Shown here in pieces: positions 1 to 61,417 of a stretch of DNA of 61,417 bases; the stretch's first letter is position 1; every line of letters begins with the position of its first letter. The stretch spans positions 1 to 61,417 of the forward strand of contig JAFPGC010000011.1 in assembly GCA_017423025.1 (NCBI GenBank), given 5' to 3'. A program made the translations under genes and the position numbers. Under the pieces are notes generated by a model. That model ran no database searches. It was not told the origin of the DNA and saw nothing but the letters and a program-made list of their open reading frames with translations. This DNA is from Bacteroidales bacterium (lineage in GTDB: Bacteria; Bacteroidota; Bacteroidia; Bacteroidales; UBA932).

Positions 1-357
1 CAGAAGGAAGCCAACGCCGTTAAGGAGGCTGTCCGTCTGAATATCCCGGTTATCGCTATGGTTGACACATGTTGCGATCCTACTCCGATTGATTATGTGA
101 TTCCGGCGAACGACGACGCTACGAAGTCCATCGAGCTCATCATGGATGTGATGTGCAAGGCCATCAACGAAGGCCTGGAAGAGCGCAAGCTGGAGAAGGA
201 GAAAGAAGGTGAGGCTGCTCCCGCCGCCGAAGAGGCTGTGGCCGAGGCTCCCGCCAAGAAGCTCCGCCCCCGTCGCGCCACCAAGGCCGAGGCCGTTGAG
301 GCTCCCGCCGAGGAAGCTCCCAAGGCTGAAGAGGCTCCCAAAGCTACCGAAGAGTAA
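1..357 (+). CDS. rpsB: 30S ribosomal protein S2, 3' part
   Basis: The reading frame is open from the first base, so the 5' part of the gene lies outside the window. The visible 118 residues contain the S2 signature around [20 protein letters not shown] followed by [11 protein letters not shown], which belongs to the C-terminal half of the family. After the conserved core comes a tail of roughly 50 residues rich in Ala, Glu and Lys; such acidic low-complexity tails are common on S2 of Bacteroidota. S2 binds the 30S head and is needed with S1 for mRNA loading. The gene is followed 25 bases later by tsf, the usual rpsB-tsf pair, presumably cotranscribed. Confidence 0.97.
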
Positions 358-382
358 TTAACCGTTTAAAGTAAAAGAAACT

Positions 383-1381
383 ATGGCTATCGCATTAGCA
401 GATATCAAGAAGCTGCGTGACATGACCAGCGCCGGCATGATGGACTGCAAGAAGGCCCTCGAAGAAGCCGCAGGCGACTTCAAGCGTGCCGTTGAAATCC
501 TTCGTGAGAAAGGTAAATCCACCCTCGCCAAGCGTGGTGAGAACGAGACCACCCAGGGTGCTGTTCTGAGCCGCATCAATGGCGGTAAGGCTATCCTCGT
601 ATGCCTCGGTTGCGAAACCGACTTCGTGGCTGCCACCCCCGATTTCAAGGCTCTCGCCGCTTCCATCGCCGATACCGCTATCGCCGAGTTCCCTGCCGAC
701 CTCGAGGCCCTCAAGGCTGCCAAGGCCGCAGACGGTTACACCCTGGACGAGAACATCACCAACCAGGCTGGTAAGACCGGTGAAAAGCACGTTTTGGCTT
801 ACTACGGCGCCCTCGAGGCTCCCTTCGTGAGCGAGTATGTGCACTTCAACGGCAAGCTGGGTGCCATCGTGGCTTTCAACAAGGAGGTTCCCGCAGAGAT
901 CGCCCGTGGCATCGCCATGCAGGTGGCTTCCATGAACCCCGTGGCTGTGGACGCCGCTTCCGTTCCCGCCGAGGTCCTCGAGTCCGAGAAGACCGTGGCC
1001 GAGCAGAAGACCAAGGACGAGCAGGTTCAGAAGGCTGTGGACAACGCCCTCAAGAAGGCTGGTATCAACCCCGCCCACGTTGACAGCGAAGACCACATCG
1101 AGTCCAACACCGCCAAGGGCTGGCTCACTCCCGAGCAGGCTCAACAGGCCCGCGACATCATCGCCAAGGTAGGTGCCGAGACGCTTGCCTCCCTCGCCTC
1201 CAAGGTGCAGATGATTGCCGGTATCGTCAACGGCCGTATCCAGAAGTTCCTGAAGGAGAACACCCTCATGGAGCAGGAATATCAGCTGTCCGACGACAAG
1301 GCTTCCGTAGCCGCCGCCCTCAAGGCCGTGGATCCCGAAGCCAAGGTGGTCGCCTTCAAGCGCTTCTCCCTCTCCGACTAA
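383..1381 (+). CDS. tsf: Translation elongation factor Ts
   Basis: EF-Ts is the guanine nucleotide exchange factor that recycles EF-Tu-GDP. The 332-residue product begins with the UBA-like helical domain (DIKKLRDMTSAGMMDCKKAL, residues about 6-40), then the signature with ETDFVAATPDF near residue 80 that contacts EF-Tu, then the core and dimerisation parts. It is somewhat longer than the roughly 280-residue E. coli protein, as is typical in this phylum. It follows rpsB closely and is followed by a strong intrinsic terminator, so it is the last gene of this operon in the window. Confidence 0.97.
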   Translation: MAIALADIKKLRDMTSAGMMDCKKALEEAAGDFKRAVEILREKGKSTLAKRGENETTQGAVLSRINGGKAILVCLGCETDFVAATPDFKALAASIADTAIAEFPADLEALKAAKAADGYTLDENITNQAGKTGEKHVLAYYGALEAPFVSEYVHFNGKLGAIVAFNKEVPAEIARGIAMQVASMNPVAVDAASVPAEVLESEKTVAEQKTKDEQVQKAVDNALKKAGINPAHVDSEDHIESNTAKGWLTPEQAQQARDIIAKVGAETLASLASKVQMIAGIVNGRIQKFLKENTLMEQEYQLSDDKASVAAALKAVDPEAKVVAFKRFSLSD

Positions 1382-1402
1382 TCCGTCGATAGGTAAGAAA
1401 TA

Positions 1403-1435
1403 AGCGGCAACCCGAAAGGGCTGCCGCTTTTTTTT
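1403..1435 (+). terminator. Intrinsic terminator after tsf
   Basis: An 11-base perfect stem (AGCGGCAACCC pairing with GGGCTGCCGCT) with a GAAA tetraloop is followed by eight T residues. It sits 22 bases after the tsf stop codon and separates this operon from the minus-strand lipoprotein gene that ends at 1452. Confidence 0.95.
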
Positions 1436-1451
1436 GTGTCTTTAAAACGAT

Positions 1452-1835
1452 TTATAGGATGGAGCGGATGAAAGTTATATCCTCGCTGTCAATCTCCAAC
1501 TTTGACTCGGATTCGAATTTACCGATAACGACCGTGGTCTCACCATCCATCCATTTGCCATTGGGAGTGAAAGTGATGTGGCTGCCGGTAAGGGTGGTCT
1601 TGTTGCCGGTGATGATGAAAACACCCGTAACGATCCGGTTGTCGCCAACTCGGACTATCTTGAATTCAGAGGCGGAAGGGAAGGTGAGATGATAGACATC
1701 AAGTCCATCCTGGCAAACCCAACTGGTTCCAACCAGGGATTGAGCATTATCAATGTCCTTCTTGCAGGAAGAGGTGAGTGCGATGGCACTGAGGGTAAGG
1801 ACAACACCCAAAACAATAGAAAGAATCTTTTTCAT
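1452..1835 (-). CDS. Small lipoprotein of unknown function
   Basis: The 127-residue product has a lipoprotein signal peptide with the lipobox ending in LTSSC, so Cys24 should be acylated. The residues after it (KKD) resemble the positively charged then acidic tether seen on surface-exposed Bacteroidota lipoproteins. The mature part is short and beta-rich, with VGTSWVCQDG near its start and alternating Thr-rich strands, reminiscent of small lipocalin-like or META-like folds, but I do not recognise a family with certainty. It is expressed alone from a -7 box about 39 bases upstream and converges on tsf across the tsf terminator. Confidence 0.8.
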   Translation of the reverse strand: MKKILSIVLGVVLTLSAIALTSSCKKDIDNAQSLVGTSWVCQDGLDVYHLTFPSASEFKIVRVGDNRIVTGVFIITGNKTTLTGSHITFTPNGKWMDGETTVVIGKFESESKLEIDSEDITFIRSIL

Positions 1836-1873
1836 AATAAATGTGATTAATAATTGTCTTTCCTTTAAAGTTG

Positions 1874-1881
1874 CAAATATA
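1874..1881 (-). promoter_or_regulatory. Promoter -7 box for the lipoprotein gene
   Basis: On the minus strand this reads TATATTTG, a match to the Bacteroidota -7 consensus TAnnTTTG. It lies 39 bases before the start codon at 1835. No clear -33 TTTG was found at the expected distance. Confidence 0.6.
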
Positions 1882-1907
1882 CAAAAATTCTAAATAGTGC
1901 TTCTTGA

Positions 1908-3836
1908 TTACTTCTCTGTCACGTACTTGAAGAAGATGTCTATGTCTTTCTTCTCCTTGAAGCGGGCGATGTAGGCGAAGTTGCAGAGGTCGTCGGCGAG
2001 GGCGTCAGGGACCCTTTCGGCCATTCTGACCGCATCTCCGTAGCGGTTCATGATTTCCTCGTGGCTGTGCATGTAGGGCACGCCGTCGCGGCGGCCGGCA
2101 TAGGCGCAGAAGTACTGGTCTCCCTGCTGCTTGCGGGCCTCGTTGAAGGCCACCATATCGGCCCAAAGCTGGAAGACGTCGGTGCTGTGGGCGAAGTTCA
2201 TCATGTCGGGGGTATAGCCTCCCGGCGGGCGCATGTTCACTTCCAGGCCCACATAATCGCCCTTCTTGCCCAGGCCTTCACGGTCGCGGTCCAGCTGGAA
2301 GAATTCCAGGTGCACGAAGCGGCTCTTGATGCCGAAGGCTTTCACCGTGCGGCGGCCGATGGCGGCCAGCTTGGCGGGAACGGTCTTGTTGGTCCAGTAG
2401 CAGGTCTCCAGGTTACCGTGAACAATCTCCATAATAGGAGTAGGGAACACGGTGTTGTTCTCGAAGATGGGTTCTCCCTGGGCGTTGAAAATGGCATCGT
2501 AGCTTACCAGGAGGCCGGTAATGAACTCTTCGAAAACAAAGTAGCCGTAGTTGTTTTCGTGGTCCTTGAACCAGGCATCCAGCTCTTTGTCGTTATGGAG
2601 CTTGAAAGTGCCGGAAGCGCCCATGCCGCTGTCCGGCTTGGCGATGATCGGGTAGCCGGTCTTCTTGGTGAAGGCTTTGACGGCCTTGTGGCCCTCGGCC
2701 CCCTTGATCTGGCGGGCGGTGGGAATGCCTCCCAGTGCGTAGTATTTCTTCATCTCGCTCTTGTTGCGGATAGAGGCCACCTGGTCGTTCTTGATGCCGG
2801 TGGTTACGTTGAAATCCGTTCTGAGGCGGGCGTCCTGTTCCAGCCAGTATTCGTTGTTGGATTCAATCCAGTCAATCTTTCCATACCGGTGTGCATAGAA
2901 GGCCACGGCGCGGTATACCTCGTCGTAGTTTTCCAGATTGTGCACTTTGTAGTAGTCCGAGAGGCAGTTCTGCAGCTCCCAGGGGAGGTTTTCGTAGTTG
3001 GTGTCGGCAATGCCCAGCACATTGACACCGTTCGCTTTCAGGCCGGCACAGAAATGCCAGTAGGTCTGGGGGAAGTGGGGGGAGATAAAAACTACGTTCA
3101 TAAAGCTATAAGTTTTATTTTCTTCCGATACGCGGCGCATGGCGCCCCGGGTTATTTCAAAGGCTTCACCCCGGAGCTCGGCCGGGTGCCCGGTTTTCTG
3201 AATCACGTACCCTCCGTCGCGGAAGGTGTAAAAGCGATGGCCCCAGCTGTCGGGGAAGGCTATGTCTTCAAACAGGCGCAGGCCGTCTACCTTGGCATAG
3301 CGCACCTGCTCAAAATGCGGGATGAGGTTGATGTCCGTGAGCCCCAATCCCTTAAGCCAGCGCTTGTAATGGGGATCGGTGGCTTCACCGGGCTCCTCGG
3401 GGTGGGAGTAAACGTCTTCGGCGCAATTCATACTTCCGGCGCTGCAACCCATAATGACGCCGTCAAACCCCTTCAGCAGTTCTTTCAGGCCGATTTCATG
3501 GATGAACTTGTTCTGGGTGGGGACGTGCCCGCCGCACATCACTATCCAATCGGCCTTCTTCACCAGCTCCCGGGCTCTGGGGGCATTGCTGCGCTCCAGC
3601 ATGACGATGGAGGCGGTCTTGATGCCGGAGCGGTGGATACACTCGCTCATACCCTTCTTCACCGAGTCCGTGAACCCCTTGTCGTCGGGCGCGGCGCTCA
3701 CCAGCAGCACGCGAGGTTTCCGTTGCGGGTCGGTGACTTCCGCCAGCGCCGCCTTCACCTGGTCCAGGAAGCCGTTGTCCGTGGTGAACGACGGCTCGCC
3801 GAAGCGGGTAGGACTGCCGGTTAAGAAAAGCGTCAT
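1908..3836 (-). CDS. Peptidase S51-like domain fused to an ATP-grasp ligase
   Basis: This 642-residue protein has two parts. Residues 1-245 resemble peptidase E/cyanophycinase (S51): a nucleophile elbow GCSAGS (130-135, Ser132) and LIPHF (His174) at the place of the second catalytic residue. From Met246 (MNVVFISPHFP) the sequence is an ATP-grasp carboxylate-amine ligase, with IIAKPDSGMGASGTFKL as the nucleotide-binding loop, FEEFI, and GLEVNMRPPGGYTPDM as the metal-binding strand. The ligase part usually stands alone, so the product is either a fusion or contains an internal start at 3101. A role in making or breaking a small peptide or amide conjugate is inferred; the substrate is unknown. 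The -7 box lies only five bases before the start. Confidence 0.85.
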   Translation of the reverse strand: MTLFLTGSPTRFGEPSFTTDNGFLDQVKAALAEVTDPQRKPRVLLVSAAPDDKGFTDSVKKGMSECIHRSGIKTASIVMLERSNAPRARELVKKADWIVMCGGHVPTQNKFIHEIGLKELLKGFDGVIMGCSAGSMNCAEDVYSHPEEPGEATDPHYKRWLKGLGLTDINLIPHFEQVRYAKVDGLRLFEDIAFPDSWGHRFYTFRDGGYVIQKTGHPAELRGEAFEITRGAMRRVSEENKTYSFMNVVFISPHFPQTYWHFCAGLKANGVNVLGIADTNYENLPWELQNCLSDYYKVHNLENYDEVYRAVAFYAHRYGKIDWIESNNEYWLEQDARLRTDFNVTTGIKNDQVASIRNKSEMKKYYALGGIPTARQIKGAEGHKAVKAFTKKTGYPIIAKPDSGMGASGTFKLHNDKELDAWFKDHENNYGYFVFEEFITGLLVSYDAIFNAQGEPIFENNTVFPTPIMEIVHGNLETCYWTNKTVPAKLAAIGRRTVKAFGIKSRFVHLEFFQLDRDREGLGKKGDYVGLEVNMRPPGGYTPDMMNFAHSTDVFQLWADMVAFNEARKQQGDQYFCAYAGRRDGVPYMHSHEEIMNRYGDAVRMAERVPDALADDLCNFAYIARFKEKKDIDIFFKYVTEK

Positions 3837-3841
3837 GCTTA

Positions 3842-3849
3842 CAAATATA
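3842..3849 (-). promoter_or_regulatory. Promoter -7 box of the S51/ATP-grasp gene
   Basis: The minus strand reads TATATTTG, a full match to TAnnTTTG. The box ends five bases before the start codon at 3836, so transcription should begin at or next to the ATG and the mRNA would be leaderless. Confidence 0.65.
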
Positions 3850-4025
3850 AGAAAAAAAGTTTCTGGCCGAATGCTTTGTCACCGAAAACAACCCCGGTGA
3901 GCAAATGAAGCCCCTGGTGCTCACGGACTGGCCAAAAGGGTGGACTTTGGGGCGAAAGGATTGTCCCAAAGGTCGCGTTTAAAGGGGTGCGGGCATGAAA
4001 ATTTCAGTATCTGCGAAGAAAATTG
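3850..4025. other. Intergenic stretch without recognised gene
   Basis: This stretch separates the minus-strand S51/ATP-grasp gene from the ATP synthase operon. It should hold the -33 regions of both divergent promoters. It contains the near-repeat GGTGAGCA / GGTGCTCA around 3895-3925, but I see no conserved coding potential, RNA gene or mobile element. Confidence 0.5.
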
Positions 4026-4033
4026 TATCTTTA
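4026..4033 (+). promoter_or_regulatory. Promoter -7 box of the ATP synthase operon
   Basis: TATCTTTA matches the Bacteroidota -7 consensus in seven of eight positions (last base A instead of G) and lies 23 bases before the atpD start codon. A -33 motif is not obvious. It is the only promoter-like element seen ahead of the eight atp genes. Confidence 0.55.
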
Positions 4034-4053
4034 TAGATACTGAAAAAATGTAG

Positions 4054-5576
<1,523 letters not shown>

Positions 5577-5577
<1 letters not shown>

Positions 5578-5822
5578 TGGACGACATTCAGCTTCATATC
5601 CTGAGTCCCGAGGGAACGCTGGTTCAGACCGCGGTGTCACTGGTGACACTGCCGGGGCTGGTGTCACCCTTTACCGTGCTCAAGGACCACGCCGCCATGG
5701 TTACGGCCCTGGTGGAAGGGGATGTCCGATATGTAGAAGAAGACACCGAAAAGCGCCTGCACATCCGCGAAGGCTTCGTAGAAATCGGTGACAACCAGGT
5801 AAAAGTCTGCGTGGAGGTATGA
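5577..5822 (+). CDS. atpC: F1 ATP synthase subunit epsilon, short form
   Basis: An 81-residue protein beginning MDDIQLHILSPEGTLVQ, the N-terminal beta-sandwich of subunit epsilon that binds the gamma/c-ring foot. The C-terminal two-helix arm that inhibits ATP hydrolysis in E. coli (about 50 more residues) is absent. Short epsilon subunits of this kind are usual in Bacteroidota. The gene overlaps atpD by one base and atpB by four, indicating tight translational coupling. Confidence 0.93.
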
Positions 5823-6937
5823 TGCTTCTGACCCTCATACTGGCTTTTCTGCTTCAAGGAGATACACTCGGCCTTGCAGGCCTCGGTATGACAAACGACA
5901 CTTCTGTCACACCGAGCGAAGCGAGCGTGTCTCCGGACGAGGTTTCGTCTCCGGATTTTGACATGGACGAATACCTTTACGGCCATGTGATGGACGCGTA
6001 TGACTGGCACATCACCACCGTGAACGGTAAGCATATCAGCGTTCCGCTGCTGATCATTGTCCACAGCAAAACAACGGGCTGGCATGTCTTTTCTTCCGGA
6101 AAACTGGCCCACGGGCACGAGTATGAGGGCTTCTATATCCTGCACGACGAAGAATCCCACAAAGACAAAGTAATGGAGCACACCCCTTCCGGTGATGTGC
6201 GTCCCTTTGATATTTCCATAACCAAGAACGTGGCAGGCCTCATGTTCAACAGCCTGGTCCTGGTTCTTCTGGTGCTTTTCGGCGTTAAGTGGTACCGCAA
6301 GCACGATGCCCGCGAAGAGGCTCCGGGCGGCTTCAGCGGCTTGTTGGAGATGCTGGTCATGATGGTGGAAAACGACATCATCAAACCTTGTATCGGCCAG
6401 GATTACAAACGGTATTCCCCGTATTTGCTCACCGCCTTTTTCTTCATCTTTGTGAACAACCTGCTGGGTATTGTTCCCTTCTTCCCGGGCGGAGCCAATA
6501 TCACCGGCAACATTGCCATTACCTTTGCACTGGCCATGTGTACCTTCCTGGCGGTGAACCTTTTCGGCAACAAGCACTATTACAAAGATATTTTCTGGCC
6601 CGAGGTCCCGGCCTTCCTGAAAGTCTTTCCCCTGATGCCGCTCATCGAGATCATCGGCCTTTTTACCAAGCCCTTCTCGCTCATGGTGCGACTTTTTGCC
6701 AATATCCTGGCCGGACACATGATGCTGCTGGGCGTGGTGTCGGTGGTGTTCCTTACGGCCTCTCTGGGCCCGGCCATGAACGGCGGTCTCAGCGTCATCG
6801 CCGTACTGTTTGGCGTGTTTATGGATATCCTGGAACTGCTGGTAGCTTTCCTCCAGGCCTATATATTTACAATGCTTTCCAGTGTGTTCATCGGCCTCAG
6901 CCGGCAGCACCCGGAAGAAAAAACAGCAGAAGAGTAA
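5819..6937 (+). CDS. atpB: Fo ATP synthase subunit a with N-terminal extension
   Basis: Subunit a forms the half-channels for ions next to the c-ring. The conserved part starts near residue 130; TM segments follow, and the essential arginine is Arg291 in MVRLFANILAGH. The first about 125 residues are a signal-like segment and a periplasmic extension found in Bacteroidota subunit a. Within that extension, residues about 21-39 are encoded by a palindromic repeat (5882-5932), which yields the atypical stretch MTNDTSVTPSEASVS. The start overlaps the atpC stop. The extension tolerates such an insertion because it lies before the conserved domain. Confidence 0.95.
   Translation: MMLLTLILAFLLQGDTLGLAGLGMTNDTSVTPSEASVSPDEVSSPDFDMDEYLYGHVMDAYDWHITTVNGKHISVPLLIIVHSKTTGWHVFSSGKLAHGHEYEGFYILHDEESHKDKVMEHTPSGDVRPFDISITKNVAGLMFNSLVLVLLVLFGVKWYRKHDAREEAPGGFSGLLEMLVMMVENDIIKPCIGQDYKRYSPYLLTAFFFIFVNNLLGIVPFFPGGANITGNIAITFALAMCTFLAVNLFGNKHYYKDIFWPEVPAFLKVFPLMPLIEIIGLFTKPFSLMVRLFANILAGHMMLLGVVSVVFLTASLGPAMNGGLSVIAVLFGVFMDILELLVAFLQAYIFTMLSSVFIGLSRQHPEEKTAEE
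5882..5932. repeat. Palindromic REP-like repeat inside atpB
   Basis: Arms 5882-5893 and 5905-5916 are complementary with one mismatch. The second half, 5904-5932, is 29 bases long and matches the length and skeleton (CTGTCA...CGAGCGAAG...GAG...TCT) of repeats in atpG (10648-10676) and rnfB (51219-51247). It is read in frame, giving VTPSEASVS where the other two give VISSEVEKS and VISSEAEKS. Confidence 0.75.
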
Positions 6938-6955
6938 CTTTTAAATGATAGAATT

Positions 6956-7207
6956 ATGATTTTGTCCGCTATGCTCCTTCAGGCTGCCACTACTGCAGCT
7001 CTTGGAAAGGCCGGTGCCGCCCTGGGTGCCGGTATCGCCGCCGTCGCCGCCGCTTTCGGTATCGGTAACATCGGTAAAGCCGCCCTCGAAGCCGGTGCCC
7101 GTCAGCCGGAGAAGGCCGACCACTACCGTCTTACCGCCATCATCATCGGCGCTCTGGTAGAAGGCGCCTGCCTCTTTGCCATTCTGGTCTGTCTCATCGG
7201 CAAGTAA
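6956..7207 (+). CDS. atpE: Fo ATP synthase subunit c
   Basis: An 83-residue hairpin of two transmembrane helices joined by the polar loop ARQPEK, which contacts F1. The ion-carrying carboxylate is Glu69 in GALVEGACLF. The helix 1 position that carries Gln in well-known sodium-binding c subunits appears to be Asn (FGIGNIG), and Glu69 is followed by Gly rather than Ser or Thr, so proton coupling is the likelier reading, though not certain. The gene lies 18 bases after atpB. Confidence 0.95.
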   Translation: MILSAMLLQAATTAALGKAGAALGAGIAAVAAAFGIGNIGKAALEAGARQPEKADHYRLTAIIIGALVEGACLFAILVCLIGK

Positions 7208-7210
7208 GAC

Positions 7211-7717
7211 ATGTCGCTGATAACGCCAGATTTCGGGCTGTTGTTCTGGATGACGCTGATTTTCGGCATCGTCTTCTTCATCCTGGCCAAATTCGGCTTC
7301 CCAGTGCTTACGGACATGGTGCGCAAGCGTCAGGAGCGAATTGAAAAGTCCCTCGAAGACGCCCGCGAGATTGAAGCGCGCATGGCGACGTGGAAGGTAG
7401 AGCAGGCCAAGATGGTGGAAGAGACCCGCAAGCAGCAGGCCCTCATCCTCAAAGAAGCCACCGAAACCAAGGCCCAGATTGTGGCCGATGCCAAGGCGCA
7501 GGCCAAGGCCGAGGCCGATAAACTCCTGGCCGAAGCCAAGACCCAGATTGCGGCCGAGAAGGAGAGCGCTCTGCGCGATGTGCGCAAGGAAATTGCCCTC
7601 CTGAGTGTGCAGGTGGCAGAAAAAGTGCTTCGTAACGAGCTTTCCGAAGAAGGCAGCCAACGCGCCTTAATCGACAAGTTGGTAGACGAAGCCAGTGAGG
7701 CACAAATCCGCTCATGA
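7211..7717 (+). CDS. atpF: Fo ATP synthase subunit b
   Basis: A 168-residue stator subunit: one N-terminal transmembrane helix (LLFWMTLIFGIVFFILAKFG) followed by a long Ala/Lys/Glu-rich helix that dimerises and holds F1 through delta. It begins three bases after atpE and overlaps atpH by four bases (ATGA). Confidence 0.96.
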   Translation: MSLITPDFGLLFWMTLIFGIVFFILAKFGFPVLTDMVRKRQERIEKSLEDAREIEARMATWKVEQAKMVEETRKQQALILKEATETKAQIVADAKAQAKAEADKLLAEAKTQIAAEKESALRDVRKEIALLSVQVAEKVLRNELSEEGSQRALIDKLVDEASEAQIRS

Positions 7718-8274
7718 ACCGAAGCATCGTCATAACGCGCTATGCCACCGCGCTGGTGAAGTATTGCCGGGAGACCGGCCAGGGAGAGGTGGTATGCTCC
7801 GAGGCCGAAGCCTTGGAGAAGGCCCTGCACACCGTGCCGGAACTCCGTCGCATGGTGACGGCGGCCGATGATGTGGTGAGCCCCTTCGACAAGAAGAAGC
7901 TCCTGCAGACCGCCCTGGGAAACCGAATGTCGCAGGAACTCAGCCGCTTCCTCACGCTGCTCAACAAGAACGGCCGAATGGACCTGGTGGAGGATATCCT
8001 GCGCGACTTCGTGACCATCTACCGCCGGGGAATTGGCATCCGGAAGGCCCACCTGGTCACGGCCACCGAACCCTCCGAACGCCTGCTGCAGCGCCTCAAA
8101 GCCCTGGTCAAACAGAAGACAGGGGACGATGTCATCATTGAAGTGGAAGTGGATCCGTCCATCATCGGAGGCTTCGTCTTTGACATAGACGAATACCTCC
8201 TGGACGCCAGCATCAAGCACCAGCTGGACCAGATCCGTCAGCAATTTATTGAAAAGAATAGAAGAATTATCTAG
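7714..8274 (+). CDS. atpH: F1 ATP synthase subunit delta
   Basis: The 186-residue product matches subunit delta (OSCP): an N-terminal helical bundle starting [18 protein letters not shown], and a C-terminal domain with [26 protein letters not shown], the conserved family end. It links the b dimer to the top of F1. The start overlaps the atpF stop and atpA follows two bases after its stop. Confidence 0.95.
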
Positions 8275-8276
8275 CG

Positions 8277-9860
8277 ATGGCTACAAGTTTGAAACCGAGT
8301 GAAGTGAGCGATATCCTGCTTGGGCAGCTCCAGGACATGAAGAACGATCTCCAGTTCGAGGAGATTGGCAAAGCCTTGCAGGTAAGTGACGGTGTAGTGA
8401 GAATCTACGGACTGGACCATGCCGAGGCCGGCGAACTGCTGGACTGCGGCAACGGCCTCATGGCCGTGGTCATGAACTTGGAGGTGGACAATGTGGGCGC
8501 CGTGCTCATGGGTCCCACGGACCAGGTGAAGGAAGGCATGGTGGTACGCCGTACGGGCCGCATCGCTTCCATCGGGGTCAACGACCAGCTGGCCGGCCGC
8601 GTCATAGACCCGCTGGGCAATCCGCTGGACGGCCTGGGCCCCATCGAAGGGGACAAGGTGGACATGCCTCTGGAGCGCAAGGCTCCCGGCGTCATCTTCC
8701 GCCAGCCGGTGAGTGAACCGCTGCAGACGGGCCTCAAGGCCATCGACGCCATGATTCCCATCGGCCGGGGCCAGCGTGAACTCATCATCGGCGACCGCCA
8801 GACGGGTAAGACGGCCATTGCCATCGACACCATTATCAACCAGCGCCAGGCATACGAGGCCGGCGATCCGGTGTTCTGCATCTACGTGGCCATCGGCCAG
8901 AAGGGCTCTACCGTGGCGTCCATCGTGAAGACGCTGAGGGAGCATGGCGCCATGGATTACACCGTGGTGGTGGCTGCGACGGCTTCCGATCCGGCGGCCC
9001 TGCAGTACTACGCTCCCTTTGCCGGAGCGGCCATCGGCGAGTATTTCCGCGACACGGGCCGTCACGCCCTGGTGGTGTACGACGACCTTTCCAAGCAGGC
9101 TGTGGCCTACCGTGAGGTGTCCCTTATCCTGCGCCGTCCGTCCGGCCGTGAAGCCTATCCCGGAGATATTTTCTACCTCCACAGCCGTCTGCTGGAGCGC
9201 GCTGCGCGTATCATCGACCAGCAGGAAGTGGCCCAAAAGATGAACGACCTCCCCGCCGCCTTGAAGGACAAGGTGCGCGGCGGCGGTTCCCTCACGGCCC
9301 TGCCCATCATCGAGACGCAGGCGGGTGACGTATCGGCCTATATCCCTACCAATGTGATTTCCATCACCGACGGTCAGATTTACCTGGAGCAGAGCCTCTT
9401 CAACCAGGGTGTCCGTCCGGCCATCAACGTGGGTATTTCGGTTTCCCGTGTAGGTGGCAGCGCCCAGGTCAAGTCCATGAAGAAGGTGGCCGGTACCCTT
9501 AAGATTGACCAGGCCCAGTGGGCCGAGCTGGAGGCGTTCTCCAAGTTCTCCTCCGACGTGGACAAGGTCACTGAACTGGCCCTGGATAAAGGCCGAAAGA
9601 ACAATCAGTTACTCATTCAGCCACAGTACAGCCCCATGCCCGTGGGCGAGCAGGTGGCCATCCTCTACTGCGGAACCCGCGGCCTTATGCGGGACATTGC
9701 CATAGACCAGGTACGGCCGTTCCAGGAGGCTTTCCTGAGCCGTCTCCGCGCTACCAGCAAGGCCGATGTCCTGGAACCCCTGGGCGAAGGCAAGCTCACC
9801 CCCGAAATAGAAAAGATCCTCGCCGACACCGCCGAGTCCGTAATCCTTGCTATGAAATGA
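8277..9860 (+). CDS. atpA: F1 ATP synthase subunit alpha
   Basis: Non-catalytic nucleotide-binding subunit of F1, 527 residues. The P-loop GDRQTGKT lies at 172-179, and the alpha-specific stretch [28 protein letters not shown] holds the region of the arginine finger. The end [14 protein letters not shown] is complete. The gap to atpG (192 bases) is the only large gap in the operon and holds a structured repeat. Confidence 0.98.
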
Positions 9861-9868
9861 TTGCTTTC

Positions 9869-10037
9869 GCAACAAATCCTTTAAGAATCGTCGGCTTTGC
9901 CGACCCCTCCCACCGCTTCGCGGCGGGCCCCTCCCGTACCGGGAGAAACTCTTTTTCCCCCCTATTATCCCCCCAGGGGGGTATTTGCCCTATCGGGGCG
10001 GCCGAGGGTGGCTACGGATTTTTAAAGGATATGTTGC
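9869..10037. repeat. Structured hairpin repeat between atpA and atpG (copy 1)
   Basis: Outer arms 9869-9890 and 10015-10037 pair almost completely. Inside, in order, are a 6-bp stem (9890-9895/9899-9904), the linker CCCTCCCA, a 4-bp stem CCGC/GCGG (9913-9923), the linker CGGGCCCCTCCC (9924-9935), a 65-base variable part with its own C6/G6 hairpin, and the 17-mer GCCGAGGGTGGCTACGG (10001-10017). The linkers and 17-mer recur exactly at 39368-39483, while the stems there have different but again complementary sequences. Confidence 0.8.
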
Positions 10038-10052
10038 TACAGCTTTTTTAAT

Positions 10053-10943
10053 ATGCCTACATTAAAGGAAATAAAGGGCCGGATTGGATCGGTCAAGAGT
10101 ACGCTGAAGATTACTTCGGCCATGAAGCTGGTGTCCAGCGCCAAGCTGCGCAAGGCGCAGCAGGCGGTGGAGGCCATGCGGCCGTACGAGGCAACCCTGC
10201 AGCACATGCTGGCCATGGTGGGGGGCACTGCGTGTGCACCAGAGGGCTCCAATGCTCACCGGGACGTTGAAATGGGGGCTGCGTGTGCACCAGAGGCCTC
10301 CAGCGCTCACCGACCGGCAGCCATCATCGCCATAGCGTCCAACTCTTCGCTGTGTGGCGGATTCAACGCCAACGCCATTGCAAAGGTGCGCAGTGTGCGG
10401 CAACCCGGCGACGTGGTGTTTTCCGTGGGCCGGAAGATGGCCGATGCCATGCGACGCGACGGCTTTACCACTCCGGAAGACTTGAATGCGCTCATCGAGC
10501 ATCCCGCCTATGCCCCTGCCGCCGCCCTGGTAGAGCGACTGGCCCAGGACGTGGAGAAGGGACGATATGCCCGGGTGCTGCTGGTATACAATCACTTTGT
10601 CTCCACCGCCCGCCAGGAGCCTGTGGCGGAACAACTCTTGCCGATGGCTGTCATTTCGAGCGAAGTCGAGAAATCTGAAAAGGAGGATTCCGATATCCTC
10701 GTTGAGCCTGGCCGTAAGGAGCTGCTCGAGAGCCTCCTTCCCAAGACCCTTAAGCTCAAACTGTACGCGGCTCTGCTGGACAGCGCCGCCGCGGAGCATG
10801 CCGCCCGTACCGTGGCCATGCAGATGGCCACCGACAATGCGGAGAACCTTCTCTCCGAGCTCACTCTCCAGTACAACAAGGGCCGTCAGCAAAAGATCAC
10901 TTCCGAGATTTTAGATTTGGCCGGTGGCCAAAATAATGAATAA
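10053..10943 (+). CDS. atpG: F1 ATP synthase subunit gamma with two repeat-derived loops
   Basis: Gamma is the rotating shaft of F1. The ends are conserved: MPTLKEIKGRIGSVKSTLKI with TSAMKLVSSAKLRKA, and the C-terminal helix ending LQYNKGRQQKITSEILDL; SSLCGG at 98-103 is the usual Rossmann-like motif. Two surface stretches are foreign-looking. Residues about 58-88 are encoded by a tandem 34-base repeat, and residues about 199-216 (with VISSEVEKS) by a palindromic repeat, in the loop that in E. coli lies between QLLPL and the YEP motif. The frame stays open, so the protein should be functional. It closes the atp operon. Confidence 0.95.
   Translation: MPTLKEIKGRIGSVKSTLKITSAMKLVSSAKLRKAQQAVEAMRPYEATLQHMLAMVGGTACAPEGSNAHRDVEMGAACAPEASSAHRPAAIIAIASNSSLCGGFNANAIAKVRSVRQPGDVVFSVGRKMADAMRRDGFTTPEDLNALIEHPAYAPAAALVERLAQDVEKGRYARVLLVYNHFVSTARQEPVAEQLLPMAVISSEVEKSEKEDSDILVEPGRKELLESLLPKTLKLKLYAALLDSAAAEHAARTVAMQMATDNAENLLSELTLQYNKGRQQKITSEILDLAGGQNNE
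10228..10312. repeat. Tandem 34-base direct repeat inside atpG
   Basis: Unit 1 is 10228-10261 and unit 2 is 10279-10312, with 31 of 34 bases identical and the starts 51 bases (17 codons) apart, so both units are read in the same frame. They encode CAPEGSNAHR and CAPEASSAHR. The unit contains CCAGAGG and CCTCC, giving some hairpin potential. Confidence 0.85.
10648..10698. repeat. Palindromic REP-like repeat inside atpG
   Basis: The 29-base core 10648-10676 is identical to 51219-51247 in rnfB at 28 of 29 positions. It is followed by a second small hairpin (GAGGAT / ATCCTC) ending near 10698. The frame used gives VISSEVEKS. Confidence 0.85.
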
Positions 10944-10949
10944 AGAAAA

Positions 10950-10979
10950 CCCGTCGCGATTTTCACAAATGGCGGCGGG
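10950..10979 (+). terminator. Possible terminator after atpG
   Basis: An 8-bp stem (CCCGTCGC with GCGGCGGG, one G-U pair) with a 14-base loop begins seven bases after the atpG stop. The following ATTTATAG is only a weak U tract. Further small hairpins follow before 11060 (GGTATC...GATACC and TGCCA...TGGCA). Transcript ends between these convergent genes are therefore likely but not sharply defined. Confidence 0.5.
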
Positions 10980-11059
10980 ATTTATAGTAAGGTATCAATA
11001 TTTATGTCTGATACCACTTATTCGAATACCGTGCCAAACATGGCAAACGGAACAAAAAT

Positions 11060-11977
11060 TTACGATTTTTTCTTCTTTTTCTGGTTCCAGTCTCCGTAAA
11101 TCTCGCTCACATTGCCGGCCGTGATAAAGCCGTGGATATCATTCACCTTGAGATAGTTCATGAGGCTGGCAAACTCGTCCTGGGTTAGCAGGGCTTGAAT
11201 CTCCACATTCTGATGGCCGTTGTAGCCGCCCGTTACGTTGTACAGGGAACAGCCGCGCTGCAGATCTTCAATAATGTATTTGCGAATGCGATCGTATTGT
11301 GACGAGATGATGCACACGCGTTTGCGGCGGTTGAGGCCAGCCGTAAAGTAATCCAGGGCCAGTCCGTTGATCCAGGTGCCGATAAGGCCGATGATCACCA
11401 GCCGGAAGGGGTTGATGAAGAAGGCGGTGCAGCAGATGATGGCGCCGGCTACCGTGACGGAAGTGCCGATATCGAAGTGCAGGTACTTGTTCACAATCTT
11501 GGCCAGGATGTCCAGGCCGCCGGTAGAGGCGTTGATGTTGAAAAGGATGGTCTGAGAGGCGCTCAGGATGAGCACGAAGCAGAGGAGGTCAAACCAGGGG
11601 TCTCCCATAAGGGATGTGGAACCGGGCTCCATGATGCGATCTACCGGGAAAACTTTCTCCCAGAACTCGATGAAAGGACCCAGGATAAGGGCTGTGTACA
11701 CCGTCTTGGCGCCGAATTCGTGGCCGATGAGGAACCACGCCATGATGAGCAGGATGGCGTTGATGATGGTCACCACCACGGACACCTTCACCGTCATGCC
11801 GGCCAGGCCGAAGAGGCCGGAAATAACCATGGACAGACCCGTGATGGAGCCGATGACCAGGTTGCTGGGCATAAGGAAATAGTACACGGCGGCGGCGGCA
11901 ATGAGCATGGCTACCGTCATGATGATGAGTTCTTTCCAGAACTTCCAGCTGGCCAATATCTGGAAAATCTTATTCAT
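11060..11977 (-). CDS. YitT family membrane protein (DUF161 with DUF2179)
   Basis: A 305-residue inner-membrane protein. After a short cytoplasmic N-terminus come about five hydrophobic segments, including the family-typical LMPSNLVIGSITGLSMV and ASTGGLDILAKIV, and then a soluble C-terminal DUF2179 domain (residues about 215-290, RVCIISSQYDRIRKYIIEDL and GYNGHQNVEIQALLTQDE). The family function is not established; a transport or regulatory role is often supposed. It lies 48 bases downstream of the M20 peptidase gene on the same strand. Confidence 0.88.
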   Translation of the reverse strand: MNKIFQILASWKFWKELIIMTVAMLIAAAAVYYFLMPSNLVIGSITGLSMVISGLFGLAGMTVKVSVVVTIINAILLIMAWFLIGHEFGAKTVYTALILGPFIEFWEKVFPVDRIMEPGSTSLMGDPWFDLLCFVLILSASQTILFNINASTGGLDILAKIVNKYLHFDIGTSVTVAGAIICCTAFFINPFRLVIIGLIGTWINGLALDYFTAGLNRRKRVCIISSQYDRIRKYIIEDLQRGCSLYNVTGGYNGHQNVEIQALLTQDEFASLMNYLKVNDIHGFITAGNVSEIYGDWNQKKKKKS

Positions 11978-11997
11978 TTTCGTAAGTTTTATCCTTG

Positions 11998-12005
11998 TAA
12001 AGGTA
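11998..12005 (-). promoter_or_regulatory. Weak promoter -7 candidate for the YitT gene
   Basis: The minus strand reads TACCTTTA, a seven-of-eight match to TAnnTTTG, 21 bases before the start at 11977. It would allow expression independent of the upstream peptidase gene. Confidence 0.35.
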
Positions 12006-12025
12006 ACACTTTTTGATAAAAGTGC

Positions 12026-13387
12026 CTAATAATACTTATAAAAACCAACAATACTCTCCATTCCGGCGAAGAATTGACGCAGCAGGTAACTCTCGTTGGG
12101 GGAATGGATGGTATCGCGCTCCAGGCCGAAACCCATGAGCAGCGGATCAATGCCCAGGATGCGCTGCATATCGGCCAGAATGGCTATGGAACCGCCGCCG
12201 CGGGCCGGGACGGGTTCGATGCCGTAGACTTCCGCCATGGCCTTGGAAGCGGCCTGATAGGCGTGTGAACTGATGGGGATGAGGAAGCCGTCACCGCCCT
12301 CGCAAGGCGTTACCTCCACCTTGATGTACGGCGGGGCGATGCGCTGCAGGTGCTCCTGGAAAAGCTTAGTAATCTTGGCCGATGTCTGCCAAGGCACCAG
12401 CCGCATAGATACCTTGGCGTGCGCCACGGAAGGCAGCACCGTCTTGGCGCCGACGCCGGTATAACCGCCCCAGATGCCGCAGACGTCCAGGCAGGGCCGG
12501 ATGGCCGTACGCTCCAGCGTGGTATAGCCTTTTTCGCCTTTTACCTCGTTGATATCCAGGAACTTCTTGTATTCTTCCATATCGAACGGAGCCTTGTTGA
12601 GCAGGGCCCGGTCATCGGCCGATAATTCCACGACATCGTCGTAGAAGCCGGGGATAGTGACGCGGCCTTCGGCATCGTGGAGCGAGGCGATGAGGGCGCA
12701 GAGCTCGTTGATGGGGTTGGCCACTGCGCCGCCGTAATGGCCGGAGTGGAGGTCCTTGTTGGGGCCGGTCACCTTTACTTCCAAGTACGCCAGGCCGCGC
12801 ATGCCGCAGTTGATGGACGGCACCTTCTCGCTTATCATGGTGGTGTCGGAGACCAGGATGACATCGGCCTTCAACAAATCTTTGTGGGCCTCTACCCAGG
12901 CGGGCAGGGAACCGCTGCCAATCTCTTCCTCGCCTTCGAAGATGAACTTGACGTTGTGTTTGAGCTGGCCTGTGCGCAGCAGGAACTCGAAAGCCTTGAT
13001 GTGCATGAACAGCTGGCCCTTGTCGTCGTTGGCGCCGCGGCAGTAGATAGCCTCTTCGCCGGTGTTGGGGTCCTTTGCGATTACGGGCTCAAACGGGTCC
13101 GTGCGCCATTTCTCCAGCGGCTCCGGGGGCTGAACGTCGTAGTGGCCATACACCAGCACCGTGTGCTCGGCTCCCATGTCCTTATAGCCGTACACCACGG
13201 GATGGCCGGCGGTCTCGTAAACCTGGGCGTCGTCGGCCCCGGCCTCTTTAAGGAGTTCCGTGAGGCGACCGGCGCACTTGTACATATCGGCCTTGTGTTC
13301 TGGTTTGGCGCTGATGGAGGGGATTCTCAGAAGCGTGAACAATTCTTCAAAAAAACGCTCCCGGTTGTCGTTAATATAAGCTTTCAT
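12026..13387 (-). CDS. M20 family dipeptidase / metallopeptidase
   Basis: A 453-residue zinc exopeptidase of the M20 class (carnosinase/PepV-like). Metal and catalytic residues are visible in order: YGHYDVQPP (His ligand and Asp), RGANDDKGQ (bridging Asp), FEGEEEIGS (catalytic Glu and Glu ligand), DLHSGHYGG in the lid domain, and the last His in ERDTIHSPNESY. It should cleave small peptides in the cytoplasm, as no signal peptide is present. I chose Met at 13387 because MKAYINDNRERFFEEL is the family start and a -7 box lies 17 bases before it; upstream codons are not conserved-looking. It is divergent from the HAD gene. Confidence 0.93.
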   Translation of the reverse strand: MKAYINDNRERFFEELFTLLRIPSISAKPEHKADMYKCAGRLTELLKEAGADDAQVYETAGHPVVYGYKDMGAEHTVLVYGHYDVQPPEPLEKWRTDPFEPVIAKDPNTGEEAIYCRGANDDKGQLFMHIKAFEFLLRTGQLKHNVKFIFEGEEEIGSGSLPAWVEAHKDLLKADVILVSDTTMISEKVPSINCGMRGLAYLEVKVTGPNKDLHSGHYGGAVANPINELCALIASLHDAEGRVTIPGFYDDVVELSADDRALLNKAPFDMEEYKKFLDINEVKGEKGYTTLERTAIRPCLDVCGIWGGYTGVGAKTVLPSVAHAKVSMRLVPWQTSAKITKLFQEHLQRIAPPYIKVEVTPCEGGDGFLIPISSHAYQAASKAMAEVYGIEPVPARGGGSIAILADMQRILGIDPLLMGFGLERDTIHSPNESYLLRQFFAGMESIVGFYKYY

Positions 13388-13404
13388 GTTGTGGTCAGTT
13401 TCTA

Positions 13405-13412
13405 CAAAGATA
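13405..13412 (-). promoter_or_regulatory. Promoter -7 box for the M20 peptidase gene
   Basis: The minus strand reads TATCTTTG, a full consensus match, 17 bases before the start at 13387. It lies back to back with the HAD gene -7 box, only 12 bases away. Confidence 0.7.
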
Positions 13413-13424
13413 ACAAAAAGTTCG

Positions 13425-13432
13425 TATCTTTG
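13425..13432 (+). promoter_or_regulatory. Promoter -7 box for the HAD gene
   Basis: TATCTTTG ends seven bases before the ATG at 13440, so the transcript should have almost no leader. This position also supports starting the protein at 13440 rather than further upstream. Confidence 0.7.
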
Positions 13433-13439
13433 TGCCCGT

Positions 13440-14051
13440 ATGACTAAAGCGATTGTATTCGATATAGGAGGAGTCCTCATAGAGCTGGATCCGGGCCGAT
13501 GCATTGAGGCGTTCCAGACCATCCTGGGCTTCGAGCGCATTACCAAAATCCTGGACCCGTGCCACCAGAAAGGCTCCTACGGAGATATGGAAGCCGGTAT
13601 TCTCACGGCCGATCAATTCCGCCGGCACATCCTGGCAGAGTCCCGCCCGGGCTGCCGCCCCAGCGACGTAGATACCGCGATGGCGGCCCTGCTGGTGGGC
13701 ATGCGGGAAGATACCGTACAGACCGTCAAGCGTCTGGCCGGGAAGTATCCGCTGTACCTCCTTTCCAACAACAATCCCATCTCCATGGCCCGCACCTACG
13801 AGATTATGCGGGAAAACGGCATTGAGCCCACCACTACCTTCCGGGAAGAGTTCATTTCCTGGAAGATGAAAATGCTCAAACCTTCGCCGGAGTTCTATAA
13901 AGAGGCCATCCGCCGCATCGGCCTTCCCGCCGGAGAACTCCTGTTCATTGACGACAACCAGGCCAACGTAGACGGAGCCCGCGCCGTAGGCATGCCGGCC
14001 CGTTTTTACCAGCCCGGCACCGATTTGTCCCTGCTTCTGGCCGATTTGTAG
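13440..14051 (+). CDS. HAD-IA family phosphatase, YihX-like
   Basis: A 203-residue hydrolase of the haloacid dehalogenase superfamily. Motif I is VFDIGGVLIELD with nucleophile Asp8 and the DxG variant found in YihX-type sugar phosphatases. Motif II is YLLSNNN, the motif III lysine lies in KMLKPSPEFY, and motif IV is FIDDNQANVDGA. The alpha-helical cap is inserted after motif I (type C1). A sugar-phosphate substrate such as glucose-1-phosphate is suggested by the subfamily but not shown. Six bases separate it from the transporter gene, so the two form an operon, consistent with handling of a phosphorylated substrate. Confidence 0.9.
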   Translation: MTKAIVFDIGGVLIELDPGRCIEAFQTILGFERITKILDPCHQKGSYGDMEAGILTADQFRRHILAESRPGCRPSDVDTAMAALLVGMREDTVQTVKRLAGKYPLYLLSNNNPISMARTYEIMRENGIEPTTTFREEFISWKMKMLKPSPEFYKEAIRRIGLPAGELLFIDDNQANVDGARAVGMPARFYQPGTDLSLLLADL

Positions 14052-14057
14052 ACCGCC

Positions 14058-15410
14058 ATGTCCCTTTATTCCTACTTCCGCATTAGCAAACCTGCGGCCA
14101 AACCCGTGCCGGAGGGGGAAGTGGACGCTGCCTACAAGCGCCTGCGGGCCCGTACCTTCTGGGGGGTCACCGTGGCGTACACCCTGTACTACGTATGCCG
14201 GGGTACGCTGGGCGTGGTGAAGCAGCCGCTCATCGACGGCGATGTGCTCACGGCGGGGCAGCTGGGCATGATAGGATCGGCCTTTTACTTTGTCTACGCG
14301 ATAGGCAAATTCACCAACGGATTCATTGCCGATTATTGCAACATCCGCCGCTTCATGGCGGTGGGGCTTGGCATATCGGCCGCCATCAACTTGATCCTGG
14401 GGCTGCTGGGGCTGCTGGGAACGCCGCTGGGCGTGGGGTCGCTGCTTGTTTTTGTGGCCTTCCTGCTCCTGTGGGGCGTCAACGGCTGGATGCAGAGCAT
14501 GGGCTCGCCGCCCGGCACCATCAGCCTTTCGCGCTGGTTCCCGCTCAAGCAGCGCGGCACCCGCTACAGCATCTTCAGTTCCACCCCGCAGCTGGGTAAG
14601 TCCGTATCCATGGTGATGACGGGCTTCATCGTGGCCGCCGTGGGCTGGCAATGGGGTTTCCTGGCCGCCGCCGTGGCCGGACTCATAGGGGTGGCGGTGT
14701 CTCTGGTCTTCATTTCCGACACCCCCGAAAGCGAGGGTCTGCCTTCGGTGCAGGAACTCTCCGGAGAACCTGTGCGGGAGATGGACAAAAAGCCCACCCG
14801 GGAGCTCCAAAAATGGGTTTTCCGGCATCCGGGCATCTGGGTTATCGCCATTTCTACCGCTTTTTTGTACATCACGCAGCATGCTGTAAGTGACTGGGGC
14901 GTGCTGTTCCTCCAGAAGCAAAAATCCTTCTCCCTTAGCAGTGCAGCGCAGATTATCGGATATGCCGAGGCCTTCGGCATCACGGGCAACCTTATCGCCG
15001 GCTGGCTCTCGGACGTGGTGTTCCGCGGCAACCGGGTGCGCCCCGTGGTCATTGCCGGCATCCTGGCCGTCGCCTCCCTCTTCGGCTTCCTCTTCCTGCC
15101 GGGCAGCTTTGCCCTGAACATGGCGTTCGTCGCCATCTTCAGCTTCTCTTTCAGCATAGTTTTCTGCATTGTGGCCGGCCTCATGGCCCTGGACTTCGTA
15201 CCCCGCAAGGCCACCGGTGCCGCCCTGGGCATCGTGGGCATCTCCAGTTACGCAGCTGCGGGCCTGCAGAGCATGGCCAGCGGCTTCCTCATCGAAGGTT
15301 TCGCGGCCGACGGTTTCTACAACTTCCTCCCCGTCTCCATCTTCTGGACGGTCGCCTGCCTGCTGGCCTTCGTCTTGCCGGTTATCGGCTGGAAATACCT
15401 GAGAAAATAG
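14058..15410 (+). CDS. Organophosphate:phosphate antiporter family transporter (MFS)
   Basis: A 450-residue major facilitator protein with about 12 membrane segments. The N-terminal motif TLYYVCRGTLGVVKQPLI and the stretch GMIGSAFYFVYAIGKFTNGFIADYCN are typical of the OPA family (GlpT, UhpT, UhpC), which exchanges phosphorylated sugars or glycerol phosphate for phosphate. The exact substrate cannot be read from the sequence. Coupling with the HAD phosphatase gene just upstream suggests uptake of a sugar phosphate followed by dephosphorylation. The gene's last 29 bases overlap the 3' end of the convergent MATE gene. Confidence 0.88.
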   Translation: MSLYSYFRISKPAAKPVPEGEVDAAYKRLRARTFWGVTVAYTLYYVCRGTLGVVKQPLIDGDVLTAGQLGMIGSAFYFVYAIGKFTNGFIADYCNIRRFMAVGLGISAAINLILGLLGLLGTPLGVGSLLVFVAFLLLWGVNGWMQSMGSPPGTISLSRWFPLKQRGTRYSIFSSTPQLGKSVSMVMTGFIVAAVGWQWGFLAAAVAGLIGVAVSLVFISDTPESEGLPSVQELSGEPVREMDKKPTRELQKWVFRHPGIWVIAISTAFLYITQHAVSDWGVLFLQKQKSFSLSSAAQIIGYAEAFGITGNLIAGWLSDVVFRGNRVRPVVIAGILAVASLFGFLFLPGSFALNMAFVAIFSFSFSIVFCIVAGLMALDFVPRKATGAALGIVGISSYAAAGLQSMASGFLIEGFAADGFYNFLPVSIFWTVACLLAFVLPVIGWKYLRK

Positions 15411-16788
15411 CCTTCTTATACCGCACCGTCAGGTACGCGGCTCTTATGAACAAATGCATGAAATACGCCGCCATCAAGAGATGGATGGCCGATTCGGGCG
15501 TACTCATATAGCGCTCGCCGGCAAACCAGACGGCAAAGAAACCCACGGCGCACAGAAGGGTGCTGTTGCGAAGGTCTTTAGAGGCCGTGGCGCCGATGAA
15601 AATGCCGTCCCAAACAAAAGCAGGGCAGCCGATGAAGGGCATCAGCAGCAGCCAGGGGAGGAACTGCCGCCCGGCGTTCACCACGGTAGCGTCCTCGGTC
15701 ATAAGGCGTAGGATGGGCGTCCCGCCCAGGCCGTACAGCAACATGAAGAAAACGGCCATTCCCGTGCCCCAGAGGAAGGTCTGCCGCACGGTGGAGCGCA
15801 CGCCGTCCACCGAGCCTTCGCCAATAAACCGGCCCGTCAGCGCCTCGCCGGCATAGGCAAAACCGTCCGTGAAATAACTGAAGAACATGAGCAGCTTCAT
15901 CAGAATGGCGCTCACCGCCAGCATCAAATCCCCATACCGGGCCGATATCACCGTAAACCCGATATACACCGCAATCATCCCGATGGACCGCAGGAACAGG
16001 TCCCGGTTAAGAGCGAAGAAGCTAAGCTCAGATGGCCGGTCGGAGCCGGCCATGACGTCCCCGGCTTGACCGGGGGTCTCCTTCAGGATGGACACGCCAT
16101 AACGCCTCCTGGCTGCCACCACGCAGTAGAGGAAGCCGCTCCACTGGGCCAGGAGGGTGCCCAGGGCTATGCCCGGGAAGCCTATCAGCATTCCCAGCAG
16201 GATGGATGCCCCGATGTTGATGCCATTCACCAGCAGATCGGCCGCCATGGGTCTCACAGTATCCTGCAGGCCGATGAACCATCCCTTGAAGGCAAAGAGC
16301 GAAAGCGTGGCAGGAGCCGCCCAGATGCGGATGTAGAAGTATTGCGAGGCCAGGGTCTGTACCTCCGGCGAGCAGTCCACCAACAGGAAGGCCAGTTTGA
16401 CCACCACCCACTGAAGCGCAATGAGTGCCAGTCCGGAAAGCACGGCAATGCGCAGCGCCCTCTTAAGAATCCCGCCCAGTTCGCCATCGGCGCAAAGGTC
16501 CTTTCCGTTGTAACCGACACCCCTTTCGTCGTTGCTGGCAAAAGCGGTGAGCTTCCGGCCGAAAGCCTGAGCCGTGAGGCCGCCCGTTCCCACCCGCAGG
16601 AACCCGAAGTTCCAGTAAAGGAGGTCAAAGAGCATGGTGCCAATGGTAATCCCGCCAATAAGCGCCGCCGCTGAAGAACCGGGAAGATGCCCCGCCACGG
16701 CCATATCCACCATTCCCACCAGCGGAACGGTGATATTGGCCAGGATGCTGGGCACCGCCAGGCGCAGTATATTCTTATTGAGATTCAA
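15382..16788 (-). CDS. MATE family multidrug/Na+ antiporter
   Basis: A 468-residue, 12-segment MATE protein, starting NLNKNILRLAVPSILANITVPLVGMVD. MATE proteins export drugs or metabolites against Na+ or H+. No ATG fits the conserved start; the first codon is TTG at 16788, directly after the rsgA stop codon (TAATTG), so translation is probably coupled to rsgA. Residues about 236-253 (KETPGQAGDVMAGSDRPSE) are encoded by two adjacent hairpins (16032-16075), most likely in the cytoplasmic loop between the two six-helix halves. The 3' end overlaps the OPA transporter gene by 29 bases. Confidence 0.9.
   Translation of the reverse strand: MNLNKNILRLAVPSILANITVPLVGMVDMAVAGHLPGSSAAALIGGITIGTMLFDLLYWNFGFLRVGTGGLTAQAFGRKLTAFASNDERGVGYNGKDLCADGELGGILKRALRIAVLSGLALIALQWVVVKLAFLLVDCSPEVQTLASQYFYIRIWAAPATLSLFAFKGWFIGLQDTVRPMAADLLVNGINIGASILLGMLIGFPGIALGTLLAQWSGFLYCVVAARRRYGVSILKETPGQAGDVMAGSDRPSELSFFALNRDLFLRSIGMIAVYIGFTVISARYGDLMLAVSAILMKLLMFFSYFTDGFAYAGEALTGRFIGEGSVDGVRSTVRQTFLWGTGMAVFFMLLYGLGGTPILRLMTEDATVVNAGRQFLPWLLLMPFIGCPAFVWDGIFIGATASKDLRNSTLLCAVGFFAVWFAGERYMSTPESAIHLLMAAYFMHLFIRAAYLTVRYKKAIFSGISSR
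16032..16075. repeat. Double-hairpin repeat inside the MATE gene
   Basis: ATGGCCGG/CCGGCCAT (16032-16039 and 16046-16053) is followed by CCCCGG/CCGGGG (16059-16075, loop CTTGA). The second hairpin has the look of REP elements reported from many bacteria. Together they are read in frame and lengthen a loop of the transporter. Confidence 0.75.
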
Positions 16789-17721
16789 TTATCGGAACTT
16801 CTTATCCTCTTCCAGCATCCCCAGATACGAGTTGTACCGTTCCGGGGAGATGAGGCCCTCGTCCACGGCCGCCTTTACGGCGCAGCCGGGCTCGTGGGTA
16901 TGCGTGCAGGGGGTGAAGCGGCAATCGGCCGATGCCCGGAGCATCTCCGGGAAGTACTTGGCAATTTCCTCCTTCTCTACATCCACCAGGCCGAAGCCGC
17001 GGATGCCGGGGGAGTCAATCACATAGCCGCCGCTGGCCAGCGGATACATTTCATACAGGGAAGTGGTGTGCTTTCCCTGGAGGTGCGCCGCAGAAATGGC
17101 CCCGATCTTGGGATCCAGCGACGGGTCCAGCGCCTTGATAAGGGAGCTCTTGCCCACGCCGGACTCACCGGAAAACAGGTTCACACGGCCCTGGCAGGCC
17201 TCCCGGATGGCATCAATGCCTTCTCCGGTCTTGACGGAGGTCTCAATCACCGGATAGCCGGCGCCTTCGTAAATGCTGCGGAAATGGGCCATTTCATCGG
17301 CCGCCATTTCGCGGTACATATCCGTCTTGGAAAGGACGATGGTGGCGGGGATGCCGTAGAGCTCGCAGGTGACCAGGATGCGGTCCAGGAAGGGGAGTTT
17401 GACCTCAGGGAAATACAGGGAAACCACCAGGTAGGCCCTGTCCACATTGGCGGCAATGATATGCGCCTGGCGGGACAGGTTGGTACTGCGGCGGATCACA
17501 TAGTTGCGACGGGGGAGGATCTCCGTAATGACGGCGCTGTCCCCGTCATCGGCCCATTCGTACCGGACCCTGTCGCCTACGGCCACAGGGTTGGTGATTT
17601 CGCTGGCCTTGAGGCGTACCTTGCCCCTCAGCACGGCCGGGAACAGCTCCCACGCCGGAAGTTCGGACAGCAGATAATGGCTGCCCGCATTCTTGACTAC
17701 CGTTGCTTCGCCGCTTTTCAT
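16789..17721 (-). CDS. rsgA: Ribosome small subunit-dependent GTPase A
   Basis: RsgA (YjeQ) is a circularly permuted GTPase that checks late 30S assembly. The 310-residue protein has an N-terminal OB fold, the G4-like motif LSKTD (130-134) ahead of the P-loop GESGVGKS (185-192), the G3 motif DSPGIRGFG, and a C-terminal zinc site CRFTPCTHTHEPGC. This order (G4-G1-G3) is diagnostic. The gene overlaps the SGNH hydrolase gene by four bases and directly abuts MATE; the three form a minus-strand operon. Confidence 0.96.
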   Translation of the reverse strand: MKSGEATVVKNAGSHYLLSELPAWELFPAVLRGKVRLKASEITNPVAVGDRVRYEWADDGDSAVITEILPRRNYVIRRSTNLSRQAHIIAANVDRAYLVVSLYFPEVKLPFLDRILVTCELYGIPATIVLSKTDMYREMAADEMAHFRSIYEGAGYPVIETSVKTGEGIDAIREACQGRVNLFSGESGVGKSSLIKALDPSLDPKIGAISAAHLQGKHTTSLYEMYPLASGGYVIDSPGIRGFGLVDVEKEEIAKYFPEMLRASADCRFTPCTHTHEPGCAVKAAVDEGLISPERYNSYLGMLEEDKKFR

Positions 17722-18800
17722 TTAATCACCTGCCTCAGCAGGGGCTCGATGTAATCGGCGTAGTGGGTCATGCCCAGGTCGGTGAGGTGGACGCCGTCCA
17801 CGAAGTCTTCCGAAGTGGTCATCCCCAGGGCAGGGAGGTAGTAGATGTCGGGCTCGCCGGCATCTTTAAGGCGTCGGAACAGAGCCTTTTGGGCGGCGTT
17901 CTTGCTGCTTACCTCATCGGCAATGGCGTGGTCCACCACTCCGTGCGGGAACAGAGGATCCTCCACGAAGATGACGGGAACGCCGGGGTGCTTGTCGCGG
18001 ATAATGCGGAAGAACTTTTCTCCAAGGGTCTCTATCTTTTCCGGCGAGGCGTTGGGAACATAGTCCAGCACATAGGCGGAAGGGTTCTCTACGCCGGCCA
18101 TCAGTTCGGCGATCTCCATATCCAGGTGGGCGTTGCCGCTGAAACCCAGGTTGATGACCGTGCGGTCAAAGCGGCGGGCCAGGATATTGGTATGAGCCAT
18201 GCCGGCCCGGGAGGCGCAGCCGCCCTGCAGGATGCTGGTACCATACATCACGATGGGGGCATCCGAACGGGGGCTGTCCAGCACGGGCTGCTCCAGCGTG
18301 TATCCCTCCGGAACGCCCAGTTCCAGGGTTTTCACCTCGTCGTAGAGCGAAAGGTACAGCATGTACTCCCGGTCCACGGCATCCATATTGGCCACCAGCT
18401 TGCGCTCGTGGTCTGTATTGCGGGCTCCTTTCCAGTCAAAGCCGGCCCCCACGAATTTCCATTCGCCGTCCAGGAAGGCGTACAGGTCCAGACCGCCCAC
18501 CCCCACGTCTGTCATATGGGGCATGTGGTAGCCCGTATTGGTCCAGCGGGCGTGAATCTCAGGCGCATTGGTGCGGAAACGGATATACAGCCCGGCCGAG
18601 TTGCGGCCCAGGGCCCACAGGGCGTCCCTCACCACCCCGTTCAGGCATTCGGGTAGGCGGCGGTAGCGGGGGCCATCGTCGGCATACGCTTTTCCATACA
18701 CCGGAAAGGCCGATGCGTCCGTGTACTTGACAGAATCCTGCGAAAAGGCTGCAAAGCAGCCGCACAGCAGCAGGAGGGAAAGGAGAAGCAATCTTTTCAT
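17718..18800 (-). CDS. Exported SGNH/GDSL hydrolase
   Basis: A 360-residue secreted esterase-like enzyme. The signal peptide is MKRLLLLSLLLLCGCFAAFS; the two Cys leave open whether it is a lipoprotein. Residues about 25-175 form the beta-rich N-terminal domain typical of Bacteroidota SGNH hydrolases, and the catalytic domain follows with MYGTSILQGG (nucleophile Ser), LGFSGNAHLD, and DGVHLTDLGM (Asp-His pair). Deacetylation of polysaccharides is a common role in this group and is inferred. I chose the ATG at 18800; a GTG two codons upstream would fall next to the -7 box. First gene of the SGNH-rsgA-MATE operon. Confidence 0.88.
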   Translation of the reverse strand: MKRLLLLSLLLLCGCFAAFSQDSVKYTDASAFPVYGKAYADDGPRYRRLPECLNGVVRDALWALGRNSAGLYIRFRTNAPEIHARWTNTGYHMPHMTDVGVGGLDLYAFLDGEWKFVGAGFDWKGARNTDHERKLVANMDAVDREYMLYLSLYDEVKTLELGVPEGYTLEQPVLDSPRSDAPIVMYGTSILQGGCASRAGMAHTNILARRFDRTVINLGFSGNAHLDMEIAELMAGVENPSAYVLDYVPNASPEKIETLGEKFFRIIRDKHPGVPVIFVEDPLFPHGVVDHAIADEVSSKNAAQKALFRRLKDAGEPDIYYLPALGMTTSEDFVDGVHLTDLGMTHYADYIEPLLRQVIK

Positions 18801-18805
18801 AAACA

Positions 18806-18813
18806 CAAAAATA
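18806..18813 (-). promoter_or_regulatory. Promoter -7 box for the SGNH-rsgA-MATE operon
   Basis: The minus strand reads TATTTTTG, matching TAnnTTTG, five bases before the ATG at 18800. Another candidate leaderless transcript. Confidence 0.6.
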
Positions 18814-18874
18814 CGAAAATTTGTTCATTCGTCGCAATATATGTGCGGTTCGGAAAAAAACTTCCAGCCACTCG

Positions 18875-18905
18875 TTGTGAAATCGGCCCCGAATATGTAC
18901 TTTTG
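18875..18905 (+). promoter_or_regulatory. Promoter of malQ
   Basis: TTG at 18875-18877 and TACTTTTG at 18898-18905 are 20 bases apart, which fits the Bacteroidota -33/-7 layout. The malQ start lies 51 bases after the -7 box. Confidence 0.6.
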
Positions 18906-18955
18906 TTTAGGATTCCAGAAGGAATCTTTAACCACGAATAACACACTTGTCTAAT

Positions 18956-21385
18956 ATGACCATCAACATCCAGTTACATTACCGTACTGCCTGGGGAGAG
19001 AGCGTCCAGCTCCGCCTGGGTAAGCGACGCATACCTATGGAATCCTCCTTCGGCGGCCTGTGGCAGATTATGCTGGGCGGCCGCGACATCCACGACGGAG
19101 ACCACTTCACCTTCGAGGTGGTCCGCGACGGCCGGGTGATCAAGCGGGAATGGAGGGCGCACCATTTCATGTACCATACCCCCGGCAAAAACATCATTGT
19201 CCGTTCCCGCTGGATGGAGCAGCCGTCCAATTCGGCCTTCTATTCATCGGCCTTCAGCGACGTCATTTTCCGCCGTCCCAGCGGTGCCTCTTTCCGCCAT
19301 CCCCATTCTGAGGAAGGCGCCCGCGGCAACGTGAGCATCCAGGCGGCCGCTCCCGAAGTGCGCTCCGACGAGTCCCTGGCCATCGTGGGCTGCGGAGACA
19401 AGCTGGGCAACTGGGACCGCATCCACATTATGTCGGACCACATTGCCCCCTGGTGGTTCATTACCATGGACATTGACGAGCCCATCGAGTACAAATTCGT
19501 CATCGTAGATACCAAGACCAAGCAAATCCGCTGCTGGGAAGAAGGCCCCAACCATTTCTTTGCCGAGGTGCCGCCCAAGGAAACGCAGGTGATGGTGGCC
19601 GATGTCCAGCCCTCCTTCTCCAGGCAGCCCTGGCGGGGCGCCGGCGTGGCCGTTCCCGTGTTCTCCCTCCGTACGGAAGACAGTTTTGGCGTGGGAGAAT
19701 TCCACGACATTAAAAAACTGGTGGACTGGGCCGTGAAGGCCGGCCAGAACGTGATCCAGCTGCTGCCCATCAACGACACCACCATGACGCGCAGCTGGCG
19801 GGATTCCTATCCGTACAACGCGGTGAGCTCCTTTGCGCTGCATCCGCAGTTTGTGCATCTGCCGGCTGCGGGCGTGCGCCAGGATGCCTCCTACAAGGCC
19901 ATGAAAGCTCATCTGGAGTCCCTCCCCACCGTGGACTACGAAGCTGTGAACGGCGCCAAGTTGGAGCTGCTCCACAAGCTCTACGAGGGCGCCAAGGGCA
20001 AGGCCGTTCTCGCCTCCAAAGAGTACCAGGCCTTTGTGCAAGCCAATTCCTGGCTGCAGCCTTATGCCGTTTTCTGCGTGCTCAGAGATATTTATGGAAC
20101 GCCCGAGTTTGGCGAGTGGAAGCAGCTTAGCACCTACCAGCCCAAAAAGGTACAGGCCTTTGCCAAAGTACATCAGAAAGAGGTGGACTTCTACTGCTAC
20201 GTGCAGTACCTGCTGGATAAACAGCTCAGGGAGGCCGTGGAGTATGCCCATCTGCACGGCGTGGCCCTCAAGGGAGACCTTCCCATCGGCGTAAGCCGTT
20301 CCAGTGCCGATGCCTGGCAGTTCCCCAACTTGTTCCATATGGACAGCCAGGCCGGAGCACCGCCGGATGCCTTTGCCGAGGATGGCCAGAACTGGGGCTT
20401 CCCCACCTACAACTGGGAAGAGATGGAAAAAGACGGCTATGCCTGGTGGAAGGCCCGTATGCGCAAGATGTCGGAATACTTTGACGCCTTCCGCATAGAC
20501 CACATCCTGGGCTTCTTCCGCATCTGGGAGATTCCCATTCCGCACAAGAGCGGCCTCATGGGACATTTCAGCCCCGCTTTGCCGTATTCGGAAGACGAAC
20601 TGCGCAGCCAGGGATTCGACCCTCACACGGGCATTGGGACGGATGTGCTCTTTGTGGAGGATCCGCGTCGCCCCGGCTGGTGGCACCCGCGTATTTCCGG
20701 CAACAAGACGGCCCATTATGCCGCCCTTTCCCCGGAAATGCAACATCGCTATAATCTGCTTTCGGAGAACTTCTTCTGGTTCCGCCACAACGATTTCTGG
20801 AGAGACTGCGCCATGCGGAAACTCCCGGCCCTGCTTCGCTCTACGGGCATGCTCTCCTGCGGAGAAGACCTGGGCATGATTCCCGGCTGCGTGCCGCCGG
20901 TGATGGCCAGTCTGAACATCCTTAGCCTGGAAATCCAGCGCATGCCCAAGGATCCGGCCGATGCCTTCGCCCACCCCGACCGATATCCCTACTGGTGCGT
21001 CTGCGCCACGGGTACGCACGACACCTCGCCGCTGCGCGCCTGGTGGGAGGAAGACCGCGCTCTCACCCAGCGTTACTACAACGAGATGCTGGGTTGCGAA
21101 GGCGACGCCCCGTACTTCTGCGAGCCTTGGGTGGTCGACCTCATCCTGGCCCAGCACATGAAGTCCCCGGCCATGCTGGCCATCCTGCCCCTGCAGGATT
21201 ACCTGGCCACCGACGGAGAAATCCGCTACCAGGGCAATCCGGCCGATGAGCGCATCAACATCCCGGCCATCCCGCGTCACTACTGGCGTTACCGCATGCA
21301 CTGCACGCTGGAGAGCCTCATCGCCAACGACAAGTTCAACGGCCACATCCGCACCCTGGTACAGGCCGCTGCCCGCAACCGATAA
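18956..21385 (+). CDS. malQ: 4-alpha-glucanotransferase with N-terminal starch-binding domains
   Basis: GH77 amylomaltase of about 809 residues, close to the plant DPE2 layout: two CBM20-like modules in the first about 230 residues (the second with CGDKLGNWD and EYKFVIVD), then the catalytic barrel. Catalytic residues are visible in AFRIDHILGFFRIWEIP (nucleophile Asp), SCGEDLGMIP (acid/base Glu) and CATGTHDTSPLR (stabilising Asp). It transfers maltodextrin segments and releases glucose during glycogen or maltose use. ATG 18956 is preferred over the TTG at 18947 because MTINIQLHYRTAWGE is the family start. It heads a run of closely spaced plus-strand genes. Confidence 0.96.
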   Translation: MTINIQLHYRTAWGESVQLRLGKRRIPMESSFGGLWQIMLGGRDIHDGDHFTFEVVRDGRVIKREWRAHHFMYHTPGKNIIVRSRWMEQPSNSAFYSSAFSDVIFRRPSGASFRHPHSEEGARGNVSIQAAAPEVRSDESLAIVGCGDKLGNWDRIHIMSDHIAPWWFITMDIDEPIEYKFVIVDTKTKQIRCWEEGPNHFFAEVPPKETQVMVADVQPSFSRQPWRGAGVAVPVFSLRTEDSFGVGEFHDIKKLVDWAVKAGQNVIQLLPINDTTMTRSWRDSYPYNAVSSFALHPQFVHLPAAGVRQDASYKAMKAHLESLPTVDYEAVNGAKLELLHKLYEGAKGKAVLASKEYQAFVQANSWLQPYAVFCVLRDIYGTPEFGEWKQLSTYQPKKVQAFAKVHQKEVDFYCYVQYLLDKQLREAVEYAHLHGVALKGDLPIGVSRSSADAWQFPNLFHMDSQAGAPPDAFAEDGQNWGFPTYNWEEMEKDGYAWWKARMRKMSEYFDAFRIDHILGFFRIWEIPIPHKSGLMGHFSPALPYSEDELRSQGFDPHTGIGTDVLFVEDPRRPGWWHPRISGNKTAHYAALSPEMQHRYNLLSENFFWFRHNDFWRDCAMRKLPALLRSTGMLSCGEDLGMIPGCVPPVMASLNILSLEIQRMPKDPADAFAHPDRYPYWCVCATGTHDTSPLRAWWEEDRALTQRYYNEMLGCEGDAPYFCEPWVVDLILAQHMKSPAMLAILPLQDYLATDGEIRYQGNPADERINIPAIPRHYWRYRMHCTLESLIANDKFNGHIRTLVQAAARNR

Positions 21386-21391
21386 TAGAAG

Positions 21392-21733
21392 ATGGAGAAC
21401 GATTGGAAAGCCCGCCTGGGGGTGGTATACTCCACCAATCCCGACTTCCAGTACCAGACCGAATCGGCCGTTGAGGAAGAGACCCTTCCTCCCCAGAAAC
21501 AGCGCCTCATCGTAGGAATAGACCGCCGCAACCGGGGTGGCAAGCAAGTCACCCTGGTGAGCGGTTTCGTGGGGAAGGCCGATGACCTCAAGGAACTGGG
21601 CCGCGTACTCAAGACCAAGTTGGGGGTGGGTGGAAGTGCCAAGGACGGAGAAATCACCATTCAGGGTGATTTTCGCGACAAGGTGGTATCCATTTTGCAG
21701 CAAATGGGCTACCAAGCCAAAAGAGGCAACTAA
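21392..21733 (+). CDS. SUI1/YciH-like translation initiation factor
   Basis: A 113-residue protein whose C-terminal two thirds match the eIF1/SUI1 fold: GIDRRNRGGKQVTLVSGF, then LGRVLKTKLGVGGSAKDGEITIQG, and ending RDKVVSILQQMGYQAKR. E. coli YciH discriminates against non-canonical starts in vitro; the role in Bacteroidota is inferred. It begins six bases after malQ. Confidence 0.92.
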   Translation: MENDWKARLGVVYSTNPDFQYQTESAVEEETLPPQKQRLIVGIDRRNRGGKQVTLVSGFVGKADDLKELGRVLKTKLGVGGSAKDGEITIQGDFRDKVVSILQQMGYQAKRGN

Positions 21734-21736
21734 ACC

Positions 21737-22441
21737 ATGCTCGATTCCCTGTTCAAATCCGGCAGACTGTTGCTGGAAACCTCTGTGCCGCCGGAAACTC
21801 CCGCCGCGGCGGAGCCTTCCGCATGGCTGGTGAACCTGCTGGTGGTGGCGTTTGCCGTACTGGCCATCGCCTTCCTCAAGCGGTTCCTGCAGGTGCTCCC
21901 GTATATGGCCGACAGCTATCTTCGAGTAAGGGGAAGCGCCGCCCTGGAAGGCAGCATCCGCGTGAGCCAGGACCGCAACCTGGTGGCTTTGGTGTTCACC
22001 ATCCCGGCCGTCCTGCTGGTCTATCGCTACAGGCTCTACGATCCTTCCCTCATCAGGGACCTGGATCCCAATCTTCGACTGTGTGGTGTTGCGGTGGCCC
22101 TTATGGCCTATGTGCTGGTCCGCCATATCATCTATCTGTGGGTGAGACCCCACCAGCGTGTGGACATTTTCCGCCAGGCCCACCGGGTGGCCTATACCTA
22201 CTTTATCTTCTTAATGCTCTTGGTGTTAATCACCGTCGGTATCCTAGTCATAGCAGGCGTTGAAAGTACTATCGTACGCTATGTCCTCTATGCCGAAATT
22301 GGCCTTGTATTCATTCTCCTTCTGTATAGGAGCTCACAAATTTTGTCATTATCTTGTAATCATTTGCGAACTTTTTTGTACCTTTGCGCGCTGGAAATTT
22401 TGCCGGCTGTTTTGCTGGTGGTTTCGGCAGTTGTATTGTAG
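21737..22441 (+). CDS. DUF4271 membrane protein
   Basis: A 234-residue integral membrane protein with about six hydrophobic segments. The family DUF4271 is largely confined to Bacteroidota and often lies just before the uroporphyrinogen-III synthase-like gene, as here. The stretch SILSRV is replaced by FKSGRLLLE at the start, and VRHIIYLWVRPHQRVDIF and YTYFIFLMLLVLIT are the recognisable parts. Function is unknown; a link to heme-related or envelope functions is only positional. The promoter of the next gene lies inside its last 65 bases. Confidence 0.8.
   Translation: MLDSLFKSGRLLLETSVPPETPAAAEPSAWLVNLLVVAFAVLAIAFLKRFLQVLPYMADSYLRVRGSAALEGSIRVSQDRNLVALVFTIPAVLLVYRYRLYDPSLIRDLDPNLRLCGVAVALMAYVLVRHIIYLWVRPHQRVDIFRQAHRVAYTYFIFLMLLVLITVGILVIAGVESTIVRYVLYAEIGLVFILLLYRSSQILSLSCNHLRTFLYLCALEILPAVLLVVSAVVL
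22354..22386 (+). promoter_or_regulatory. Internal promoter before the HemD-like gene
   Basis: TACCTTTG at 22379-22386 matches the -7 consensus and lies within the 3' end of the DUF4271 gene, 73 bases before the next start. A TTG at 22354-22356 is 22 bases upstream. The sequence here is distinctly more AT-rich than its coding surroundings. Confidence 0.5.
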
Positions 22442-22459
22442 AGAAGAAAGGTTAGTAAA

Positions 22460-23200
22460 ATGAGCATCAAGAAGATCTTGGTATCCCAGAACGCTCCCCG
22501 TGTTCTTACCCAGTATGAATCTGTAACTGAGAAGTTTGGCGCCACGTTCGAGTTCCGTCCCTTTTTCAAGATTGAGCCCCTTACCTCCCGGGAATTCCGC
22601 GCCCAGCGCATCAATGTCTTAGACTACACGGCCATCGTGTTCTCTTCCCGGCACGTCATTGACGCTTTCTTCTCCCTGGCCGAAGAACTCCGCGCCAAAA
22701 TCCCCGAGACCATGAAGTACTTCTGCACCACCGAGGCCGTGGCCATGTATCTGCAGAAGCACATCGTCTACCGCAAACGCAAGATTTTCTACGGCACCGG
22801 CACTCCCGAAAGCGTGGTGGCCCTCATCGGCCCCAAACACAAGGGGGAGAAATTCCTCATCGCCATGTCCGACACTTCCACCGGTGACGCCCTTACCTCC
22901 CAGTTCCAGGCCCACAACCTGGAGTATGCCACCGGCGTTTTCGTCAAGTCCGTGAGCCAGGACCTCAAAGACCTCAAGCTCCAGGACTACGATATGATTG
23001 TCTTCTACAACCCGGCCGACGTCAAGTCCCTCCAGGAAAACTTCCCGGATTTCCAGCAGGGAGACATCAAGATGGTCTCCTACGGCAAATCCATCGTGAA
23101 GGCCATGGAGGAAGCCGGTCTGCGCATCGATGTGAAGGCCCCGTCCCCCGAGGCTCCTTCCGTTGCCAGCGCCATCGAACAGTATCTGAGTAGCTTATAG
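22460..23200 (+). CDS. hemD: Uroporphyrinogen-III synthase-like protein
   Basis: A 246-residue protein of the HemD fold, two alternating alpha/beta lobes. Recognisable are KKILVSQNAPR at the start, DYTAIVFSSRHVIDAFF, YFCTTEAVAMYL, and DYDMIVFYNPADVKSL near the C-terminus. HemD closes hydroxymethylbilane into uroporphyrinogen III. Many Bacteroidota lack most of the heme pathway yet keep a HemD-like gene beside rnpA, so the enzymatic assignment is a family call. It is followed one base later by rnpA. Confidence 0.85.
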   Translation: MSIKKILVSQNAPRVLTQYESVTEKFGATFEFRPFFKIEPLTSREFRAQRINVLDYTAIVFSSRHVIDAFFSLAEELRAKIPETMKYFCTTEAVAMYLQKHIVYRKRKIFYGTGTPESVVALIGPKHKGEKFLIAMSDTSTGDALTSQFQAHNLEYATGVFVKSVSQDLKDLKLQDYDMIVFYNPADVKSLQENFPDFQQGDIKMVSYGKSIVKAMEEAGLRIDVKAPSPEAPSVASAIEQYLSSL

Positions 23201-23201
23201 C

Positions 23202-23558
23202 ATGGATGCCACCCTTCCCAAAGCCGAACGCCTCTGCGGCAAAACAGCCGTAGTGAGCCTGTTCGAAGCTGGGAAGAACGCATCGGCCGGCTGTCTCCGC
23301 TGCAAATATCTTTTCAGGGCCGATGAAGCCCCTTCCCGCATTGTGGTGTCCGTACCCAAGCGCAGCTTCAAGCGTGCCGTCAAGCGCAACCTCCTCAAAC
23401 GCCGGATGCGCGAATCCTACCGCCGCCAGAAGGCCCTCCTGGGTCCCGGCCTGGACATCCTCTTTATCTACACCTCCCCGGAAGTCAAGCCGTACGAGGC
23501 CATTTATGACGACATGACAAACCTTCTCACAGCCGTTCGCCATGCTCTCGGTGCTTAA
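23202..23558 (+). CDS. rnpA: Ribonuclease P protein component
   Basis: A 118-residue basic protein with the RNase P signature [25 protein letters not shown] (residues about 48-72, quoted only in part elsewhere as the RNR motif). It assists the catalytic RNA in trimming tRNA 5' ends. The start ATG follows the hemD stop by one base, and its 3' end overlaps yidD by 17 bases. The rnpA-yidD pair is conserved across bacteria; rpmH and yidC, often neighbours elsewhere, are not here. Confidence 0.95.
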
Positions 23559-23805
23559 GAAGATATTGTCTTTCCCTTTTGTGGTGCTGATCAAGTTTTA
23601 TCAGCTCTGCATCAGCCCTTTTACCCCGCCGTCGTGCCGGTTTACGCCCACGTGCTCTCAGTATGGGCTGGAGGCGTTCCGTAAGCACGGGCCCATCAAG
23701 GGGTTTTACCTGACGGCCCGCCGCATCCTGCGCTGCCACCCGTGGGGAGGAAGTGGTTACGACCCCGTTCCGGAAGAATTCCATTTCTTTAAGAAAGATG
23801 CCTAA
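23542..23805 (+). CDS. yidD: Membrane protein insertion efficiency factor YidD
   Basis: An 87-residue protein with an amphipathic N-terminal segment ([19 protein letters not shown]) and the family signature [20 protein letters not shown] followed by [16 protein letters not shown]. YidD aids YidC-dependent membrane insertion. It overlaps rnpA by 17 bases and menG by eight. Confidence 0.95.
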
Positions 23806-24496
23806 GAAAGAGAATATCCGCCAAATGTTCGATGAGATTGCGCCCTCGTACGACAAGCTCAATCACATCATGTCCCTGGACGTAGACAAACTCTGGCGCC
23901 GCCATGCGCTCAAGGAAATCGTGGACGGAACGCCCCAGCAAATCCTGGACGTGGCCTGCGGCACCGGCGACAGCACCATTGTCACGGCCCGGGCAGCAGC
24001 TCCGGGAAGCCATGTCATTGGGGCTGATATCTCCGAAGGAATGATGGCCCTGGTCATGGACAAGGCCCGCGCCGCCGGAGTGGAAGACCGCGTAAGCCTG
24101 CAGGTGGCCGATGGCGAGAATCTTCCCTTCGAGGAGGCCTCCTTCCACCGCGTGACCTGCGCCTTCGGTATCCGTAACTTTGAGCATAAAGAGCTGGGTC
24201 TCAAAGAGTTCCACCGCGTTCTCAAACCCGGAGGCAAGGTTGTTATCCTGGAACTCTCCGTCCCCGGGAATCGTGTTATCCGCTGGTTCTACGACCTTTA
24301 TTTCCTGCACATTCTGCCCTGGATCGGGGGCCGCATCTCCGGCGACAAAGCCGCCTACAAATATCTTCCCGCCTCCGTCCACGCTTTCCCCGCTCCCGAA
24401 GCCTTCCAGCAGATGATGCGCGAGGCCGGTTTCCGTCAGGTCCGCCACCGTCCTTTCTCCCTGGGCCTCTGCCGCATGTTTATTGGGGAAAAATAG
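23798..24496 (+). CDS. menG: Demethylmenaquinone methyltransferase
   Basis: A 232-residue class I SAM methyltransferase of the UbiE/MenG family. The SAM motif is [11 protein letters not shown] (residues about 51-61), followed by [12 protein letters not shown] and the family-specific [28 protein letters not shown]. In Bacteroidota, which use menaquinone, it performs the last methylation of menaquinone synthesis. The start ATG 23798 ([21 protein letters not shown]) lies within the last codons of yidD. Last gene of the run that begins at malQ. Confidence 0.94.
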
Positions 24497-24502
24497 GTTG
24501 AA

Positions 24503-24562
24503 TCGAAGGATTTCGGAGGCCGAAGGCCGACTCAGGGGGTCTGGGGGATTAGGCCCCCAGTC
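24503..24562. repeat. Hairpin repeat family C, copy 1
   Basis: The shared core runs CGGAG, a GGCC-GAA-GGCC hairpin, CGACTCAGGGGGT, then CTGGGGG (24541-24547) pairing with CCCCCAG (24554-24560). The same layout recurs at 33613-33668 with the first stem shortened to GC-GAA-GC. It lies just after menG and just before the promoter of the DUF2723 gene. Confidence 0.8.
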
Positions 24563-24577
24563 GTAAGATAGACTTAT

Positions 24578-24615
24578 ACAAAGATAAGAAAAAGGCAACT
24601 TTTTCTTATCTTTGT
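24578..24615. repeat. Perfect 17-bp inverted repeat containing the DUF2723 promoter
   Basis: Arms 24578-24594 and 24599-24615 are perfectly complementary with a four-base loop. The right arm holds TATCTTTG (24607-24614); the left arm therefore presents the same -7 box on the minus strand (24579-24586), facing menG. Confidence 0.9.
24607..24614 (+). promoter_or_regulatory. Promoter -7 box for the DUF2723 gene
   Basis: TATCTTTG, full consensus, 27 bases before the ATG at 24642. It lies inside a perfect inverted repeat. Confidence 0.7.
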
Positions 24616-24641
24616 AATTCTGTAAAGAAGAATTACAAGAT

Positions 24642-27600
24642 ATGGATCAAAAAACCTTCAAGAAGTGGAATTGGATTGTGGCGCTGGCCGTTTTGGTTAT
24701 ATCCGGCGTTACCTATCTGTCTTCTATAGAGCCTACGGCGTCCTTCTGGGACTGCGGTGAATTCATTGCCTCATCGTATAAGCTGGAAGTGGGTCACCCC
24801 CCGGGAAACCCCGTGTTCCAGCTCCTGGCCCGCTTCTTTACCATTCCGGTGAATGCCCAGCATGCCGCCGTGGCCGTTAACGCCATGAACGCCATCCTGA
24901 GCGCGCTCACCATCTTCCTGCTGTACTTCACCATCGTGTTCTTCGCCAAGAGGGTGGTGCTTTCCAAAAAGGAAGGAGATTCCTCGGCTACGCTCGGAAT
25001 GACAACAGCCCAGGCCATTGCCATCTTTGGCGCAGGCGCGGTGGGAGCTTTGGCTTACTGCTTCTCCGACACCTTCTGGTTCAGTGCAGTGGAAGGTGAG
25101 GTTTATGCCATGTCATCCCTCTTTACGGCCCTGGTATTCTGGGCCATGTGCAAATGGTACGACCAGGCCGATGAGCCCCACGCCAACCGCTGGATCGTGC
25201 TCATCGCCTTCCTCATGGGCCTGAGCATCGGCGTACACCTGCTGAACCTCCTTACCATTCCGGCCTTCGTCTTCATGTACTACTATCGCAAGAACGAAGA
25301 CAAAAAGCTGCCCTTCAAGAGGCTGGTGGGCATCTTTGCCATCGGTGTGGTCATCGAGTTCCTGCTGGTTTACCTCTTTATCCCGTATTTCCCCAAGACG
25401 GCGGCCTGGTTTGACCGTCTGTTCGTGAACGGTTTCGGCCTGCCTTACAATTCCGGCGCCCTGTTCTTCCTGGTGGGAGTGCTGGCCCTGTGCTTCTGGG
25501 GCCTGTTCGTCACCCTCAAGAAAGAGAAGGTGTTCCTCAATACGGTTCTGCTGTGCGTGACCACGCTGGCTATAGGCTTCTCGCTCTTCTCCATCGTGAT
25601 CATCCGCTCCAGCGTGAAGACGCCCACCAACGAGTATCAGCCCGACAACCCTTACACCCTGGTCCGTTATCTGAGCCGCGAGCAGTACGGCTCCACGCCT
25701 CTGCTTTACGGCCAGTACTTCGGCGCTCCGTATGAGATCAAGAGCGGCACCTACTGGGCCCCGCTGAATGGCAAGTACATCAAGGCATCGGCCCCGGCGG
25801 ATGCCGAGTACAATCCGGAGGGCAAGATGCTCTTCCCGCGCATGTGGTCCAATGCCGACCCCCGCTACATAGACTTCTACCAGGATTACACACAGGGCAA
25901 GGGTACCCGCATCCGCGGTGCACAGTACCGCAAGCCTACTTTCGGGGCCAACATGGCTTATTTCTTTGATTACCAGGTCAACTGGATGTACTGGCGCTAC
26001 TTCATGTGGAACTTCGTGGGCCGCCAGAACGACATCCACAGCCCGCTGCCCGGCAATGTGTTCAACGGAAACTGGGAAAGCGGCATAGCCTTCCTGGATC
26101 AATTGCGGCTGGGAGACCAGTCCAATGCCCCGGAACCCCTGCGGAACAACAAGGGCAAGAACCACTACTTCTTCCTGCCGCTGCTGCTGGGCCTGTTGGG
26201 TCTGGTGTTCCAGTTCGACCGTGACAAGCGGGGCTCGTGGCTGGTATTCCTCATGTTCTTCATGACGGGCATCGCTATTGTGCTGTACTTGAACCAGCCG
26301 CCTTACCAGGTGCGTGAGCGTGATTACGCGTACGCGGGCTCCTTTTATATGTTTGCCATCTGGATAGGCCTGGGTGTGGCCGCCATCTACCAGTGGATTA
26401 CGGAGAGCGCCAAGAAGGTCGATCCCAAGATTGCTGCGGCGTCTACATCGGCCCTTTGCCTCCTGGTGCCAGTGCTGATGTGCGCGCAGAACTGGGACGA
26501 CCACAACCGTTCCCACCGTTACACCGCCCCCGAAATGGCCTACAATTACCTTAATTCAGTAGGTCCCAACGGACTTCTGGTAACCCATGGGGACAACGAT
26601 ACCTTCCCGCTGTGGTACGCCCAGGAGATAGAGGGCGTGCGTACGGACGTGCGAGTGGTCAATACCTCGCTGCTGGGAACGGACTGGTACATTGACCAGA
26701 TGAAGTGGGCCTGCAACGAGAGCAAGCCCCTGCCGCTCACCGTGCCCGCCAGCCAGTACCTGTACGGGACCAACGAGTTTGTGTACATTGCCTATGACGA
26801 CGGTTCACCCATGCTCCTCAAGGATGTGATGGATGTGTTTAAGGATCCTAAGATGAAGGTAGCCCTGGAAGACGGGACTACTATGGATTTCATTTGTGCC
26901 CGCAACATCATTATTCCGGTGAACAAGGAGAATTGCCTCAAGTACGGAATCGTGCCTGAGAAGTTTGCCGATGAGATTCCGGACCAGATCCTGCTCACCA
27001 TGTCCAAAGACAAGAATTACGTGTCCAAGCCGGAGCTCTTTATGCTGGATCTGCTGTCCAATTACAATTGGGACCGCCCGTTGAGCCTGCTCAGCCAGGG
27101 TGGAGACATCAATATCGGCATCAAGGATTATCTGATGTACGACGGTTTCTCCTACCGCTTCACGCCCATCAAGAACAAGATGGGAAGCACCGATGCGGGC
27201 AAGGTGGACGCCCTGGAACTGTACAACAGGATGAAGACGGTGTACAAGTGGGATGCCCTTAAGCGTACGGACTGGTTCGTAGATTACCAGAATATGTACA
27301 CCTTCCTGGGCGTGCTTAGCCAGCGCCAGCTGTTTGTGACCGTGGCCAACACCCTTATAGACGCGGGTGAACCCGAGAAGGCCCTGGAGATCCAGAATAT
27401 GTGCCAGGAGTGCTTCCCGGAAGAGAATTTCCCGCTGGAAACCATCTCCGTGGGCTTCTCTGGCAACGATTACATGGTGGCTCAGATTATAGAGAACTAC
27501 TACCACCTGGGCCAGAACGAAAAAGCCAATGACCTGGCGGCCCGTTTTGGCGACCAGCTGCTGGATACGGCGGCGTTCTACCTGGGCTGGGGAGGTCTTG

Positions 27601-27779
27601 GAGAATCCGAGTTTGACAGCGCCACGCGCATCCTCCTGTATTTGGCCGATGTCTGCAAGACCTACGGTGAGGTAGACCTGGGCAACGCCATGGTAGACAA
27701 TCTGAAGCAACTGCTGCAGGTCGCCTCCGGATCGGCCTACGACCTGGAAGAGGTGGACGATACTTTGACAATTCAATAA
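24642..27779 (+). CDS. DUF2723 family membrane glycosyltransferase-like protein
   Basis: A 1045-residue protein with about 12 membrane segments followed by a large soluble C-terminal part with helical, TPR-like character. The N-terminal signature SSIEPTASFWDCGEFIASSYKLEVGHPPG identifies DUF2723 (GT117), a GT-C fold related to protein O-mannosyltransferases; the acidic residues in FWDCGE correspond to the catalytic loop of GT-C enzymes. Protein or envelope glycosylation is the likely role. Residues about 112-121 (GDSSATLGMT) come from a palindromic repeat in reverse orientation (24977-25004), in a cytoplasmic or periplasmic loop after the second or third segment. The neighbouring protease gene follows 17 bases later. 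Confidence 0.9.
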   Translation: MDQKTFKKWNWIVALAVLVISGVTYLSSIEPTASFWDCGEFIASSYKLEVGHPPGNPVFQLLARFFTIPVNAQHAAVAVNAMNAILSALTIFLLYFTIVFFAKRVVLSKKEGDSSATLGMTTAQAIAIFGAGAVGALAYCFSDTFWFSAVEGEVYAMSSLFTALVFWAMCKWYDQADEPHANRWIVLIAFLMGLSIGVHLLNLLTIPAFVFMYYYRKNEDKKLPFKRLVGIFAIGVVIEFLLVYLFIPYFPKTAAWFDRLFVNGFGLPYNSGALFFLVGVLALCFWGLFVTLKKEKVFLNTVLLCVTTLAIGFSLFSIVIIRSSVKTPTNEYQPDNPYTLVRYLSREQYGSTPLLYGQYFGAPYEIKSGTYWAPLNGKYIKASAPADAEYNPEGKMLFPRMWSNADPRYIDFYQDYTQGKGTRIRGAQYRKPTFGANMAYFFDYQVNWMYWRYFMWNFVGRQNDIHSPLPGNVFNGNWESGIAFLDQLRLGDQSNAPEPLRNNKGKNHYFFLPLLLGLLGLVFQFDRDKRGSWLVFLMFFMTGIAIVLYLNQPPYQVRERDYAYAGSFYMFAIWIGLGVAAIYQWITESAKKVDPKIAAASTSALCLLVPVLMCAQNWDDHNRSHRYTAPEMAYNYLNSVGPNGLLVTHGDNDTFPLWYAQEIEGVRTDVRVVNTSLLGTDWYIDQMKWACNESKPLPLTVPASQYLYGTNEFVYIAYDDGSPMLLKDVMDVFKDPKMKVALEDGTTMDFICARNIIIPVNKENCLKYGIVPEKFADEIPDQILLTMSKDKNYVSKPELFMLDLLSNYNWDRPLSLLSQGGDINIGIKDYLMYDGFSYRFTPIKNKMGSTDAGKVDALELYNRMKTVYKWDALKRTDWFVDYQNMYTFLGVLSQRQLFVTVANTLIDAGEPEKALEIQNMCQECFPEENFPLETISVGFSGNDYMVAQIIENYYHLGQNEKANDLAARFGDQLLDTAAFYLGWGGLGESEFDSATRILLYLADVCKTYGEVDLGNAMVDNLKQLLQVASGSAYDLEEVDDTLTIQ
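24977..25004. repeat. Palindromic REP-like repeat inside the DUF2723 gene
   Basis: Its reverse complement follows the same skeleton as the atpG and rnfB repeats (TGTCATT, CGAGCG, GCCGAG, ending AATCT). It is inserted in the opposite orientation and read in frame as GDSSATLGMT. Confidence 0.75.
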
Positions 27780-27796
27780 CCCTTAAAGTATATAAA

Positions 27797-30250
27797 ATGA
27801 AAAAACAGATTCTACTGGTGGCGTCTCTGGTCCTGTGCCTGAGCGCCTTCGCCCAGCCCGGTCCCGGTCGTGGACCGCGTCCCGGCGCCGACAAGGATGC
27901 TCCCAAGGAGGAGTCCAAGAAGGAAGCTCCCGTTAACCTGACCTTTACTCAGGGTCTCTTCTCCGTGGCCCAGAACGAAAAAGACTGGTACATGGAAATC
28001 CCCGACAACCTGCTGGGCCGCCGTTTCCTGGCCATCACCCGCTTTGTGAGCAACACCGTGGGTGCCGGCGTGTATGGTGGTGAGGAGGTGAACGAAGCCA
28101 TGCTCTACTGGGAAAAAGCCGCCAACGGCAACCTGCTTTTAAGGGCCGATGTGCTCAATATCTTCGCGGACGAGGATCAGATTATTGACAAGGCCGTCAA
28201 GATTAGCTCCGAGAATCCCATCGTAGCCTCCTTCAAGCCGGAGAAGAACGCCAATGCCGGTGCCACCCGCATCAAGGTCAACAGCCTTTTCGAGGGCGAT
28301 ACCCAGGTGCTTTCCTTCGACAGCGGCAGAAAGCGCCAGTTTAATCTGGGCGGCCTCAAGGGCGACGCCAGCTTCATCCAGAGCGTCCGTACCTATCCCA
28401 TCAACACCGAGGTAACCGTTACCAAGACATACAGTTATAACCAGCCGCAGGGTGGCCCTGGTGCCGGTGGCCCCGGCCCTGCCCGTTCCAGCTCCCTGCC
28501 CGCCGGCCGCGAGACCGGTGTGGTGACTGTAGTCCTCAATACCTCCATGATCCTTCTCCCGGAGAAGCCCATGCAGCAGCGTTATTTTGACCCCCGCGTG
28601 GGTTACTTCGCCAATGGCTACAGCATGTTCTCCGACGACCAGCAGGGTGTCGAGAGCATCCGTTTCATCACCCGCTGGCGCCTGGAAGCCCGTCCCGAGG
28701 ATGTGGAGAAGCAGAAGAGGGGAGAGCTGGTAGAGCCCGTCAAGCCCATTGTCTACTACATTGACCCCGCTACCCCCAAGCAGTGGCGCAAGTACCTCAT
28801 CGCCGGTGTTAACGACTGGCAGAAGGCCTTTGAGCAGGCTGGCTGGAAGAACGCCATCCACGCCGAGGAATGGCCCGAGAATGCCGAGGAGCTGGGCATG
28901 AGCCTAGAAGACGCCCGTTTCTCCGTCATCCGTTACCTGGCTTCCCCCATCGCCAACGCTTACGGTCCCAACGTGCACGATCCCCGCAGCGGTGAAATCA
29001 TCGAAAGCCACATCGGCTGGTATCACAATGTGATGACCCTGGTCCACGACTGGTATCAGATCCAGGCCGGAGCCATCGACCCTCGCGCGCGAACCTTTAA
29101 ATATAGTGAAGAGCTTATGGGAGACCTCATCCGCTTTGTCTCTTCCCACGAGGTGGGTCACACCCTGGGTCTGCGCCACAACAAGGGTTCATCCAGCTTT
29201 ACTCCCGTAGAGAAGCTTCGCGACAAGGCATGGGTGGAAGCCCACGGCCACACCGTTTCCATCATGGACTATGCCCGTTTCAACTATGTAGCCCAGCCCG
29301 AGGACAACATCACCAAGGACGGTATCTATCCCCGCATCAACACCTACGACAAGTGGGCCATCGAATACGGCTACAAGCCCACCTACCTGCCCACCCCTAA
29401 GGAAGACCACCTGTACTGGAACAAGGTCATTATCGAACGCCTCAATGCCGATCCTACTCTGTGGTTCGGAGGCGAGGGCTACGACCAGGATCCCCGCGCC
29501 CAGAGCGAAGATCTGGGTGACGATGCCGTGGCCGCCAGCGAGTACGGTATGCAGAACCTCCAGCGCATTATTGGCCAGCTTCCCGAATGGAATGCCGAGG
29601 AGGCCAACATGTACACCAACCTCAAGCGCATGTACGAGGCCCTGGTTGGCCAGTACAACCGTTATCTGGGTCACGTGGCCATGTCCATCGGAGGCCGCTT
29701 TGTGACCAACCTGAGCATCGAGATGGAAGGCAACAAGTACGCCCCGGTGCCTAAGGCCCAGCAGAAACGCGCCCTGAGCTTCCTTAACCAGAAGGTCTTC
29801 ACCCGTCCTTCCTGGCTGGTAGAGCAGCCCTACATCTTCAATCTGACCGACACTCCGGACAGCTACCTGTATCCGCTCGTCAATAATGTAATCAGCGCCA
29901 GCAGCCTTCTGAACCTGGGCCGTCTGGACCGCATGGACCAGTTTGCCAAGGCCGATGCCAGCAACTATGCTCCTGAGGATTATATGGCCGACCTCCACCA
30001 GATGGTATTCACCGAGCTGGAGAAGGGCTCCAAGGTAGACAGCTACCGCCGTTACCTCCAGAACCGCTTCGTGACCACCGCCCTCGAGGTAGTGAAGGCC
30101 GACAGGACCAAGACCTCTCCCAGCCGCGCCCTCCTCATGGGTGAGCTCCTTGCCATTCAGAAGAAGGCAGCCAAGGCCAAGAGCTCTGACGCCGCTACCG
30201 CCGCCCACTGGCAGGCCATTTCCCAGCAGATTACCAACGCCTTGGACTAG
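27797..30250 (+). CDS. Exported zinc-dependent metalloprotease (metzincin)
   Basis: An 817-residue protein with a signal peptide (MKKQILLVASLVLCLSAFAQ). The zinc site is HEVGHTLGLRH with His451, Glu452 and His455, in the extended metzincin form HExxHxxGxxH; a Met-turn candidate is VSIMDYARF downstream. The region before it (YIDPATPKQWRKYLIAGVNDWQKAFEQAGWK) and after it belong to the DUF5117/DUF5118-associated protease family common in Bacteroidota, though the N-terminal part is short here. Gly/Pro-rich linkers lie at residues 21-45 and near 215-240. Cleavage targets are unknown. It meets the convergent methyltransferase gene with one base between stop codons and no terminator. Confidence 0.9.
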   Translation: MKKQILLVASLVLCLSAFAQPGPGRGPRPGADKDAPKEESKKEAPVNLTFTQGLFSVAQNEKDWYMEIPDNLLGRRFLAITRFVSNTVGAGVYGGEEVNEAMLYWEKAANGNLLLRADVLNIFADEDQIIDKAVKISSENPIVASFKPEKNANAGATRIKVNSLFEGDTQVLSFDSGRKRQFNLGGLKGDASFIQSVRTYPINTEVTVTKTYSYNQPQGGPGAGGPGPARSSSLPAGRETGVVTVVLNTSMILLPEKPMQQRYFDPRVGYFANGYSMFSDDQQGVESIRFITRWRLEARPEDVEKQKRGELVEPVKPIVYYIDPATPKQWRKYLIAGVNDWQKAFEQAGWKNAIHAEEWPENAEELGMSLEDARFSVIRYLASPIANAYGPNVHDPRSGEIIESHIGWYHNVMTLVHDWYQIQAGAIDPRARTFKYSEELMGDLIRFVSSHEVGHTLGLRHNKGSSSFTPVEKLRDKAWVEAHGHTVSIMDYARFNYVAQPEDNITKDGIYPRINTYDKWAIEYGYKPTYLPTPKEDHLYWNKVIIERLNADPTLWFGGEGYDQDPRAQSEDLGDDAVAASEYGMQNLQRIIGQLPEWNAEEANMYTNLKRMYEALVGQYNRYLGHVAMSIGGRFVTNLSIEMEGNKYAPVPKAQQKRALSFLNQKVFTRPSWLVEQPYIFNLTDTPDSYLYPLVNNVISASSLLNLGRLDRMDQFAKADASNYAPEDYMADLHQMVFTELEKGSKVDSYRRYLQNRFVTTALEVVKADRTKTSPSRALLMGELLAIQKKAAKAKSSDAATAAHWQAISQQITNALD

Positions 30251-30251
30251 G

Positions 30252-31199
30252 CTATCGCTTAAGTCTTACGTAAATACTCAGCGGCAACACTTTGCCGAAA
30301 GAATCGTTGAAAGCCAGTTCCCCGGAAGTCATTTCGCGGAACTGGTTTTTGAATGCCTCGCGCACTACCGTTTCGCCCAGGGCGGCGCTGTAGCCGTTGG
30401 AGTAGAGGTTGAGCACCATGAAGGCATCGCGGGGAGAGAGGATATCGGCCACATTCTGGAGAAGGCCGAAGAGTAGCTCGTCCAATTTCCATTTTTCGCC
30501 GTCGGGGCCGTGACCGTAGGCCGGCGGATCCAGGATGATGCCGTCGTACTTGTTGCCGCGCTTGGCTTCGCGTTTGGCGAACTTGAGGGCGTCCTCCACC
30601 ACCCAGCGGATGCCGTCCAGGCCGCTGCGCTCCATATTTTCGCGGGCCCAGGTGACCACCTGGCGCACGGAATCGAGGTGGGTGACATCGGCCCCGGCGC
30701 ACTTGGCGGCCAGGGAAGCGGCGCCCGTGTAGGCGAAGAGGTTCAGCACTTTGGGAGCGGGCAGGCCGTTGGCCTTGTGGATGCGTACCAGGCGGGAGGT
30801 TTCCTTGAAGATGAATTCCCAGTTGGGCGCCTGCTCGGGGAATACGCCCACGTGCTTGAAGCTGGTGAGCCCCAGACGGAGGTTCAGGTGAAGGTCGCTG
30901 GCGGCGTGGGTTTCCGGATCGGCCTCCCCGTTATAGACTATGCTCCACTGGTCTTCCATCTTCTTGGCGCGCTCCCAGGTGCCGCTGTCTTCCTTGCCGG
31001 CCTTGCCGAATCCGGCACCGGGCTTGAAGGTGACGTGCAGCTGGCGCTTCCAATCGGCCTCACTCATGGAGGGGGTCCAGAGGGCCTTGGGTTCTGGCCT
31101 TCTGAGCACGTATTTGCCAAAACGCTCCAGTTTTTCTCCGTTTCCGGAGTCCAGGAGCTCATAGTCTTTCCAATACGAGGCAGGGAATTCGATGGGCAT
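30252..31199 (-). CDS. Class I SAM-dependent methyltransferase, RlmI/RlmK-like
   Basis: A 315-residue methyltransferase. The SAM-binding motif is VLNLFAYTGAASLAAKCAGADVTHLDSV (residues about 150-175) and motif IV is IILDPPAYGHGPDG, the pattern of rRNA m5C methyltransferases related to RlmI and the C-terminal half of RlmKL. No PUA domain is evident; the N-terminus instead has a short beta-rich part. rRNA is the likely target by family, with the exact base unknown. It is divergent from pgk, with the two promoters nearly overlapping. Confidence 0.88.
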   Translation of the reverse strand: MPIEFPASYWKDYELLDSGNGEKLERFGKYVLRRPEPKALWTPSMSEADWKRQLHVTFKPGAGFGKAGKEDSGTWERAKKMEDQWSIVYNGEADPETHAASDLHLNLRLGLTSFKHVGVFPEQAPNWEFIFKETSRLVRIHKANGLPAPKVLNLFAYTGAASLAAKCAGADVTHLDSVRQVVTWARENMERSGLDGIRWVVEDALKFAKREAKRGNKYDGIILDPPAYGHGPDGEKWKLDELLFGLLQNVADILSPRDAFMVLNLYSNGYSAALGETVVREAFKNQFREMTSGELAFNDSFGKVLPLSIYVRLKR

Positions 31200-31224
31200 A
31201 ATCTTGTTGTTTGTCTGTGTCGCA

Positions 31225-31232
31225 CAAAGATA
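31225..31232 (-). promoter_or_regulatory. Promoter -7 box for the methyltransferase gene
   Basis: The minus strand reads TATCTTTG, 25 bases before the start at 31199. It is back to back with the pgk -7 box, 13 bases away. Confidence 0.65.
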
Positions 31233-31245
31233 CGGAAATAATTCT

Positions 31246-31253
31246 TATCTTTG
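31246..31253 (+). promoter_or_regulatory. Promoter -7 box for pgk
   Basis: TATCTTTG, full consensus, 33 bases before the pgk ATG at 31287. Confidence 0.7.
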
Positions 31254-31286
31254 TGGGCTGACAATATATTAAAACCTGATATAGAT

Positions 31287-32540
31287 ATGCAACAATTCAT
31301 TGACAAGTACAATTTTGCCGGTAAAAAGGCTATTGTACGCGTAGACTTCAACGTCCCGCTCAACGAGAACTTCGAAATCACGGACGACACCCGTATCCGT
31401 CGCGCCATGCCCACCCTTAAGAAGGTCCTGGCCGAAGGTGGTTCCATCATCATCATGTCCCATCTGGGCCGTCCCAAGAAGGTAGATCCCAAGTTCTCCC
31501 TGAAGCACATCGTGGGCCGCGTTAGCGAATGCCTGGGCGTTCCCGTCCAGTTCGCCGACGACTGCCAGAAGGCCAAGCCCCAGGCCGATGCGCTGAAGCC
31601 CGGTGAGGCCCTCCTTCTCGAGAACCTCCGCTTCTATGCCGAGGAAGAAGGAAAACCCCGCGGACTGGCCGAAGATGCCACCGACGAGGAGAAGAAGGCT
31701 GCCAAGGCTGTGGTCAAGGCTTCCCAGAAGGAATTCGTGAAGACCCTTGCCTCCTATGCCGATTGCTACATCAACGATGCTTTCGGCACGGCTCACCGCG
31801 CCCACGGCTCCACCGCTCTCATCGCCGAGTACTTCCCCAACGACAAGATGTTCGGCTATCTCATGGAAGGCGAAATCAAGGCCATTGACAACGTACTCAA
31901 GAATGCCCAGCGTCCCCTCACCGCTATCATCGGCGGTTCCAAGGTCAGCTCCAAGCTCGCCGTTCTGAAGAACCTGGTGGGCAAGGTGGACAACCTCATC
32001 ATCGGCGGCGGTATGGGTTATACCTTCATCAAGGCCCAGGGTGGTAAGATCGGTAACTCCCTCCACGAGGACGACCTCATTCCGGACGCTCTCGAGATCC
32101 TGGCTACCGCCAAGGAGAAGGGCGTGAACGTGTCCCTGTCCGTCCAGACCGTTGCCGGTCAGGCCTTTGACAACGACACTCCCCGCCAGATCTTCGACAC
32201 CAACAACATTCCCGACGAGTGGGAAGGTATGGATGCCGCTCCCGCCACGCTGGAGAACTGGAAGAAGATCATCCTGGCTTCCAAGACCATCCTCTGGAAC
32301 GGTCCCGTGGGTGTGTTTGAACTGCCCAACTTCGCCAAGGGTACCCTGCAGATTGCCGAGGACCTCGCTGAAGCTACCAAGAACGGCGCCTACACCCTGG
32401 TTGGTGGCGGCGACTCCGTGGCCGCCGTTACCCAGATGGGTTACGCCGACAAGGTGAGCTACGTATCCACCGGCGGTGGCGCCATGCTGGAGGCCATCGA
32501 AGGCAAGATCCTGCCCGGCATCGCCGCTATCCAGGACTAA
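31287..32540 (+). CDS. pgk: Phosphoglycerate kinase
   Basis: Glycolytic enzyme transferring phosphate from 1,3-bisphosphoglycerate to ADP; 417 residues. The signature [25 protein letters not shown] binds the substrate, followed by MSHLGRPKK, and the nucleotide site GGGDSVAAV lies near the C-terminus. I take ATG 31287 ([15 protein letters not shown]) because it is the family start; an in-frame codon at 31251 would lie within the promoter. Monocistronic, ended by a strong bidirectional terminator. Confidence 0.97.
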
Positions 32541-32585
32541 ATGAGCCGGCCTCCCCGTGGAGGTAAACGACTCTAAATCACTACT

Positions 32586-32632
32586 TTAACAAATTACCCC
32601 CTGGTTGATTTGACCAGGGGGTAATTTGTTAA
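32586..32632. terminator. Bidirectional terminator between pgk and lgt
   Basis: A perfect 20-bp stem (32586-32605 with 32613-32632) around a seven-base loop. The GC-rich top (ACCCCCTGGT) and AT-rich base give a T run on either strand, fitting a terminator for both pgk and the convergent lgt. Confidence 0.92.
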
Positions 32633-32666
32633 AATGCAATATTTCAGGCAGTTATGCCCACGGCGA

Positions 32667-33548
32667 CTATTTCAGCGGACGGGCGAAGTGGGTCTCGGGC
32701 TTGGCCTTGGGGCCGGTTTCGGGATGCACGGCGCGCGCGGGCAGCTTCTTGCGATAGGCCCAAATAAGCAGGCCGATGCCCAGCAGTACGAAGGGGATGC
32801 TCAGCAGCTGGCCCATGTTGAGGGCCATACCGGCCTCAAAGTCCACCTGGTCATTTTTGATGAACTCGATGAGGAAGCGGGAACCGAAGCACACGATCAT
32901 GAAGATGCCCACGAAGGTGCCGCGGTAGACCTTATCCAGCCTTTTCCAGTACAGCCACATGAGGCAGCAGCCCAGCAGGAAGTAGGTTCCGGCCTCGTAT
33001 AACTGAGTGGGGTGGCAGGCCACGGTTTCTCCGTTGCGCTCGAACACGAAGCCCCAGGGCAGGGAGGTGGGACCGCCGTAAATCTCTGAATTGAAGAGGT
33101 TTCCCAGACGGATAAAGCAGGCAGCAAAGGACACCGGGATGACCAGGTGGTCCAGAACCCACACAAAGTCAAAGTCATTCTTGGGGCCGTACTTTTTGGC
33201 GTACCACCAGATACCCAGGATGAGGGCAAGGGTGCCGCCGTGGCTGGCCAGGCCGCCCTTCCAGGGCATGAAAATCTCCAGGAAACCGGCCCAGCTGCCA
33301 AAGTAGTAGTCTGGCTGGTAGAAGATTACATGGCCCAGGCGGGCGCCCACGATGGTGCAGATAAGCAGCATGTACAGCATGGGGTCCAGCAGGTCCGTGG
33401 AAATCTTCTCCCGGACAAAGAAACTCTTCATGATATACCAGCCCAGGATGAATCCGCTTACAAACAGCAGGGAGTACCACCTGAGTTCAAAGCCCCCGAT
33501 ATGCAGAATAGCAGGGTCAATATTCCAATGTATCGCCAAAAATTCCAT
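32667..33548 (-). CDS. lgt: Prolipoprotein diacylglyceryl transferase
   Basis: Lgt adds diacylglycerol to the lipobox Cys of prolipoproteins at the inner membrane. The 293-residue protein starts MEFLAIHWNIDPAILHIGGFELRW and has seven hydrophobic segments. Key stretches are GARLGHVIFYQPDYY, GGLASHGG, IRLGNLFNSEIYG (the family signature with the essential Arg) and VACHPTQLYEA. The start at 33548 is fixed by this family N-terminus and by a -7 box eight bases upstream; the frame stays open for far longer upstream but that is antisense to the efflux genes. It serves the many lipoproteins encoded here. Confidence 0.96.
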   Translation of the reverse strand: MEFLAIHWNIDPAILHIGGFELRWYSLLFVSGFILGWYIMKSFFVREKISTDLLDPMLYMLLICTIVGARLGHVIFYQPDYYFGSWAGFLEIFMPWKGGLASHGGTLALILGIWWYAKKYGPKNDFDFVWVLDHLVIPVSFAACFIRLGNLFNSEIYGGPTSLPWGFVFERNGETVACHPTQLYEAGTYFLLGCCLMWLYWKRLDKVYRGTFVGIFMIVCFGSRFLIEFIKNDQVDFEAGMALNMGQLLSIPFVLLGIGLLIWAYRKKLPARAVHPETGPKAKPETHFARPLK

Positions 33549-33556
33549 AGCAAGGG

Positions 33557-33564
33557 CAAATATA
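33557..33564 (-). promoter_or_regulatory. Promoter -7 box for lgt
   Basis: The minus strand reads TATATTTG, full consensus, eight bases before the ATG at 33548, predicting almost no 5' leader. Confidence 0.65.
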
Positions 33565-33576
33565 CAAAAATTATGC

Positions 33577-33603
33577 AGATTCTTCGCTCCGCTCAGAATG
33601 ACA
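33577..33603. repeat. REP-like repeat, intergenic copy
   Basis: The reverse complement follows the TGTCATT-CTGAGCG-AGCG-AAGAATCT skeleton of the in-gene copies. It is adjacent to the family C repeat at 33613. Confidence 0.7.
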
Positions 33604-33612
33604 AAGGCTGCC

Positions 33613-33668
33613 TCGAAGGTCCTACGGAGCGAAGCGACCCAGGGGGTCTGGGGATTAGGCCCCCAGTC
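33613..33668. repeat. Hairpin repeat family C, copy 2
   Basis: Same order as at 24503-24562: TCGAAGG, CGGAG, a short GC-GAA-GC stem, CGACCCAGGGGGT, then CTGGGG (33648-33653) pairing with CCCCAG (33661-33666). The stem is shorter than in copy 1 but remains paired. Confidence 0.8.
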
Positions 33669-33680
33669 TGTCAATGACAG

Positions 33681-33737
33681 AAAATTACTACAAAAACAAA
33701 CCAAGCCTTGCGGCGGCGTGATTTTTGTAGTAATTTT
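33681..33737. repeat. Inverted repeat containing the efflux operon promoter
   Basis: Arms 33681-33696 and 33722-33737 (16 bp) are perfectly complementary with a 25-base loop. The right arm contains most of the -7 box TAATTTTG. Confidence 0.85.
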
Positions 33738-33738
33738 G
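33731..33738 (+). promoter_or_regulatory. Promoter -7 box for the RND efflux operon
   Basis: TAATTTTG matches TAnnTTTG and lies 21 bases before the ATG at 33759. Confidence 0.6.
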
Positions 33739-33758
33739 CGACTTATTTTGTTAGTTAT

Positions 33759-35252
33759 ATGTGTGTTAGAAAAATCGTTATTGCGCTCGCGCTCCTGATT
33801 CCCGGGATGGCGTGGGCACAATTCCAAGGAAATGAACGTCCTGCAGGAGACTCCACCTTGGTGCTCTCCCTGGACGATGCCATCAAGATTGCCCTTTCGG
33901 AAAACACCAGCGTAAAGATGGCCGATATGGAAATCCAGCGCCTCAAGTACGCCCGCAAGGGCACGTATGCCGCCCTGTTCCCTCAGGTGAACGGCTCCGG
34001 ATCCTATCAGCGCACCATCAAAAGGCAAGTGATGTACATGGGCGGCGGAGACGACAGCGGTTCCGGCGGCGGAACCTCCAGCATGTTCGCCGGTATCCTG
34101 GAACCCATCGAGTGGTACCTGAACCAGCTCATTGCCCAGGCTCCCGGCCCCATTGAGCCCTATGTGCCCAAGCCTACTCCCGAAGACGAGAATACCGGCG
34201 GAATCGCCGTGGGCCGACTCAACACCTGGAGCGCCGGCATCAACGCTTCCATGCCGCTGGTGAATGCCCAGCTGTGGGAGAACATCTCCATATCGGCCGA
34301 TCAAGTAGAACTGGCCGTGGAGAAGGCCCGCGAGAGCCGTCTGGGCACCGTGACCTCCGTGAAGCAGGCCTATTACGCCGTGCTTCTGGCCAAAGAGGCC
34401 TTCGAAGTGTACAAGCAGGTTTACGAAAACGCCGTAGAGAACTTCCGCCAGACGGAAATGAAATACAACGTGCAGAAGGCCTCCGAACTGGATTATACAC
34501 GGGCCAAGAGCAACGTGGCTGCGGCCATTCCCAATGTATACAATGCCGAAAGCAGCATCATGCTGGCTCTGTGGCAGCTCAAGGCCGTGATGGGCCTGGA
34601 ACTGGAGCGTGAGATTGACGTGACGGGCAGCCTGGACGACTACGCCCAGACCATGTTCCGCGACATGAACGAAGGTGAAAACGCCGACCTGGAGCGCAAC
34701 ACCACCCTCCGTCAGCTGGATATGCAGGCCGAGCAGTTGGCCAAGACCGTGCGGATGCAGCAGTATGCATACATCCCCAGCCTCAACCTCAGTTTTGCCT
34801 ACAGCTTCAACGCCATGGCGGACAACTTCAAGTTCAGCGAATACCGTTGGACTCCGTATTCCTACGTGGGCCTGAGCCTGAGCATTCCTATCTTCTCCGG
34901 CGGCCAGCGCCATTACGCCATCAAGCAGACGCGCGTACAGGCCGATGAACTGGCCCTCCAGCGCCAGAACACGGAGCGCCAGCTGCGAATCAGCATCCAT
35001 CAGAGCCTCCAGACCATGGATACGGCCATGCGTACCTACGACTCCGCCAGGGACGCCGCAGGAACGGCCCAGAAGGCCTATGACATTGCCGCCAAGAGCT
35101 ACCAGCTGGGCAAGAGCACGCTCACAGACCTGAGCAACACCGAGCTCACCCTCACCCAGACCAAGCTTCAGGCAGTACAGGCCGTGTATAATTTTGTAGT
35201 GGCCAAGGCCGGCCTGGAACAGACCCTGGGCTACGATTTCACCGAAGAATAA
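33759..35252 (+). CDS. TolC-family outer membrane efflux protein
   Basis: A 497-residue outer membrane channel protein with signal peptide MCVRKIVIALALLIPGMAWAQ. Two repeats of long helices and beta strands are typical of TolC/OprM: LSLDDAIKIALSENTSVKMADMEIQRL near the start and KSYQLGKSTLTDLSNTELTLTQTK near the end. An insertion of about 65 residues (near 85-150) rich in Gly, Ser and Pro breaks the first repeat. It forms the outer component of the tripartite pump encoded by the next two genes. The ATG at 33759 is chosen because it begins the signal peptide. Confidence 0.93.
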   Translation: MCVRKIVIALALLIPGMAWAQFQGNERPAGDSTLVLSLDDAIKIALSENTSVKMADMEIQRLKYARKGTYAALFPQVNGSGSYQRTIKRQVMYMGGGDDSGSGGGTSSMFAGILEPIEWYLNQLIAQAPGPIEPYVPKPTPEDENTGGIAVGRLNTWSAGINASMPLVNAQLWENISISADQVELAVEKARESRLGTVTSVKQAYYAVLLAKEAFEVYKQVYENAVENFRQTEMKYNVQKASELDYTRAKSNVAAAIPNVYNAESSIMLALWQLKAVMGLELEREIDVTGSLDDYAQTMFRDMNEGENADLERNTTLRQLDMQAEQLAKTVRMQQYAYIPSLNLSFAYSFNAMADNFKFSEYRWTPYSYVGLSLSIPIFSGGQRHYAIKQTRVQADELALQRQNTERQLRISIHQSLQTMDTAMRTYDSARDAAGTAQKAYDIAAKSYQLGKSTLTDLSNTELTLTQTKLQAVQAVYNFVVAKAGLEQTLGYDFTEE

Positions 35253-35264
35253 AAAAGTACAGAT

Positions 35265-36275
35265 ATGAAAAAGAGTATCCTTCTCCTTGCCGCCCTCGCC
35301 GCTGCCGTAGCCTGCGGCAACCAGGGCGCCAACCAGAACGCCGCCCCGGAAGAAACCATTCCCAATGTTGAGGTGGCCACCGCCGTAGCCCGCGACGTTC
35401 CGCAGGACAACGTGTATGCCTCCACCGTGCAGGCCTACGCCGTCAACAACATCGCCCCCCAGACCGCCGGCCGCATCCGCAAGATCAACGTGGAAGTGGG
35501 CGACTACGTGGTCAAAGGCCAGATTCTGGCCGAGATGGACCGCCTCCAGCTGGATCAGACCGAGCTGCAGGTCCAGAACGACGACATCGAGTACGAGCGC
35601 CTCAAGGGCCTCTACAAGGAAGGCGGCGTATCCCAGAGCGACTTCGAGACGGCCGAGCTGGGCTACAAGATCCGCAAGACCACCCTTGAAAACCTGCGCG
35701 AGAACACCATCCTCCGCAGCCCCATCACCGGTTTTGTATCGGCCCGTAATTTTGACTCCGGAGACCTTTACTCCATGAGTTCCCCGCTGTTCACCGTGCA
35801 GCAGGTTACCCCTGTGAAGCTGCTGGTGGGCATCTCCGAGAGCGAATACACCAAGATCAAGAAGGGTGACAGCGTGTCCCTCACCGTGGATGCCATCCCC
35901 GGCGAAACCTTCACCGGCAAGGTAGACCGCCTGTATCCCACCATCGACCCCGCCACCCATACGTTCAAGGCCGAGGTGGTGGTGCCCAACGCCAACCGCG
36001 TGCTCCGTCCCGGCATGTACGCCCGCGTGACGGTGAACTTCGGCACCCGCCACAGCGTCATCGTCCCGGACATGTCCCTGGTAAAGCAGGAAGGCACCGG
36101 TACGCGTTTCATCTATGTCTTAAAGGCCGATAATACCGTAAGTTACCTGCCCGTGACCATAGGTCGTCACATGGGCCAGGAATACGAAATCCTCTCCGGT
36201 CTGGAAGAAGGCTCCCGGGTAGTGGTCAAGGGCCAGTCCCTCCTCAAGGACGGCGTTAAGGTGAACGTACTATGA
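35265..36275 (+). CDS. RND efflux periplasmic adaptor (membrane fusion protein)
   Basis: A 336-residue lipoprotein (lipobox ending AVAC, Cys17) of the HlyD/AcrA family. The lipoyl half-motifs are NIAPQTAGRIRKINVEVGDYVVKGQILAEMD and ENTILRSPITGFVSARNFDSGDLYS, separated by a short helical hairpin; a barrel domain (LVGISESEYTKIKKGDSV) and the membrane-proximal domain follow. It bridges the TolC-like channel and the RND pump. It overlaps the RND gene by four bases. Confidence 0.94.
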   Translation: MKKSILLLAALAAAVACGNQGANQNAAPEETIPNVEVATAVARDVPQDNVYASTVQAYAVNNIAPQTAGRIRKINVEVGDYVVKGQILAEMDRLQLDQTELQVQNDDIEYERLKGLYKEGGVSQSDFETAELGYKIRKTTLENLRENTILRSPITGFVSARNFDSGDLYSMSSPLFTVQQVTPVKLLVGISESEYTKIKKGDSVSLTVDAIPGETFTGKVDRLYPTIDPATHTFKAEVVVPNANRVLRPGMYARVTVNFGTRHSVIVPDMSLVKQEGTGTRFIYVLKADNTVSYLPVTIGRHMGQEYEILSGLEEGSRVVVKGQSLLKDGVKVNVL

Positions 36276-39200
36276 GTATCTACAGAACATCCGTAGAACA
36301 TCCGGTAACCACCGCACTGGTCTTCCTGGCATTTGCCATCCTGGGTATTTTCTCCCTGGTGCAGCTGCCGGTAGACAACTTCCCGGATTTTGAGTCCAAC
36401 ACCATCATGGTGATGAGCTCCTACCCCGGCGCCTCGGCCGAAGACGTGGAGACCAACCTCACCAAGGTGCTGGAGAACGCCCTGAACGGTGTCCCCAACC
36501 TCAAGGACATCACCTCCAACTCCCGCGAGAACATTGCCGTACTCACGCTGGAGTTCGAATATGGAATAGACATTGACGATGCCACCAACGACGTCCGGGA
36601 CAAATTGGACATGGTGAGCCAGAGCCTCCCGGACGGAGCCTCGGCGCCTTACCTGTTCAAGTTCAGCGCCGACGACATGCCCATCATGATCATGAGCGCC
36701 ACGGCCAACCAGAGCGTGAGCGCCCTGGACAAGATCCTGGACGAGCGTGTGGCCACCCCGCTGGCCCGTGTGACGGGCGTGGGTACGGTGTCGGTCACCG
36801 GCGCCCCCAAGCGTGAGATCCAGGTCTATTGCGACCCTTCCAAGCTGGAGGCTTACAACCTGAGCATCAGCGCCATCTCCTCCATCATTGCCGCCGAGAA
36901 CCGCAACATCCCTTCCGGCAGCATCGATATCGGCTCTGAAACCTATACCCTCCGCATCAAGAAGGAGTTCCAGGACCCGTCCGAACTGCTGGACATCGTA
37001 CTGGGTTCCGTGAACGGAGGCACCATCTACCTCCGCGACGTGGCCCGTATTACGGATACGGTGGAAGAGAAATCGCAGGAGTCCTACACCAACGGTATCC
37101 GCGGTGCCCAGATCATCATCCAGAAGCAGTCCGGCTACAATACGGTTGAGGTTATCAGGAAGGTGAAAACCACCCTCGCGGGCCTGCAGCGCAATCTGCC
37201 GGCCGATATCCAGATCAGCACGGTGGTGGACAGCTCCCGCAACATCCTCCGTACCATCAACTCCCTCAAGGAGACCATCCTCATCACCTTCCTGGTGGTT
37301 ATGCTGGTGGTGTTCCTGTTCCTGGGCCGCCTCAAGGGTACCCTCATCGTGGTGCTGTCCATCCCTATCGCCCTGCTGGCTTCCCTCATGTACCTGTATG
37401 CCACGGGCAACACGCTCAACATCATCTCCATGAGTGCCCTGTCCATTGCCATCGGTATGGTGGTGGACGACGCCATCGTGGTACTGGAGAACGTGACCTC
37501 GCACCTGGAAAGGGGTGAGAAACCCAAGGAGGCCGCCGTACACGGAACGGCCGAGGTGGGTATCTCGGTTATCGCCTCCACGCTCACCATGCTGTGCGTG
37601 TTCCTGCCGCTTACCATGATCAACGGCATGGCCGGTATCATGTTCCGGCAGCTGGGCTACATCGTGTCCATCATCATGATCGTGTCCACCACGGCTGCAC
37701 TTACGCTGGTTCCCATGCTGTGCGCCCTGCTGATGAACAACAAGCCCACCACCAACAAGCTGTACAAGGCTATCTTCACCCCGGTGAACAAGGTGCTGGA
37801 CGGCCTTTCCAACGGCTATTCCCGCATGATTTCCTGGTGTATGAACCGCAAGTTCCTCATCATGATTCTGGCCATAGTGATCTTTGCCGTAGTGATGGTC
37901 ATTTACGTCCCTCGCATGAAGACCGAGTTCTTCCCCAATGCCGACCAGGGCCGTATCCGCGCCACCATCGAACTGCCCATCGGCACATCCCAGGATGTTA
38001 CTCGTGAGGTGGCCGCCAGAATTTACGAGAAGATTCTGGCCGATGTCCCTGAAATTGAAGTCATGAGCTACAGTTTCGGCCAGGCCGATTCGGAAAACGC
38101 CTTCGCATCCATGCAGCAGAACGGCACTTACCTTATCTCCATGAACATCAACGTGGGCTCCATGGAAGACCGTGAACGCTCGGTCTCCGAGATTTCCGAC
38201 GTGATAAGGGCCGATCTGAAGCTCTTCCCGGAACTGAACCGCTTCAATGTGACCGAAGGCGGCATGGGTATGGGCGGCCGTGCCTCCGTGCAACTGGAGA
38301 TTTACGGTTACGATTTTGCCGAGACGGAAAGCGCCGCCCGCGAAATGAGGGCCCGCATGATGGAAAGCGGCCTCTTCACCCAGGCCATCCTGTCCCGAGA
38401 CCAGTATACTCCGGAATATGAAGTGGACTTCGACCGCGAAAAACTGGCCCTGAACGGCCTCAATTCGGTAACCGCCGCCACGGCCGTATCGGCCGCTATG
38501 AGCGGTGCCGTGGCCTCCTATTACCGCGAGGACGGTGAGGAATACAACATCCGCGTGCGCTACGCCCCGGAATTCCGCACCAGCATGGAAGACCTGGAGA
38601 ATGTCATCATCACCAATTCGGCTGGCCGCACCCTCAAGGTGAAGGACCTGGGCCGCATTGTGGAATCCAAGGTGCCGCCCACCATCCAGCGCAAGAACCG
38701 TGACCGCTACATTTCCGTCAACGGTATCATGGCCAAGGGCTATACCCTCAGTGACGGTGTGGAATATGTGCAAGGTTACCTCAACGCCCATCCGCTTCCC
38801 CACGGCCTCACCTGGGAGATTGGCGGAGACTACGAGGAGCAGCAGAAAATGTTCAGCAGCATGATTCTCCTGGCCCTCCTCATCATCATCCTGGTGTACA
38901 TGGTCATGGCTTCCCAGTTCGAGTCCTTCCTGGGACCTTTCGTCATCATGTTCTCCATCCCGTTCGCCTTTACCGGCGTGGCTCTGGGCAACATGGCCGC
39001 CAACCTGGCCATCGGCATGATGTCGGCCGTGGGTATCATCATCCTGCTGGGTATCGTGGTGAAGAACGGTATCGTGCTCATCGACTACACCATCCTCCTG
39101 CAGGAGCGTGGTTACAGTGTGCGTGAAGCCTCCGTCACCGCCGCCCGTGCCCGTCTGCGCCCCATCCTCATGACCACCCTCACCACCGTCCTGGGTATGC

Positions 39201-39361
39201 TGCCCATGGCGTTGGGCCGGGGAGAAGGTTCCGAGATGTGGAACGGCCTGGGTACCACCGTGGCCTGGGGTCTGAGTATCTCCACCCTCATCACCCTGGT
39301 ACTAATCCCTGTCCTCTACTGCGGCCTCTCCGAACGCCGTGAAAGACGCAAGAATAAGTAA
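36272..39361 (+). CDS. RND multidrug efflux permease
   Basis: A 1029-residue inner-membrane pump of the AcrB/HAE1 family with 12 membrane helices and two large periplasmic loops. The N-terminus IYRTSVEHPVTTALVFLAFAILGIFSLVQLPVD is typical; helix 4 carries the proton-relay stretch IAIGMVVDDAIVVLENV with paired Asp, and helix 10 has the matching VVKNGIVLIDY. It exports amphiphilic compounds using the proton gradient. Last gene of the operon; a structured repeat follows. Confidence 0.95.
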   Translation: MSIYRTSVEHPVTTALVFLAFAILGIFSLVQLPVDNFPDFESNTIMVMSSYPGASAEDVETNLTKVLENALNGVPNLKDITSNSRENIAVLTLEFEYGIDIDDATNDVRDKLDMVSQSLPDGASAPYLFKFSADDMPIMIMSATANQSVSALDKILDERVATPLARVTGVGTVSVTGAPKREIQVYCDPSKLEAYNLSISAISSIIAAENRNIPSGSIDIGSETYTLRIKKEFQDPSELLDIVLGSVNGGTIYLRDVARITDTVEEKSQESYTNGIRGAQIIIQKQSGYNTVEVIRKVKTTLAGLQRNLPADIQISTVVDSSRNILRTINSLKETILITFLVVMLVVFLFLGRLKGTLIVVLSIPIALLASLMYLYATGNTLNIISMSALSIAIGMVVDDAIVVLENVTSHLERGEKPKEAAVHGTAEVGISVIASTLTMLCVFLPLTMINGMAGIMFRQLGYIVSIIMIVSTTAALTLVPMLCALLMNNKPTTNKLYKAIFTPVNKVLDGLSNGYSRMISWCMNRKFLIMILAIVIFAVVMVIYVPRMKTEFFPNADQGRIRATIELPIGTSQDVTREVAARIYEKILADVPEIEVMSYSFGQADSENAFASMQQNGTYLISMNINVGSMEDRERSVSEISDVIRADLKLFPELNRFNVTEGGMGMGGRASVQLEIYGYDFAETESAAREMRARMMESGLFTQAILSRDQYTPEYEVDFDREKLALNGLNSVTAATAVSAAMSGAVASYYREDGEEYNIRVRYAPEFRTSMEDLENVIITNSAGRTLKVKDLGRIVESKVPPTIQRKNRDRYISVNGIMAKGYTLSDGVEYVQGYLNAHPLPHGLTWEIGGDYEEQQKMFSSMILLALLIIILVYMVMASQFESFLGPFVIMFSIPFAFTGVALGNMAANLAIGMMSAVGIIILLGIVVKNGIVLIDYTILLQERGYSVREASVTAARARLRPILMTTLTTVLGMLPMALGRGEGSEMWNGLGTTVAWGLSISTLITLVLIPVLYCGLSERRERRKNK

Positions 39362-39367
39362 TGATTA

Positions 39368-39483
39368 GAGTCACTATTGCTTTGCAAACCGTCGCTTCGC
39401 GACCCCTCCCACCGGCAGAGCCGGCGGGCCCCTCCCTCTTACGAGCCGAGGGTGGCTACGGGTTTGCAAAGCAATAGTGACTC
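39368..39483. repeat. Structured hairpin repeat after the RND operon (copy 2)
   Basis: A perfect 23-bp outer inverted repeat (39368-39390 with 39461-39483) encloses a 5-bp stem GTCGC/GCGAC (39391-39403), the linker CCCTCCCA, a 5-bp stem CCGGC/GCCGG (39412-39424), the linker CGGGCCCCTCCC (39425-39436) and the 17-mer GCCGAGGGTGGCTACGG (39445-39461). Linkers equal those of copy 1 at 9869-10037; stems differ but pair. As RNA it would fold into one long hairpin with side stems and may end the efflux transcript. Confidence 0.85.
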
Positions 39484-39501
39484 CAGGTTAAAATATTGAT
39501 T

Positions 39502-39795
39502 ATGAAAGCAATATTTGTCGCATATAATCAGGCTTACAATCAGGAGATTGTAGAGCTTTTTGAGCAGTTGGGACAGCGGGGATATACCGTTTGGAGCGAG
39601 ATTGGCGGCCGCGGCAGTGTAGACGGCGAGCCGCATCTGGGCAACCACGCCTGGCCCACTCAGAACCATGCCCTCCTTACCGTGGTGGACGATGCCCTGG
39701 CCACCAAGGCCATGGCCGCCCTCCGCGAAACCGACGCGGCCAATCCCAAGCTGGGCCTCCGCGCCTATGTCCTTCCTGTGGAAGAAGTTTTGTAA
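39502..39795 (+). CDS. PII-like family protein
   Basis: A 97-residue protein, MKAIFVAYNQAYNQEIVELFEQLGQRGYTVW..., with a ferredoxin-like babbab pattern and the conserved GRGSVDGEPHLGNHAWPTQNH, as in small PII-related proteins that often follow RND efflux genes in Bacteroidota. A signalling or metal-linked role is possible, but the ligand is unknown. ATG 39502 is preferred to the TTG at 39496. Confidence 0.8.
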   Translation: MKAIFVAYNQAYNQEIVELFEQLGQRGYTVWSEIGGRGSVDGEPHLGNHAWPTQNHALLTVVDDALATKAMAALRETDAANPKLGLRAYVLPVEEVL

Positions 39796-39802
39796 AATTT
39801 AT

Positions 39803-39810
39803 TATCTTTG
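39803..39810 (+). promoter_or_regulatory. Promoter -7 box for trxA
   Basis: TATCTTTG, full consensus, 23 bases before the trxA ATG. Confidence 0.65.
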
Positions 39811-39833
39811 TAAGACTATAAAACAAAATAGCC

Positions 39834-40148
39834 ATGCCTAAAGTAGCGACCAATACCAATTTTACCGAGCTCATCAATGACAACAAGCTGGTCATTGTGG
39901 ACTTCTGGGCCACTTGGTGCGGCCCTTGCCGCATGATTTCTCCCCTCCTGGACGAACTGGAGGAAGAAATGGCCGGACAGATTACTGTCGTGAAGGTGAA
40001 TGTGGACGACGCCGACGAAATCGCCGCCCAGTACCGCATCATGAGCATTCCCACCCTGCTGTTCATCAAGAACGGTCAGATCGTAGACAAGACCGTGGGC
40101 GCCATGCCTAAACCCGCCCTCGCAGAAAAAATCAAGGCAAACCTATAA
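39834..40148 (+). CDS. trxA: Thioredoxin
   Basis: A 104-residue classical thioredoxin with the active site WATWCGPCRM (redox Cys pair) and the cis-proline in MSIPTLLFIKNG. It reduces protein disulfides in the cytoplasm. The spacing to the next gene is 13 bases. Confidence 0.97.
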   Translation: MPKVATNTNFTELINDNKLVIVDFWATWCGPCRMISPLLDELEEEMAGQITVVKVNVDDADEIAAQYRIMSIPTLLFIKNGQIVDKTVGAMPKPALAEKIKANL

Positions 40149-40161
40149 AACTATAACTAAC

Positions 40162-40764
40162 ATGAAAAAGATTCTGACTCTCATCGTAGCCCTCGTGGCT
40201 ACCGCCACTGTGGCTCATGCCCAGTTTGGTATCGTCGGTGGTCTCAACTTCTCCAAGACCGATATCAAAGTCAGCTCCTTCATTGAAGAAGCCAAGAACG
40301 TTACTCTCTATCACGCCGGTGTGGCCTGGAAGATGAAACTTCCCCTGGGCTTCGCCATCCAGCCCGAACTCACCTATCAGGTAAAGGGCGCCAAACTGGA
40401 GCAGTTCAAGGGTGAAGAACTCAAGTACAAGAACGGTTACATTGAACTGGGTGCCGGTGTCCAGTGGGGTCCGGACCTCATCATTGCCCGTCCTTACGTG
40501 TTTGCCCAGCCTTTCATCGGCTACATGGTGAACCCCGACAAGACCATCAGTGAGGTTAAGGATGTAACCAACAAACTGGAATATGGTATTGGCCTGGGCG
40601 GCGGTGTAGAGCTGTTCAAGCACATCCAGGTCTCCGTGCAGTGGTTCAGGAACCTGGGCAATATTGTGAATGGTGATGCTTCCAGCACCTCCGATGTCTG
40701 GAATAAAGTGAAAGACGTCAAGAACTATCAAGGTGTAAGGCTTTCTCTGGGCATCTTCTTCTAG
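40162..40764 (+). CDS. Outer membrane beta-barrel protein (PorT-like)
   Basis: A 200-residue exported protein with signal peptide MKKILTLIVALVATATVAHAQ, alternating amphipathic strands (FGIVGGLNFSKTDIKV, YIELGAGVQWGPDLI, GVRLSLGIFF) and a C-terminal aromatic residue, the mark of a small eight-stranded outer membrane barrel. No substrate can be inferred. It sits between trxA and a LOG gene without obvious functional link. Confidence 0.85.
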   Translation: MKKILTLIVALVATATVAHAQFGIVGGLNFSKTDIKVSSFIEEAKNVTLYHAGVAWKMKLPLGFAIQPELTYQVKGAKLEQFKGEELKYKNGYIELGAGVQWGPDLIIARPYVFAQPFIGYMVNPDKTISEVKDVTNKLEYGIGLGGGVELFKHIQVSVQWFRNLGNIVNGDASSTSDVWNKVKDVKNYQGVRLSLGIFF

Positions 40765-40770
40765 TAGCCC

Positions 40771-41298
40771 ATGAAGCAGGTTACCATCTATTGCTCATCC
40801 AGCAGTAAGATTGACCCTAAGTACAATGCGGCAGCGCGTGAATTAGTTCGCGCGCTGCACGCTTTGGGTTACGGGATCATTTCCGGCGGCGGCGCCCGCG
40901 GCACCATGGGAGCCATTACCGACGAGTCGGTCCTGGTGGGAGGCCAGCACGTGGCCGTTTTGCCCCGTTTTATGGACGGTCTGGAAAACACGGAAATCAC
41001 CCGCGTCATCTGGACGGACACTATGAGCACCCGCAAGGAGTTTATGAGGGCCGATACTTGTGCCGCCATCGCCCTGCCGGGCGGAATCGGCACCCTGGAC
41101 GAACTCATCGAAACCCTGGTCCTGGTAAAGCTGAAGCGCTACAACGGACAGATAATAGCCCTGAACATAGACGGCTATTACGAACCGCTGAAAACCCTTT
41201 TGGACCACTACGTAGCTAACCACATGATGGAACCGGAAGACCGGGACCTTATGAAGTTCCCCAACACGGTGGAAGAACTGATAGCCATACTCAAGTAA
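40771..41298 (+). CDS. LOG family nucleosidase-like protein (TIGR00730)
   Basis: A 175-residue Rossmann-like protein with the phosphoribohydrolase signature PGGIGTLDEL and the upstream STRKEFMRAD. Homologues cleave nucleoside 5'-monophosphates to the base and ribose 5-phosphate. The start MKQVTIYCSSSS matches the usual NTD. It overlaps the next gene by one base. Confidence 0.93.
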   Translation: MKQVTIYCSSSSKIDPKYNAAARELVRALHALGYGIISGGGARGTMGAITDESVLVGGQHVAVLPRFMDGLENTEITRVIWTDTMSTRKEFMRADTCAAIALPGGIGTLDELIETLVLVKLKRYNGQIIALNIDGYYEPLKTLLDHYVANHMMEPEDRDLMKFPNTVEELIAILK

Positions 41299-42281
41299 TG
41301 AACGATCTTCTGGCCTATCTGAAGCCCGGTTTGGAGCACGTGAATTCTTTTATTGATGCCGCGCTCCGAAGCGACATTGAGCTCCTGGACAGCACCAACC
41401 GCAGCCTGCGGGAACACCCGGGCAAGATGATGCGTCCTATGCTGGCCCTGCTGGTAGCAAGGGCCGCCAGTTCCTCATCGCCACTGCCCGAGGATACGTT
41501 CCGTTACGCGGCCGCCACGGAACTGTTGCACAACGCCACCCTTCTGCACGATGATGTGGTGGATGGTGCCACGGAGCGCCGGGGGATGCCCACGGTAGCT
41601 ACCCTGCTGGGAGGCTCTGCGGCCGTGCTGATAGGCGATTACTGGCTGCAGAAATGCTTGAGGCTCATTTTGGGAGCCCGTCGCGAGACCGACCGCGTGC
41701 TCCGGCTCTTTGCCCAGACGTTGGGCCACCTTACGGAAGGCGAGCTCCTGCAGATGCAGAAAGCCACCTCGGGAGACACCACCCAGGCCGATTATCTTCG
41801 CATCATCTACGGCAAGACCGCTTCCCTCTTTGAGTCTACGGCCCTTTCGGCCGCCATTTCAGTGAGCGCCTCCGAAGACGTGATCCGAGCGATGGGTGAT
41901 TACGCAGTGGAGCTGGGCATTGCCTTCCAGATCAAGGACGATATCTTCGATTATTCCGACGAGGCGCAGGCGTTGGGTAAGCCCGTGGGCATAGACCTGA
42001 AGGAGCAGAAAATCACCCAGCCTTTGCTGTGTGCGCTGGAAACCGTGCCGGAGGAAGAGCAGAAGCGCATCCGCGGTCTGGTGGCCCGGATAAGTGACCA
42101 TCCGTCCCTGGCCGATGAAGTATCGGCCTTTGTGAAAGCGCACGATGGCGTTTCTCTGGCCGTGATCGAAATGAACAAACGGATCCAGAAGGCCATTTCC
42201 CTGCTGGACATCCTCCCGGATTCCAAGCACAAGGAGTATTTGATAAAACTGGCCCGCCTGGTAGGGAAGAGAGAGAGTTAA
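41298..42281 (+). CDS. Polyprenyl synthetase (trans-prenyltransferase)
   Basis: A 327-residue all-helical isoprenyl diphosphate synthase. The two Asp-rich motifs are HDDVVDGATERRG and KDDIFDYS, which bind Mg-diphosphate. In a menaquinone-using organism the product is probably the long side chain for menaquinone (octaprenyl or similar), linking it to MenG; chain length cannot be read from sequence here. It overlaps holB by one base. Confidence 0.93.
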   Translation: MNDLLAYLKPGLEHVNSFIDAALRSDIELLDSTNRSLREHPGKMMRPMLALLVARAASSSSPLPEDTFRYAAATELLHNATLLHDDVVDGATERRGMPTVATLLGGSAAVLIGDYWLQKCLRLILGARRETDRVLRLFAQTLGHLTEGELLQMQKATSGDTTQADYLRIIYGKTASLFESTALSAAISVSASEDVIRAMGDYAVELGIAFQIKDDIFDYSDEAQALGKPVGIDLKEQKITQPLLCALETVPEEEQKRIRGLVARISDHPSLADEVSAFVKAHDGVSLAVIEMNKRIQKAISLLDILPDSKHKEYLIKLARLVGKRES

Positions 42282-43255
42282 TGAAAATTTATGGTAATAC
42301 GGAAATAGTATCGGCCCTTTCCCAGATGGTGGAAAGCGGTCACATTCCGCATGCCATGCTGCTGCATCAGGACGATGGCGGCGGCGCTTTCCCCCTGATC
42401 CTCAACTTCCTGGAGCAGCTCTACGGCGGCAATCCGCGCGTGGGCAAGCTCATCCATCCGGACATCCATTTCGTGTTCCCGGTCGCCGGGGCCGATAAAC
42501 CCGTATCGCTGCAGTACATCGCCCCTTTCCGGGAGCTTGTACTGCAGAACCCGTATTTCTACGAGAATGAACTGTACAGCGCAATAGGTATTGAAGGGAA
42601 GCAGGCAAGCATCTCTGTGAACGAGGCCCGCAGCATCCTGGACCGCCTGTCGCTGAGCGCCGTGGAGGGCGGCTACCGCACCGTGGTGCTGTATCTCCCG
42701 GAAAAAATGAACGTCCAGGCGGCCAACGCCCTCCTCAAAATGGTGGAGGAGCCGCCCCGCCAGACCCTTTTCCTCTTCATTACCCAGGCTCCCGAGAAGG
42801 TGCTCCAAACCATCGCTTCCCGCTGCCTGCACCTGCGTGTGCAGCCGCTCAGCCCCGAGGCCGATGCCGAAGTCCACGCCCGGGAGGCCGCCGGCAACGC
42901 CATGCTCCAGGACCTCTTCCACGACCTTCTGGACGCCCTGGTGGCCCGCGACCTGCTCAAGGCCCTGGAAACCGGAGAGGCCGTGGCCGACCTCAAGGTC
43001 CGCGAGCAGCAGAAAACCTTCTGCCGCCTGGCCTCGGAGGACCTCCGCCGCATTTTCATGCTGCAGAAATCGGCCTCCCTGGCCCGCCTCCCGCAAGGGC
43101 AGGAGGACTATTTCAAGCGCATGGCAGGGGCCCTCAAGCCCACCTTCCCCCGGAAGGCGCTGGAGAGCCTGGACCGCGCCCTGCTCCTGCTGGAGCGCAA
43201 TGTGAACCAGAAAATACTCTTCACCGACATGGTGAATCAATTATATACGCTATGA
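42281..43255 (+). CDS. holB: DNA polymerase III delta' subunit-like protein
   Basis: A 324-residue clamp-loader protein. It resembles delta' in SISVNEARSILDRLSLSAVEGGYRTVVLYLPEKMN and the SRC motif region TIASRCLHLRV, with AANALLKMVEEPP typical of the family. The Walker A site is lost (HQDDGGGAFPLI), as is usual for the non-catalytic delta', and the zinc module appears missing. It overlaps the next gene by four bases. Confidence 0.9.
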   Translation: MKIYGNTEIVSALSQMVESGHIPHAMLLHQDDGGGAFPLILNFLEQLYGGNPRVGKLIHPDIHFVFPVAGADKPVSLQYIAPFRELVLQNPYFYENELYSAIGIEGKQASISVNEARSILDRLSLSAVEGGYRTVVLYLPEKMNVQAANALLKMVEEPPRQTLFLFITQAPEKVLQTIASRCLHLRVQPLSPEADAEVHAREAAGNAMLQDLFHDLLDALVARDLLKALETGEAVADLKVREQQKTFCRLASEDLRRIFMLQKSASLARLPQGQEDYFKRMAGALKPTFPRKALESLDRALLLLERNVNQKILFTDMVNQLYTL

Positions 43256-44400
43256 ACGAATATTCCAATGAGTCCATCCAGTTCGACTGTTTCCGCGGAT
43301 GCACCGTGGTTACGGATGAAGAATCGGGTGAAAAAGATATCCGCTACCGCCAGGGCTGCTGCAAGCTGGAGGTTTACGACGTGCTCAAAGGCATCTCCCA
43401 GGAGCAGTTCAACAACTATTTCGAGGTGCGTTTCAAGAACACCCGCAAGGGCATTTACGTGAATGCGTCGGGCCAGAGCATCAAGACCGGAGACCTGGTG
43501 GTGGTAGAGGCTGCAACCGGCCACGACCTGGGCATCGTAACCCTGGAAGGTCCCATCGTGGGCCGCCAGATGAAGTGCAAAGGCGTGGATCCCGAGAAGC
43601 AAGAGCTCAAAAAAATCTACCGCAAGGCCCGCCCCTTCGATATCCAGCGCTGGCAGGAAGCCATTGCCCGCGAGCAGGAAACCATGATTCGCGCCCGTGT
43701 GCTGGCCAACAACCTGGGCCTGGAGATGAAGATAGGCGACGTGGAGTTCCAGGGTGACGGCACCAAGGCCATCTTCTACTACATTGCCGATGGCCGCGTG
43801 GACTTCCGCCAGCTCATCAAGGACTTTGCCGAGGAGTTCCATATCCGCGTGGAAATGAAGCAGATAGGCGCGCGCCAGGAAGCCGGCCTCATCGGAGGTC
43901 TGGGTGTTTGCGGCCGCGAACTATGCTGCGCCAACTACATCACCGAGTTCAAGTCCATCACCACATCGGCCGCCCGCACGCAGGACCTGAGCCTGAATCC
44001 GCAGAAACTGGCCGGCCAGTGCGGCAAGCTCAAATGCTGCCTCAATTACGAGGTGGCCGCCTACCTGGACGCCCATTCCCGCATCCCCCGCGTGCAGGAG
44101 CCCCTGGAGTTCGAAGACGGCCAGGCCTGGCTGGTAAAGACGGACATCCTGGCCGAGAAGCTCTATTTCTCCTACGAGAAAGGCTCTCTGGCCCAGACGT
44201 ATTCGTTATCGGCCGATGAAGTACGCGACATCCAGGCCATGAACCGCCGCGGCGAGAAGCCCGATACCCTCAAGCAGGAGGTGGTGGCCGCCCCTGAGTT
44301 CATCGATGCCGTGGGCGATGACGCCATCAACCGTTTCGACCCCGAAAAGCGCAAGAAGCGCCGTAACAGAAACCGGAACCGGAATCGTGAGAAGAAGTAG
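43252..44400 (+). CDS. ricT: PSP1/RicT (YaaT) family protein
   Basis: A 382-residue protein of the PSP1 C-terminal domain family. Conserved are CCKLEVYDVL, VRFKNTRKGIYVN, and the Cys cluster GVCGRELCCANYITEF with GQCGKLKCCLNYE, which in B. subtilis RicT helps bind iron-sulfur clusters in the Ric complex with RicA and RicF. The partners are not visible here. The C-terminus is a Lys/Arg/Asn tail. In this phylum the gene typically lies beside holB and gldH, as here; it overlaps both. Confidence 0.9.
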   Translation: MNEYSNESIQFDCFRGCTVVTDEESGEKDIRYRQGCCKLEVYDVLKGISQEQFNNYFEVRFKNTRKGIYVNASGQSIKTGDLVVVEAATGHDLGIVTLEGPIVGRQMKCKGVDPEKQELKKIYRKARPFDIQRWQEAIAREQETMIRARVLANNLGLEMKIGDVEFQGDGTKAIFYYIADGRVDFRQLIKDFAEEFHIRVEMKQIGARQEAGLIGGLGVCGRELCCANYITEFKSITTSAARTQDLSLNPQKLAGQCGKLKCCLNYEVAAYLDAHSRIPRVQEPLEFEDGQAWLVKTDILAEKLYFSYEKGSLAQTYSLSADEVRDIQAMNRRGEKPDTLKQEVVAAPEFIDAVGDDAINRFDPEKRKKRRNRNRNRNREKK

Positions 44401-44821
44401 TTTTTTCATTCTTCTGGCCCTGTTGGCCGTAGCCTGCCAGGAGCCCCTTTCCACCGAACAGTTCATCTCCGGTGGCGGGCCCTATGTGTTCACGGTGGAC
44501 CTTTCGGACACCACTGCCGCATACGATTTTGACCTCTACACCCGCCTGGACGGAGATCCGGAGGACCTTATCCCGGTCAAGGGCACTCTGCTGAGGGCCG
44601 AATGGCGCTCGCCCTCCGACTCGCTCTTTGTGGAGAAGATCTATCTTCCCCTCACGGGAACCCGCCAGTCCTTCTTCTCCCGTCAGATTTACGAGCCCTA
44701 CAGGGCCGATGTGCGCCCTGTCCAGCCCGGCCTGTGGACGGTCTCCTTCCGCCAGGAAGACCGCTCCCAGGTGGTTCCGTTCAGAGGATTGGGATTGGTT
44801 GTCAAGAAGAAAAGAGACTGA
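44387..44821 (+). CDS. gldH: GldH family gliding-motility lipoprotein
   Basis: A 144-residue lipoprotein with start GTG at 44387 (VRRSSFFILLALLAVACQEPLS); the lipobox Cys is residue 17. The rest resembles GldH, an outer membrane-associated lipoprotein needed for gliding in Flavobacterium johnsoniae but also present in non-gliding Bacteroidota, where the role is unclear. GTG is chosen because the signal peptide begins there; it overlaps ricT by 14 bases and trmB by one. Confidence 0.85.
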   Translation: MRRSSFFILLALLAVACQEPLSTEQFISGGGPYVFTVDLSDTTAAYDFDLYTRLDGDPEDLIPVKGTLLRAEWRSPSDSLFVEKIYLPLTGTRQSFFSRQIYEPYRADVRPVQPGLWTVSFRQEDRSQVVPFRGLGLVVKKKRD

Positions 44822-45624
44822 TGGGACACGGTAAACTGAAAAAATTCGCCGAGAACGAGACCTTCCGCTGCCTGCTGCAGCCGGATGCATCGGCCATCCT
44901 GGCCAAAGAGCCCGGCTCCAAGGAGCTCAAGCTCAATGACCACCCCATCAAGGGCCATTGGGGGGCCGAAATGTTCGGCAATTCCAACCCCATTGTCCTG
45001 GAACTGGGTTGCGGCAAGGGAGACTATACCATCGCCCTGGCGCTCCGCAACCCGCAGATCAACTACATCGGCGTGGATATCAAGGGCGCCCGCCTCTGGA
45101 AAGGAGCCAAATATGCCACCGAGAACGCCCTGCCCAACGTCGCGTTCCTGCGCACCCGCATCGAGTTCATCGACGCCTTCTTCGGCCCCGGAGAAGTCTC
45201 CGAGATTTGGCTAACCTTCTCCGACCCCCAGCTCCGCGGCTCGGAGAACGCCCGCCTTTCCTCACCCCTCTTCCTGGCCCGCTACCGCAATTTCCTGAGG
45301 CCTGACGGCATCATCCACCTCAAAACCGACTCCCGCTACCTCTACGAGTACACCCAGGCGGTCTGCCGCGCCAATCACCTCCCCGTCCTTTTCCAAAGCA
45401 CGGATGTCTATCATGACACTTCGTGTCCCGAAGTGGTGACGCAGGTGCAGACTTTCTACGAGAAGATGTTCCTGGAGATGGGGCTGCCCATTACCTACAT
45501 GGCCTTCACCATCGGCCACGAAGGGCCCTACGCGTACCCCGGCGATGCTTTCGACCACGAAAAATGGCTTGAGGCCGAAGGTCCGCGCCGCAGTTTTTCG
45601 CACCAACCAACTAAACGGGGATAA
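44821..45624 (+). CDS. trmB: tRNA (guanine-N7-)-methyltransferase
   Basis: A 267-residue SAM-dependent enzyme that makes m7G46 in tRNA. The SAM motif is IVLELGCGKGDYTIALA (near residue 60), followed by YIGVDIKGARLWKGAK and the family-specific WLTFSDPQL. ATG 44821 (MGHGKLKKFAENETFRCLLQ) is the family start and overlaps the gldH stop. Its stop codon lies inside the loop of the terminator hairpin at 45613-45638. Confidence 0.94.
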   Translation: MGHGKLKKFAENETFRCLLQPDASAILAKEPGSKELKLNDHPIKGHWGAEMFGNSNPIVLELGCGKGDYTIALALRNPQINYIGVDIKGARLWKGAKYATENALPNVAFLRTRIEFIDAFFGPGEVSEIWLTFSDPQLRGSENARLSSPLFLARYRNFLRPDGIIHLKTDSRYLYEYTQAVCRANHLPVLFQSTDVYHDTSCPEVVTQVQTFYEKMFLEMGLPITYMAFTIGHEGPYAYPGDAFDHEKWLEAEGPRRSFSHQPTKRG

Positions 45625-45638
45625 ATCCCCGTTTTTTT
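45613..45638 (+). terminator. Terminator overlapping the trmB stop codon
   Basis: AAACGGGG (45613-45620) pairs with CCCCGTTT (45627-45634) and is followed by T residues up to 45638. The trmB TAA (45622-45624) lies in the loop, and the MerR promoter box begins three bases after the T tract. Confidence 0.88.
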
Positions 45639-45640
45639 GT

Positions 45641-45648
45641 TATCTTTG
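45641..45648 (+). promoter_or_regulatory. Promoter -7 box for the MerR gene
   Basis: TATCTTTG, full consensus, ending seven bases before the ATG at 45656, so the transcript is expected to be nearly leaderless. Confidence 0.7.
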
Positions 45649-45655
45649 TAGAACT

Positions 45656-45973
45656 ATGGCTAAAATGATTTACACTATGGGCGAAGTGGCGGAAATGCTG
45701 GGCGAAAACGCATCGGCCGTCCGCTACTGGAGCAACTATTTCGAGAAGTTCATCAAACCCCAGCGCAATGCCAAGGGCAACCGCCTGTACCATCCTGAAG
45801 ACGTAGAGACCCTTAAGCAGATTCAGTATCTGCTTAAGAACCAGGGTCTTACCCTGGAAGGCACCAAGCAGCGCCTCACCGAAGACCGCCGCACCGTGGA
45901 CAAGCGCGTAAAGGCCATCGGCATTCTCAAGGGCATTCGCGAAGAACTGGTTCAAGTACGCAAGGAACTATGA
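45656..45973 (+). CDS. MerR family transcriptional regulator
   Basis: A 105-residue protein with a MerR-type winged helix-turn-helix (YTMGEVAEMLGENASAVRYWSNYFEKF, then GNRLYHPEDVETLKQI) and a C-terminal coiled-coil helix, but no effector domain. Proteins of this short type are widespread in Bacteroidota; the ligand and targets are unknown. Start ATG 45656 fits the domain and the promoter. It overlaps the Nif3-like gene by four bases. Confidence 0.9.
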   Translation: MAKMIYTMGEVAEMLGENASAVRYWSNYFEKFIKPQRNAKGNRLYHPEDVETLKQIQYLLKNQGLTLEGTKQRLTEDRRTVDKRVKAIGILKGIREELVQVRKEL

Positions 45974-46758
45974 AAGTAGGCGACATTACCGCGGCGCTGG
46001 AGGTGTTTGCCCCGCTCCGCATCCAGGAAAGCTGGGACAACAGCGGGCTCATCATCGGCTCGCCCGAAGACGAGGTGCATGGAGTCATGGTGGGCTTCGA
46101 CTGCACCCCGGAACTCATCCGGGAGGCCGTGGACAAAGGTTGCGACATGGTGGTGACCCATCATCCGCTCATCTTCAAGGGCATCAAGCGCATAGACAGC
46201 AAAGACCCCGTGGGCGCCGCCATCATGCAGGCCGTGCGCAGCGGCGTAGCCGTTTATGCCGCCCATACAACGGCCGATAAAGTCATCGCCGGAGTCAGCG
46301 GCGCCATGGCCCGCCGCCTGGGGCTCAAGAACATCGGCATTATGGTTCCGGAAGAAGACGGCACCGTGGGCCTGGGATGCATCGGCGAATTCGAAAAGCC
46401 CATGACCGGAAAAGAGGCCCTGGCCTATGTGAAAGAGCGTTTCAACCTGGGTGTCATCCGCAGTTCCAAGCCGTTGGAGACGCCCATCACCAAGGTGGCG
46501 CTCCTGGGCGGCAGCGGCGGTTCGGAAATCCAGCTGGCCATGGCCAAAGGCGCTCAGCTGTACATTACGGCCGACATTTCCTACCACAATTTCTTCACCC
46601 CCGAGGGCTTCATGGTCATGGATATCGGCCATTTTGAGAGCGAAGTGGAGATTGTGGACATTTTTCTGGCCGAATTACGGAAAAAATTTCCTACCTTTGC
46701 AAGCTACAAAAGTGCCAACATGGGCAGGAGCAACCCTGTCCACTACTTTGGTTTGTAA
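45970..46758 (+). CDS. Nif3-like dinuclear metal center protein
   Basis: A 262-residue protein of the NIF3/GTP cyclohydrolase 1 type 2 family. Metal ligands are visible in VTHHPLIFKGIKRI (His pair), AHTTADK and the C-terminal DIGHFESE. The family binds two metal ions; the substrate is not settled, and the cyclohydrolase name is questionable. It overlaps the MerR gene and is followed by the zinc-ribbon gene. Confidence 0.92.
   Translation: MKVGDITAALEVFAPLRIQESWDNSGLIIGSPEDEVHGVMVGFDCTPELIREAVDKGCDMVVTHHPLIFKGIKRIDSKDPVGAAIMQAVRSGVAVYAAHTTADKVIAGVSGAMARRLGLKNIGIMVPEEDGTVGLGCIGEFEKPMTGKEALAYVKERFNLGVIRSSKPLETPITKVALLGGSGGSEIQLAMAKGAQLYITADISYHNFFTPEGFMVMDIGHFESEVEIVDIFLAELRKKFPTFASYKSANMGRSNPVHYFGL
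46692..46699 (+). promoter_or_regulatory. Promoter -7 candidate before the zinc-ribbon gene
   Basis: TACCTTTG lies in an AT-rich stretch within the last 67 bases of the Nif3-like gene, 83 bases before the start at 46783. Confidence 0.45.
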
Positions 46759-46782
46759 TTAATAAATCGATTTATATTTTTT

Positions 46783-47607
46783 ATGGCAACAAGCAAAAAA
46801 CCCACCGCCGCCAAGAAAGTGGAGGCCCCCATCGACAACAGGGAAACTTTTGTGTCGCTGCAGAAGAGTTTCGCCGATTCCGATATGCCCGTGGAGGAAA
46901 AGCTCAAGACCCTCTATCAGCTTCAGGCAGCGGATTCCGAGATTGACAAGATTCTCCAGCTTCGTGGCGAACTGCCGGCAGAGGTAGCGGCCCTGGAGGA
47001 AGAGATTTCCACCCTCAAGGAGCGCAGCGCCGCCCTTGCCGCCGTGGTAGACCAGCTCAATCGCAACATCGCCGACGCCAAACTCTCCATCTCCGAGCAC
47101 GAGAGCGTCATCGAGAAGTACCAGCGCCAGCTGGAGACCATCGCCAACTCCCGCGAGTACGATTCCCTGAACAAGGAAATCGAGAACCAGGAACTCCTGC
47201 GCCAGATTGACGAGAAAACCATCAACGACACCCGTTTCGAGATTGGTGCCAAGAAGTCCGAGGCCGATGACCTCAAGGACCGCCTGACCATCCGCCAGGA
47301 AGATCTCAAGGCCAAGAAGGAAGAACTGGAGAACATCGTGGAAGAGACCGCCAAGGAAGAGGCTGTGCTCCGCGCCCGCCGCGAGGAATGCGCCGCCAAG
47401 ATTGACGCCCGCACCATGAGCGCCTACGAGCGTATCCGCGAGAGCGTTCACAACCACCTGGCCGTCGTAGGCATCTACAACGGTGACTCCTGCGGAGGAT
47501 GCTTCAACACCATCACTCCCCAGCGCCGCGTAGAGATTGCCTCCAACCGCAAGCTCATCATCTGCGAGCACTGCGGCCGCATCATCATCAACCCGGATTT
47601 CGAATAG
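46783..47607 (+). CDS. C4-type zinc-ribbon coiled-coil protein (DUF164)
   Basis: A 274-residue protein with an N-terminal Ala/Lys stretch, a long antiparallel coiled coil (residues about 45-215, e.g. LAAVVDQLNRNIADAKLSISEHE) and a C-terminal zinc ribbon CGGCFNTITPQRR...CEHCGR. The layout fits the DUF164/zf-RING_7 family. Its role is unclear; links to nucleic acids or secretion chaperones have been suggested for relatives. It commonly follows the Nif3 gene in Bacteroidota. Confidence 0.9.
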   Translation: MATSKKPTAAKKVEAPIDNRETFVSLQKSFADSDMPVEEKLKTLYQLQAADSEIDKILQLRGELPAEVAALEEEISTLKERSAALAAVVDQLNRNIADAKLSISEHESVIEKYQRQLETIANSREYDSLNKEIENQELLRQIDEKTINDTRFEIGAKKSEADDLKDRLTIRQEDLKAKKEELENIVEETAKEEAVLRARREECAAKIDARTMSAYERIRESVHNHLAVVGIYNGDSCGGCFNTITPQRRVEIASNRKLIICEHCGRIIINPDFE

Positions 47608-47619
47608 CAGACTTCGAGA

Positions 47620-49104
47620 ATGGCCGATAGCCCTCGCAAGAACCGCCGCCCGGCAGAGCCCCTCAATCTGGACACCCTCATGGGGAACAAACCCCCGCAG
47701 GCCCTGGATGTAGAGGAGGCCGTGCTGGGCGCCATGCTGGTAGAGCCCTCCACCATAGACGAATCTATGGAGGAACTCTCGGCGTCGTGTTTCTACGACC
47801 CGCAGCACCGCATGATCTTCGAGGCCATGTCGGAACTGGTGAACGAACACGTCTCCATAGACCTGGTCACCGTGAGCGAGAAGCTCCGTTCCAAGGGCAA
47901 CCTGGAGGCCGTGGGCGGTCCCGTGGTGCTGGCCGGCCTGTCGCAGAACATCGCGGCCGCCGCCCACATCGAGTACTACATCAAAATCCTCAAGCAGAAG
48001 ACCATCCAGCGGGACCTCATCACCGCCTCTTACGAGATTCTGAAACAGTCCTTTGACGAGTCCACCAACGTGGACGACCTCATTGACAACGCTCAGACCA
48101 AGGTGTTTGCGGCCATTCAGAACAACGTTAAGAGGGATGTCCAGGACATCGGCTCCATCATCAACGCGGTGCTGGACAACCTGCAGGAACTGCAAAACAC
48201 CACCGGCCTGTCCGGCGTTCCCTCCGGCTATCCGTCCATAGACCGCATCACCCAGGGCTGGCAGAAGAGCGACCTCATCATCCTGGCCGCCCGTCCGTCC
48301 GTGGGTAAGACGGCCTTCGCCCTCAACATTGCCCGCAACGCGGCCGTAGAGAGCAACATGCCCGTAGCCGTCTTCTCCCTGGAAATGAGCGCAGACCAGC
48401 TAGGAAAGCGTCTGATCACCACCGAAAGCGGCCTCTCCGGAGAAAAGATCAAGGGCGGCGTCAAACTGGAGCAATACGAATGGGTGCAGCTGGAAGACAC
48501 CCTCAAGCGCCTGGCCAAGGCCCCCCTGTACATAGACGACACCCCCGGCATTCCCATCATGGAATTCCGTACCAAGGCCAAGCGCCTGGTGAAGCAGAAG
48601 GGTGTGCGTCTCATCGTGGTGGACTACCTCCAGCTCATGCAGGGTCCCGTGGAATTGAGAGGCCTGCGAGAACAGGAAGTGGCCGCCATTTCCCGTACCC
48701 TCAAGGCCACCGCCAAGGAACTCAACATCCCCATCATAGCCCTGTCGCAGTTGTCCCGTAACGCCGTACAGCGCACCGGCGGCACCGGTAAGCCCCAACT
48801 GAGCGACCTCCGCGAATCCGGTTCCATAGAGCAGGATGCCGATATGGTCATCTTCATCCACCGTCCGGACTTCGTGGGCATGAGCGAAAACCCCGAAGAC
48901 CGCGAAAAGGCCTACATCGTCATAGCCAAGCACCGTAACGGTGAAGTCTGCGACATTGAAATGAAGTACAAGGCCTCCCAGGTCAAGTTCGTGGAGCCCG
49001 ACCAGAGCCTGGATGTCTATGCCCAGCAGGGCCCGGTGGCCAGCGCTGCCAACGAGCCCGGTCCCCAGGGAAACTACAATTTCGAAGACCAGCAGGATTT
49101 CTAG
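47620..49104 (+). CDS. dnaB: Replicative DNA helicase
   Basis: A 494-residue hexameric helicase. The N-terminal helical domain (ALDVEEAVLGAMLVEPSTID) is followed by the RecA-like motor with Walker A ARPSVGKTAFALN, the motif FSLEMSADQLGKRL, Walker B LIVVDYLQLMQG, and the arginine-finger region DLRESGSIEQDADMVIFIHRP. It unwinds DNA at the fork. No intein is present. It lies 12 bases after the zinc-ribbon gene. Confidence 0.97.
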   Translation: MADSPRKNRRPAEPLNLDTLMGNKPPQALDVEEAVLGAMLVEPSTIDESMEELSASCFYDPQHRMIFEAMSELVNEHVSIDLVTVSEKLRSKGNLEAVGGPVVLAGLSQNIAAAAHIEYYIKILKQKTIQRDLITASYEILKQSFDESTNVDDLIDNAQTKVFAAIQNNVKRDVQDIGSIINAVLDNLQELQNTTGLSGVPSGYPSIDRITQGWQKSDLIILAARPSVGKTAFALNIARNAAVESNMPVAVFSLEMSADQLGKRLITTESGLSGEKIKGGVKLEQYEWVQLEDTLKRLAKAPLYIDDTPGIPIMEFRTKAKRLVKQKGVRLIVVDYLQLMQGPVELRGLREQEVAAISRTLKATAKELNIPIIALSQLSRNAVQRTGGTGKPQLSDLRESGSIEQDADMVIFIHRPDFVGMSENPEDREKAYIVIAKHRNGEVCDIEMKYKASQVKFVEPDQSLDVYAQQGPVASAANEPGPQGNYNFEDQQDF

Positions 49105-49107
49105 CCC

Positions 49108-49917
49108 GTGCGCCGGTGGATTCTCATATTAGGCCTCTGCCTGGCAGCCCAGCTCTCCCTGGCACAGGAGCCCTACCCCTTCCAAAACGGAGAAACCCTC
49201 ACCCTCTCCATCATGTACAAGTGGGGCGCCATCAACACGGAAGTGGGAACGGCGCTTCTGCAGATAGACTCTCTGCGTTCTGACGGAGCCAGGACCTACA
49301 ACCTGAGCTGCCACGCCTGGACAGCCCCTTTCTTCGACCGTTTTTACAAAATCCGGGAAAACCTCCAGAGTTGGGTACGCGTCAAGGACTTGCGCCCCTT
49401 GCGTTTTTTCCGCGACACCTACGAGGGCGGCTACGTGGCCACCAACGACTTTCATTACAACTGGGAGGAAGGCCAGATAGAGGCCGATGTCAATTTCGAG
49501 AACAAAGGCCCCCAGAGGCTGCTCATTCCCCTCAAGGAAGGCGAGTACGACCTCATTTCCCTCCTCTACCACCTCCGCCGTCTGGACGAATCGGCCTACC
49601 AGGATGGCGCTATTACCAAGGTACGTTTTGCCATTGACGACAATGTCTTTGACGTATACATCCGCGCCAGCGGACAGGAAAACATCAAGATCCGCAAGAA
49701 AGGCCGGATAAACGCCTGGCACCTCTCCTGTTCCGTGGTGCAGGGCGCCCTCTTTGACGGGGACGAAGACTTGCACCTCTGGCTGTCGGCCGATGGAAAC
49801 CGCATCCCCGTGGCCGCCAAGGTTCCCCTCAAGGTGGGAGCCGTGCAGGCGTGGATTACCGGTTGGAACGGCCTCAAGAACCCTTTTGATGCATGGACCG
49901 ATGAGCGAAAGCGTTAG
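49108..49917 (+). CDS. DUF3108 exported protein
   Basis: A 269-residue protein with a signal peptide (MRRWILILGLCLAAQLSLAQ) starting at GTG 49108, three bases after the dnaB stop. The rest is beta-rich (GETLTLSIMYKWGAINTEVGTALLQID; NRIPVAAKVPLKVGAVQAW) and matches DUF3108, a lipid-binding-like fold of unknown function found in the Bacteroidota and Proteobacteria periplasm. It overlaps rseC by 17 bases. Confidence 0.85.
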   Translation: MRRWILILGLCLAAQLSLAQEPYPFQNGETLTLSIMYKWGAINTEVGTALLQIDSLRSDGARTYNLSCHAWTAPFFDRFYKIRENLQSWVRVKDLRPLRFFRDTYEGGYVATNDFHYNWEEGQIEADVNFENKGPQRLLIPLKEGEYDLISLLYHLRRLDESAYQDGAITKVRFAIDDNVFDVYIRASGQENIKIRKKGRINAWHLSCSVVQGALFDGDEDLHLWLSADGNRIPVAAKVPLKVGAVQAWITGWNGLKNPFDAWTDERKR

Positions 49918-50314
49918 TCATAAAGGAAAGATAGTACGGATTACCCCCCAGGTAACCACCGTATCCATCCTGCAGCACTCTGCCTGCGGGGAATGCCACG
50001 CGGCCGGCCTCTGCGGCATGGCCGATCTGGCCGAAAAGACCGTGGAAGTCCCCACGGACCCCTATGCCTTCCATAATGTAGGGGACGAGGTAGAGGTGCT
50101 CCTCAAGGCCTCCATGGGAATGAAAGCGGTATGGCTTTGCTACGCCATCCCGCTGGTCATCCTGTTGGCCGTCATCCTGGGCCTCATGGCTGTCCACGTG
50201 TCTGAAGTTCCCGCCGGCCTTGCCGGCCTGGGAGCCATCGGCCTGTATTACCTTCTGCTTTACTTGTTCCGCGATAAACTCAAGAACGAATATATATTTA
50301 CAATAAAAGGATAA
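49901..50314 (+). CDS. rseC: RseC/SoxR-reducing system family protein
   Basis: A 137-residue membrane protein. An N-terminal domain with four Cys in HSACGECHAAGLCG is followed by two transmembrane helices (WLCYAIPLVILLAVILGLMAV and LAGLGAIGLYYLLLYLF). RsxC/RseC-type proteins act with Rnf/Rsx complexes, and in Bacteroides the gene is typically the first of the rnf operon, as here. Start ATG 49901 is chosen because MSESVSHKGKIVRI fits the family; four bases separate it from rnfB. Confidence 0.9.
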   Translation: MSESVSHKGKIVRITPQVTTVSILQHSACGECHAAGLCGMADLAEKTVEVPTDPYAFHNVGDEVEVLLKASMGMKAVWLCYAIPLVILLAVILGLMAVHVSEVPAGLAGLGAIGLYYLLLYLFRDKLKNEYIFTIKG

Positions 50315-50317
50315 AAC

Positions 50318-51277
50318 ATGGTAAACATCATCATTTGGACCATTGCGGTAGTGACCGTCCTGGGCCTTGTGCTGGCTCTGGTGCTCTACTTGGTAGCCCA
50401 GAAGTTCAAGGTGCAGGAGGATCCGCGCATTGATGAGGTGGAGAAGGTGATGCCCGGCGCCAACTGCGGCGGCTGCGGCTTCGCCGGCTGCCGTGCGTTT
50501 GCCGAGGCCGCGGTGAAGGCCCCCAACCTGGACAACAACTTCTGTCCGGTGGGTGGTAACGACACCATGGCCAAGGTGGCGGCCATCCTGGGTTACGAGG
50601 TAACGGAAAAGGCCCCCATGGTGGCCGTGGTCCGTTGCAACGGAAACTGCGAGGCCCGTCCCAAGGTGAACCAGTACGACGGCTATCCCTCCTGCTACGT
50701 GAAATCGCTTCTGTACACCGGCGACACCGGCTGCTCCTTCGGCTGCCTGGGTTGCGGAGACTGCGTGAACGCCTGCCAGTTCGGCGCCCTGTCCATGGAT
50801 CCCGTCACCGGCCTGCCGGTGGTGGACCAGGAAAAGTGCACCGCCTGCGGCTCCTGCGTCAAGGCCTGCCCCAAGCGCATCATCGAGCTTCGTCCCAAGG
50901 GTCCCCGCGGCATGCGCATGTTCGTGAGCTGCGTCAACAAGGAGAAAGGCCCCGTGGCCAAGAAGGCCTGCGCCAGCGCCTGCATCGGCTGCGGCATCTG
51001 CGCCAAGACCTGCACGCACGAAGCCATCACCGTTGAGGCCAACGTCGCCTACATCGACCCCGCCAAGTGCAAGCTCTGCCGCGAGTGCGAGGCCATGTGC
51101 CCCACCGGCGCCATCCACGGCGTAGGCTTCCCCAAGCCCCTGGACAAGGAAGCCGTCAAGGAGCGCATCAAGGTCCGTCAACAGAAAGCCAAAGAGGCAG
51201 CCGCTGCGGCAGCAGCCCCTGTCATTTCGAGCGAAGCCGAGAAATCTCAAAAGAAGGAGGAAAAGAAAGATGAGTAA
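50318..51277 (+). CDS. rnfB: Rnf complex subunit B (iron-sulfur protein)
   Basis: A 319-residue electron-transfer subunit of the Rnf complex (ferredoxin:NAD+ oxidoreductase). An N-terminal membrane helix is followed by a [4Fe-4S] domain with PGANCGGCGFAGC, then two pairs of ferredoxin-like clusters (CGDCVNACQ, CTACGSCVKACPKR, CIGCGICAKTC, CKLCRECEAMCP). It accepts electrons from ferredoxin. The last about 35 residues are Ala/Lys-rich, and residues 301-310 (VISSEAEKS) are encoded by a palindromic repeat. It overlaps rnfC by eight bases. Confidence 0.96.
   Translation: MVNIIIWTIAVVTVLGLVLALVLYLVAQKFKVQEDPRIDEVEKVMPGANCGGCGFAGCRAFAEAAVKAPNLDNNFCPVGGNDTMAKVAAILGYEVTEKAPMVAVVRCNGNCEARPKVNQYDGYPSCYVKSLLYTGDTGCSFGCLGCGDCVNACQFGALSMDPVTGLPVVDQEKCTACGSCVKACPKRIIELRPKGPRGMRMFVSCVNKEKGPVAKKACASACIGCGICAKTCTHEAITVEANVAYIDPAKCKLCRECEAMCPTGAIHGVGFPKPLDKEAVKERIKVRQQKAKEAAAAAAAPVISSEAEKSQKKEEKKDE
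51219..51247. repeat. Palindromic REP-like repeat inside the rnfB 3' end
   Basis: This 29-base stretch differs from 10648-10676 in atpG at one position (C for T). It is read in the same frame, giving VISSEAEKS, in the tail of the protein after the last cluster domain. Confidence 0.85.
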
Positions 51278-52661
51278 AGCTACATTCTCCATGGGCGGTG
51301 TTCATCCGCACGACAACAAGATTTCCCGGGAATGCGCCATTACCCCGCTTCCCATTGCCCCTACCGTATATATCGGCGTGTCCCAGCACATCGGTGCTCC
51401 CTCCGTGCCCTGCGTGGCCGTGGGAGACAAGGTGAAAGTGGGACAGGTCATTGCCGAACCCGGCGGCTTCGTGGGTGCCTTCATCCACTCCTCCGTGAGC
51501 GGCACCGTCAAATCCATAGCCCCCAGGGCCGATTTGGCCGGCCGCGCCACCACCCACATCGAGATTGCCGTGGAAGGCGACGAGTGGGCCGATGGCATTG
51601 ACACCACCGATACCCTCGTCACCACCATTCCCGACGACCCCAAGGCCATCATCGACAAGATCCGCCTGGGCGGCGTGGTAGGTCTGGGTGGTGCCACCTT
51701 CCCCACGCACGTGAAGCTGAGCCCGCCTCCGGGCTCCAAGTGCGAGCGTGTGATCATCAACGGCTGCGAGTGCGAGCCTTACCTTACCTCCGATTTCCGC
51801 GTCCTTCTGGAGAAGGGTGAAGAAGTGGTGGTGGGCGCCGCTCTCCTGCAGAAAGCCATGGGCGGCGTTCCCTGCACCATCGCCATTGAAGAGAACAAGC
51901 CCGAGGCCATCACCCATATCAAGCAGGTCATTGCCAAGCTGGGTTATAAGAACATGGAGGTGATGGTGATGAAGATGATGTATCCGCAGGGCGGTGAAAA
52001 GCAGCTCATTGACGCTGTGATGCACCGTCAGGTGGGTTCCGGCGCCCTGCCCATCAGCGTGGGTGCCGTGGTCCAGAACGTGGGTACCGCCCTGGCCGTG
52101 TACGACGCCGTCCAGAAGGGCAAACCCATCGTGGACAACACCGTCACCGTAACGGGCCAGTGCTTCCCCAAGCAGGCCAACCTGCTGGTGCGCGTAGGTA
52201 CGCCCCTCAGCTATATCATCGACTATCTGGGAGGAATCCCGGCCGATGCCGCCAAGATCATCAGCGGCGGTCCCATGATGGGCCGCGCAGTGGCCAACCT
52301 GGATGCCGCCACCGTCAAGGGTACCGGCGCCCTGCTCTTCCTCACCGAAAAGCAGACCAAGCGCGCCCCCGAGACCAACTGCATCCGCTGCGGCAAATGT
52401 GCCGATGCCTGCCCCATGGGCCTGGAGCCGTTCCTGCTGAACAAGCTCTCCAAGAACGCCGACTGGGACGCCTGCGAGGCCAATGCCGCCCAGGATTGTA
52501 TCGAGTGCGGCTGCTGTCTGTATTCCTGCCCCGCCCACATTCCGCTGCTGGACAATATCCGCGTAGGCAAGGGCTTTGTTCTGAGTGCCATCCGTGCCCG
52601 CGCAGCTGCCGCCAAGGCCGCTGCCGAAGCCGCCAAGGCTGCTGAAGCTGAAAAAAAGTAA
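51270..52661 (+). CDS. rnfC: Rnf complex subunit C
   Basis: A 463-residue peripheral subunit that docks NAD(H) and FMN. The glycine-rich NADH site is VVGLGGATFPTHVKLSPP, NGCECEPYLTSDFR follows, and two [4Fe-4S] motifs lie near the end (CIRCGKCADACPMGLEP and CIECGCCLYSCPAHIPL). The C-terminus is Ala/Lys-rich. It is followed six bases later by rnfD. Confidence 0.96.
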   Translation: MSKATFSMGGVHPHDNKISRECAITPLPIAPTVYIGVSQHIGAPSVPCVAVGDKVKVGQVIAEPGGFVGAFIHSSVSGTVKSIAPRADLAGRATTHIEIAVEGDEWADGIDTTDTLVTTIPDDPKAIIDKIRLGGVVGLGGATFPTHVKLSPPPGSKCERVIINGCECEPYLTSDFRVLLEKGEEVVVGAALLQKAMGGVPCTIAIEENKPEAITHIKQVIAKLGYKNMEVMVMKMMYPQGGEKQLIDAVMHRQVGSGALPISVGAVVQNVGTALAVYDAVQKGKPIVDNTVTVTGQCFPKQANLLVRVGTPLSYIIDYLGGIPADAAKIISGGPMMGRAVANLDAATVKGTGALLFLTEKQTKRAPETNCIRCGKCADACPMGLEPFLLNKLSKNADWDACEANAAQDCIECGCCLYSCPAHIPLLDNIRVGKGFVLSAIRARAAAAKAAAEAAKAAEAEKK

Positions 52662-52667
52662 AGGACT

Positions 52668-53651
52668 ATGAATAAGTTATTAGTATCACCTTCACCCCAT
52701 ATCCACTCCAAGGACTCCACCCGGTCCCTGATGCTGGATGTGGTGATTGCCCTGCTGCCGGCCGTCATCTGCACCTTCGTGTTTTACGGATGGCGCGAGA
52801 TGGTGGTCATGGGTGTGAGCGTGGCCTCCTGCGTGCTGCTGGAATGGGCCATCACCAAATACATGCTCAAAAAGCCCTCTACCATCGGAGATCTGTCGGC
52901 TGTCATCACGGGTATCCTGCTGGCGCTGAACCTGCCCTACACCACTCCCTGGTGGGTTGTGGTCATTGGCGCCGTCATCGCCATCGGCGTAGCCAAGATG
53001 AGTTTCGGCGGTCTGGGCCAGAACATCTGGAACCCCGCCCTGGTGGGCCGTGTGTTCCTGCTGGTATCCTTCCCCACCTACATGACCACCTGGAGTGCCC
53101 CGAAGCGCCTCTTCGGCCTGGATGCCGTCTCTGGCGCCACCCCGCTGGGTGCCGTTCAGGAAGGCCTCCTGCAGGGTTCCACCATCCAGGAAATCATGAG
53201 CGCAGGCGACTACTCCTATACCAAGATGCTCTTTGCCAACCTGGGCGGCAGCGCCGGTGAATTCTGCGTGCTGGCCCTGCTGGCCGGCTTCGTGTACCTG
53301 TGCATCCGTAAGGTTGTGAAGCCCTGGATTACCCTGAGCATCTTCGGTACCGTGGCCCTTACCTCCCTGATCTTCTGGGGTATCGACCCGTCCCGTTTCA
53401 CGGATCCCCTCTTCAACCTCCTCAGCGGCGGTCTGGTCCTGGGTGCCTGCTTCATGGCCACGGACTATGTCACCAGCCCCATGAGCGTGAAAGGCGGCAT
53501 CATCTTCGGTGTGGGCATCGGTTTCCTCACCATGATGATCCGTTACTTCGGCTCCTATCCGGAAGGTATGAGTTTCGCCATCCTTATCATGAACTCTGTG
53601 GTTCCGCTGCTCAACATGTGGTTCAAGCAGAAAAAATTCGGGAGGAACTAG
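52668..53651 (+). CDS. rnfD: Rnf complex subunit D
   Basis: A 327-residue membrane subunit with about ten helices, starting NKLLVSPSPHIHSKDSTRSLMLDVV. FMN is expected on the Thr of VSGATPLGA (DAVSGATPL), the family flavinylation motif. RnfD forms part of the ion channel. Three bases separate it from rnfG. Confidence 0.95.
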   Translation: MNKLLVSPSPHIHSKDSTRSLMLDVVIALLPAVICTFVFYGWREMVVMGVSVASCVLLEWAITKYMLKKPSTIGDLSAVITGILLALNLPYTTPWWVVVIGAVIAIGVAKMSFGGLGQNIWNPALVGRVFLLVSFPTYMTTWSAPKRLFGLDAVSGATPLGAVQEGLLQGSTIQEIMSAGDYSYTKMLFANLGGSAGEFCVLALLAGFVYLCIRKVVKPWITLSIFGTVALTSLIFWGIDPSRFTDPLFNLLSGGLVLGACFMATDYVTSPMSVKGGIIFGVGIGFLTMMIRYFGSYPEGMSFAILIMNSVVPLLNMWFKQKKFGRN

Positions 53652-53654
53652 ACT

Positions 53655-54206
53655 ATGGCAGTAAAATCCAATCTTATCAACATGGTCGCAGTGCTGGGCC
53701 TCACCTGCCTGTTCTGTTCGGGCGTACTGGGTGGCGCCTATGTGCTCACCAAGGAGCCCATCGACAAGGCCGCGGCCGAGAAGACCAACAAGGCCATCTC
53801 CCAGGTGCTGCCTTCCTTCACCGAGGTTACGTACAACGAGGCCGATCATTATTACACCGCCACCGACGGTGAGACCCTCGTGGGCTATGCCATTGAATCT
53901 ACCGTGGTAGGCTTCGGCGGCCCGCTGAGCCTCATCGTGGGAATCACCCCTGACGGCGTGGTGTACAACACTTCCGTCCTCTCCCATGCCGAAACGCCGG
54001 GCCTGGGCGCCAAGTGCACCACCGACGCCAAGTTCATGGACCAGTGGAAGGGCTTCGACCCCTCCATCAAGAAACTCTCCGTCAAGAAGGACGGCGGTGA
54101 CGTAGACGCCATCACGGCTTCCACCATCACCTCCCGCGCCTACACCCTGGCGGTGGAGAATGCCCTTAAAGTATTTGAAACGTTAGGAGGACAAGACAAT
54201 GAGTAA
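53655..54206 (+). CDS. rnfG: Rnf complex subunit G
   Basis: A 183-residue subunit with one N-terminal helix and a periplasmic FMN domain. The covalent FMN site is within AITASTITSRAYT (pattern S/T-x-T-x-[ST]). HAETPGLGAKC is the other conserved stretch. It overlaps rnfE by eight bases. Confidence 0.94.
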   Translation: MAVKSNLINMVAVLGLTCLFCSGVLGGAYVLTKEPIDKAAAEKTNKAISQVLPSFTEVTYNEADHYYTATDGETLVGYAIESTVVGFGGPLSLIVGITPDGVVYNTSVLSHAETPGLGAKCTTDAKFMDQWKGFDPSIKKLSVKKDGGDVDAITASTITSRAYTLAVENALKVFETLGGQDNE

Positions 54207-54786
54207 GTTCAAACTGATTACCGACGGGTTGGTCAAGAACAACCCCACCTTTGTGCTCCTGCTGGGTATGTGCCCCACGCTGGCCACTACCACATCGGCC
54301 ATCAACGGCCTTTCCATGGGTCTAGCCACGCTCTTTGTGCTGGTGCTTAGCAACATGGCCATATCGGCCATCGCCCCCGTGGTGCCGGACAAGGTACACA
54401 TTCCCGTGTATATCGTAGTTATCGCCACCTTCGTGACGCTTCTGCAGCTGCTCATGCAGGCCTATACCCCGGCCATGTACGAGACCCTGGGCCTGTTCAT
54501 CCCGCTCATCGTGGTCAACTGCATCGTGCTGGGCCGTGCCGAGGCCTTCGCCAACAAGCATGGCGTAGGAGAGAGCGCTCTGGACGGCATCGGCGTAGGC
54601 CTGGGCTTCACCTGCTCACTCACCGTGCTGGGCCTTGTGCGTGAGATCCTGGGAAGCGGCAGCGCATTCGGCTACAACTTCATCGGCGGCCACGATGGTA
54701 TGCTGGCCTTTGTCATGGCTCCCGGCGCTTTCCTGTGCCTGGGTTACCTGATGGTCCTGTTCAACAAATTCCTTAAAAAGAACTAG
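54199..54786 (+). CDS. rnfE: Rnf complex subunit E
   Basis: A 195-residue membrane subunit with six helices, homologous to RnfA and NqrD. Typical stretches are GLVKNNPTFVLLLGMCPTLATT and IVVNCIVLGRAEAFA, where the Cys is expected at the shared [2Fe-2S] site of RnfA/E. Three bases before rnfA. Confidence 0.95.
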   Translation: MSKFKLITDGLVKNNPTFVLLLGMCPTLATTTSAINGLSMGLATLFVLVLSNMAISAIAPVVPDKVHIPVYIVVIATFVTLLQLLMQAYTPAMYETLGLFIPLIVVNCIVLGRAEAFANKHGVGESALDGIGVGLGFTCSLTVLGLVREILGSGSAFGYNFIGGHDGMLAFVMAPGAFLCLGYLMVLFNKFLKKN

Positions 54787-54789
54787 GCT

Positions 54790-55389
54790 ATGGAGTACTT
54801 TCTGATTATTATTTCGGCGATTTTTGTCAACAATATCGTCCTGGCACAGTTCCTGGGTATCTGCCCCTTCCTGGGCGTATCCAACAAACTGTCCACCGCC
54901 ACGGGTATGTCCATGGCCGTGTGCTTCGTGATTACGCTGGCCACGCTGGTTACCTATCTTATCAATAAGTACCTGCTGGTTCCCTTCAACATCACGTTCC
55001 TGCAGACCATCGCCTTCATCCTGGTCATCGCTGCCCTGGTGCAGATGGTAGAGATTGTGCTCAAGAAAGTGTCCCCGTCCCTGTATCAGGCCCTGGGTAT
55101 CTTCCTGCCCCTCATTACCACCAACTGCGCAGTTCTGGGTGTCGCCATCAATGTGGTCACCAAGGAGTTCGCCTTTGTTCCCGGCGGCATGCTCAACCTG
55201 GGCCAGGCCCTGGTTTATGCTTTCGCCACCTCGCTGGGCTACGGCCTGGCCATGGTCATCTTCGCCGGCATCCGTGAGCATCTGGCCCTGAACAATGTTC
55301 CCAAGGCTTTCAAGGGTGTGCCCATCGCCATCATCAGCGTAGGCATTCTGGCCCTGGCCTTCATGGGATTCAGCGGAATGGTTAAGTAA
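54790..55389 (+). CDS. rnfA: Rnf complex subunit A
   Basis: A 199-residue membrane subunit, inverted homologue of Rnf[22 protein letters not shown] and [14 protein letters not shown] carry the Cys residues of the membrane cluster. With RnfB-C-D-G-E it completes the six-subunit complex, which pumps Na+ or H+ while moving electrons from ferredoxin to NAD+. End of the rnf operon; three hairpins follow. Confidence 0.96.
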
Positions 55390-55393
55390 ACAT

Positions 55394-55417
55394 GATGCCC
55401 GGCTTTGTCCGGGCATC
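55394..55417 (+). terminator. First hairpin after rnfA
   Basis: GATGCCCGG pairs with CCGGGCATC around a short loop, four bases after the rnfA stop, followed by TTC rather than a U tract. Confidence 0.6.
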
Positions 55418-55424
55418 TTCAAAT

Positions 55425-55454
55425 AGGAAGCCGTCCCTTGTGGGGCGGCTTCCT
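55425..55454 (+). terminator. Second hairpin after rnfA
   Basis: AGGAAGCCGTCCC pairs with GGGGCGGCTTCCT (13 bp, one G-U) with a TTGT loop, followed by CCTTTGTTG. The strongest terminator candidate for the rnf operon. Confidence 0.7.
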
Positions 55455-55468
55455 CCTTTGTTGTACAA

Positions 55469-55498
55469 TTTTGGGCCGTCCCGGAGGGCGGCCCAAAA
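55469..55498. terminator. Third hairpin, probably two-sided
   Basis: TTTTGGGCCGTCC pairs with GGGCGGCCCAAAA (13 bp, one G-U) around CGGA. The T/A ends make it a possible terminator for both rnf and the convergent DUF3868 gene ending at 55522. Confidence 0.7.
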
Positions 55499-55521
55499 GT
55501 CATTCAAAAGCAAAGCTGCTG

Positions 55522-56778
55522 TTACTCGCAGCACTTGCCACAATTACGCATGTACTGGTAGCGGCTCACTTCCTGGTAGTAGGCGCAGGCCTCTTCAATA
55601 CCGCCCTCGCAGGCCTTCTTGAAGTGGTAGGTGGCGCTTCTCCAGTCTTTCATGAGACCGGCCAGGGTTCCGCGTGCGTACTCGGCCTCGGCGTCGTCAT
55701 CGGCGGTGGCCAGGTATTCGGCAGCCTTCTCGTAGTCACCCTTCTCCATCTCGGCGTAGGCCAGGTCTACCTTGGTCTCGGTGGCCTCGAAGTCGGTGGT
55801 CTTGAAGGTGATGGTGTAGGTGGTGGTGCGGAGGTAAGGCAGGCACTTGGTACGGATGGTGCCATAGTTGGCCATGTTGCGGAGCTTGGCTTCCTTAGCG
55901 TCGGGATCCAGGTTGCCGTCAATGACAGACAGCATTTCGCCCTTGTTATTGAAGGAGGACTGGGCAACAAAGTTACGCAGGCCTTCCCAGTTCTCGGGAA
56001 CAGACTCGGACTTGATCAAGCCGGCAGGGAAGTCGTACTTGCCAACCACATAGTTGTAGACAGCCTGGGTACGGCCAGCGGCCAGACGCTCGTTCACGGA
56101 GTACTTGCCTTCAGGGGAAGCGGTACCCTTGATCACTACGGACTGGATTTCAGCTTCCTTAGCGGCCTTGACCTGGTCGATGGAGTTGGTAATCTTGGCC
56201 AGCTCGTCAGCGTTGTTGAGATACTTCTCGTTCAGAGTGGTGCCGTTCACAGGGAAGTCAACGATGGCTTCGCCGGTGATGGTCTCGATCTTCTTCATCT
56301 TCTCGGGATCCATAGTACGATAGGCGGGAGTGAATTCAATGCACTTCTCCACGTACTTGGCAATTTCTTCCACTTCTTCGACACCGCTGTCACCGCAGCA
56401 GCCGTCATACTCGTGGACCAGCTCCAGACGGGCGCCGTCCATCCACTTGTCATAAGGAACAGACTCGTTCACCGAAACCACGGTGGGCAGATCCTTCTTG
56501 GCGTAGGCCTTCTTCTCATTAACACCGTAGGCATTGAGGTTGGGATAGAACTTGTCTTTGGAGTACATGCCGATAGGGCTCAGCTTCACAACGTTTTCAC
56601 CATCGGTGATCTGGGGAGTGAGGACGAAAGTCTTCGCACCCTTGAGCATCTGCTGGGTCAGCTGGATATCGGCCTCTACCTTCATCACATCGCCTACGCG
56701 TGTGAGACAGGCTTTTTGCGTCTGAGCGAAGACGCTCAGAGGGAGGAGGATAGATAATACTAAAAGAACGCGTTTCAT
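55522..56778 (-). CDS. DUF3868/OmpA-like exported protein with C-terminal TPR
   Basis: A 418-residue protein with signal peptide MKRVLLVLSILLPLSVFAQ. Residues about 20-180 resemble the DUF3868 domain known from Bacteroidota fimbrial and outer membrane proteins. The centre (VVIKGTASPEGKYSVNERLAAGRTQAVYNYV) is an OmpA C-terminal-like peptidoglycan-binding pattern. The end (DLAYAEMEKGDYEKAAEYLATADDD, ATYHFKKACEGGIEEACAYYQEV) is TPR-like. A final cluster NCGKCCE adds several Cys. It may anchor outer membrane structures to the wall; the target is unknown. ATG 56778 is the start of the signal peptide. It diverges from the giant lipoprotein gene. Confidence 0.8.
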   Translation of the reverse strand: MKRVLLVLSILLPLSVFAQTQKACLTRVGDVMKVEADIQLTQQMLKGAKTFVLTPQITDGENVVKLSPIGMYSKDKFYPNLNAYGVNEKKAYAKKDLPTVVSVNESVPYDKWMDGARLELVHEYDGCCGDSGVEEVEEIAKYVEKCIEFTPAYRTMDPEKMKKIETITGEAIVDFPVNGTTLNEKYLNNADELAKITNSIDQVKAAKEAEIQSVVIKGTASPEGKYSVNERLAAGRTQAVYNYVVGKYDFPAGLIKSESVPENWEGLRNFVAQSSFNNKGEMLSVIDGNLDPDAKEAKLRNMANYGTIRTKCLPYLRTTTYTITFKTTDFEATETKVDLAYAEMEKGDYEKAAEYLATADDDAEAEYARGTLAGLMKDWRSATYHFKKACEGGIEEACAYYQEVSRYQYMRNCGKCCE

Positions 56779-56783
56779 AAAAA

Positions 56784-56791
56784 TAAAGATA
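56784..56791 (-). promoter_or_regulatory. Promoter -7 candidate for the DUF3868 gene
   Basis: The minus strand reads TATCTTTA (seven of eight), five bases before the start at 56778. TACTTTTA a few bases further upstream is an alternative. Confidence 0.35.
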
Positions 56792-56904
56792 AAAGTATAA
56801 CCCGACAATTCTCGGGGGAGAACCGGCGGACATTTTAAATAATTTTATGAATACAGACCTCTGTACGACAAAGTTAAAAACTTTTATTTTTTTCACGAAA
56901 TTTT

Positions 56905-56935
56905 TTTGCAGAAAATAAAAAATGACCTATATTTG
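56905..56935 (+). promoter_or_regulatory. Full-consensus promoter of the giant lipoprotein operon
   Basis: TTTG (56905-56908), 19 bases, then TATATTTG (56928-56935): an exact match to the Bacteroidota TTTG-N19-TAnnTTTG promoter. It predicts a transcript start near 56941 and a leader of about 265 bases. Confidence 0.85.
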
Positions 56936-56947
56936 TGCTTGCAACAC

Positions 56948-57064
56948 ATGCGTGTAATCATGGGTGTATTGTGCAACAATATGGCTAAAAAGGGCTCAAG
57001 CACTAACTTGGGTCGGTGTTCTGCTAGGAACTTAACCATATATTTATTAAGGACAAACTATTAA
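56948..57064 (+). CDS. Possible leader peptide, 38 residues
   Basis: ATG at 56948, about seven bases after the predicted transcript start, opens a frame ending with TAA at 57062-57064. The product would start MRVIMGVLCNNMAKKGSSTN and is basic, with several Leu, Arg and Cys. The stop lies 36 bases before the attenuator-like hairpin. There is no homology I can recognise, so translation is unproven. Confidence 0.3.
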   Translation: MRVIMGVLCNNMAKKGSSTNLGRCSARNLTIYLLRTNY

Positions 57065-57099
57065 AAAACAAACAACATCAAGGACAACAAATAATACAG

Positions 57100-57137
57100 A
57101 AGTGCGGTCCCTGCGACAGCATTGACTGCGCTTTTTT
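57100..57137 (+). terminator. Attenuator-like hairpin in the leader
   Basis: AAGTGCGGTC pairs with GACTGCGCTT (G-U pairs included) around a 14-base loop, followed by TTTTTT at 57132-57137. It lies 70 bases before the lipoprotein start, so full read-through is needed to express the gene. Confidence 0.6.
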
Positions 57138-57207
57138 GTGAATCCAGACCACTTAGAAATCAATCAAAACAAACAAATCACTAATTATCCAAATTAAATT
57201 AAACGCT

Positions 57208-60200
57208 ATGCAAAAAAAATCTTTACTCGTTGCGCTGTTCTTTGGGGCTCTGTGCCTCACGGGCTGCTTGAAGAACGAGGAATCTGCCTCCGTTGCGCAG
57301 GTTCGCATTGCAAAGGCAGAGGAACTCAAAGCCGCTGCCGCCCTTAAAAATGCCAAGGCTCAGGCAGAGGTTATCTATGCCAACGCCGAGGCTAAGCTGA
57401 AAGAGGCCCAGGCCGCTCTCATCAACGCCCAGGCCGAGACCGAGAAAGTTCGCGCCGAACTCCTCAAGGTTCAGGTTAAGCTTCAGGAAGTGAAGGTTGA
57501 CGAAGAGAGAGTCGTTCTGCAGAAGATGCAGGCCGAACTGGAAGTTCTCCTCGCCAAGGCCGAAGCTCAGAAGCAGTTCTGGGTGAACGAACTCAACAAC
57601 CTCCTTGCCCAGGCTGAGGTAGACGCCGTCGAGAATGCCCAGAAGCTCATCGAAGCCCAGGCAGACGTTGAGGCCTACATCCTCAAGCTCGAAGGTGAGA
57701 AGGCCGACAGCGCCGCTGTCTATTCCCAGAAGTACTTCGCCGCCCTCGGTGAGATTGAGAAACTCCAGATTGAGGAAATCAAGTACAAGGCTATGCGCGC
57801 TCTCGTGAACCAGGGTGCCGTCATTGCCCGCGAGGTTATCTACATGGAGATTGAGGATAACAACGAAGAGATCGCCAAGAACGAGGCCATCATCGCCCAC
57901 CTGAAGGAGCACCAGTCCTGGACTCCCGAACAGGCCGAGGCCGCTCTGGCTGCAGCCCGCGAAGAACTGGAGCAGGCTTACACTGCTTATCAGGATGCTG
58001 TTGAGTTTGAGAATACTCTCGAGCAAACAGAGACCGAGGTTTGGAACAAGTCTGCTGACTTCACCTACGGTTGGCCCAACAGCTTCGTAAACGACCTGAA
58101 GGCTTTCGTTCCCGGCGTTACCAAGTCTGGATTTGATACCGAATATGGCTGGTTTGAACAGACCGGTTATTATGACGAGGAAGGCGAATTTGTTCCTCTG
58201 TACAATAGAGAGCAGGTGCGTTATGTCAGTGAGCGCTATCCCGATGTGGAAGTGTATGCCATGGGCGATTTCACCGTTGTGCATCATCCCGCCATCCTTC
58301 CTGCTACTATCTACTATGACAACATCGATGAACTCCTTGCCTCTTATACCGAGGCTGTCGCTGCCGGCGCCGCCGAGGCTGTTGCTGACTTCGGAGATGA
58401 ACTGGAAGACGGGAGTGAAATTCTCGAGGCCCGGATCGACGCCAACGAAGAGCGTCTTGCCCTCCACCAGAAATATGTTGACGCCCGCAAGGAGACCGTT
58501 GAGAAGGCCGAGAAGAAATTCCTGAATGACCTCGCCGCCAAGGAGAGCGCTGAAGCCGCTGCCGCCGCAGCATGGGATAATTTCCAGGAGTACTGGCTGG
58601 TACATTATGATGCTTCCCGTCAGCTTGTCTACGATCTTTACGATGCCAAGACCGCCTATGCTGCCAAGAAGAAGGTTTCCGATGAGAAGCAGATCGCTCT
58701 TAGCCTTAAGATGGGTTCCATCGCCGGTTTGAAGACCGCTGCTACCGAGGCCAAAGACGCTGAAGCCAAGGCCGAAGGTGCATACCACGTGGCTCAGAAC
58801 AAGGCCAAATCCGAAGCTACTACCGAAGTGGCGGATCTGAATAACGCTCTTGCAAACTACAATCCCAAATTCGACGCCAGCAAGGCCAAGAAGGTTGGTG
58901 ACAAGTGGGTCAATGAAGTGAAGGGTGGTGATAACATCATTGCCGCTAAGGCTCAGGCTGACGTTCTTGACCAGAACGAGGTTGTGAAAGCTAAGAAGGA
59001 AGCCTTTGATAAGGCTGCCGATGATCTTGTGAGACATCCTAAGGGATCCGAGGGTTATGCTGATTACAAGAAAGCATATGACGATGCCGAGGCCGCTTAC
59101 GATAAAGCCCAGGAAGACTACAATACGCTTGTAACCGCCGAAGGTAAGGCCAAGACCAAGTATGAGAATGCCAAGAAGGCTTACGATGAGGTCTTCGGTC
59201 CTGTAGAGACTGCCAAGAAGGCTTGGGATGACGCTGTCAAGGCTAGGGCTGCTGCCGAAAAGGCTGTTACCGATGCTGAGGCTGATACCAAGAAGGGTGG
59301 TAAGACCTACGACGAATGGGATGCTGCCAATACTGAGACCAAGGCCGCCGAGGCTGTTGTCACTGCTAAAAAGGCTGCCATGAAGGCTGCTATCGGCAAG
59401 GAAGAAGATACCGAGGCTACCAAGCTGTACGAAGCTTACCTGGCCGCCGCTGACAAGGCTGCAAAGGCCTCTGCTTCCTGGTTCGACCTTTTGAAGGTTT
59501 ACATCAAGTACAATCCCGATGAGATTGACGAACTTGACGAGTATCCTTGGGAGAATCTTTACGACAATCCTCGGGATGCTGAGTTCAGTTGGATTAACTC
59601 CAGCTTCCAGGTAGATTATACCGCTACCGTTTATGACGCAGACGGTGAAGAGGTAGCCATTGCCGATCTCTATCCTACGGTCAAATCGATGGGCCTTGTG
59701 GTCACGGTTGTTCCTCCTACCAGCATGGACGGCAAATTTGATTTCGACGTTGAACAAGTCTTCTTTGACGAAGATGGCAATGAGGTAGAGGAAGCTGAGG
59801 CTGCTCTTGTTCCTAATTATTTCCTGTCTCTGTCTTATGAGAACGAATTCCTGCAGCAAATCATTGACGCCACTCCCGAATTTATTGCTGCAGCCGAGGA
59901 TCTTGCAACTGAATTCGTGAAGGGCGTTGCAGAGCATGCTCAGGAGATTAGCGAGAACGCTCAGGCTTACAAGGCTTACGAAGAGAGCTACGATGCTTGG
60001 GTTGACGAACGTCTGGAGGCCAGCGAGGCAGTCATTGAGGCCGAAAAGGACACCTTCGATGCTAAGAAGGAGTACGAGGACGCCCTGGCTGCATATGAGG
60101 CCACTGAGGCTATCGTCGACGAAGGTATGTGGGTCTACGATCCTACCGAGCAAATCGAAGAGGCCGCATTCCACCAGGATGGCTTCGCTTGGATCCCCAT

Positions 60201-60450
60201 CAACGATACTATCGAATACTTCGAGGATCAGAACGAGAAGCTTGCCTTTGAGAACAAGTTCTATCAGAATGTTCTTACCGATGGCAAGAAGGTCCTGACC
60301 GTTGTGAACGAGATCATTGATCAGAAGCTCCAGGTTGTCAGCGACAACCTCGAGATCCTGGCCACCATCGCCTTCAAGTACAGAGCCATCATGAACGCCT
60401 ACCTCGGAATTGTCGAGGGTGAGGGCAGTGGTGACGAAGACGAGGAGTAA
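57208..60450 (+). CDS. Giant coiled-coil lipoprotein
   Basis: A 1080-residue protein with a lipobox LCLTGC (Cys20) and acidic residues soon after it (LKNEES), a pattern compatible with surface display. Residues about 25-280 are continuous Ala/Lys/Glu heptads; about 280-400 is a compact part rich in Tyr, Phe and Trp (SADFTYGWPNSFVNDL); about 400-800 is a second coiled coil with repeated AKKAYD/AEKAV-like units; about 800-920 is beta-rich (VVTVVPPTSMDGKFDFDVEQV); the rest is helical, ending in an acidic tail EGSGDEDEE. I do not recognise a family. The length of coil would let it span the periplasm or form surface fibres. The barrel gene that follows may be a partner. Confidence 0.85.
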   Translation: MQKKSLLVALFFGALCLTGCLKNEESASVAQVRIAKAEELKAAAALKNAKAQAEVIYANAEAKLKEAQAALINAQAETEKVRAELLKVQVKLQEVKVDEERVVLQKMQAELEVLLAKAEAQKQFWVNELNNLLAQAEVDAVENAQKLIEAQADVEAYILKLEGEKADSAAVYSQKYFAALGEIEKLQIEEIKYKAMRALVNQGAVIAREVIYMEIEDNNEEIAKNEAIIAHLKEHQSWTPEQAEAALAAAREELEQAYTAYQDAVEFENTLEQTETEVWNKSADFTYGWPNSFVNDLKAFVPGVTKSGFDTEYGWFEQTGYYDEEGEFVPLYNREQVRYVSERYPDVEVYAMGDFTVVHHPAILPATIYYDNIDELLASYTEAVAAGAAEAVADFGDELEDGSEILEARIDANEERLALHQKYVDARKETVEKAEKKFLNDLAAKESAEAAAAAAWDNFQEYWLVHYDASRQLVYDLYDAKTAYAAKKKVSDEKQIALSLKMGSIAGLKTAATEAKDAEAKAEGAYHVAQNKAKSEATTEVADLNNALANYNPKFDASKAKKVGDKWVNEVKGGDNIIAAKAQADVLDQNEVVKAKKEAFDKAADDLVRHPKGSEGYADYKKAYDDAEAAYDKAQEDYNTLVTAEGKAKTKYENAKKAYDEVFGPVETAKKAWDDAVKARAAAEKAVTDAEADTKKGGKTYDEWDAANTETKAAEAVVTAKKAAMKAAIGKEEDTEATKLYEAYLAAADKAAKASASWFDLLKVYIKYNPDEIDELDEYPWENLYDNPRDAEFSWINSSFQVDYTATVYDADGEEVAIADLYPTVKSMGLVVTVVPPTSMDGKFDFDVEQVFFDEDGNEVEEAEAALVPNYFLSLSYENEFLQQIIDATPEFIAAAEDLATEFVKGVAEHAQEISENAQAYKAYEESYDAWVDERLEASEAVIEAEKDTFDAKKEYEDALAAYEATEAIVDEGMWVYDPTEQIEEAAFHQDGFAWIPINDTIEYFEDQNEKLAFENKFYQNVLTDGKKVLTVVNEIIDQKLQVVSDNLEILATIAFKYRAIMNAYLGIVEGEGSGDEDEE

Positions 60451-60496
60451 TCAAACCCACTAAGTCAAAGGAATTGTAAATTACAACCAGTAATCA

Positions 60497-61246
60497 ATGA
60501 ATATCAAAAGCATAATTACACTCGCTGCCGTGGTTCTGTTATCCGCCGCCACAGTGAATGCCCAAGAAAAGACGGGCCGTACCCAGCCTGTCCGGATTGG
60601 AGTAGCCCTGACGGCCGGAGCCAACAGCTACCTGAGCGTGAGTGCCCTCCCGGGTATGCTTACTTCTTACGGAACCCAGGCCCTGTCCGCCGGTTGGACG
60701 GACAAGGCCCTGGCTTTCGGAATCGAAGGAAGCTTGATTTTCTGCGACCGCTGGAAACTGGATGTAGGAGGTGCCTTCTCGTACTACAACAACCCGAGCT
60801 ACGCTCTGGTACCCGGTACGATGGGTGACACCTACGAGATGGGAGAAATCCCGACCTACGAGCCCGTAGATGCGAAAATCAACCTCAACTGGCTGGCCAA
60901 CATCGCCTTCAGTTACTATTTCCGCATCCCCGCCGTGCCCAACCTCCGTCCCTACGTGGGTCTGAGGGCCCAGGGTGGCTACGCCTCCGACTTGTGGGCA
61001 TACGATGACTACAGAGCCATGGGTAACAGCGCAGGCGAGGCATACACCGTTTGTGGTGGTGTTCTCACCGGTGTGGACTACTACTTCAGCAAGAACTTCT
61101 TCGTGGGTGCTTCCGTGGAGCCTTTCCGCTACACCTACGGCGTGGTGAAGTATCGTCCTCAGGAAGGTCTGTCCATCCTGGGCGCCGACACTCACTTCAT
61201 GAGTGGTTTCGCTGCTCCCCAGCTTAAGATCGGCTTCCTCTTCTAA
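60497..61246 (+). CDS. Outer membrane beta-barrel protein
   Basis: A 249-residue protein with signal peptide ending TVNAQ and strands such as KLDVGGAFSYYNN, IAFSYYFRIPAVPNLRPYVGLRAQGGYA and QLKIGFLF (C-terminal Phe). It resembles small Bacteroidota porin-like barrels. It lies 46 bases after the giant lipoprotein gene on the same strand and shares the promoter at 56905 unless another exists in the gap. It may anchor or export that lipoprotein, which is inference from position only. Confidence 0.85.
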   Translation: MNIKSIITLAAVVLLSAATVNAQEKTGRTQPVRIGVALTAGANSYLSVSALPGMLTSYGTQALSAGWTDKALAFGIEGSLIFCDRWKLDVGGAFSYYNNPSYALVPGTMGDTYEMGEIPTYEPVDAKINLNWLANIAFSYYFRIPAVPNLRPYVGLRAQGGYASDLWAYDDYRAMGNSAGEAYTVCGGVLTGVDYYFSKNFFVGASVEPFRYTYGVVKYRPQEGLSILGADTHFMSGFAAPQLKIGFLF

Positions 61247-61270
61247 GAATCCGTTTCCAATCCTATACGA

Positions 61271-61302
61271 AAGACCGCCGGTTTTCCCGACGGTCTTTTT
61301 TT
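61271..61302 (+). terminator. Intrinsic terminator before the group II intron
   Basis: AAGACCG pairs with CGGTCTT, a C/A mismatch, then CGG with CCG, loop TTTTC, and seven T residues (61296-61302). It ends the lipoprotein/barrel operon. Confidence 0.92.
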
Positions 61303-61417
61303 GTGTTCGCCCAGCACGAGCGTATTCTAACGGGTGCAAGTCCCCAAACCGCCCTGATAGTGGGAAGGTTACAGCCAAAGGCAAGGGTGTCCGCCGTGAG
61401 ACGGAATCTGAAGGAAG
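61303..61417 (+). mobile_element. Group II intron, 5' part of domain I (truncated by the window)
   Basis: The sequence begins GTGTTCGCCCAGCACGAG, close to the GUGYG 5' end of group II introns, directly after the T tract of the terminator. Typical domain I stretches follow: ACGGGTGCAAGTCCCC, AGCCAAAGGCAAGGGTGTCC and GTGAGACGGAATCTGAAGG. The rest, including any reverse transcriptase, lies beyond the window. The exact first base is inferred. Confidence 0.85.

Follow-up and report, generated by a model that had tools for sequence, protein, structure and literature searches.

A 61,417-nucleotide stretch of contig JAFPGC010000011.1 from a Bacteroidales bacterium (assembly GCA_017423025.1), hereafter the window, carries a structured repeat between atpA and atpG and a second copy of it elsewhere, raising the question of whether the repeat is an RNA element of the ATP synthase operon or a resident of another kind. 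A sequence-only reading of this DNA had noted linkers shared exactly by the two copies alongside stems that differ in sequence and remain complementary. It had taken this pattern as the hallmark of a selected structure and not of a passive duplicate, and had proposed that the position of the repeat could alter the stoichiometry of gamma.

Two folded copies in the window

Inspection of the sequence places the copies at 9869-10037 and 39368-39483, where a covariance-model search of the window also puts its only matches: 9870-10036 for copy 1 (E = 6.5e-13) and 39371-39480 for copy 2 (E = 1.6e-18). By Pfam, AtpA and AtpG flank copy 1, with an OSCP/delta gene preceding AtpA, and copy 2 lies between genes of the AcrB and P-II families. 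The details reported earlier are present as described, namely the exact identity of the three linkers, the stems GTCGGC/GCCGAC versus GTCGC/GCGAC and CCGC/GCGG versus CCGGC/GCCGG, and outer arms that are unrelated between the copies and complementary within each. The arms of copy 2 are complementary at 23 of 23 positions; those of copy 1 are 27 nt long, 85% complementary, and extend slightly past the ends first given for it (9869-10037). Both copies fold much better than dinucleotide shuffles of themselves (z of -5.8 and -8.4, no shuffle among 200 doing as well). Some 64 additional nt within the pseudoknot loop make copy 1 a long version, of which the same genome has a second example (L002). 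The partner of GAGGG is less certain in the long copy 1 than in short copies. The features are as follows, with no strand assigned to any of them.

9869..10037: copy 1 of the element, in its long form, between the atpA and atpG genes (model match and sequence)
9863..9889: copy 1 left outer arm (inverted repeat with 10017-10043, 85% complementary)
10017..10043: copy 1 right outer arm (inverted repeat with 9863-9889)
9890..9904: copy 1 stem-loop P2, GTCGGC TTT GCCGAC (sequence and fold)
9905..9912: conserved linker CCCTCCCA of copy 1, TGGGAGGG on the minus strand (sequence)
9913..9923: copy 1 stem-loop P3, closing CCC/GGG pairs nearly invariant (sequence, fold, covariation)
9928..10016: copy 1 CCCCTCCC, ~64-nt inserted domain, and pseudoknot GGCC-GAGGG-T-GGCT-ACG (sequence and model alignment)
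39368..39483: element copy 2, between the AcrB-family and P-II-family genes (model match, Pfam)
39368..39390: copy 2 left outer arm (23/23 complementary to 39461-39483)
39461..39483: copy 2 right outer arm (pairs with 39368-39390)
39391..39403: copy 2 stem-loop P2, GTCGC TTC GCGAC (sequence and fold)
39404..39428: copy 2 linker CCCTCCCA and stem-loop P3, closing CCC/GGG (sequence, fold, covariation)
39434..39438: copy 2 pseudoknot S2 strand CCCTC (pairs with 39448-39452, covariation)
39444..39447: copy 2 pseudoknot S1 strand AGCC (pairs with 39454-39457, covariation)
39448..39452: copy 2 pseudoknot S2 other strand GAGGG (covariation)
39454..39457: copy 2 pseudoknot S1 other strand GGCT (covariation)

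A dispersed family within Bacteroidales

Further copies in the same genome were first found by BLAST and a gapped pattern, and five of its copies served to build a covariance model (R1), with R2 as a wider model. R1 has 22 matches in this genome; copy 1 (L001) and L002, both long, are additional to these and bring the total to at least 24. Matches occur in 27 of 31 sampled genomes of the same genus, its own included, at 1 to 39 per genome, and the matches summed over the 31 genomes number 331. Beyond the genus the family thins out: with R2 and stricter filters, matches occur in 5 of 295 genomes sampled from the order, again counting the window's own, which alone matches in a sample of 395 genomes of the phylum. 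A scan of named genomes by core sequence yields at least 118 stretches. All 118 listed are from Bacteroidales-type metagenome-assembled genomes, labeled Bacteroidales, Bacteroidia, Bacteroidaceae, Candidatus Cryptobacteroides (three), or Candidatus Coprenecus (one), and among those that name a source, most are from ruminant or other animal gut. No match was found in the plasmids and phages searched, and one was found in the viral contigs.

The search of genome and relatives that the earlier reading had called for thus returned many further copies, and their stems pair, with imperfect stems in a minority. Its central observation is borne out and proves broader than stated, concerning a family and not a pair of copies. 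In Rfam 15 the window has no family at gathering scores, and 12 loci searched at E<=1 give a single tRNA, away from the element, which is itself unmatched. We found no published description of the family in the open-license PMC literature. Candidate RNAs of palindromic form have been reported from Bacteroidetes (PMC8040213).

A covarying pseudoknot

In the element, read from left to right, an outer arm is followed by an optional hairpin (P2), the conserved sequences CCCTCCCA and GGGCCCCTCCC with a hairpin (P3) between them, an H-type pseudoknot, and the right outer arm. The element is mostly ~110-180 bp in size and its outer arms mostly ~20-40 bp; the arms vary from copy to copy, yet are nearly always complementary. 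The pseudoknot, which lies between P3 and the right arm, is absent from the earlier reader's account.

Covarying pairs are present in every helix, both interleaved pseudoknot stems (S1 and S2) included. Across 104 copies, changes on both sides are seen in 34 of 37 modeled pairs, the paired fraction of cells is 96.6%, and the covariation score is 0.78, a value that none of 500 shuffles reaches and that compares to 0.07-0.11 for slid controls. Because these copies came mostly via the structural model, covariation was recounted on a second set, for which core sequence was the sole criterion: 88 matches, in 80 loci from among the 118 named stretches. Here 31 of 37 pairs change on both sides, 95.0% of cells are paired, and the score is 0.61 against 0.05-0.09 when slid. 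One of five covariation measures, that of further pair types, shows no excess, with shuffles as high in 486/500 and 393/500 cases.

Model-fitted alignments are biased toward modeled helices, with S2 inside the model and S1 outside it. S1 is fully paired in 102 of the 104 copies, 10 of the 12 combinations seen being pairing ones, and its paired cells reach 0.993 against a shuffled maximum of 0.875. In the second set, counted on 84 of the 88 matches with 4 dropped, it is fully paired in 74 and imperfect in 10 (cells 0.970, shuffled maximum 0.908). S2 takes the forms CCCGT/ACGGG, CCCTC/GAGGG, CCCAT/ATGGG, CCCGC/GCGGG, and CCCAC/GTGGG, with a few rarer ones. As local hairpin copying hardly makes interleaved stems, this pattern points to selection on a folded single strand. 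The proposal that stem covariation reflects a maintained fold therefore stands, on many copies, two sets, and both interleaved stems.

Whether paired or not, CCCTCCCA and GGGCCCCTCCC keep their C-tracts almost without variation. On the minus strand, 90 of 104 copies have the four-G-tract motif GGGnGGG...GGGnGGG, and a G-quadruplex at these tracts is possible, judging from the motif. This opens a tentative and rather doubtful extension, in which the family would be a new class of bacterial mobile element. Its movement, by a putative enzyme and with no target-site duplication, would depend on a folded, pseudoknotted strand (RNA or single-stranded DNA) that bears the four G-tracts and possibly switches between pseudoknot and G-quadruplex, and its paired arms would diversify from copy to copy.

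Genomic positions and the ATP synthase operon

Positions were classified for 189 copies, the set that also serves for the strand comparison below (246 alignment rows, less 52 same-copy rows and 5 short rows). The copies lie between genes co-directional with the plus strand (53) or the minus strand (25), between convergent (33) or divergent (7) genes, and inside called open reading frames (ORFs; 46), with 25 unclassified at edges. ORFs are from a purpose-made simple gene caller, to which in-gene copies are visible only if in frame. All 10 host proteins tested match Pfam families, and in each the element lies outside the matched stretch, between two domains or flanking one; the match next to it covers only part of its domain in L045 and L057, where the domain itself may be interrupted. 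Names beyond the Pfam labels (MtaB, RlmI, TilS, and others) are our presumption. The genes that copies adjoin or interrupt are unrelated to one another, and conserved protein genes are among those interrupted in frame.

What does this distribution imply for the atp operon? Of 48 genomes of the genus with an AtpG match (47 besides its own), 30 atpG loci were examined, the window's own included, and a model search of the other 29 finds the element in none. It is absent from the atpA-atpG junction of these 29 relatives, where a conserved RNA element of the operon would be expected. Reading of the junctions by eye, which left out L372 and L377 and misplaced L376, is covered by the model search of all 30 loci.

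A role as regulatory RNA in the atp operon, or as a cis-regulatory family at gene ends that tunes the downstream gene, such as gamma, would fit the real fold, the small share of copies at divergent promoters (7 of the 118 intergenic copies that were classified), and their frequent position close downstream of a stop codon. It would also fit the arms of 4 of 12 orthologous pairs, which are unchanged while the flanks differ by 9-16%. Against it stand the 29 relatives without the element at atpG, the unrelated host genes, and the 46 of 189 copies within ORFs. Signals expected of such a role are likewise scarce. A T-run directly after the arms is found in 2 of 145 copies on the plus strand and 0 of 145 on the minus strand, compared to 4 and 4 in the control; no promoter match occurs at either window copy; and terminator-like matches inside copy 1 number 2 against a shuffled mean of 0.9, near chance. 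The T-run and terminator counts lend no support to an intrinsic terminator. We consider regulation of the operon or of neighboring genes very unlikely. With the element missing from the other 29 loci, a different repeat at four of the junctions, and unrelated host genes elsewhere, the suggested effect on gamma stoichiometry finds no support. Copy 1 is probably a lineage-specific passenger at the atpA stop and atpG start and not a regulator of ATP synthase, and it may have polar effects in this one species. A caution for similar cases is that a covarying structure within an operon need not regulate that operon.

The different repeat, a REP-like one of the CATTCTGAGCGAAG...GAAGAATC type, lies at the atpA-atpG junction of L370, L371, L378, and L385, and a sequence similar to it is found in the mtaB linker of L206, suggesting that different repeats share tolerated sites such as this junction and the mtaB linker. 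AtpG matches are split near residue 200 in nine genomes (G331, G351, G017, G336, G339, G004, G027, G011, and G344), which suggests that atpG of several relatives contains an insertion or a variable linker.

Signs of mobility

From unrelated sites, empty and occupied orthologs, both orientations at a site, in-frame insertions, and patchy distribution, we infer that the family is mobile. The species compared are too diverged for exact element ends. The rlmI-like gene is empty in L345 and occupied in L339. Eight of 14 mtaB loci searched with the model hold an element, four in each orientation, and locus L205 contains what looks like a decayed remnant. In a transporter-like gene the element of L133 (4242-4354) is oriented opposite to those of L172 and L174, with homologous flanks in reverse order, and inversion of the core by recombination between the arms could account for this. 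Within single genomes, close lookalikes with no detectable flank similarity are found in L036/L037 (92% over 120 nt), L090/L136 (97% over 133 nt), and L078/L163 (91% over 127 nt). Copies in G208 have arms and longer flanks in common, as after a recent burst. The contrast originally drawn with a passive duplicate does not hold in that form, as the structure rides on a dispersed repeat with signs of mobility.

Target-site duplication and T-runs were examined in 145 of 173 copies, those with strong arms. Direct repeats of k>=4 at the arm ends occur in 0 of 145 copies (shuffled mean 0.72), and those of k=3 in 6 (shuffled mean 2.5, maximum 7), and allowing offsets of 0-3 brings no excess; arm ends are defined by pairing, and unusual ends could conceal a duplication. 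This bears on an origin as an ordinary MITE, belonging to an insertion sequence with a DDE transposase, its arms being kept by template-switch mutation with no selection on the fold. Terminal inverted repeats, small size, and dispersal are as such an origin would predict, and so are two features of the arms treated below, the palindrome of L338 and the double transversions. The missing target-site duplication argues the other way, as do arms unlike a conserved transposase-binding repeat, covarying interleaved pseudoknot stems, and a strand bias of mismatches, and we regard this origin as quite improbable.

The strand that probably folds

Mismatches in the arms of the 189 copies are asymmetric, 97 being A.C on the plus strand, equivalent to G.U on the minus strand, compared to 38 plus-strand G.U (p = 4e-7). 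Counted by copies, the bias is 65 to 21 toward minus-strand G.U. It is 52:15 where the host gene runs along the plus strand and 20:7 where it runs against it, and by context 11:4 for convergent positions, 12:8, a weak bias, at edges, and 2:4, the other way, for divergent ones. Since the bias follows the element and not the direction of the host, where this can be told, it indicates the minus strand. Core helices show no strand bias (6 versus 9). The folded strand is probably the G-rich minus strand, as RNA or single-stranded DNA (ssDNA), to judge from these mismatches. In 86 of 124 cases the host gene has the direction of the plus strand, so the presumed functional strand would usually be antisense to the host.

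Arms after insertion

Twelve orthologous pairs with flank divergence of 9-29% provide 282 arm pairs for comparison; the orthologous pairs are partly nonindependent, L328 and L065 recurring. Seventeen arm pairs have double changes that keep Watson-Crick pairing, 5 have other double changes, and 15 have single changes, compared to an expectation, under independent change of the two sides, of 6.2 double changes of all kinds. Seven of the 17 are double transversions, which cannot pass via wobble and are counted for hairpin-templated mutation. Arm pairing is kept by compensatory change, and both selection and hairpin-templated correction are possible causes. In an analysis of terminal inverted repeats in 134 copies, the palindrome of L338 extends 37 bp into seemingly native flank. 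Copying of the arms from the target at each insertion was considered and dropped. Copies at different sites in one genome can have the same arms, and arms have a weak consensus, which argues for arms that are inherited and then diverge.

Candidates for a mobilizer

We consider it likely that the copies are Bacteroidales non-autonomous mobile palindromes whose fold is kept because a putative enzyme, acting in trans, recognizes one folded strand. That strand would most likely be the minus one, either RNA or an ssDNA intermediate. The putative enzyme would copy or move the element without target-site duplication, and inserted copies would retain arm pairing via compensatory change. Y1 and RVT_1 candidates checked against the copies yielded no mobilizing gene. 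None of 205 distinct pseudoknot-bearing places holds a copy with cargo, and no autonomous relative with the same ends was found among the loci examined.

A REP-type element moved as ssDNA by a Y1 (RAYT/TnpA-REP) transposase would explain both the strand asymmetry and the absent target-site duplication, and PMC6006769 describes a Y1 subclass in Bacteroidetes whose flanks carry atypical structures. Y1-positive genomes of the genus are also richer in copies (median 12 versus 1.5 in 19 versus 8 genomes, p = 0.001), in a comparison of 27 of the 31 genomes that left out G003, G014, G020, and G028 and excluded G038 (one Y1 match, no copy under a stricter search). Against this, no element match lies around the 24 distinct Y1 places examined out of a list of 62 (32 loci of ~2-9.5 kb, less 8 repeats), the four Y1 genes whose flanks were read adjoin other palindromes or repeats, and G208, G238, G156, and G058, of other genera, have element copies and no Y1 match. 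Mobilization by Y1 is unlikely on this evidence. Y1 (RAYT-like) genes with their own palindromes or repeats alongside occur in L258, L264, L265, and L271; in L258 (G000:C19), from the window's own genome, the Y1 gene at 20134-20310 has a GTGCGGTAGACGTCCC... repeat on both sides.

A folded, strand-asymmetric structure would also suit a retro-mobile RNA, with a reverse transcriptase of the cell as its copying enzyme. We consider this highly improbable, given that RVT_1 has no match in the copy-rich, near-complete genomes G023 (33 copies, 97% complete) and G016 (18 copies, 98%), nor in G208, and that its presence does not track copy number.

Relation to known repeats

The best-known palindromes that can insert into conserved protein genes and be tolerated there are those of Rickettsia. 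Rickettsia palindromic elements (RPE) are described, in PMC2229807 and PMC10969869, as dispersed palindromes of ~105-150 bp, many of them in frame in protein genes. The Bacteroidales family likewise consists of palindromes of similar size dispersed in one genome, with in-frame copies in conserved genes (the 46 of 189 in ORFs, with Pfam matches in 10 of 10 tested). The comparison crosses phyla and is one of description and behavior, not of sequence. RPE lose repeat identity, according to PMC6649704, whereas the arms here keep pairing by compensation, and a covarying pseudoknot is a further difference. By analogy, the Rickettsia elements are the closest in behavior, and the pseudoknot, strand bias, and varied paired arms set the Bacteroidales family apart.

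Other small repeats resemble it in part. MITEs such as NEMIS/Correia, ERIC, and RUP, as described in PMC10969869 and PMC2229807, are small and non-autonomous with terminal inverted repeats and hairpin transcripts. The Bacteroidales element is also small and non-autonomous with terminal inverted repeats, but these vary among copies and target-site duplication was not found at the arm ends. REP elements with Y1 (TnpA-REP) share hairpins, which act as one DNA strand, and many copies (PMC6006769); the Bacteroidales element is larger, pseudoknotted, away from examined Y1 genes, and present in genomes without a Y1 match. A multi-arm RNA fold has been proposed for a dispersed repeat, the Caulobacter CIR (PMC2229807), and the present element is comparable in this, but CIR, from another phylum, has two linker-joined arms and a GANTC motif and lacks an outer palindrome.

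As an independent family, with 331 matches in 31 genomes, the Bacteroidales element offers a rich comparative data set, and its covarying pseudoknot and strand bias make recognition of small mobile repeats as folded single strands testable. The element would also account for unusual linkers that these bacteria have in housekeeping proteins.

Individual loci add variations. The L300 copy near 880-994 has a second pseudoknot-like half, GGTAACGGGCGACC, just past its right arm, and copies in G011 have an outer CTGAAAAA block in common within longer arms. The G208 copies L241-L250 seem to be embedded in a longer repeated unit with common flanks. In the rlmI-like genes of L342, L343, and L344, the same linker holds a different G-rich insert, of the GGGGTTTCGGGGGG... 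type.
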